DNA from: Sphingomonadaceae bacterium
GTDB taxonomy: Bacteria > Pseudomonadota > Alphaproteobacteria > Sphingomonadales > Sphingomonadaceae
Length of the DNA: 34,067 bases
Direction: 5' to 3'
NCBI GenBank assembly: GCA_016462305.1
Contig: JAEMTM010000004.1
Location: forward strand, 1-34,067
Shown here: piece after piece, positions 1-34,067 of the stretch
Layout: each line of letters begins with the position of its first letter
How positions within the stretch are numbered: position 1 is the stretch's first letter
Program-made: the position numbers and the translations under genes
The notes under the pieces: generated by a model
Database searches by the model: none
What the model saw: the letters and a program-made list of their open reading frames with translations, nothing else
Told to the model about the DNA's origin: nothing

Positions 1-1275
1 TTTACTGAACATCCGCTGCGCCGCTGGGCTGTTGACGAAATGCGGTTGCGTCGTTTCGCCCCCGTTTCCGCGCATAGCGAAGTGTATCAGGTTGTGCGCC
101 TCATCGAAGCTGATGAACGCAATGCGGAGGATCGTTGGCTGATAAACGCGCGGCCCGATTTTGATGACTGGGCCCTCGCGCCGCGCCATGGTTCGGGGCA
201 TACGCTGGGCGGTGTTCATTTCCTGTGGGAACGCCATACCGAAGCCAGCACGTTAACGCTGATTTTTCCGCCAGAAACGCCTGAACCCGTTCGGCATAAT
301 TATATTCAATGGTTGGAAAATTGGCCGGGGGGCGTGGTGCGCGCGACGCAAATACGCATCGTGCCCAACGCAGAAAATATCGCGGCTGAATTGTCCGCAA
401 TCGGCATTTCGACCGATGAAATGGTCTGTTGCGATATCAATGCCGGCATTCGGCTGTGGTCCGATTTCAGCATTCATGGCGACGGCTATGGCCGATTGCT
501 TATCACCGCAGGTGATGTGGGAGAGGGCGAGCGGGGCCGGATCATTCAGCGGGTTCAGGAACTGGGCAATTACCGGAATCTTGCCTTGCTCGGCTTCCCG
601 GTGGTGCAGCAATATGGCCCCCAGCTTGACCAGTTGGAGCATCGCTTGTCAGACCATGCCCGGCGCGTTGCTTCGGCGGATGAAGATGATGAAACCTTGC
701 TCAATGATCTCGCGGCCATTTCGTCCGAACTTGAACTCATTCGTTCGGCCACCGGTTTCCGGCTCAGTGCGACGGCCGCTTATGCCGAAGTCGCGGCGGA
801 CAGGCTTTCCGCGCTGGATGTCCAGCCGATATTGAATTTCCAAAGCCTGACCGATTTTACGGAACGACGGCTGGTCCCGGCATCGCGGACCTGTTCGGTA
901 TTCCGCAAACGCCTTAGCGATATTGCCGAGCGCATCTCTGGCGTCATGCACACGCTCGATGTGCGCATTGACAGCCGGATAAAGGCGCAGAATCTTGTGC
1001 TGATGCGGTCGATGGAGCGCTCAACACAGCTTCAGTTTCGCCTACAAACCTTGGTGGAGGGGTTGTCGGTTATTGCGGCTGCTTATTATCTCGTTGGGCT
1101 GATTGCCTATATGACAAAGGGCGTGGCCGCGACCAAAAGCGGGTCAAACAGCGAGATGTTTGTCGGCGCTGTGACCCTACCCATAATGTTGCTGATTTAC
1201 CTCTTCGTAAACCGCCTCAGGCACAAGGTGCTGAAGGAAAGCGGCGCGGAAAATGAACATATAGAAAAGCACTGA
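1..1275 (+). CDS. DUF3422 family membrane-anchored protein (5' end truncated by window edge)
   Basis: Frame is open from base 1 (FTEHPLRRWAVDEMRLRRFAPV...), upstream of the listed ATG at 40; HPLR...E.HxRxF-like N-terminus and C-terminal TM helices resemble DUF3422 proteins. Confidence 0.8.
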   Translation, partial: FTEHPLRRWAVDEMRLRRFAPVSAHSEVYQVVRLIEADERNAEDRWLINARPDFDDWALAPRHGSGHTLGGVHFLWERHTEASTLTLIFPPETPEPVRHNYIQWLENWPGGVVRATQIRIVPNAENIAAELSAIGISTDEMVCCDINAGIRLWSDFSIHGDGYGRLLITAGDVGEGERGRIIQRVQELGNYRNLALLGFPVVQQYGPQLDQLEHRLSDHARRVASADEDDETLLNDLAAISSELELIRSATGFRLSATAAYAEVAADRLSALDVQPILNFQSLTDFTERRLVPASRTCSVFRKRLSDIAERISGVMHTLDVRIDSRIKAQNLVLMRSMERSTQLQFRLQTLVEGLSVIAAAYYLVGLIAYMTKGVAATKSGSNSEMFVGAVTLPIMLLIYLFVNRLRHKVLKESGAENEHIEKH

Positions 1276-1386
1276 TATGATTGCATAATGGCCTTTCCAT
1301 GGGGGGCGTTGTTGCATAAACTTACCACGAAATTGCCCATGTAAGAAATCGGCTATGTGGCCAATAAAGACGCGACAGGAGAATCT

Positions 1387-1875
1387 ATGGTCAACACAAA
1401 AGCAATGGCTTGCCTCGCTTTATCGGCAATGCTTGCCGCATGCTCGGGTGGTTCGCAAGGCGAAGCGGATACATCAACGCAGGCAGATGCATCTGCCCCA
1501 ACCGCATCTGCGGGTCCGCCCGCCGCGACCGACATGAGCACGCTTGATGGCACCATATTTGCCAATTTCACCGGCAATGCCGCCAATGGCAAGCTGGTAT
1601 TCGCGCAATGCCGCACCTGCCATGTGACCGACGCTGGCGTGAACAAAATCGGCCCATCCTTGCATAATATTGTCGGACGCACGGCTGGAACAGTTCCAGG
1701 ATATACTTATTCTGCGGCAAATGCGGGCGCTGGCTTTGTTTGGACCAAGGAAAAATTGTTCCAGTATTTGGAAAAGCCACAGCGCGTCATGCCGCAGACG
1801 AAGATGATCTTCGCGGGTCTGCCAGATGCGCAAAAGCGGGCGGACCTGATCGCGTATCTTGAAACGCCAAGCTGA
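1387..1875 (+). CDS. c-type cytochrome lipoprotein (class I, cytochrome c2-like)
   Basis: Lipobox-like signal (ALSAMLAACSGG), CRTCH heme motif, downstream Met ligand region (MPQTKMIFAGL); AGGAG ribosome-binding site just upstream of ATG 1387. Confidence 0.85.
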   Translation: MVNTKAMACLALSAMLAACSGGSQGEADTSTQADASAPTASAGPPAATDMSTLDGTIFANFTGNAANGKLVFAQCRTCHVTDAGVNKIGPSLHNIVGRTAGTVPGYTYSAANAGAGFVWTKEKLFQYLEKPQRVMPQTKMIFAGLPDAQKRADLIAYLETPS

Positions 1876-1898
1876 TATTCCCACCCTATGCGACAATG

Positions 1899-1925
1899 AA
1901 AGGCCGGGTCATCCCCGGCCTTTTG
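1899..1925 (+). terminator. Rho-independent terminator
   Basis: AAAGGCCGGG-tcat-CCCCGGCCTTTT hairpin followed by T-run after the cytochrome c gene. Confidence 0.8.
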
Positions 1926-2007
1926 TCGGTGCGCGGCGGGCGGTCGATAGCGTCATCTTTATGCACTGGCGACGGAGCAGGCTGCAATCATTCGATGCCG
2001 CGCCGGT

Positions 2008-2032
2008 TGAACCAAGCAGCGCTTCGGGCGTT
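2008..2032 (+). promoter_or_regulatory. Possible EcfG-type promoter (TGAAC-N16-CGTT) upstream of the 61-aa ORF
   Basis: tgaac caagcagcgcttcggg cgtt; one mismatch to GGAAC-N16/17-CGTT. Confidence 0.4.
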
Positions 2033-2086
2033 AGCTTTGTCCGGTGCCGCGTTGCACCGAACAGTATGACCTCAAACCGCGAAAGC

Positions 2087-2107
2087 GGATTTAAGTGGTC
2101 CTGACCC
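2087..2107 (+). repeat. Copy 1 of dispersed 21-bp repeat GGATTTAAGTGGTCCTGACCC
   Basis: Identical 21-mer at 28075-28095. Confidence 0.75.
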
Positions 2108-2117
2108 CAGGAGTGTT

Positions 2118-2303
2118 ATGATGATGAATATGCAAAATGGCGTCGATCCCGATCCCAAGCCTTACAGCCCGCCGAACGAAGTACCAGGCACCACACCAGA
2201 CGAGGTCCATCCAGATGATTTGGGCGATACCGATTATCCCGGTAGCATTCCCAATGAGACCCCGGTGGAATCACCCCCGTCGGAATCAAGTTTGCTGAAT
2301 TGA
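2118..2303 (+). CDS. Small acidic proline-rich hypothetical protein (61 aa)
   Basis: ORF with AGGAG ribosome-binding site upstream; repeated P-x-E-x-P motifs; followed by an intrinsic terminator. Confidence 0.6.
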   Translation: MMMNMQNGVDPDPKPYSPPNEVPGTTPDEVHPDDLGDTDYPGSIPNETPVESPPSESSLLN

Positions 2304-2314
2304 AAAGCTGAATG

Positions 2315-2356
2315 AAAAAAAGGGCTGTCGGCAGTGAAGCGGACAGCCCTTTTTTG
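2315..2356 (+). terminator. Rho-independent terminator, probably bidirectional
   Basis: AAAAAAAGGGCTGTC...GACAGCCCTTTTTT hairpin, A-run and T-run on either side, between convergent ORFs. Confidence 0.85.
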
Positions 2357-2412
2357 CGTCAGATATTATCGACGGTGCCACCATCGGGGTGCAACATCGC
2401 GCCGACCGTCGT

Positions 2413-2865
2413 TCATGATGCGGTCGCTGGCGTGAAAGACGGCGGGTCGCTTGCGGGGAAGGATGCATCGGACATATCATCGGCCTTGGTCCAATTCTTA
2501 CCCGGATGATCGCGCATCGAATCCTTGCCCGCGTTGCGGGTTTGGTCGAAATTCTCATGATCGGTTTCATCATCGGCAAAGGCGGCAGAAAAATCATCTT
2601 TCCATTTGTCGGCCTTTGGCATCCATTGATCGCGCGTCGCGTATAGTCCTGCGCCTATGGCAATGCCGACGCCAATGACAGAGGCCAATGCGCCGAGCCA
2701 TGATGGCACGGCATATTCTGATGGACCGCTGCGTTTTGCTTTGTGCGCTTGATTGGACTTTGAACTGTGCTTGCCGGCGGTCTTCGCATTGGCGCGTGCC
2801 GACCCGTTTGAATTCTTTAGGCTTCCATTAGATGTTGTTTTTTTGGCGCTTACTGACTGTGTCAT
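2413..2865 (-). CDS. Single-TM hypothetical protein with lysine-rich N-terminus and C-terminal SDASFPASDPPSFTP motif
   Basis: 150-aa ORF, GAGGA ribosome-binding site, one hydrophobic segment; preceded by a perfect GGAAC-N17-CGTT motif. Confidence 0.75.
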   Translation of the reverse strand: MTQSVSAKKTTSNGSLKNSNGSARANAKTAGKHSSKSNQAHKAKRSGPSEYAVPSWLGALASVIGVGIAIGAGLYATRDQWMPKADKWKDDFSAAFADDETDHENFDQTRNAGKDSMRDHPGKNWTKADDMSDASFPASDPPSFTPATAS

Positions 2866-2911
2866 GTCATCCTCACTTTCGTCATTTTTTGAAGTTTAAC
2901 TCTGCACAGCT

Positions 2912-2937
2912 AACGACGAAAGCTACGGGCTGGTTCC
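2912..2937 (-). promoter_or_regulatory. EcfG-type promoter GGAAC-N17-CGTT for the 2413-2865 gene
   Basis: Minus strand reads GGAAC CAGCCCGTAGCTTTCGT CGTT, about 47 bp upstream of the ATG. Confidence 0.75.
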
Positions 2938-2985
2938 TCTGAACAGCCGCCAAATTGCACAGTTGAGCGGGGATCAGGCAAAATC

Positions 2986-3010
2986 GGAACCAAATGGCCA
3001 CAGCGATGTT
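2986..3010 (+). promoter_or_regulatory. EcfG-type promoter GGAAC-N16-TGTT for the GlsB/YeaQ-like gene
   Basis: ggaac caaatggccacagcga tgtt, about 30 bp upstream of ATG 3041. Confidence 0.65.
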
Positions 3011-3040
3011 TTCCTTCGCACTCTGAAAGGGAGAAATGAC

Positions 3041-3310
3041 ATGATTATTATCACCATTCTGATCGTCGGCGGCATTTTGGGCTGGCTGGCCAGCATCGTC
3101 ATGCGCACCGATGGGCAGCAAGGCATTTTCTTGAACGTCGTTATTGGCATTGTGGGTGCTTTTTTGGCTGGCTTTGTCATCACCCCCCTGATTGGTGGCG
3201 CACCAATCACCAGCGGTAATTTCGATATCCGTTCGTTGGTCGCGTCATTTTTGGGCGCAGTCGTTCTGTTGGCGATCGTCAATATGTTCCGTCGCGGCAG
3301 TGTCCGTTAA
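3041..3310 (+). CDS. GlsB/YeaQ/YmgE family stress-response membrane protein
   Basis: MIIITILIVGGILGWLASIVMRTDGQQGIFLNVVIGIVGAFLAGF...: characteristic transglycosylase-associated/YeaQ-type small membrane protein; AAAGGGAG ribosome-binding site. Confidence 0.85.
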   Translation: MIIITILIVGGILGWLASIVMRTDGQQGIFLNVVIGIVGAFLAGFVITPLIGGAPITSGNFDIRSLVASFLGAVVLLAIVNMFRRGSVR

Positions 3311-3332
3311 TCATTAAACGAGGGAAAAATTT

Positions 3333-3623
3333 ATGAAAAAGTCCATTATGATTCTCGCCGCGTCTGTGTCTTTGGCGACGCTCGGTGCCTGCGATTCGGG
3401 TGCGGAAAATGCACAAGAGCAACAGGCTGATACCGTTCGCGACAATGCCGAAGTGCAAGCTGACGTTATGGAAGTTCAGGCCGAAGCCCTGGATAACAAG
3501 ACAGACGGCATGGACACGGCGGCTGAAAACGCCATGGAAGATAAAGCTGAGGCCGTCCGTGAAAAAGGCGATGCTAAGGCCGATGCCATGGAAGATAATG
3601 CAGACGCACAGGACAAAAAATAG
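3333..3623 (+). CDS. Small charged putative lipoprotein (96 aa)
   Basis: Lipobox-like LGACDS after signal sequence; Asp/Glu/Ala/Lys-rich repetitive helix; 22 bp downstream of the GlsB-like gene. Confidence 0.65.
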   Translation: MKKSIMILAASVSLATLGACDSGAENAQEQQADTVRDNAEVQADVMEVQAEALDNKTDGMDTAAENAMEDKAEAVREKGDAKADAMEDNADAQDKK

Positions 3624-3644
3624 TCCTCTCTTTGTGCCGAAATC

Positions 3645-3676
3645 AGGGCGCGTCGGGCAACCGACGGGCCCTTTTT
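3645..3676 (+). terminator. Rho-independent terminator with GCAA tetraloop
   Basis: AGGGC-g-CGTCGG-GCAA-CCGACG-g-GCCCT followed by TTTTT. Confidence 0.75.
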
Positions 3677-5385
3677 CATGCTGACCCTAGGCGCTCAAGC
3701 GTCGAAGCTGCGGGCGTATCTGGCAGCGGGAATTTCAACGCGACTTTTGTCCCGCTCCCCGCGCTGCTTGATATTGACAGCTTGCCGTCTACTTGGGTGG
3801 CAAAACCGCGCATCAATTCTGTACCCATTTGTGCGTTGTCTTCCATGACGACATACCCTTGCCCATTGTCCGAAATGTCCAGAATGGCACTCTCGCCATC
3901 CAGATCGAACCTTAGGGTGATTGCTCCACACACGCCCTTGGGGAATGCATGGCGAAAGGCGTTGGTGACCGCTTCAACCACGAACAGCGTCAATGGGACG
4001 GCATATTCGATGGGAACCGGGAAATTGCTTGCGTGGCAGATCAACTGAACTTGAGTCATTGACCGGCTCGCACCGCGCAACTGCGCGCATAGCTCAGCCA
4101 TCAGGTTATTGATTGGCACTTCGCCGTGTTCATAACCATTATCTTGTTCGTACAAAAGCCGGTGGATGAGCGCCAAAGCGTTTATCCGCGCACGGGTTTG
4201 TGCCAACACCTCCTGCCCGGGGCCTTCACGCACATGGCCCGATTGCAATGTCAACAGGCTGTTGATGATCTGCAGGTTGTTTTTGACCCGATGGTGCACT
4301 TCACGCGTCAGCAGCGATTTTGCCTCCAACGCTTGCGTCAGATCGTTATTACGGCGGTCGATGACGTCGGCCATGCTGTGCAAATCTGCACTAAATGCGG
4401 CTATTTCTTGGGGCGCACGATCAAATTTGCGTCGGTCCCCTGTGAAATCACCTTGGGCGAAGCGCCTCGAAACAATCCGCAATTCGCGCAACCATATCAA
4501 GGCCAGACGATTGGTTCCGACCCAGATGGCAATCGATGCAAGCAATATGGAAATCAACGGTAACAAGATACTGGCGCGCACTTGCGACACCGCCGCTGCC
4601 ATTAATGTATCCCGCGGTTCTGCATAGACGACAAACAGGTCAGAACTGTAGAGCTTATGCAGCGTATAAATCCATGATATACCCTTGCTATCGCGGATCT
4701 CGACGGGTTGGTTCTGGCGTGCTGTGACGTCGGGCGCAAAGGGCAATGGCCGGTCGCCACTGGCCACATTTGTGCCGTCGCGGGTCACAATCGCCAACGT
4801 CCCCGCGCCGCCGCGTGCGGCTTTGCGCAACCCGTCGCGCAGATATTTTACGTCAATGGCCGCAGTGATTGTGCCGTCCGATTGACCATCGGCGGTGCGC
4901 AACGGCAGGATAAGGAACAAGACATTCCTTTGGGCTATGGGCGCGAAAATGGGCGCTTTTGTAATGGTCATACCATTCGCACTGACCCCGCGTTGCCACC
5001 AACCTTCGTTCGCAATATTGACTGGCTTGGAAAGCGGAATGGCAGAGCAGCGCACCGTCCCATCTGCTGCTGTTCGGGCTATATTGGTGACGGGCGGATA
5101 ATTGCTTAAAGATATGCGTAACGCAGAGTCGCAATCATCGGTCATACGGATGACGTCACTGTTCGTTGTGTGCGCCAGCAACAGATGCTGTGCAATTACA
5201 AATGGGTCGCGTTGCCGTTCGGCAACCGCACTTGCCGTGCCTTTCAACCGGTCAAAGGCCAATTTTCGCGTATTTTCCAAAGTCGACATGCCTTGGATAA
5301 AACTTGCAACAGCCACAGGCAGCAATGCGGCGAACACGACCAGAATAAGCCCGTGTCGCATGGTCATGGGTCGCAAAAATGCCAT
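3676..5385 (-). CDS. Membrane sensor histidine kinase, HisKA_2/HWE type (PhyK-like, general stress response)
   Basis: N-terminal TM, periplasmic sensory region, second TM, HAMP-like segment, [23 protein letters not shown]-box, C-terminal ATPase; next to ecfG/nepR/phyR. Confidence 0.85.
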
Positions 5386-5450
5386 TTTGGTGCCTCGAAG
5401 GTGATAACTATGAGTCTACGGCGCAATCCCCAGTGGTTTTAACTTTACCG

Positions 5451-6065
5451 TCAAATGCTTGGCATGGGGTTAGGGTGCTTGGGCGATGTGCTCCGAACCG
5501 GCTTTGATCTGGCGGGCTGCTTCAAGACGGCTTCATCGGGACCGTTTATCAACGCCGCCAATGCCGCGCGGCCGCGCGCTAGCCTGCTCTTGACCGTACC
5601 GATGGCGCAGCCGGTAATGGCCGCCGCCTCTTCGTAGCTGGCACCGCCCGCGCCTACCAGCATCAGTATCTCGCGTTGTTCAGCGGGCAGCTTTTGTAAT
5701 GCCTTTTCAACATCGCTCATGTGGATGTGGTGTTGCTGCGGCGGTGCCTCCACCAGCAGCCGTTCGGCGGCCTCGGGGTCCCAACTCGTCATCCGCGCAT
5801 TTTTCCGCATCGTTGTATAAAACTGATTGCGCAATATCATGAACATCCACGCCCGGAAATTGGTGCCGGGGGTAAAGCTTGCATGCGCGGCCCATGCCCG
5901 CATCATCGCCTCTTGCGCAAGATCGTCCGCAAGTTCCCGATTGCCGCATAGTCCGCGTGCAAAAGCACGCAAAGACGGGATAAGCGCGACCATCTCGGTT
6001 CGAAAATCATCGGATGCATCGCGCTTTTCAGATATGGGGCGCGATTCCACCGGCAAGGCACTCAC
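5451..6065 (-). CDS. ecfG: ECF sigma factor, EcfG family (general stress response)
   Basis: Sigma70 region 2 (GNRELADDLAQEAMMRAWAAHASFTPGTNFRAWMFMILRNQFYT) and region 4 (LPAEQREILMLVGAGGASYEEAAAITGCAIGTVKSRLARGR); GTG start overlapping the nepR stop (GTGA). Confidence 0.88.
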   Translation of the reverse strand: MSALPVESRPISEKRDASDDFRTEMVALIPSLRAFARGLCGNRELADDLAQEAMMRAWAAHASFTPGTNFRAWMFMILRNQFYTTMRKNARMTSWDPEAAERLLVEAPPQQHHIHMSDVEKALQKLPAEQREILMLVGAGGASYEEAAAITGCAIGTVKSRLARGRAALAALINGPDEAVLKQPARSKPVRSTSPKHPNPMPSI

Positions 6066-6241
6066 GAAAATTTCTTGGAGGTCGATATCTTGGCATCGAT
6101 TTGGTCCAGAAGGTCAAGAAAGTCTTCAGGGACAGGTTCATTCGCAATGCTGTCATGCATCTGGCGTAACGCCGCAGTGAGTGAATCAAATTCTGGGTTC
6201 ATTGCCTCCCCCGCTTTCCGCTTGCGTTTATTGATAGCCAA
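6062..6241 (-). CDS. nepR: NepR family anti-sigma factor (TTG start proposed)
   Basis: C-terminus ANEPVPEDFLDLLDQIDAK matches the NepR core; GGAGGGGG ribosome-binding site upstream of TTG 6241; alternative ATG at 6202. Confidence 0.8.
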   Translation of the reverse strand: MAINKRKRKAGEAMNPEFDSLTAALRQMHDSIANEPVPEDFLDLLDQIDAKISTSKKFS

Positions 6242-6398
6242 TTGACCCCCTCCGTCATTCCAAGCGCCCGGCAAAGTGCCGGACCCAGGCTGACAATATT
6301 CTGTTGTTATACCCATGGTTCAATACCACAATTCGGGTAGGTGAAGATTTTTATCATAGGCAATTAAGCAATTAAAGACGATATTGTTCCATATCGGG

Positions 6399-6423
6399 GG
6401 AACAAAGGTGCAGTTCGAACGTA
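6399..6423 (+). promoter_or_regulatory. EcfG-type promoter GGAAC-N16-CGTA for phyR
   Basis: ggaac aaaggtgcagttcgaa cgta, 27 bp upstream of ATG 6451. Confidence 0.7.
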
Positions 6424-6450
6424 TTAGTTTCGCTAGCAAAGGGAGCAATT

Positions 6451-7233
6451 ATGTCATTCAGACAGCAACTGGCATCACAATTGCCATATCTTAGGCGTTA
6501 TGCACGGGCATTGACCGGGTCACAGACACTGGGTGATGCGGCCGTGCGCGAAACATTGGAAGCGTTATTGGAAGCTCCTGAAGAATGGGATGAAGCAGCT
6601 CCGGCCAAAACCGAGCTGTTCAGAACATTTCATCGAATCTGGAACAGCGAAATGATTATGCCGTTCGAATCGCGCGGTCGCAGCGGTGTGATCGCGCAAT
6701 TTCCCGTACAGCGCCGACAAAGTTTGCTGCTGGCCACGGTTGAAGGTTTTACTTTCGCCGATGTGGGCGTGATTTTGGACATGAGCCAAGACGATGTGCG
6801 CCAACATGTTCAGGCGGCACGCAGCGCGATCGAAGATGCGCTGTCTGCGCGTGTGCTCATCATTGAAGATGAATCGATCATCGCGCTGCACATTAAGCAG
6901 ATTGTAGAAAGCCTCGGCCATGAAACAATCGCCATTGTGCGCACCCGGGCAGAGGCGGTGGCCAAGGCGCGTGACGAACGGCCAGAGCTTATACTGGCCG
7001 ACATCAGCCTTGCCGATGGTTCAAGTGGCATTGATGCCGTGAAAGACATATTGGCCGAACAGACGGTGCCCGTGATCTTCATTACGGCCTTTCCGGAACG
7101 CCTGCTTACCGGCGAACGTCCCGAGCCAACCTATCTGATAACCAAGCCTTTTGAACCGGAAACTGTCATCGCCACCATTGGTCAGGCGTTGCTGATGCAC
7201 CGCGATGTCGACATAAATTCAAAAGCTGCATAA
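6451..7233 (+). CDS. phyR: PhyR-type response regulator (sigma-like N-terminal domain plus receiver)
   Basis: N-terminal sigma-like domain (FRQQLASQLPYLRRYARALTGSQ...) and C-terminal receiver (VLIIEDESIIALHI...LILADISLADG...VIFITAFPE...ITKPF). Confidence 0.92.
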   Translation: MSFRQQLASQLPYLRRYARALTGSQTLGDAAVRETLEALLEAPEEWDEAAPAKTELFRTFHRIWNSEMIMPFESRGRSGVIAQFPVQRRQSLLLATVEGFTFADVGVILDMSQDDVRQHVQAARSAIEDALSARVLIIEDESIIALHIKQIVESLGHETIAIVRTRAEAVAKARDERPELILADISLADGSSGIDAVKDILAEQTVPVIFITAFPERLLTGERPEPTYLITKPFEPETVIATIGQALLMHRDVDINSKAA

Positions 7234-7240
7234 TTTTTTG

Positions 7241-7265
7241 GGAACAATGTCGCGACACTGTAGTT
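7241..7265 (+). promoter_or_regulatory. Possible EcfG-type promoter GGAAC-N16-AGTT downstream of phyR
   Basis: ggaac aatgtcgcgacactgt agtt in the phyR 3' intergenic region, same spacing as the phyR promoter. Confidence 0.5.
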
Positions 7266-7271
7266 TGCTTT

Positions 7272-7388
7272 TCGAAACAATTTTTTCAGGTCAACAAATG
7301 GGTAAAAGCAAATGTTGACCAGCTGGCTGCCCCCCCTTCTAGGCCAGCGTCCTAACACCCCGGCCTAAACGCCGGGGTGTTTCCTTTT
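7272..7388 (+). ncRNA. Candidate small RNA with C-rich loop (GsrN-like by analogy), phyR-M23 peptidase intergenic region
   Basis: EcfG-like motif at 7241-7265 followed by hairpins GGTCAACA/TGTTGACC (7289-7320), GCTGGC-TGCCCCCCCTTCTAG-GCCAGC (7322-7348) and an intrinsic terminator (7354-7387); no convincing ORF. The 5' end is estimated from the promoter motif. Confidence 0.5.
7354..7387 (+). terminator. Strong Rho-independent terminator
   Basis: AACACCCCGGC-ctaaac-GCCGGGGTGTT followed by TTCCTTTT. Confidence 0.9.
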
Positions 7389-7415
7389 GTTTCCCGATCC
7401 GCCGATCAAGCCGCG

Positions 7416-8282
7416 TCAATTGGGTGGCAATAATAGCATCGGATCAATGCGGGCGCTGTTCCATTTCATGCCCCAGTGTAGATGCGGCCCGCTGGCTCTG
7501 CCCGTGGCGCCGACGCGGCCAATGACTTGGCCTTGCCGCACCAGGTCGCCTTCTTTGACCAGCAATTCGGACGCGTGCAAAAATGCACTGTTCAAACCCA
7601 TGCCATGGTCGATCATCAGCAAATGACCCTCCAAGGTGAAGGCATCATTGGCGGCAAGGGTGACCACGCCGTCGGCTGGCGCAACGAAATCCTGGCCTTG
7701 GGCAGCGGCGATGTCCATGCCATTATGATAGCTGCCCGGCGTGCCATTATAGATGCGCTGCGCGCCAAATAGGCCCGATATGCGGCCCGATACGGGACGG
7801 ATGAATGTTTGCCGCCAGCCTGCACTATCGCTGCGGACGGCGCGGGCTGCCGCAATCTGGGCAAGCTCTGCGCTGCGCCGCGCCTGAAATTCGGCGGAGC
7901 TTTTCGCGCCGCCGGTGAGGTTCGCGGCAACATTTTCGATGCGCCAATTGCCCGGAGCGACGGCGATATTGCGCTCCATCTTGCTGCCATCGGCGAGCGT
8001 CGCGACCAGCCTTGCCTCGTTCGGTGCGTCACGGTCAAAACCGATCAGGAAGAACCCGTCCGGACTAAGCTCTAACGCCACGTCGTCTAAAAACAGGCTG
8101 TGTGTCCCTTTGGGTGCGCGGCCGATGACAAGGCCGCCTTGCACAGCAGGGCCGGACATCGAGAAATCGGCCGGGTGTGTTTGGGAAGGAACCTGCGGCT
8201 GGGCGGACAGTTGAGATGCCGCAAAGGCAAGACCGATCAAAGCCGTGATGGTTACGCGCAAAAGCCGGCTTATGCCTGCCAA
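7416..8282 (-). CDS. M23 family metallopeptidase (secreted)
   Basis: Signal peptide; YHNGMDIAAAQGQDFVAPADGVVTLA...GHLLMIDHGMG...GRASGPHLHWGM LytM/M23 motifs. Confidence 0.9.
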   Translation of the reverse strand: MAGISRLLRVTITALIGLAFAASQLSAQPQVPSQTHPADFSMSGPAVQGGLVIGRAPKGTHSLFLDDVALELSPDGFFLIGFDRDAPNEARLVATLADGSKMERNIAVAPGNWRIENVAANLTGGAKSSAEFQARRSAELAQIAAARAVRSDSAGWRQTFIRPVSGRISGLFGAQRIYNGTPGSYHNGMDIAAAQGQDFVAPADGVVTLAANDAFTLEGHLLMIDHGMGLNSAFLHASELLVKEGDLVRQGQVIGRVGATGRASGPHLHWGMKWNSARIDPMLLLPPN

Positions 8283-8286
8283 CCGT

Positions 8287-8538
8287 TCAGCCTTTGGCCA
8301 ATGCCGCGCGGGTGGATGCCTCTGCGCTCACATAGGGCTCCTGCTTGACGACGCTCCAGTAACGCAGCTCTTCCAACGCAATGGCTTGGCCGGTTACCGC
8401 GCACACGACATGGTCGCCTGCGGTCAGTAGACGGAAGCTATTGGCCATATAATGCAGGCGGGCGACTTTGTTTTTGGAAGACATCAGCATGGGCACATTA
8501 TGGCGCATCGACGCGTTATGGGCAATGCGTCGCTTCAT
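8287..8538 (-). CDS. DUF2093 domain-containing protein
   Basis: VARLHYMANSFRLLTAGDHVVCAVTGQAIALEELRYWSVVKQEPY; 4-bp overlap with the end of xseA. Confidence 0.75.
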   Translation of the reverse strand: MKRRIAHNASMRHNVPMLMSSKNKVARLHYMANSFRLLTAGDHVVCAVTGQAIALEELRYWSVVKQEPYVSAEASTRAALAKG

Positions 8539-9944
8539 CCATCGAACAGATTTCCCTGATTAACCGTCGGTATTTTGGGTTTGGGCGTTGAGGATCGCGG
8601 CGGGGTAGAGCCGTGGACGACGCTGCCGACTTCGCCATCGACGAACCGCAGGGTCACATCGCCCGCCTTCACTGCTGCGGCCCGCGACATAATGGTTTTG
8701 CCATCTGCATCGGTCACGCGGGCAAAACCGCGCTTCAGCGGGGCTTCGGGATGCAGGCTGCCGGCAAGCCGGGTAAGCGCATCCAGCCGTTGCTGCCCTT
8801 GTTCGACACGGCGGGTCAAAAGGCGCGGATGCAGCATCATCGCTGGCCCGGAATAGGCGATCTCCGCCTTGCCAACGCGGGAGCGTAGCGACTGGCGCAG
8901 GCGTTCGGCAAGATCATCGGTGCGTAACTGGTGCGGCGCGGCAAGGTCAGACAAACGCGGCATCAGTCGGCGTTGCGCCTCAAGCCGTTCCGCCGCCAGG
9001 TCCACACGCTTGCGCACTATGTTCGCGATGCGCAGACCCAATTGGCCGACGCGCTGCAACAGATCGCTGCGGACCGGAACCGCAATTTCTGCGGCAGCGG
9101 TCGGTGTTGGCGCACGCAGATCAGCCGCGAAGTCGCACAGGGTGGTATCGGTTTCATGCCCGACCGCCGAGATAATCGGTATCGTACAATTGGCGACTGC
9201 GCGGACCACGGCCTCATCGTTGAATGCCCATAGGTCCTCAATCGACCCGCCACCGCGTGCGACAATCACAAGGTCGGGGCGCGTGGCCGGGCCATCTTGC
9301 GGCATCGCGGAAAATCCGTTCACTGCCCGCGCTATTTGTGCCGCCGATCCTTCGCCTTGCACCAATACGGGCCAGATGATGACATGTGTTGGAAAGCGGT
9401 CGGCCAGCCGGTGTAAGATGTCGCGGATGACTGCGCCCGTGGGCGATGTAACCACACCGATGACGCGGGGCAGCGCCGGTAGCTTCTTCTTACGTTCGGG
9501 CGCAAACAGCCCTTCTGCGGCGAGGCGCGCTTTCAGCTTTTCAAACAAAAGCATCATCGCGCCTTCGCCTGCCACCTCAAGGCTATCGACGACGATCTGA
9601 TAATTGGAGCGCCCCGCATAAGTGGTGAGCTTGCCCGTGGCGACAACCTCAAGCCCATCCTCCGGCGCGAAAGGCAGCCGTGCCGCGCCCCCTTTCCACA
9701 TCACGGCATCGAGTCGTGCGTTATCATCTTTCAGGCAAAAATAGATATGCCCCGACGCCGCGCGCTTGAACCCCGAAATCTCCCCGCGCACGCGGACATG
9801 GCCGAATCGGTCCTCAACGGTGCGTTTCAGGGCAAGCGACAGTTCCGACACGCTCATCGCCTGGGCATTGTCGCCGGGTCGCTCCTCGGCTAACAGGCGG
9901 GCGACCTGTGGGTCGGCAGTTTCAAAGGGGTCATTTGCGGACAT
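8535..9944 (-). CDS. xseA: Exodeoxyribonuclease VII large subunit
   Basis: OB-fold N-terminus ([36 protein letters not shown]), [17 protein letters not shown] and ISAVGHETD motifs. Start taken as ATG 9944 rather than the longer ORF start at 10085. Confidence 0.92.
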
Positions 9945-11223
9945 GAATATCTTGCTCATCGGTTCGGGCGGTCGCGAACATGCGCTGGCGTGGAAGCTCG
10001 CGCAATCGCCAAATTGCGATACACTCTTTGCCGCGCCGGGCAATCCCGGGATCGCGCAAGAGGCAGAGCTGGTGGACCTCAACATCGCCGATCACGCCGC
10101 GGTCATCGCCTTTTGCGCGGGCCATGATATAGGCCTATTGGTGGTCGGACCCGAAGCACCATTGGTCAGCGGCTTAGGCGACAGCTTGCGCGATGCAGGC
10201 ATAGCGGTCTTTGGCCCCAATCAAAAGGCCGCGCAATTGGAAGGGTCAAAGGGCTTTACCAAGGATATGTGCGCCGCCGCCGGCATTCCGACCGCTGGCT
10301 ATGCCCGTTATGACAGCAAGGCGTCGGCCTTGGCTGGCCTCAATATGTTCGACGCGCCTTATGTGATCAAAGCGGACGGCCTGGCGGCGGGAAAAGGTGT
10401 GATTATTGCCGAAACACGGGCGGAGGCGGAGGCCGCGATCGACGATATGTTCGGTGGCGGTTTTGGGGATGCCGGTGCATCTGTCGTGATCGAAGAATTT
10501 ATGACGGGCGAAGAAGCGAGCTTTTTCGCGCTGACCGATGGCCGTGATGTTGTCGCCTTTGGCTCTGCGCAAGACCATAAGCGCGTGGGCGATGGCGATA
10601 TGGGTCCAAATACCGGCGGGATGGGGGCTTATTCGCCCGCCTTTGTGCTGACCGATGCACTGCAGGCCCAAGTCATGGAACGTATCATTAAGCCAACCGT
10701 GGCCTATATGGCGGCGAACGACATGCCTTATTCGGGCGTCCTGTTTGCAGGGCTGATGCTCACGGACGAGGGGCCAAAGCTGATTGAATATAATGCCCGT
10801 TTTGGCGACCCCGAATGCCAAGTGTTGATGACCCGTTTTGAAGGCGATCTGGCCGCGTTGATGTTGGCGGTTGCCACCGGAACGCTGGCGCAAGCGCAGG
10901 TTCCGGCATTTTCGCGCCAAGCGGCCTTAACCATTGTCATGGCGGCAAATGGCTATCCGGCTTTGCCGGAAAAAGGCGGGGTCATTCATCTTGCGGATGT
11001 GAAGGATGCAAAGATATTCCATGCGGGCACGGCGGACGTCGGCGGGCAATTGGTCGCCAGCGGTGGGCGCGTGCTCAACGTCACCGCAACCGGCGATACG
11101 GTTACGCACGCGCAGGCCGTTGCCTATGCCGCCGTGGACAGCATCGATTTTCCAGGCGGTTTCTGCCGCAGAGACATTGGCTGGCGCGAAGTGGCACGCG
11201 AGGAGGCATCCGGCACGGATTAA
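9943..11223 (+). CDS. purD: Phosphoribosylamine--glycine ligase
   Basis: [23 protein letters not shown]... and ATP-grasp motifs ([31 protein letters not shown]). Confidence 0.95.
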
Positions 11224-11292
11224 CGGTTTCACGCGTCCATTTTTTGGCGTAATTGAACGTCCTATCTTTTTGGGATTTCAGGGAGGAAAACA

Positions 11293-12003
11293 TTGTCCAA
11301 CACTCTAATCATCATCATCGGTGCGGTTTTGATCGTTGCTATTTTATTGTGGGCGCTGCTTCGGCTGGGCGGCGCGAAGGAGAAAACGGACGGCGCGCCT
11401 AAAGACATATTGCCGCCGCCTGCGGCTGTTCTTGCACCGCCAGTCGCGCCAGTTGTTCAGGCGGCTGTGCCAGCGGCGCAGTTGGCCGAAGCTGAAGCTC
11501 CGTTGGAGGCCGCTGCACCGAAAAAAGCAGCCGCGCCCGAAATCACAGCGCCAAAAGCAGCGGCCAAGCCTGTTGCTGAAAAGGTAAAAAAGGCAAAAAA
11601 GGCAAAAGCACCAAAAGCTAAGGCAGAGAAGGTAGAAAAAGCCAAGGCGGAAAAAGCGCCCAAGGCCAAGGCGGAGAAAGCGCCAAAGGCCAAGGCGGAG
11701 AAAGCGCCCAAGGCAAAAGCGGCAAAACTTGCTCCAACATCATCGATCCCTGACAATCTTGAGCTGATCAAGGGCTTGGGTCCCAAGGTCAACAATTTGC
11801 TCAAGGGTCTTGGCGTAACCAGCTTTGCGCAGGTCGCCAACTGGACCGATGCCGACGTGGCGGACATAGATGCACAGCTTGGTGCCTTTGCTGGCCGGAT
11901 CACACGGGACAATTGGATCGACCAAGCCCAATTGCTTGCGGCAGGGGACATTGCCGGTTTTGAACAAAAATATGGCGCGTTGGGAAGTGGTGCCAAGGGT
12001 TGA
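11293..12003 (+). CDS. Membrane-anchored Ala/Lys/Pro-rich protein with C-terminal helix-hairpin-helix-like domain
   Basis: N-terminal TM, AKAEKAPK repeats, C-terminal LELIKGLGPKVNNLLKGLGVTSFAQVANWTDADVADID; TTG start behind a GGAGG ribosome-binding site. Confidence 0.75.
   Translation: MSNTLIIIIGAVLIVAILLWALLRLGGAKEKTDGAPKDILPPPAAVLAPPVAPVVQAAVPAAQLAEAEAPLEAAAPKKAAAPEITAPKAAAKPVAEKVKKAKKAKAPKAKAEKVEKAKAEKAPKAKAEKAPKAKAEKAPKAKAAKLAPTSSIPDNLELIKGLGPKVNNLLKGLGVTSFAQVANWTDADVADIDAQLGAFAGRITRDNWIDQAQLLAAGDIAGFEQKYGALGSGAKG
11641..11712 (+). repeat. Three 24-bp tandem units encoding AKAEKAPK
   Basis: gccaaggcggAaaaagcgcccaag repeated at 11641, 11665 and 11689 with few substitutions. Confidence 0.85.
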
Positions 12004-12019
12004 ATGTATAAACCGATGG

Positions 12020-12052
12020 AAAGGCGGCGCTGGGTAACTGGCACCGCTTTTG
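12020..12052 (+). terminator. Rho-independent terminator between convergent genes
   Basis: AAAGGCGGCGC-tgggtaactg-GCACCGCTTTT stem-loop with T-rich end. Confidence 0.6.
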
Positions 12053-12060
12053 CGTTATCC

Positions 12061-12795
12061 CTATCTGCCGACGCGCTGTAACCCGGTGCCATGCATTTTG
12101 AGCCATTGGTCCGCCACCTTGCGGTTGCCTTCGTACAATGTGTCGAGCCACGCATAAAAATCGGCGCTATGGTTCATATGGCGGATGTGTGCGACCTCAT
12201 GCGCGATGACGGAGCGGCGCACATAGACGGGGGCCATGATCAGTCGCCAGCTCAGCGAAATAGTGCCATGGCTTGAGCAACTGCCCCAACGGCTCCGTGG
12301 ATCGCCAAGCGACAGGCGCGGGACTGGCGCATTTGCCTTGGCGCAATAAAATGCGATTTCCTTGGTAAATGTGGCGCGCGCTTCGGCTTTCAACCAACGC
12401 AGGATGCGCGCTTCAACCGACGATGCCGGGCCACCAAGACGCAGTCGGCCCTCATCACAATGGACGCTGCGCGGCCATTCCTCGCGCCATTCGATGACAT
12501 GGCCCTCGCCTTCAACCGCAATTTCGTTGCCTGGGGCGATGGGGGCGGCCTGCGCCACGCTGTTCAACCGCGTGGCAATCCACTCCCGCTTCTTGTGAAC
12601 AAAATCGAGCGCGATATTGGCGGGGGTGTAATGCGGCATCGTAATCCGGATTTCGCGTTTGATGGCATCGGCACGCATGGAAATGCGCTTTGCGCGGATG
12701 TTCCGGTGGATACGCACAGGTAGGCGCTCGCCTTCGATCACCACAATGGGGTCAGAGAGGCTTTTCGACAATATGGTTTTCAAGCGGTCCAGCAT
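12061..12795 (-). CDS. YgjP-like/DUF45 zinc metallopeptidase
   Basis: RSRWGSCSSHGTISLSWRLIMAP...VIAHEVAHIRHMNHSADFY (HExxH). Start within the longer ORF is uncertain (ATG 12795 or TTG ~12771). Confidence 0.82.
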   Translation of the reverse strand: MLDRLKTILSKSLSDPIVVIEGERLPVRIHRNIRAKRISMRADAIKREIRITMPHYTPANIALDFVHKKREWIATRLNSVAQAAPIAPGNEIAVEGEGHVIEWREEWPRSVHCDEGRLRLGGPASSVEARILRWLKAEARATFTKEIAFYCAKANAPVPRLSLGDPRSRWGSCSSHGTISLSWRLIMAPVYVRRSVIAHEVAHIRHMNHSADFYAWLDTLYEGNRKVADQWLKMHGTGLQRVGR

Positions 12796-13186
12796 GCAGT
12801 TCCGATATAGCCCTATTTTGCACCGACATGCCAGCATCATGTATCGTCTGGCGATCTCCGCTGACCAAATAATGCCATTTGGGTAAAGGCTTATCTGCCG
12901 CACGGAGCACATAAGCGCATGTTGACGGCAGCCAGGCATAATCATCGATTTTGTTGGGCGTGAGCCGCAGACACTCCGGCACGATGGCCCTGCGGCCGCG
13001 ATAATCGGAACATTGACAGCTTTGCAGGTCAAGCAATTTGCAGGCGACATTAGTGGGATAGATGCGGCCGGTATCTTCGTCCTCCACTTTGTTGAGGCAA
13101 CATTTGCCGCACCCGTCGCACAAGGCCTCCCACTGCGCGCGATCCAGGCTTTCTAACGGCGCCTCCCAAAAGGGGACTTTGGTCAC
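12752..13186 (-). CDS. YcgN family cysteine cluster protein (UPF0260)
   Basis: VPFWEAPLESLDRAQWEALCDGCGKCCLNKVEDEDTGRIYPTNVACKLLD; GTG start directly after the SCO gene stop. Confidence 0.85.
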   Translation of the reverse strand: MTKVPFWEAPLESLDRAQWEALCDGCGKCCLNKVEDEDTGRIYPTNVACKLLDLQSCQCSDYRGRRAIVPECLRLTPNKIDDYAWLPSTCAYVLRAADKPLPKWHYLVSGDRQTIHDAGMSVQNRAISELHAGPLENHIVEKPL

Positions 13187-13187
13187 A

Positions 13188-13823
13188 TCAACGGACCCAT
13201 TTGGCCAGTTCCGCCTCAACCAAGGCAGGCGCGCCTTCATTGGCGTCGGTGTTGGGGACATCGGCTGGCATGATCGCCAATGGTTCACCCTTTGGCCCCA
13301 TCAAATAGGGCGTCTGGCTGTGGCTTATCAGGTAATTTTCCGGCGAGCTGCCGTCGACCCGGCTGGAATAGATGGCGAATTTCTTGGCGGCTTCGGCGAT
13401 TTCGGTGTCCGTGCCGGTCAGACCGATAGCGCGCGGATGAAAGGCGCTGACAAATTGTTTCAGCACCGCACTCGTATCGCGGGCGGGATCAACGGTAATG
13501 AAAATCGGTTGAATCTTGGCCGCCAAATCAGGGTATTTTTTCTCAAAAGATTTCAGGCCAGTCATGAGGTTCTGCATATCGGGCGTGCAGATGTCGGGGC
13601 AATTGGTGTAGCCGAAATAGACGATGCGATATTTGCCGTCGAATTCCTTAAAACTGCGCCTTTGGCCATCCTGATCCGTCAGCAGAAAATCGCCCCCGAT
13701 CGTGGCCCCCGCCAGCGGCGCTTCGCTCAGCGGCAGTTGCGCGGGGCCAGAGTCACATGCGGACAGGAGCAGAAGGGCGGATACGGCAAAAAGGGATGTT
13801 TTGTTCATAGCGAGGCCAGTCAT
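13188..13823 (-). CDS. SCO1/SenC family protein (copper/cytochrome oxidase assembly-type lipoprotein)
   Basis: Lipobox LLLLSACDSG, YFGYTNCPDICTPDM CxxxC motif, IFITVDPARDT; start could be 13808. Confidence 0.88.
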   Translation of the reverse strand: MTGLAMNKTSLFAVSALLLLSACDSGPAQLPLSEAPLAGATIGGDFLLTDQDGQRRSFKEFDGKYRIVYFGYTNCPDICTPDMQNLMTGLKSFEKKYPDLAAKIQPIFITVDPARDTSAVLKQFVSAFHPRAIGLTGTDTEIAEAAKKFAIYSSRVDGSSPENYLISHSQTPYLMGPKGEPLAIMPADVPNTDANEGAPALVEAELAKWVR

Positions 13824-13852
13824 GGTCTGCTAAGACCGAGTATACAAGGATA

Positions 13853-14518
13853 ATGGACATGGTTATGGGACAGATTCTGTTGAAAAAGACATTTTTTCTC
13901 GTTGCAGCGGTTGGGCTCATCTTGCCAGTCACCAGCGGTGTCGTTGCGCCTGCTGCCATGGCGCAGTTTTCGGACAGCTATAACTTCCTGAAAGCGGTTA
14001 GAGACCGCAAAGGTGAGGATGCCGAGAAGTTTCTGGCAGAACCTGGCACGGTCATCGTCAATACGCGCGATATTACCTCTGGTGAAACCGCTTTGCATAT
14101 CGTGATTCAGCGCCGCGATTCGACGTGGCTTGGCTATTTGCTGCAAAAGGGTGCCAATCCGAACTTGGCCGACAAAAAAGGTACGACGCCTTTAATGCTC
14201 GCCACGCAATTGGGCTATGTGGAGGGTATAGACGTGCTTACCCGCAGAAAAGCGCAGGTCGACCAAAGCAATCGAGCAGGTGAAACGGCGCTCATTCTGG
14301 CCGTCCAACTCCGCAATATAGAAGCCGTGCGGGCCTTGTTAAACGCAGGGGCCAACCCGGATAAAACCGACAGCCGGGCCGGATATTCGGCGCGTGATTA
14401 TGCCAGGCAGGATGGCCGTGCGTCGGAAATTTCTGCCCTCATCGAAAGTCATGGCAAAGCAGATGCCGCAAAAAAGCCCGCTGAACTGGACTTTTCGGGC
14501 ATTGAAGGGCCAAAATAA
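13853..14518 (+). CDS. Ankyrin-repeat protein with signal peptide
   Basis: Repeats GETALHIVIQRRDSTWLGYLLQKGANPNLADKKGTTPLMLATQLGYVEGIDVL...GETALILAVQLRNIEAVRALLNAGANPDKTD. Confidence 0.85.
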   Translation: MDMVMGQILLKKTFFLVAAVGLILPVTSGVVAPAAMAQFSDSYNFLKAVRDRKGEDAEKFLAEPGTVIVNTRDITSGETALHIVIQRRDSTWLGYLLQKGANPNLADKKGTTPLMLATQLGYVEGIDVLTRRKAQVDQSNRAGETALILAVQLRNIEAVRALLNAGANPDKTDSRAGYSARDYARQDGRASEISALIESHGKADAAKKPAELDFSGIEGPK

Positions 14519-14556
14519 CGGGCCAATAACGCGCTTCGCGATCCCGCCCGACTGAA

Positions 14557-15039
14557 TCAGCCGGGTATGAACGTCATCGCGGCACCGTTCATGCAATAGC
14601 GTTTGCCGGTGGGCTTAGGCCCGTCATCAAAGACATGCCCAAGATGCCCGCCGCATTGCGCGCAGTGCACTTCTGTCCGTGGCAAACCGATTTTATAGTC
14701 GGTTTTTGTACCAATCCCGCCTGCCAATGGCGTGTAAAAGCTCGGCCAGCCAGTGCCGCTTTCGAACTTTGTCGCCGACGAAAACAGCCGCTTATTGCAG
14801 CCAGCACAGACATAAGTTCCCTTGCGCTTTTCGCTGTTCAGCGCGCTGCTATAGGGACGCTCGGTGTCCTCTTGGCGCAATATGCGATACGCCGCTGGCG
14901 ACAGCCGTTTCTTCCACTCGGCATCGCTGTAACTGACGGTAAAGCGGGCCTTGGCGGTCGCATCCCGGCCACAGCCCAAGACGAACGCAGCCGCGCCTGC
15001 ACTCAAGAAGGACAGAATTTGGCGTTTGTTCAGTTGCAT
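14557..15039 (-). CDS. msrB: Peptide-methionine (R)-S-oxide reductase, exported/lipoprotein form
   Basis: YVCAGCNKRLFSSATKFESGTGWPSFYTPL...EVHCAQCGGHLGHVFDDGPKPTGKRYCMNGAAMTF; N-terminal signal with VLGCG. Confidence 0.92.
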   Translation of the reverse strand: MQLNKRQILSFLSAGAAAFVLGCGRDATAKARFTVSYSDAEWKKRLSPAAYRILRQEDTERPYSSALNSEKRKGTYVCAGCNKRLFSSATKFESGTGWPSFYTPLAGGIGTKTDYKIGLPRTEVHCAQCGGHLGHVFDDGPKPTGKRYCMNGAAMTFIPG

Positions 15040-15099
15040 GACATTTTCCTTTGAAAGCCCTGACCGTACATACGCTGCGGTCGCCCAAAAAGTTTCATA

Positions 15100-16380
15100 T
15101 CAATAACGCGACAGCTCCACATCCATCTTGCGATAGCCATGCACAAAGCAACCGGCGACGCGTTCTGGCTCTGCAACGACGTTCGGCCGCAGGCGGCGCA
15201 CGGCCATTTCTTCAAGCAGAATGCGGATTTGCAGTTCGGCAAGCCGCGCACCGACGCAGCGGTGGATGCCATAGCCGAATGCCAGATGCCGCCGCGCATT
15301 TTCGCGGTCAACGATCAGCTTGTCCGGATTTTCGAACACGCTTTCGTCGCGATTGGCAGACAGATACCACATGCCGATCTTGTCGCCCGCCTTGATGGGC
15401 GCTCCGAACAGGTCATGGTCCTGCGTCGCGGTCCGCCGCATATGCGCCAGCGGCGTCTGCCAGCGGATGATTTCGCTGACGGCGTTGGTGATGAACGCGG
15501 GGTTCTTTTCCAGTCTCTCTCGTTCATCTTGGAAGCTATGTAGGCCATAAGCATAGCCCGACATGGAATTGCGCGTCGTATCGTTACCGCCGACGATCAG
15601 CAAGATGAGGTTACCCATATATTCCAATGGGGCCATGTCCTTCATCGGCGAATGGATCATCCGGCTGATGAGGTCAGGGGCCTCACCCTTGTTTTTGCGT
15701 TCGTTCCAGAGATTCTGGAAATAGGCACCCATTTCGAACATTTTAGCGAGCCGCGCTTTGCGGGTTTCTGCGGTGCGGAACAATTCGACGTCACCTGCCC
15801 AATCGGACCATTCGGTCAGTTTGCGGCGGTCTTCCCAAGGGAAATCGAACAGCAAGGCAAGCATTTGCGTCGTCAGTTCAATCGAAACCAGATCAACCCA
15901 GTCGAATGTTTGACCAACGGGTAGCGAATCCAGCAATTCCGCCGTGCGGCGTCGGATGTCGCCGGACATGCGGTCCATTTCGCCCGGCGTAAATGCCGGC
16001 GCAATGACGCGGCGTTCCTCGGTATGCTTGGGCCGGTCCATCGCGATGAACATGGGCATGATGACTCGTTCGTCTTCCGGAATAGGTTCGGCGAGCGCCA
16101 TGTCGTCGATCAGCGTGATGCCGCCATGTTCGAATGAAGACGAGTAAATATCTGGCAATGCCTCAACATGCTGGATCGCTTTCAACGTGGTGACATTCCA
16201 ATAGCTACCGAAATCGGAGCCTTCGATTTTGTTAATCGGGGCCTTTTCCCGCATTTCCTTGAATATAGGATGCCAACGATCCTCAAGGTAAATATCGGCT
16301 TTGGTGACATCCCAGCGGTGCGGTGCCTGATTCACTTCATAGGGCAGCGAATCGCTCTCAAATATCGGGGCAGTGGCCAT
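15100..16380 (-). CDS. Cytochrome P450, CYP153-like
   Basis: FIAMDRPKHTEERR, LLIVGGNDTTRNSMSG I-helix, EIIRWQTPLAHMRRTA, LAFGYGIHRCVGARLAELQ heme-binding loop; pattern recalled as CYP153 family. Confidence 0.88.
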   Translation of the reverse strand: MATAPIFESDSLPYEVNQAPHRWDVTKADIYLEDRWHPIFKEMREKAPINKIEGSDFGSYWNVTTLKAIQHVEALPDIYSSSFEHGGITLIDDMALAEPIPEDERVIMPMFIAMDRPKHTEERRVIAPAFTPGEMDRMSGDIRRRTAELLDSLPVGQTFDWVDLVSIELTTQMLALLFDFPWEDRRKLTEWSDWAGDVELFRTAETRKARLAKMFEMGAYFQNLWNERKNKGEAPDLISRMIHSPMKDMAPLEYMGNLILLIVGGNDTTRNSMSGYAYGLHSFQDERERLEKNPAFITNAVSEIIRWQTPLAHMRRTATQDHDLFGAPIKAGDKIGMWYLSANRDESVFENPDKLIVDRENARRHLAFGYGIHRCVGARLAELQIRILLEEMAVRRLRPNVVAEPERVAGCFVHGYRKMDVELSRY

Positions 16381-16468
16381 TTTTCTCGACTCCTCTCGCC
16401 GAGGAAAGTGCCACTACTTACAAAAATGTCAATCCAGTTTCGAACCGCAACTTAATTGATGTTGGGTG

Positions 16469-17695
16469 TTATCGAGAAATTTTCATCAGCCCCCAAAACT
16501 TGCGCTTGCCGCCATCCTCTTCGCGGCCAGCGTTTCCGGACTTCATGACGTTTTTCTTGAACAGATATACGCCAAGGCGCAGCAGCAGCAACGCGAACAG
16601 CAGTTGGCCGATAATCGCTACGCCATGATGCCATAATGTCGGCTCAAGCGCAGCGCGCCCGATCATCGCGTAGGGCGAACTGAATGGAAAGACGGCCGCA
16701 AATATCTCAATGGGTTCGCCCGTCTTGGTCAGCGCGAAGGCGGCGAAGAAAAAAATCACCATTTGCGCCATGGTTAATGGCGTCGAAACCGTCTGTACCT
16801 CGCGCACCGTTGACGCCATTGCGCCAATACCAAGGAATAAGGCACCAAACATCATATAAGCCATGATGAAATAGGTGAAGCATAGCGCCGCAAATGTCGG
16901 CCATCCGACCGCTGGCGTCGGAATGCTCGGCAAATCAGGATCAATGGCCATAAAGCCGATCAAGCCAATAATGGACCACATGGTTATGCCAACCAATGCC
17001 ATGGCGAGCATCGCAACCAGCTTGCCCAGAAACACCGATTCCATCGGGATCGACGCAGCCAAAATTTCGATAATCTTGTTCGATTTTTCCTCGACCAGAT
17101 TGGACAGCACCATGCCCGCCAGCAATAACGTGAGGAAAAATATCAGCGCCTGACCAATTTGCCCGGTGATGGTTCGTAGTTGCTTGTCATTATTGGCGCT
17201 TTCGGCAACGACATCAGGCGTGGCTTTTGGCAGTTGTACACTGCCGCCGCTAGACGCGTAACCGGCAAGAAGCTCAATGTCGGCGCGTTGCCCTTCGATG
17301 CTGCTTGCGGTTCCTGTTATGATGGGGTTCGCCAACGTCCCTGTGACCACCACGCTAAAATTATCCGCTTTTTTGTTGAGATACTCTTGGGGTCGTATCT
17401 GCTCTGCGGCTCCGTCGCCGACGATTTTCATATCGGCAAAATAACCATCGCCAAATGCTTTGGACAACGAGGCGCGTGCAGCCAAAAGCTTTTCAGAATC
17501 AGCCTGGGTTAGCGCGACCGCGACAAAGGGCCGCGACACGTCCCGCGCCATCTGCTCACCCAAATTGCCCGCCGCGAAGCCGGCCAGCACCGGAAATAAG
17601 GGACCAAGCAGAAAGAAGATGAACGCCTTGGAATAGACAATCGCGACAAAATCGCGGCGGGCAATGACGAAGGCGGCGCGGAAAGTCTCGCTCAT
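16469..17695 (-). CDS. ABC transporter permease (ABC-2/NatB-like)
   Basis: N-terminal TM, large extracytoplasmic region, multiple C-terminal TM helices with VLSNLVEEKSNKIIEILAASIPM; overlaps the ATPase gene start. Confidence 0.85.
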   Translation of the reverse strand: MSETFRAAFVIARRDFVAIVYSKAFIFFLLGPLFPVLAGFAAGNLGEQMARDVSRPFVAVALTQADSEKLLAARASLSKAFGDGYFADMKIVGDGAAEQIRPQEYLNKKADNFSVVVTGTLANPIITGTASSIEGQRADIELLAGYASSGGSVQLPKATPDVVAESANNDKQLRTITGQIGQALIFFLTLLLAGMVLSNLVEEKSNKIIEILAASIPMESVFLGKLVAMLAMALVGITMWSIIGLIGFMAIDPDLPSIPTPAVGWPTFAALCFTYFIMAYMMFGALFLGIGAMASTVREVQTVSTPLTMAQMVIFFFAAFALTKTGEPIEIFAAVFPFSSPYAMIGRAALEPTLWHHGVAIIGQLLFALLLLRLGVYLFKKNVMKSGNAGREEDGGKRKFWGLMKISR

Positions 17696-18624
17696 TTTGC
17701 GTCTCCCATGGCGGCACCATCCATTTCGGCGGCCACATCTTCGCCTGCAATCGCGACGAAGGCATCGTGCAGGCCGGGCCGTTCAATGGATAGCGACCGT
17801 ATGCCCGCTTTGCCCTTGACCAAAGCGGTCAGCAGCGGCTCCACGCCTGTTTCGGGCAAGGTGAAGTGCCAATGATGCCCTTCGGCCTTTGCCTGCGCAG
17901 GCAGAGCCGAGCGCCAAGGGCCATCAAGTGTTTCGGTTTCCAAATGCACTTGCGGACGCAAACGGTCACGGGCCTCCGACACCAGTCCATCAAAGCTGAT
18001 CTTGCCCTTTGCAATAATCGCGATGCGTTCGCACAAGCGTTCGGCATGGGCGATGACATGGGTGGAGAAAATAACGGTAACGCCTTTGGCAGCCTGCGCA
18101 CGGATCATCTTTTCGAGCTTTGCTTGATTTAGGGCATCAAGCCCGGAAAAAGGTTCATCAAGAACAATCAGCTTCGGGTCATGAACGATGGTGCCCATCA
18201 ACTGCACCGTCTGCGCCATACCTTTGGATAGCTGCCGGATTTGCCGGTCTGCGGCGTAACCAAGGCCAGCTTCTTCGAGCAAGGCGCGGCCTTTTCTCGC
18301 GCCTTCCCGGAGCGAAAGGCCGCGCAGCGCCCCCATGAAAGCAATAGTGTCAACGGCGCGCATTGATTGGTAAAGCCCGCGTTCTTCGGGCAAATAGCCC
18401 ACGTTACGCGACTGTGAGATGGGGCGGTCGGCACCAAGCAAGGTCCGCGTCCCGGCGTCGGGATCAATGATGCCAAGCAAGGTCCGCAGCATGGTTGTTT
18501 TGCCCGCGCCATTTGGACCCAATATGCCAAAAATGCTACCTTCGGGAATTTTCAAGTCCACACCATCGACCGCGCGAAAGCCGTCGAATTGCTTTACTAG
18601 GCCTTTTGCCTCTATTGCATACAT
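17692..18624 (-). CDS. ABC transporter ATP-binding protein (NatA-like)
   Basis: GPNGAGKTT Walker A, QLSKGMAQTVQL signature, LIVLDEPFSGLD Walker B. Confidence 0.92.
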   Translation of the reverse strand: MYAIEAKGLVKQFDGFRAVDGVDLKIPEGSIFGILGPNGAGKTTMLRTLLGIIDPDAGTRTLLGADRPISQSRNVGYLPEERGLYQSMRAVDTIAFMGALRGLSLREGARKGRALLEEAGLGYAADRQIRQLSKGMAQTVQLMGTIVHDPKLIVLDEPFSGLDALNQAKLEKMIRAQAAKGVTVIFSTHVIAHAERLCERIAIIAKGKISFDGLVSEARDRLRPQVHLETETLDGPWRSALPAQAKAEGHHWHFTLPETGVEPLLTALVKGKAGIRSLSIERPGLHDAFVAIAGEDVAAEMDGAAMGDAK

Positions 18625-18670
18625 TTTGATGTGCCCCGGAGTGTGTGAGGGTGTTGAATAAGGTCGGCGC

Positions 18671-19825
18671 GTGCAGAGGGAAGATAGAAATTTCGATAAC
18701 GCCTTGCAAGATAGGAATTTAGTTTACGCCTTGCAAGATCGTGCAAAAAGCGAAGGCTTTGCCGCCTTTGGCATTGCGCCTGGCCGTCTTGCGCCGGCTG
18801 CCGGCGTGCGACTTCGACAATGGCTGCGCGAAGGCTTGCATGGCGACATGCTCTGGATGGAAAGCCGCGCCGATGAACGCGCCAATCCGGACATCTTATG
18901 GCCCGAGGTCAAATCGGTCATCATGCTGGGGATGAGCTACGCCCCGGCGCAGGACCCCATGGTCCTTGCCGACCAAGACACGCGCGCACGCATTTCGGTC
19001 TATGCCCAAGGGCGCGATTATCATGATGTCGTGAAGGGCGCGCTCAAGCGGCTGGCGGGCTGGCTGGCGCATGAAGCAGGTGCAGGCGTTAAGGTTTTTG
19101 TGGATACCGCGCCCGTGATGGAGAAAGCCCTGGCGCAATCCGCAGGGCTTGGCTGGCAGGGTAAGCATAGCAATGTCGTGAGCAGGGAACATGGCAGTTG
19201 GCTGTTTTTGGGCGCGATCTATACCACCGCTGCGCTTGCGCCCGCTTTGCCCGCCGAAGACAGTTGTGGATCATGCCGTTTGTGCCAAGACATTTGCCCG
19301 ACCAATGCCTTTCCCGCGCCCTATCGCCTCGATGCCCGCCGCTGCATCTCTTATTTGACGATCGAGCATAAGGGGCCGATTGACTTCGAACTTCGGCCAT
19401 TAATGGGCAATCATATCTATGGCTGCGATGACTGTCTTGCCGTTTGTCCGTGGAACAAATTTGCCGAAACGGCCGCCGCGCATAAGGCGTTTTTGCCGCG
19501 CGCGGAACTGGTTGCGCCGCAGATTGCGGATTTATTGACATTGGATGATGCCGCATTCCGTAAGCTCTTTTCCGGATCGCCCATCAAACGGATCGGACGT
19601 GACCGGTTTGTACGCAATGTCCTGATCGCGGCTGGCAATGGCACTGATGCGGGACTTATTGCGCAGATTGAGGTGTTGCTGGCTGATCCTGCGCCTGTGG
19701 TGCGCGGTGCGGCGATTTGGGCGTTGGGGCGGCTGTCGCCTGAGGCGTTTGCGCAAAGGCGTATGGAATATTTGCCCACCGAGCGAGATAACTCGGTCCG
19801 TGCCGAGTGGGATGCCTCGACCTAG
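18671..19825 (+). CDS. queG: Epoxyqueuosine reductase
   Basis: Two 4Fe-4S motifs ([16 protein letters not shown]...[16 protein letters not shown]), [15 protein letters not shown]. Confidence 0.93.
18683..18736 (+). repeat. Two imperfect 27-bp tandem units at the queG 5' end
   Basis: GATAGAAATTTCGATAACGCCTTGCAA / GATAGGAATTTAGTTTACGCCTTGCAA, encoding [18 protein letters not shown]. Confidence 0.8.
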
Positions 19826-20214
19826 CGGCGTTGCAGCGCCTCAATGCAAGCGGCGCGGTCTACGGCGGCTCCGTCGCTTCTGCGTGCATCGACATAAGTG
19901 ACGACTTCGCGCGCGCCTTTGCGTTCGGGATAGAGAAACGCATCAAGGATGCAGGGCTTACCGACGAACTGCAGCTTGCGACCATAAACCTCGACAACGT
20001 CCAACCGTGGTTCGCCGAATAAGCGTTTTATGGCATTGGCGTCTTTACCAATCACGCCTTCAAGTCCGCGCGTTGCAATAACAGGACGGGGCGGGAAAGA
20101 CGCCGCCGTGCGTTCGGCCATTGCGGGCTGACGCGCTGGCGCTCGCGCCTCAGGCACCGAGACACAGCCCGCCAGCAACAGCGCGATTGCGGTGAGGGGG
20201 AGTGCTTGCTTCAT
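19822..20214 (-). CDS. Hypothetical lipoprotein
   Basis: [23 protein letters not shown] lipobox; overlaps the stop of the upstream EI24 gene. Confidence 0.75.
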
Positions 20215-20873
20215 AAATTCGAATTTCCTGCATGGACCCAATGGACCGCCGTGGCTGTGGCCAAAATGGGCACCAGAAGGTTGACAAGCGGCACCAGCAT
20301 TCCGGCAGTTCCCATTAGTCCCAGCGTCAGACGGGGCAGCTTGTTAATCGCGCCCTTTGCGCCATGACGCGCGATGAGCATGTCCTCCAAGTCCCGGCCC
20401 AAAAGCAACGCGTTGATCAACAGGAACGCGATGGCGGTGCCAACGCCGGTAAACAGCAGGAGCAGATAAAGCGGTAAAGCGAGGAGATTATAGCCCAGCA
20501 CGCGCATTATCGACCGCATGGCCAACTGCACGCCAGCGCCAAGGCTTGGCCGTTTGCCGAAAGCGGCTTGCCGTGGATAATGTCGATCCTCAACGGCATC
20601 GATGATGTCATCGGCAAAAACCCATGTTATCGCAACGGCGACAACGCGGAACAGCAAGACGACGGACAGAACGATAATGGCACCTGAGAGCAGGCCCGAC
20701 CAAAGGCTGTCATCATTCACATTGAGCCATCCAAACACCCATAGCAGGGCGAACCAGAGGCCAACGCCCAGAATGAGGATGCTGACGATAGTGAGAAGGA
20801 CTACCTTGACCAAGACAGCAAAGATACGCCTGTCTGACAGACTTTGGAACGAAAGCATCAGCGCCTGGATCAT
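20211..20873 (-). CDS. EI24 domain-containing (CysZ-like) membrane protein
   Basis: Multi-TM; ALPLYLLLLFTGVGTAIAFLLINALLLGRDLEDMLIARHG. Confidence 0.8.
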   Translation of the reverse strand: MIQALMLSFQSLSDRRIFAVLVKVVLLTIVSILILGVGLWFALLWVFGWLNVNDDSLWSGLLSGAIIVLSVVLLFRVVAVAITWVFADDIIDAVEDRHYPRQAAFGKRPSLGAGVQLAMRSIMRVLGYNLLALPLYLLLLFTGVGTAIAFLLINALLLGRDLEDMLIARHGAKGAINKLPRLTLGLMGTAGMLVPLVNLLVPILATATAVHWVHAGNSNL

Positions 20874-20946
20874 ATCGCCATTCTAAAGCGCTTGCCGGAA
20901 ATGTCCAACCCAACTAGGGGCGCGTTAGCTTTATGTAGGATTTTTC

Positions 20947-21942
20947 ATGACCGATACCCGCTTCGATGTCCTCGCAATTGGCAATGCCATTGTTGATATA
21001 ATCGCCGATACCGATGATGCTTTCATCGCAAGCGAAGGCCTCGCAAAGGGCAGCATGCAGCTTATCGACGAGGAACGCGCTCAGGCGCTTTACGGGCATA
21101 TGGGACCTGCCCGTGAAATCAGCGGCGGTTCGGCGGCGAACACCTTGGCTGGCCTTGCACGGCTTGGACATAAGACGGCGTTTATCGGGCAAGTTGCAAC
21201 CGATCAGCTTGGTGAAGTTTTCGCGCATGACATTCGTGCGGGCGGCATTCATTTCGACATTCCCGCCCGCGACGGTGCGCCATCGACAGCGCGTTGCTAC
21301 ATATTGGTCACGCCCGATGCGCAGCGCACGATGAACACCTTTTTGGGTGCGTCCCAATATCTGCCTCCATCGGTCATCGACACATCGCTGATCGAAAGCG
21401 CGGCGATCTTGTATCTTGAAGGCTATTTGTGGGACCCTGAAGAACCCCGCGCCGCCATGCGCACCGCCATTGATGTTGCGCGTGCGGCTGGCCGCAAGGT
21501 GGCTTTAACCTTGTCAGACGCATTTGTGATTTCGCGTCATGGTCCTGATTTCCTGGCCGAAATGGACGCTGGCCGGATTGACATTTTATTCGCTAACGCA
21601 GTTGAAATTTGCGCGCTGCACAACAGCGATGATTTCGAAGCTTCGGTTGCCGCTATCGCCGCCAAGGTTCCATTGCTCGTCTGCACGCGCGGCGAACATG
21701 GCGCGATTGCCGTCGAAAATGGTGTACGGACGGAAGTTGGTGCTGAACCAGTGGCGCAGTTGGTCGATACCACAGGCGCAGGGGACCTGTTTGCGTCCGG
21801 TGTGTTTGCGGGCCTTGCGCAGGGGCGCCCAATGGCGGAATGCCTGACCATGGGCGCGGTGTGCGCAGCGGAAATCATCTCGCATTATGGCGCGCGACCG
21901 GAAGCAGACATTGCTGATTTGGTTGCCAAGCGTTTACGTTAA
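20947..21942 (+). CDS. Adenosine kinase (PfkB family)
   Basis: DVLAIGNAIVDIIA, SGGSAANTLAGLARLG, DTTGAGDLFASGVFAGLA. Confidence 0.88.
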   Translation: MTDTRFDVLAIGNAIVDIIADTDDAFIASEGLAKGSMQLIDEERAQALYGHMGPAREISGGSAANTLAGLARLGHKTAFIGQVATDQLGEVFAHDIRAGGIHFDIPARDGAPSTARCYILVTPDAQRTMNTFLGASQYLPPSVIDTSLIESAAILYLEGYLWDPEEPRAAMRTAIDVARAAGRKVALTLSDAFVISRHGPDFLAEMDAGRIDILFANAVEICALHNSDDFEASVAAIAAKVPLLVCTRGEHGAIAVENGVRTEVGAEPVAQLVDTTGAGDLFASGVFAGLAQGRPMAECLTMGAVCAAEIISHYGARPEADIADLVAKRLR

Positions 21943-23435
21943 TCGCGTTTCTTGCGGAATAGGACCCGGTCTTCGGGGCCAAAGCCCCAGCGCCAGACGA
22001 TCCAGCCATAAAGACCGAGAATTGCGGGAATACCGATTGTGAGTTCAACCCATTCAAATCGGGCGGGCACGCTGACGATAATGAATCCAAGCAGCGCGGC
22101 AGCCGCGACGGCAATAAGCAGCGGCCAGCGCCAGACACGAATCGGCCGCCCAAGCAAATGCGACAGAAACCGGGATTTGATAAGCGACCCGATCCCAAGC
22201 GAGATCATCAGGCCGCACGCCACCGCTGTCGCCTGATATAGGCCGACATGTTCAGGCTTAATGGGTAAATCGTCGACGAGTATGATCAGGCCAACACTCA
22301 CCAATGCCTGCACCATGAGCATGCCGAGCGAGATCAAAAGATTTCGGTGGCGTGCCATATACACCAAGGCGGATTCGCTCACGACGGCGGTGGCGGCGGT
22401 AACCTCTGCTGCGAGCAAAAAGGCAAGCGCCATAGCGCCGCCAACAAATTGAGGGCCCACCAGCCCCATCACAGCCTCGCCCGGGATACCAAGCGCCAAT
22501 GCAATCCCCGCCTGCGCCGCTATGATCCAAAAGCCGACTTGGCCCACTTGCTTGGCGATTTCCGCATAGTTTTGCGTCTGCAAATTGCGGGTAATGACTG
22601 GCCCCAAAATTGGGTCGAAACTGGTTTTCAACTTCTGCGGCAAGCTCGCGACTTGTTGCGCGACATAATAGATTCCGACGACGGCTGGCGCGGCGAACAA
22701 GCCCAATATGGCCAGGTCAAGACGCCGGCTGCCCCATTCGGCTGCATCAGCAGCAGCGAGCGGCAGGCTGCGCCGCGCAATGCCAAGTGAACGCGTCGGG
22801 CTTGGCCGCCAACCGCGCGGAAGGCCATAGCTGCGCCATAAGGGCCACAGCGCAAAAACCAATGCCGCCGCCAAAGAGGCGATATAAGCTAGGATCAGGC
22901 CATCGCGGGCGGAATAGAAATAAAATACACCCGCAGCGATGCTGATCGCCCAAGGCTCGACAATGGCGCGTGCGCGTACGGTGGATAGGATGTCAAATTT
23001 ATAGGCAAGCGCGGACAGCGATATGTCCGTCGCCACAATCGCAAAAATCGCCAGCGGCAAGAATCGATCTAACCCGTTGATGCCGCTATTGGGAAACATG
23101 AATTGCGGCAACGCGATCAAAAATGCAGCGCCCAGCGCCGACGCGACCATCGCGGCGAGTAAGCAATCCGCGATGATATGGGCGTGCGGCCGATCATCCC
23201 TGGACAGCAGCTCCGCAAGACCCCGGCGCAGGCCAAGCGACCCAAGCTGGGCTGCAAATTCAACGATCAAAATAGCATAAGCAAAGCGGCCAAGTGCCTC
23301 GGGACCATAAAGCCGGCCTGCGATGAACAAGAATGGGATACGCGCCGCCAGCCGCAGCAGGAATCCAAAGACATTGGTGCGACCGCCCTTGGCGAGCGCT
23401 TGAATGTCTTCTTCTTCGGTTCTGGCTGTGGTCAA
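21939..23435 (-). CDS. Polysaccharide/lipopolysaccharide biosynthesis flippase-like protein (MOP superfamily)
   Basis: Multi-TM 498 aa with flippase-like N-terminus (NVFGFLLRLAARIPFLFIAGRLYGPEALGRFAYAILIVEFAAQLGSLGL). Confidence 0.8.
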   Translation of the reverse strand: MTTARTEEEDIQALAKGGRTNVFGFLLRLAARIPFLFIAGRLYGPEALGRFAYAILIVEFAAQLGSLGLRRGLAELLSRDDRPHAHIIADCLLAAMVASALGAAFLIALPQFMFPNSGINGLDRFLPLAIFAIVATDISLSALAYKFDILSTVRARAIVEPWAISIAAGVFYFYSARDGLILAYIASLAAALVFALWPLWRSYGLPRGWRPSPTRSLGIARRSLPLAAADAAEWGSRRLDLAILGLFAAPAVVGIYYVAQQVASLPQKLKTSFDPILGPVITRNLQTQNYAEIAKQVGQVGFWIIAAQAGIALALGIPGEAVMGLVGPQFVGGAMALAFLLAAEVTAATAVVSESALVYMARHRNLLISLGMLMVQALVSVGLIILVDDLPIKPEHVGLYQATAVACGLMISLGIGSLIKSRFLSHLLGRPIRVWRWPLLIAVAAAALLGFIIVSVPARFEWVELTIGIPAILGLYGWIVWRWGFGPEDRVLFRKKRD

Positions 23436-23476
23436 ATGGGGTCCTTTATGCGTGCACTAGCGGATTCAGGCCGAAG

Positions 23477-24472
23477 CTACCAGCTTTCGGACTTGAGTGG
23501 ACGGGCCAATAGCTCCTTCACTACAGCCTCCACGGTGGCCGCGCCAGCGAGTAACGCGCAAACGGCTGAAACGATTGGCATTTCGACAGACAGAGATGTG
23601 GCCGATTGCAAAAGCACTGGTGCGGTAAACGCGCCCTCGGCCACGGTCTTACGGTCGGCGAGCAGATTTTCCGCAGTTCGTCCTTGTCCAAGACCTCGGC
23701 CCAACGAGAAGTTTCGCGAGTTTTCCGAACTGCACGTCAGCACCAGATCGCCCAGCCCGGACAGCCCCGCAAGCGTTTCGGCTTTTGCACCGCGCGCAAG
23801 GCCGTAACGCTGCATTTCGGCAAAGCCGCGCGCGATTAACGCAGCGCGCGCATTCAGGCCAAGGCCAGCGCCGTCAACCACGCCACAGGCAATGGCGAGC
23901 ACATTTTTAACGGCACCGCCAATTTCCGCGCCAACGACATCATCGGACCAATAGGGACGGAAAGAAGGGGTGGCGATACTGCGCATCAGCGCCGAACCAA
24001 GCGCTGGGCTTGTGGTCGCAAGCGTCACGGCGGTTGGCTTTCCAGCCGCGACCTCATGCGCAAATGTAGGGCCGGAAAGCACAGCCAAAGGATTTTGCGG
24101 CCGCACATGCGCCGCGACGTCGGACACCAGCATTTGTGTGTCGGCCTCAATACCCTTGGCACATAGGATCATCGGCGCTTGCGTGTCGGGAAGTGCGGAT
24201 AAAGTCGCGCGCACATGCTGCGCCGGCGTGACGATCAACAACGCATCGCAACTGGCCATATGGGTAAGATCGGCGGTAGCTGCAATCTTTGGCGACAGCG
24301 GCATTCCGGGCAGAAACAGGGTGTTTTCATGTTGGACGTTCACGCTGCGCACGACATCTACTTCGCGGGCCCACAGCAAGACGTGTTCGTGAATTTGCGC
24401 CATGACTGCCGCAAGCGCAGTGCCCCATGCGCCGCCACCGATGATGCCGACGGGATAGCTGCCTGCGCTCAT
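23477..24472 (-). CDS. gpsA: NAD(P)-dependent glycerol-3-phosphate dehydrogenase
   Basis: [71 protein letters not shown]. Confidence 0.95.
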
Positions 24473-25503
24473 GCTTTGACGCCTGCGCCGCGAGCGGGTG
24501 CGGCATGGGGGTCAAGCGGCCAACGCGGCCGCGCGACAAAGTCCAGCCCGTCCGTAAGGCCCATGCCAAACCGCTCTGCACCGGCCCAAGCGATCATAAC
24601 GCCATTGTCGGTACACAACCACAAGGGCGGCGCGACAAAGCGCATCCCACGTTGCGCAGATAGCTTTTCGAGCATTTCACGGATTGGCACATTGGCCGCA
24701 ACACCGCCAGCCACCACCAAGGCAGCAGGCGCATCGATGCGATCCAGCGTATAGCTTATGCGGTCATAGAGGCAGTCGATGACCGCCAATTGGAACGACG
24801 CGGCGATATCCTGTATCCTATACCGGCCCGATTCATGCGCGCGAAGGACTGCGCTTTTCAAACCGGCAAAGGAGAAATGCGGTTCATCCGCGCCTTTTAG
24901 CGGCCTTGGCAGGGGCACATTGTCGGCGTTGCCGATGGCGGCGGCGCGTTCTACCGCTGGCCCGCCGGGAAAGCCGAGACCCAAGATTTTCGCGGTCTTG
25001 TCAAACGCCTCGCCCACGGCATCATCGATGGTGGTCGCAAGACGGTTATAATCGCCAACGCCGTTGACGCGCAGCAACTGGCAATGGCCCCCCGACACAA
25101 GCAACAGCATATAAGGAAATTCCAGATCCGCATCGATAAGGCGCGGCGACAAGGCGTGGCCTTCAAGATGGTTGACGGCAATCAGCGGCTTACCCGATGC
25201 CATCGCAAGCGCCTTTGCCGTGACTAAACCTACCATCACGCCACCAATAAGGCCAGGGCCAGCGGTCGCGGCAATGGCATCAACGTCGTTTAGGGTAAGT
25301 CCGGCATCGGCCAACGCCGTTTCGACCAAGGGCGTCATCAACTCGGTATGCGCACGCGCCGCGATTTCGGGAACAACGCCGCCAAAGGCGCGGTGATGAT
25401 CCTCTTGCCCGGCCAAGGCATGGCTTAGGATTGTGCGATCGGACCGCACGATCGCCGCTGCGGTTTCGTCGCAGCTTGATTCAAGACCCAGGATGATTGC
25501 CAT
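24469..25503 (-). CDS. tsaD: tRNA N6-adenosine threonylcarbamoyltransferase
   Basis: [54 protein letters not shown]. Confidence 0.96.
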
Positions 25504-25545
25504 ATTGCTTTCCCATAGGTGGACGCGCCGCTATGAACAAGCCGC

Positions 25546-26481
25546 ATGACATGTCCAATATTCACAGCCGAGCGGCCTTTACGCATCGGAACCCGTCGTT
25601 CTCCGCTGGCTTTGGCCCAGGCCGAGATGACCAGGGCGGCGATGAAAGCGGCGCATAATCTGCCCGATGACGCGGTGACGCTTGTTCCAATGCTGGCGAC
25701 GGGCGACAAGATTCAGGACAGGCCGCTCGCCGATATTGGCGGGAAAGCGCTTTGGACTAAGGAGTTGGAACGTGCGCTGATCGATGATCAGATTGATGTC
25801 GCCGTCCATTCGATGAAAGACGTCGAAACATGGCGGGCCGACATTTTTGTCATTTCTGCGATGCTGCCGCGCGCTGACGTCCATGACCGGTTGATTGGGG
25901 CTGCGTCGCTTGGTGATTTGAAGCAAGGTGCGCGTGTCGGCACGTCGAGCCCCAGGCGCACGGCGCAGCTGCAACGGGTGCGGCCTGATTTACAGATTGT
26001 GCCACTGCGGGGCAATGTCGCGACCCGGCTTGCGCATATTGCCGCAGGGGACGCCGATGCCACCCTGCTTGCTGCCGCAGGGCTTGACCGTTTGGATATG
26101 GCCGAGGTGGGCGCTGAACTATCGCTCGACGCGTTTTTGCCAGCCGCGTCCCAAGGCGCCGTCGGCATTGATCGATTGGCAAGCCGTGAAGACCTCTTTC
26201 CCATCACACAAGCAATTAACGACGCCGATACATTTGTTGCCGTTAATGCCGAGCGCGCGTTTCTCGCCGCTGTCGGGGGCAATTGCCATTCCCCGGTTGC
26301 GGCACTGGCGCGCATTGAAGGGTCGCAGGTCCGACTGCGCGCCGAGATTTTCACGGCAAACGGGCGCGAACTGCAATCGGGCGAATGTCTGTATGCGATT
26401 GGTGGCGATGGCCCGGCGCAGCTTGCGCAGCAATTATTGGGCCAAGCGAGCGCGGAGCTGCGCGGCATGTTCGCATCGTGA
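25546..26481 (+). CDS. hemC: Hydroxymethylbilane synthase
   Basis: RIGTRRSPLALAQAEM, GTSSPRRTAQLQRVRPDLQIVPLRGNVATRL, FLAAVGGNCHSPVAALA. Confidence 0.95.
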   Translation: MTCPIFTAERPLRIGTRRSPLALAQAEMTRAAMKAAHNLPDDAVTLVPMLATGDKIQDRPLADIGGKALWTKELERALIDDQIDVAVHSMKDVETWRADIFVISAMLPRADVHDRLIGAASLGDLKQGARVGTSSPRRTAQLQRVRPDLQIVPLRGNVATRLAHIAAGDADATLLAAAGLDRLDMAEVGAELSLDAFLPAASQGAVGIDRLASREDLFPITQAINDADTFVAVNAERAFLAAVGGNCHSPVAALARIEGSQVRLRAEIFTANGRELQSGECLYAIGGDGPAQLAQQLLGQASAELRGMFAS

Positions 26482-27203
26482 AGCTATTGATTATCCGTCC
26501 GCAACCTGGGGCGGATGCGACTGCGCATCGCCTACGCGCCGCCGGGCACGCGCCCATTCTCATGCCGTTGTTTTCCATTGAGCATCTGCCCGTGCAGCGG
26601 ATCTCGGCAGATGGTTATGACGCGATATTACTGACCAGCGGGAACGCCGTGCGCGCTGCGGTCGCGTTCCTGACACAGGACCATGCCAAGCCAATTTACG
26701 CCGTGGGCAGCGCCACCGCCAGCGCACTGCACAATTTGTCCGTGCCCGTTGCTAAAACCGGGTCTGAGGGCTTTGAGGCGCTGGTGCGGGTTGTGGTCGC
26801 CGATGGCCATCAACGATTGCTATGGCTGGCAGGCGAAGATCATAGCCCCATTCCGCATATCGATGATGTCCGTATCGACATTGAAATCGTTTACAGAAGC
26901 GCCACCGTCAGCACGCCCGATGACTTTGTGCGTCAAGTAACCGAAAGCGATGCCGTGGTCCTGCATTCGTCGCGCGCTGCCCAGCATTTTGCAGAGCTGT
27001 GTGCTATCACGGGCTTGCCGCGCGCCGACGTCACGCTCGCGACATTTTCGAAGGCTATTGCCAAGGCGGCTGGGGAGAATTGGGGGGCGATGATCATTGC
27101 CGACGCGCCCAATGATGCTGCATTGTTGAAAGCGATCCAAGGACAGTTTACACCCACGCATTGCAAAGACGAACGCGGCGCGGCTATTAAAGGACTGATA
27201 TGA
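26478..27203 (+). CDS. hemD: Uroporphyrinogen-III synthase
   Basis: MKLLIIRPQPGADATAHRLRAAGHAPILMPLF...ILLTSGNAVRAAV...VVLHSSRAAQHFAEL; GTG start overlapping the hemC stop (GTGA). Confidence 0.88.
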   Translation: MKLLIIRPQPGADATAHRLRAAGHAPILMPLFSIEHLPVQRISADGYDAILLTSGNAVRAAVAFLTQDHAKPIYAVGSATASALHNLSVPVAKTGSEGFEALVRVVVADGHQRLLWLAGEDHSPIPHIDDVRIDIEIVYRSATVSTPDDFVRQVTESDAVVLHSSRAAQHFAELCAITGLPRADVTLATFSKAIAKAAGENWGAMIIADAPNDAALLKAIQGQFTPTHCKDERGAAIKGLI

Positions 27204-28018
27204 GAGATTATCCAACGGTACGGTCCGCTTCGGCTGGCGGGATGAAATTCAAGCATTTCATGCTGCTGCTTCTGGTCGCCTTTACCGGCGGCGGGGCGGC
27301 GACATGGTGGCTGGCGGATAGCTTTGGTATTCTCGCGCCGTCGGCACATGAAACGGCGGAGGCAGAAAACATAGCTGATCCTTTGCCTTCCGCCGGCATA
27401 ACGGCGCAGGTCCAAGGCCAAACGGTTCCGGTTTATGTAACGGACCCCGCAATATCGGGTGACGCGGTGCGTGGTGAAGGGTTGCTGCTGACATTTGCCG
27501 TGCGCCGGACGCTCGATAATGGCGCATCCTTGGGATATTTGGCCGAACAGCTCCGGCTTCGCTTTGGCGCAACGCAGCCGCAGGCGGTTGCAAATATTAT
27601 ATCCGCAGCGCAAGCGCCGGTTACCATCGACAAGCTGCAGACGGAGCTGAGCGGACTAGCGCCTGTATTGGTCTCGGGTAATCTTGATAATAGCGCATGG
27701 GGAACCGTAAAAGGCGAGCTGTCGCAGCTTTTCGTGCTGCGCCGGGATGACGGGTCGACGGGCACCCCCGAACAGCGCCTGATCCGCGCACAAGCGTTTG
27801 TTGAGGCGGGCAATCTGCCAGCGGCCATGTTAGAAGTCGCGGCGATGCCGGGCGCCTCTGCGGCGCAGTCGTGGATGATCCGCGCGAAACGCTATGCCGA
27901 TGCCCGTAAGGCGCTTGATCGTTTGGAACAAATGGCCTTGATCCGCCCTGTGGTCATGCCCGTAACCATGCCCGCACCCGCCCAAGCGCCTGCCGCCGGG
28001 GCTTTAGCAGCGCCGTAG
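27200..28018 (+). CDS. Single-TM protein with mitofilin/Mic60-like C-terminal region
   Basis: N-terminal TM; C-terminal LLLTFAVRRTLDNGASLGYLAEQLRLRFG...LSQLFVLRRDDGSTGTPEQRLIRAQAFVEAGNLPAAMLEVAAMPGASAAQSWMIRAKRYADARKALDRL; hemD-adjacent position. Confidence 0.6.
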   Translation: MRDYPTVRSASAGGMKFKHFMLLLLVAFTGGGAATWWLADSFGILAPSAHETAEAENIADPLPSAGITAQVQGQTVPVYVTDPAISGDAVRGEGLLLTFAVRRTLDNGASLGYLAEQLRLRFGATQPQAVANIISAAQAPVTIDKLQTELSGLAPVLVSGNLDNSAWGTVKGELSQLFVLRRDDGSTGTPEQRLIRAQAFVEAGNLPAAMLEVAAMPGASAAQSWMIRAKRYADARKALDRLEQMALIRPVVMPVTMPAPAQAPAAGALAAP

Positions 28019-28074
28019 CGCCGTGACGCCTATCCGTTGCACCTTTGCGTCTCCTCCAGTACCTAAACAACGCT

Positions 28075-28095
28075 GGATTTAAGTGGTCCTGACCC
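28075..28095 (+). repeat. Copy 2 of dispersed repeat GGATTTAAGTGGTCCTGACCC
   Basis: Identical to 2087-2107. Confidence 0.75.
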
Positions 28096-28104
28096 TAGAG
28101 CAAT

Positions 28105-28120
28105 TGGCACGATGATTGCT
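28105..28120 (+). promoter_or_regulatory. Sigma54 (RpoN) promoter TGGCACG-ATGA-TTGCT upstream of flgA
   Basis: Exact match to TGGCACG-N4-TTGCW, 27 bp before the start codon. Confidence 0.85.
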
Positions 28121-28146
28121 ACCTTCGGACTATCAAATCCGAGGGA

Positions 28147-28584
28147 ATGTTTATGCTTAGCCTATTGTTGATAATGTCCGCTGCCGCGCCGGTCCAATTT
28201 GAAGACCTAGCGCTTCTCGACAAGAATATTCAAATGCATGCCAATGCAGAGCCAGTGGATAAAAGGCTGAAGCTCGCAAAATGTTCCGATCCACCGATCA
28301 TCATGCCAGCGGTTGACGGGGTTGTTGTGGTGCGGTGTCCGGCCATTGGCTGGCGTTTGCGTGTGCCAGTGCGCGCGCCCAATGTGATTGATGAAGCCGC
28401 TGCCATCGTGATCCGCAAAGGCGATGTAATTGAATGTATTACAACTGGGCCGGGCTTTGCCGTATCTGCACAAATGATCGCGTTGGATGATGCCAGAATT
28501 GGCCAATCCTTGCGTGTCAAATCGCTGACATCGCCCACGCCAATGACCGCCACGGCCAAAGCGCGCGGGCTGGCCATATTTTAG
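28147..28584 (+). CDS. flgA: Short flagellar basal-body P-ring formation protein FlgA-like
   Basis: VRVPVRAPNVIDEAAAIVIRKGDVIECITTGPGFAVSAQMIALDDARIGQSLRVKSL matches the FlgA SAF-type C-terminal domain; flagellar neighbourhood. Confidence 0.75.
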   Translation: MFMLSLLLIMSAAAPVQFEDLALLDKNIQMHANAEPVDKRLKLAKCSDPPIIMPAVDGVVVVRCPAIGWRLRVPVRAPNVIDEAAAIVIRKGDVIECITTGPGFAVSAQMIALDDARIGQSLRVKSLTSPTPMTATAKARGLAIF

Positions 28585-28594
28585 GGTCAGGACC
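28582..28594 (-). repeat. Inverted partial copy of the dispersed repeat (GGTCCTGACCCTA)
   Basis: TAGGGTCAGGACC is the reverse complement of 28085-28097. Confidence 0.65.
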
Positions 28595-28601
28595 CTAAAA
28601 T

Positions 28602-28628
28602 TAAAAAGAATGAACAATCTGCCGTTTT
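28602..28628 (+). promoter_or_regulatory. Sigma28 (FliA)-like promoter TAAA-N15-GCCGTTTT upstream of flgM
   Basis: taaa aagaatgaacaatct gccgtttt; spacing identical to TAAA-N15-GCCGATAA. Confidence 0.5.
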
Positions 28629-28680
28629 TACTCCCGTTGTCGCTGTCAGATTTCCGACAGCAAAGCGGAAAGGGATAAAT

Positions 28681-28956
28681 ATGGTTGATTCGGTTGCGTC
28701 AAAACCGCCCATATTGGCCGGTGTTGGACAAAAGATGGCTTCGGACATTCCAAAGTTACACCCAAAGAAAATACAAAATATTCAACCCGTCGCGCATAAT
28801 ATAAGTCTTGCGAGCGCGCTTGCCCAAAACGGTCCCCCATTTGATGCGGCACGGATCGCGTCGTTGAAAGAAGCGATCTCCAGCGGCAACTACCGGATAG
28901 ATCTGGGCGCTATTGCCGATGGCATCATTCGTTTCGGATCGAAAAGCCCGGGCTGA
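28681..28956 (+). CDS. flgM: Anti-sigma-28 factor FlgM
   Basis: FDAARIASLKEAISSGNYRIDLGAIADGIIRF matches the FlgM C-terminal signature. Confidence 0.85.
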   Translation: MVDSVASKPPILAGVGQKMASDIPKLHPKKIQNIQPVAHNISLASALAQNGPPFDAARIASLKEAISSGNYRIDLGAIADGIIRFGSKSPG

Positions 28957-28960
28957 GTTC

Positions 28961-29248
28961 ATGATCGACCGCATCATTGCCCGCCAGACCGATCTTATCG
29001 CGGCGCTGGATGCGTTTGATGCCGACGCGGTTCTTGTCGCGTCGCGCGCATTGGCTGAGGTGCTGGCGGTGTTGCCGCAGGACGAGGAGGCGGTCGATCC
29101 CGAAAAGTTGGCATATGGCATGAAACAAGCAGAGGCAGCGCGTATCCGGGTCAAATATCTGACGGCGTGGAACCGCCAGAAAATTGACCGATTGGCCGAA
29201 TTACGCGGCCAATCATCGCCGCATACCTACACAGACCGACTGCGATAG
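28961..29248 (+). CDS. Hypothetical protein, FlgN-like by position
   Basis: 95-aa, mostly helical, 4 bp after flgM; similarity to FlgN not demonstrable by eye. Confidence 0.5.
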   Translation: MIDRIIARQTDLIAALDAFDADAVLVASRALAEVLAVLPQDEEAVDPEKLAYGMKQAEAARIRVKYLTAWNRQKIDRLAELRGQSSPHTYTDRLR

Positions 29249-29274
29249 CGCGCAAATGCATTGTTTTTTTCATT

Positions 29275-29290
29275 TGGCATGAGCGTTGCT
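29275..29290 (+). promoter_or_regulatory. Sigma54 promoter TGGCATG-AGCG-TTGCT upstream of the lytic transglycosylase-flhA-fliA unit
   Basis: One mismatch to TGGCACG-N4-TTGCW. Confidence 0.75.
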
Positions 29291-29321
29291 GTAGTCAGGT
29301 CATGAACACAAAGACGCCTTC

Positions 29322-30101
29322 ATGACTGGCCCCATTAACGCAGCCGCGACGCAGCAGCGCGTGACGTCGGCGATCGCCAATGCATCGGCGCGAACGGGCG
29401 TTGGCTTTGCGTATCTGATGGATCAGGCACAACTTGAGAGTGGCATGCGGCCAGATGCCCGTGCCCAGACATCCAGCGCCACTGGGCTGTATCAATTTAC
29501 CAACCAGACCTGGCTTGCCACGCTGAAACAGCATGGCCCTGCGCATGGGCTTGATTGGGCATCGGGCGCAATTACGCAAAACCGCAACGGCGCATTTACG
29601 GTAGCTGACCCCGATATGCGTGCCCAGATTCTGGGCCTGCGCACGCACCCTGAAACGGCGGCGGTCATGGCCGCTGAACTGGCGTCGGATAACAATGATT
29701 ATCTGCAATCGCGTATGCACGGCAACCCGGAAGCGGTTGACCTTTATCTTGCGCATTTTCTGGGGGCAAAAGGTGCCGGCGACTTTCTGGTGGCGATGCA
29801 GGCCGACCCCAATCAGGCCGCTGCGCCCTTATTTCCGTCCGCCGCAGCGGCGAACAGGTCGATATTCTATCGTCCAGACGGCGCACAACGCAGCCTGATC
29901 GAAATCCGCGACGGTTTTTCTGCGAAGATGGCTGCGGCCCCGTCAGGTGGCCAAATGTCGCCAAGCATACAGCAGCATTTTGCAACACATGCGGTTCGCC
30001 GCGCGCCCTTGGCCATGGCCGAGATGGAAAAAATGCCCAAGGGCCTTGATCTTGATTTTGCCCGTAGGACGTATCAGCGTCTGTCTGGGGTGACGGCATG
30101 A
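29322..30101 (+). CDS. Lytic transglycosylase domain protein, flagellar-cluster type
   Basis: GVGFAYLMDQAQLESGMRPDARAQTSSATGLYQFTNQTWL (SLT-type catalytic Glu and GLYQF); overlaps flhA start. Confidence 0.82.
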   Translation: MTGPINAAATQQRVTSAIANASARTGVGFAYLMDQAQLESGMRPDARAQTSSATGLYQFTNQTWLATLKQHGPAHGLDWASGAITQNRNGAFTVADPDMRAQILGLRTHPETAAVMAAELASDNNDYLQSRMHGNPEAVDLYLAHFLGAKGAGDFLVAMQADPNQAAAPLFPSAAAANRSIFYRPDGAQRSLIEIRDGFSAKMAAAPSGGQMSPSIQQHFATHAVRRAPLAMAEMEKMPKGLDLDFARRTYQRLSGVTA

Positions 30102-32227
30102 TGCGCAACCCTGTGTTCGCCTTGCCGATGGCGGTGCTGAAGGGCAACGCCTTGCCCGTGGCCATATTGTTGCTGGTCATGTTGATGATTGTTCCGGTCC
30201 CTGCGGTGTTGCTGGATGTCGGCTTCATCGTGAATATCATGATCAGCCTGGCCGTTCTGATGGTCGCGATGAACGTGGCAAAGCCGCTAGATTTTTCGTC
30301 TTTTCCAACCGTGTTGCTGATGGCGACTATTTTTCGCCTCGCGTTGAACGTCGCCTCCACCCGCGTGGTGCTCGTCAATGGCCATAATGGTCCGGCGGCG
30401 GCAGGGCATGTGATTGAGGCGTTTGGTGCGTTCCTGATTGGCGGCGATTACATCGTCGGCCTGTTGGTGTTTGCGGTGTTGATGATTATCAATCTGGTCG
30501 TCATCACCAAAGGCGCTGGCCGCGTTTCCGAAGTTTCGGCTCGCTTCACGCTCGATGCCTTGCCCGGCAAGCAGATGGCGATTGATGCGGACTTGAATGC
30601 AGGCCTGCTCACCCCGGACGAAGCGAAGGCCCGCCGTCAAGAGGTTGCAACTGAGGCCGATTTTTACGGGTCGATGGACGGCGCATCCAAATTCGTAAAA
30701 GGCGACGCTGTTGCTGGGCTGCTCATTTTATTCGTCAACATTTTCGGCGGTCTCATCTTGGGCATGGTCAGCCATGGCCTGAGCTTTAGCGAGGCTGCGC
30801 AAACTTACATCATGCTTGCCGTTGGTGATGCGCTGGTGGCGCAGGTGCCTGCGTTATTGTTATCCATTGCAGCAGCAGCCATTGTCACACGCGTATCGTC
30901 GCCGCTTGATCTCGCGGGTCAAATCTCAAGCCAATTTGGCTTCTCACGCGCATGGGGGCCTGTTGCAGGCATCTTAATGTTGCTGGGCATGGTTCCGGCC
31001 ATGCCGCAGCTCATCGTGCTTCCTGCGGCTGCGGTGGCGGGCGCAATCTATTGGACATTGCGCAAGGCGGAAAAGGCACCATTGCGTGTTGTCGAACCGA
31101 TCACGGATGCGGCACCAAGTCACCTGATCGAATGGCATGAAGTCGCGGACGTCGCACCCATCACGCTTGATCTTGGCTATGGACTTGTAAGTTTAGTCGA
31201 CGAACGCAAGGGCGCAGCTTTGATGGGGCGCGTGACCGCCATCCGCCGCCAATTGTCCCGCGAATTCGGCTTTGTCATGCCCATGGTCAAGGTCGCCGAT
31301 GACTTGTCCTTGCCCGGCAACGCGTATCAAATTCGCATATCGGGCGTGCTGCTGGGTGAAGATCAGGCTTGGGCGAATGAATTATTGGCGCTCGATTCCG
31401 GCGACTGTCTCGAAGGCATAACTGGGCGCGCGGTCAAGGACCCGAGCTTTGGCCTCGATGCCCTTTGGATCGCAGAGCGCGACCGCACCGATGCTGTTGC
31501 GGCGGGCTACACCGTGGTGGACCCGGCCACCGTCATTGCCACGCATTTGAACCAATTGGTCAGCACGTCGGCGGCGGAGCTGTTCGGCATGGATGATGCG
31601 CAAGCATTGATTAACAATCTAAAGGAAAGCTACCCGCAACTCGCCGCTGGTCTCACGCCACTGCCTTATACGCTGGCGGCGGTTACGACCTTGTGCCGGG
31701 CGCTGCTGGCCGAGCGCGTGCCGTTGCGCGATTTCCGCCGCATTGCCGAAGCCATGGTCGACCTCGCCCCACGCAATCTGGAGATGAACGAGTTGGTCGA
31801 GGCGGTCCGGCAAAGGCTTGGCGGATTGATTGTCCAAACCATTGTGCCCGTCAAAATGCCGCTGCCCGCGATTACCTTTGACAGCGCGTTGGAATCGCTT
31901 CTGGTGCAGTCGGTCCAATCGGCCCCGCAGGCAAGCTGGCCGTTTGAGCCAGAGCTTGCACGGCGAATCATTTCGGTGATTGATGAGGCGGTGCAACCCA
32001 TGCTCGTCGCCGCACGCAGCTTTGCCATCATCACCTCCCCATTGTGCCGCGCGGCCGTCGGACGGCTGTTGCGGGCGCAATATAGCGACGTTGCTGTTCT
32101 GTCCTTCCTCGAAATCCCGGAAACCAAAAAGGTTGAAGTCATCGCCGTGGTTGGCGGCACCGGGCCGCTGGCTGAACCCGCTGCAACAGATGCACCGCAA
32201 GAAATTGGAGACCCTTATGTTGATTGA
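30098..32227 (+). CDS. flhA: Flagellar biosynthesis protein FlhA
   Basis: N-terminal multi-TM (PVPAVLLDVGFIVNIMISLAVLMVAMNV..., FRLALNVASTRVVL, GAGRVSEVSARFTLDALPGKQMAIDADLNAGLL) and long cytoplasmic domain. Confidence 0.95.
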   Translation: MMRNPVFALPMAVLKGNALPVAILLLVMLMIVPVPAVLLDVGFIVNIMISLAVLMVAMNVAKPLDFSSFPTVLLMATIFRLALNVASTRVVLVNGHNGPAAAGHVIEAFGAFLIGGDYIVGLLVFAVLMIINLVVITKGAGRVSEVSARFTLDALPGKQMAIDADLNAGLLTPDEAKARRQEVATEADFYGSMDGASKFVKGDAVAGLLILFVNIFGGLILGMVSHGLSFSEAAQTYIMLAVGDALVAQVPALLLSIAAAAIVTRVSSPLDLAGQISSQFGFSRAWGPVAGILMLLGMVPAMPQLIVLPAAAVAGAIYWTLRKAEKAPLRVVEPITDAAPSHLIEWHEVADVAPITLDLGYGLVSLVDERKGAALMGRVTAIRRQLSREFGFVMPMVKVADDLSLPGNAYQIRISGVLLGEDQAWANELLALDSGDCLEGITGRAVKDPSFGLDALWIAERDRTDAVAAGYTVVDPATVIATHLNQLVSTSAAELFGMDDAQALINNLKESYPQLAAGLTPLPYTLAAVTTLCRALLAERVPLRDFRRIAEAMVDLAPRNLEMNELVEAVRQRLGGLIVQTIVPVKMPLPAITFDSALESLLVQSVQSAPQASWPFEPELARRIISVIDEAVQPMLVAARSFAIITSPLCRAAVGRLLRAQYSDVAVLSFLEIPETKKVEVIAVVGGTGPLAEPAATDAPQEIGDPYVD

Positions 32228-32927
32228 AGCTCGAAACGCGTATGCCACCCCGCAAACGCTTAATCCGGCGCAACTGGTTGAGGCGCATAGCGGCTTGGTG
32301 CGCCGGATCGCGTGGCATGTGCACAGCCGCATGTCGTCGGCGATTGAGGTGGAGGATTTGATCCAGATCGGCCTCGTCGCGTTGGTTGAGGCGGCGCAGA
32401 ATTTTGAGGACCGGGGCATTTCCTTTGCACCCTATGCGGCAACGCGCATTCGCGGCAACATGGTCGATGCGTTGCGCCGTGATGCGCGCATGGGCCGGGC
32501 GGGCATGGCCAACCGTCGTTACCTGGCGGGAATCCGTGCGCGGTTAGAACAAGAAAATATGCGCCCGCCAAATGATGCCGAAATGGCTGAGGCGGCGGGG
32601 CTTGATCCTGCGGCCTATCACGTCATGGTCGCGTCAACGCAGCCTGTGGGGCAGGAATCGATTGAAGACAGCTATTCGGACCATGACATGTGGTTTGCCG
32701 ATATGTCAGAAACGGCGGACACAATGCTGGAAAAGGCGCAATTGCGTGCGGCGTTGGTGGAAAATCTGTCGAAACTGTCCGAGCGTGAGGCGCTTATTCT
32801 CCAGCTATATTTTGTCGAGGAATTGAACCTTGATGAAATCGGCGAAACCTTGGGCGTCGGTGCGGCGCGGGTGTGCCAGATTAAGAAAGCGGCGCTCGAC
32901 AAGATGAAGATGATGATGGCGGATTAA
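32217..32927 (+). CDS. fliA: RNA polymerase sigma factor FliA (sigma-28)
   Basis: LVRRIAWHVHSRMSSAIEVEDLIQIGLVALVEAAQNFEDRGISFAPYAATRIRGNMVDALRRDA and region 4 LSEREALILQLYFVEELNLDEIGETLGVGAARVCQIKKAAL; overlaps flhA 3' end. Confidence 0.92.
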   Translation: MLIEARNAYATPQTLNPAQLVEAHSGLVRRIAWHVHSRMSSAIEVEDLIQIGLVALVEAAQNFEDRGISFAPYAATRIRGNMVDALRRDARMGRAGMANRRYLAGIRARLEQENMRPPNDAEMAEAAGLDPAAYHVMVASTQPVGQESIEDSYSDHDMWFADMSETADTMLEKAQLRAALVENLSKLSEREALILQLYFVEELNLDEIGETLGVGAARVCQIKKAALDKMKMMMAD

Positions 32928-32934
32928 GCGCCTT

Positions 32935-33876
32935 TCATTTTGCCTTGCGCCGGATTGGTACCGGAATATTGCAAATATCCGCGCCGCCCGCTGGCACATT
33001 GAAAAACGGGTCACGCCGGTTTGCGCGTGCATCGGCATAAGCCGCAAAACTTGCGCTGTCGGTGTTCAGATATTCAAATGCGGGCACGTCCTTCACGTCA
33101 GTGCCAAGCCGCACCGACAGGATCGGCACGCGCTCCCCTTCCGTCTCGTAAAAGCCAAGTGCGCCGGTGCCGCGCGGCAGGCTCGACATATGTTCAATGC
33201 CCTCAATCACGCGGCCAACAAGCGCGATGTTACGGTCAAGGTGGCGCGGCGCGTGGCCGATGACGGCGTAGAGTTCGGCACCGCTGCCCGTGTCGGGGGA
33301 CAGATTGCGGCCAACGCCGACCATGCTGTAGCAGTGGATTGGCCAATTGCTTGCGGTATCGGGAGTAGCAACGCCAGCGACGGGAAATCCTTGATGAAAG
33401 CTGGTCCACCGAATGATGTTATTTGGCGGAACAAAAATCGGATCGAGCGAATGCGGACGCGTAAGTGCCTCTGGAAAGATATATTCACTCTCCGGCACCA
33501 CCGCCAACCCCTCGGGCAAAGCCTTCTTCTCGGTCGCGTCGCCCCATTGCACGACATAATTGTCTTGCACGCGGTTGATGCTTGTGCCGTCCCAAAATTT
33601 CGCCGCCGCCAGCTTGCGGATATTGCCGACCCAGCCTTGGCTGAAGCGTTTAGGGATTAACTGGATGACCACGCGGCGCGGCCTGCCTTTCGAATCGGGC
33701 GCAAGGTCCATGATCATCAGGTCAGACGATTCAATCGCGACCCATTCGTCCGCCTGGGCCGCAGCGACAATTTCCGACGGCGCGGGATAAGTCTTGGCCT
33801 CCTGCGCCAAAAGCGGGAGTGACGCGCATAAAGCGGCGATGGCGACCAAAGGCAGAATTCTTTTCATCGGATGCAT
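32935..33876 (-). CDS. Peptidylprolyl isomerase (cyclophilin-like, exported)
   Basis: Signal peptide; [21 protein letters not shown], cyclophilin-like [16 protein letters not shown]. Confidence 0.85.
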
Positions 33877-33946
33877 TATGGCAAATCACTGTGCCTTGCG
33901 AAAGCGTAAAGGAGCGGCTAGGGGCGAGCGTCCCCAAGGGGAATGC

Positions 33947-34036
33947 GGAGACGTGGCCGAGTGGTCGAAGGCGCACGCCTGGAAAGTGTGTATAGGGGTG
34001 ACTCTATCGTGGGTTCGAATCCCACCGTCTCCGCCA
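33947..34036 (+). tRNA. tRNA-Ser (anticodon GGA), CCA encoded
   Basis: Acceptor GGAGACG/CGTCTCC, anticodon arm CACGC-CTGGAAA-GTGTG, long variable arm, T arm with GGTTCGAATCC, terminal GCCA. Confidence 0.95.
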
Positions 34037-34067
34037 GTTTTTCAATACTGGCACGCCAGCGCGACAG

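Follow-up and report, generated by a model that had tools for sequence, protein, structure and literature searches.

Our analysis of the DNA directly behind phyR indicates that it likely encodes a small RNA serving the general stress response (GSR) of alphaproteobacteria, which would be transcribed by the sigma factor EcfG from a promoter of its own and whose C-rich loop would pair with G-rich mRNA leaders. The stretch analysed, which we call the window and to which all bare coordinates refer, is 34,067 nucleotides long. Its source is a Sphingorhabdus-like genome, as judged by phyR, which shares 96% identity with the phyR of Sphingorhabdus sp. WA123a. The locus opens with a PhyK-like HisKA_2 sensor kinase gene (3676-5385, minus strand; Pfam HisKA_2, the best NCBIfam match being PhyK, below its cutoff), followed by ecfG (5451-6065, minus strand; Pfam Sigma70_r2 and Sigma70_r4_2), which adjoins nepR/phyR and encodes the presumed driver of the RNA, and by the gene for the anti-sigma factor NepR (6062-6316, minus strand; Pfam NepR above the gathering score). 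Then come phyR, the gene for the anti-anti-sigma response regulator (6451-7233, plus strand; NCBIfam PhyR at 325 bits, above the cutoff, with Pfam PhyR_sigma2 and Response_reg), the gap with the predicted RNA (7272-7388, plus strand), and a convergent M23 peptidase gene (7416-8282, minus strand; Pfam Peptidase_M23). The adjacency of RNA and peptidase gene is not conserved: at L106 and other loci the sequence downstream is a different one and the RNA persists regardless. Because the downstream gene varies in this way, the RNA is not the shared terminator of a convergent gene pair.

Promoter and fold of the RNA behind phyR

The original prediction had noted GGAAC-N16-AGTT, a set of hairpins, a loop with seven cytosines and a terminator in this gap, and all of these are indeed present where it placed them. 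The promoter, GGAAC-N16-AGTT (7241-7265, plus strand), consists of a GGAAC box at 7241-7245, a 16-nt spacer and an AGTT box at 7262-7265, so that as a motif match a sigma-EcfG-dependent promoter is there, and it resembles the GGAAC-N16-CGTT of Sphingopyxis (PMC7083833). Its -10 box departs from the optimal CGTT; among GSR promoters of Sphingopyxis as many as 14 variants of this box occur, and single departures from CGTT weaken them in vitro (PMC7083833). From the usual distance between -10 box and start, about 6-8 nt, we infer that the RNA begins near 7272.

The sequence from 7272 to 7388 is predicted to form three hairpins with a folding energy of -47.2 kcal/mol, where shuffled sequences average -29.3 (z -5.4; none of 200 dinucleotide shuffles folds as well). 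The first hairpin (7289-7320, plus strand) pairs GGTCAACA at 7289-7296 with TGTTGACC at 7313-7320. The second (7322-7348, plus strand) has the arms GCTGGCT (7322-7328) and GGCCAGC (7342-7348) and presents the C-rich loop, predicted to span 7329-7341 with the seven cytosines at 7330-7336. The third is an intrinsic terminator (7354-7388, plus strand), formed by a hairpin at 7354-7381 and a T-rich tail whose T tract is imperfect.

A run of seven cytosines is by itself unremarkable (one in the window, 4.5 expected), and the strict promoter pattern GGAAC-N16-NGTT occurs five times in the window with 1.3 expected. The significance of the locus therefore rests on conservation, that is, on boxes that are kept and on helices that change on both sides. 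Another of the strict promoters, GGAAC-N16-TGTT at 2986-3010, precedes an open reading frame at 3041-3310 (plus strand) whose product looks, by eye, like a small membrane protein of the GlsB/YeaQ/YmgE kind.

Conservation, covariation and the fate of the RNA when phyR is lost

We built a covariance model of the second hairpin and the terminator (R1) on six close relatives. Among 45 genomes of the window's genus, 20 have phyR at E<=1e-50, and in 15 of these 20 the C-loop hairpin and terminator lie directly 3' of phyR as a full-length R1 match, at 95 to 47 bits in eleven genomes and at 33 to 41 bits in four, those of the S. contaminans group; in the other 5 the RNA is missing behind phyR. The strict promoter is found at 14 of the 15 loci. 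While the invariance of its boxes in this comparison is given by the pattern used, the majority base of the spacer reaches a mean of only 0.62, the boxes scoring 1.0. Four loci, L012, L014, L015 and L098 of the S. contaminans group, have a shorter RNA; there the -35 box falls within the 3' end of the phyR coding sequence, the -10 box comes right after the stop codon, and the promoter is still kept. The one exception is S. rigui (L010), which has no recognisable promoter at the locus and in which the hairpins remain.

The helices are likewise maintained. In the alignment of the 15 sequences, 97.3% of pair cells are standard and four pairs, with ten cells, have changed on both sides; shuffled alignments yield a mean of 3.3 such cells and none of 500 reaches ten, and controls with slid partners yield none, the alignment having been fitted to the structure and the sequences being related, so that these counts lean towards structure. 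Three of the seven pairs of the second hairpin show two-sided changes (94% of its cells paired), and the terminator shows one (99% paired). A C-rich loop is present in all 15 sequences, its C run ranging from 4 to 9 and in some cases broken by T or A. The first hairpin behaves differently: it is paired in 85% of cells among the six close relatives, is swapped for a different and itself covarying hairpin in a sister clade, and is absent from the S. contaminans group (L012/L014/L015). Since it varies between clades, the functional core is the C-loop hairpin plus the terminator. Conservation and covariation in relatives had been named beforehand as the test that could refute the proposal, and both core helices pass it with compensatory changes in 15 genomes. 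What did not hold is conservation of all three hairpins and of a loop of exactly seven cytosines, since the first hairpin is clade-specific and the C count is not fixed.

The turnover of the first hairpin also bears on whether the locus encodes a leader or small protein instead, through a six-codon frame (MGKSKC) that starts with an ATG at 7298 and sits in the first-hairpin loop in close relatives. We rejected this reading as very improbable: the frame has no stop in L011, and in other clades the first hairpin is gone and the C-loop hairpin stays.

Two further readings take the sequence as part of the phyR message. In one, there is only a phyR 3' UTR with its terminator, the hairpins shielding the mRNA end and GGAAC being a chance match or a weak internal start. 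The phyR mRNA must traverse the same terminator, the hairpins of L010 are kept without a promoter, and in L018 and L026 a PRC-barrel gene carries a similar C-loop module in its 3' UTR. However, a plain UTR leaves the conserved C-rich loop unexplained. The promoter boxes, moreover, hold their exact spacing at 14 of 15 loci over a changing spacer sequence, including loci where the promoter reaches across the stop codon of phyR, and we regard this reading as unlikely. In the other, a small RNA with the same C-rich loop would be cut from the phyR mRNA, perhaps with an internal promoter besides. The overlap of the RNA with the 3' end of phyR would fit, as would the GCTGGC/GCCAGC stem shared with the PRC-barrel modules, but with a dedicated promoter conserved, processing is unnecessary for making the RNA, and we think this quite unlikely as well. 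Because promoter and core helices are conserved and the helices covary, the RNA is most likely an EcfG-controlled small RNA, more than a bare phyR 3' UTR. Transcripts of phyR itself probably stop at this terminator too, and part of the RNA sequence would then also be found in the phyR 3' UTR.

None of the 25 genus genomes lacking a phyR match has an intact copy of it, and 11 of these 25, rechecked at E<=1e-10, still gave no phyR; loss of the GSR is thus apparently widespread in the genus. Two of the phyR-less genomes contain relics. G015 (L121) retains the end of phyR together with the promoter and an RNA whose terminator stem is broken; G023 (L118) retains just the hairpin and terminator, located behind a different gene. 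As read from the sequence, these relics show decay, not upkeep, of the RNA once the locus is gone, though simple linkage would by itself make the RNA disappear along with phyR.

With the model R2, matches below about 38 bits outside the genus proved on inspection to be plain terminators with neither an EcfG promoter nor a C-rich loop, and a match in G030 (34.9 bits) was likewise a plain terminator. A pattern search of the genus for an EcfG promoter followed by six cytosines rose above its reversed control at the phyR locus alone. Two loci showed other features: L255 (G071) has a pair of terminator-like hairpins, nearly identical and separated by about 145 nt, and in L104 (G007), about 200 nt past the stop found after phyR and on the minus strand, an EcfG-like GGAAC-N16-GGTT is followed by a C-rich hairpin, GCGCTCTGGCC-ATACCCCTCCCCC-GGCCTGAGCGC.

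A family-wide EcfG RNA and the origin of the phyR-linked form

In Sphingomonas, a scan of the relatives' loci for C-loop hairpins brought out a conserved RNA of another type, encoded on the opposite strand about 2.1 kb upstream of phyR (L075:789-911, minus strand, and equivalents). Its layout is GGAAC-N16-NGTT, nine nucleotides, a hairpin GGATAGCGA-...CCCCCCC...-TCGCTATCC, and a terminator hairpin that also has a C-rich loop; 13 of its 25 pairs show two-sided changes. The corresponding model, R3, matches in at least 155 of 401 Sphingomonadaceae genomes and in 44 of 96 genera, a lower bound given that about ten candidates were scored per genome. Although R3 contains no promoter, a strict EcfG promoter ends 5-8 nt before the match in 48 of the 49 loci examined, where 0.01 would be expected per 60-nt window, and the 49th has GCAAC-N16-CGTT, GCAAC being the other common -35 box. 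PhyR, NepR or a PhyK-like kinase is encoded within about 2.5 kb in 9 of 20 R3 loci. Rfam had no match to this RNA in the nine loci scanned. Class-wide, with few candidates scored in each of 345 genomes, R3 found the RNA in Sphingomonadaceae only; a match in G614 was a plain terminator. Neither RNA is reported from Sphingomonadales in the open-licence literature that we searched. As far as sequence comparison goes, the combination of promoter, C-rich loop and terminator shows itself to be a recurrent design in Sphingomonadaceae.

How are the two RNAs related? They share an EcfG promoter and a C-rich-loop hairpin followed by a terminator. Unlike the phyR-linked RNA, the family-wide one has the 5' hairpin GGATAGCGA/TCGCTATCC and a C-rich terminator loop, and it often lies behind a sensor kinase gene. 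Searching 59 kb with R3 and filters off ranked RNAs of the S. contaminans group first (L015 at E 0.0014, L014 at 0.006, L098 at 0.016), the window's close relatives L007, L008 and L106 coming in at E 2-4, and R2 with filters off ranked the g2 RNA (L175) first, at E 0.01. This reciprocal ranking is marginal and could be explained by the shared design. R3 did not find the family-wide RNA in 24 genomes of the window's genus, and the two RNAs never occurred together in the genus genomes tested; the phyR-linked RNA may substitute for the family-wide one in this genus.

In L026 (4528-4591; S. profundilacus) and L018 (3449-3518; Novosphingobium) a C-loop hairpin with the stem GCTGGC/GCCAGC and a terminator with a C-rich loop lie at the 3' end of a PRC-barrel gene, which has an EcfG promoter and is itself located behind phyR. 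No homolog of this gene was found in the window's genome. The arrangement suggests a hypothesis in which the promoter and 3' UTR of such a gene could become a separate RNA gene. More generally, we tentatively propose, at somewhat short of even confidence, that Sphingomonadaceae have a so far unrecognised family-wide GSR small RNA, with two C-rich loops and under an EcfG promoter, which in Sphingorhabdus was replaced by, or relocated as, the phyR-linked RNA, so that every lineage would have a single EcfG-controlled C-loop RNA. An EcfG-controlled gene, for example the PRC-barrel gene found behind phyR elsewhere, may have supplied the promoter and 3' UTR from which the phyR-linked form arose.

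Proposed action and comparison with GsrN

The switch by which PhyR and NepR free EcfG is established for the system (PMC7083833). Once PhyR is phosphorylated and NepR titrated, the freed sigma-EcfG would, judging from the conserved promoter, transcribe an RNA of about 115 nt from just 3' of phyR, which is predicted to end at the intrinsic terminator. The second hairpin would keep the C-rich loop open for pairing with G-rich, Shine-Dalgarno-like mRNA leaders, and by analogy with GsrN in Caulobacter such pairing would alter the translation or stability of the target mRNAs. A search of the genome itself for G-run targets returned 60 sites, against 19 in a reversed control. Few of them are at true gene starts, the clearest being at a purF-like gene identified by eye, and there were no stress genes and no telling target set among them, so that we claim no target. 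If our reading is true, C-loop RNAs under EcfG in Sphingomonadaceae, culturable Sphingomonas included, would make a post-transcriptional arm general in the GSR and would offer testable genes in plant-associated and pollutant-degrading bacteria.

The natural point of comparison is GsrN of Caulobacter crescentus (Tien et al. 2018, PMC5869019), whose loop pairing was tested there by swaps of loop and target. The GsrN class is further marked by stress-induced, EcfG-dependent expression, a 5' isoform made by cleavage and activation of katG through the loop. Outside Caulobacteraceae, where GsrN has been traced with confidence, there are only nominations in Rhizobiales, and Erythrobacter litoralis, the representative of Sphingomonadales examined, is said to have none (PMC5869019). 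The original prediction, which saw in the window an EcfG-controlled small RNA at the GSR locus and perhaps an ortholog of GsrN, gains comparative support in its first part, from the promoter at 14 of 15 loci and from covariation, while homology to GsrN is so far conjectural: an Rfam scan of the window, at gathering thresholds and at E<=10, returned only a tRNA, the best sub-threshold matches fell mostly on the terminator hairpin, and the related model R3 matched only Sphingomonadaceae in the class-wide scan.

In design, the resemblance is close. Both are RNAs of about 100 nt with a sigma-EcfG/T promoter, an exposed cytosine-rich loop and a 3' intrinsic terminator, and while GsrN homologs usually lie near the ecfG-nepR-phyR locus (PMC5869019), the window RNA is directly behind phyR. 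An EcfG motif, this location, a predicted C-rich loop and a terminator, which characterise the GsrN class, are thus all found in the window. The differences are that its promoter lies at or in the end of phyR, and that the C-rich loop, which is 5' in GsrN, is in the window's clade not in the 5' part of the RNA but in the second of three hairpins; the first hairpin holds it in the S. contaminans group alone. In Rhizobiaceae, putative GsrN homologs were nominated on the same grounds, namely an EcfG site, closeness to the locus and an exposed C-rich loop; unlike these nominees, which have transcript data, the window RNA rests on comparative covariation (PMC5869019). We therefore describe the window RNA as GsrN-like by design rather than as a member of the GsrN family, and on its architecture it is reasonable to regard it as a candidate functional analog of GsrN.
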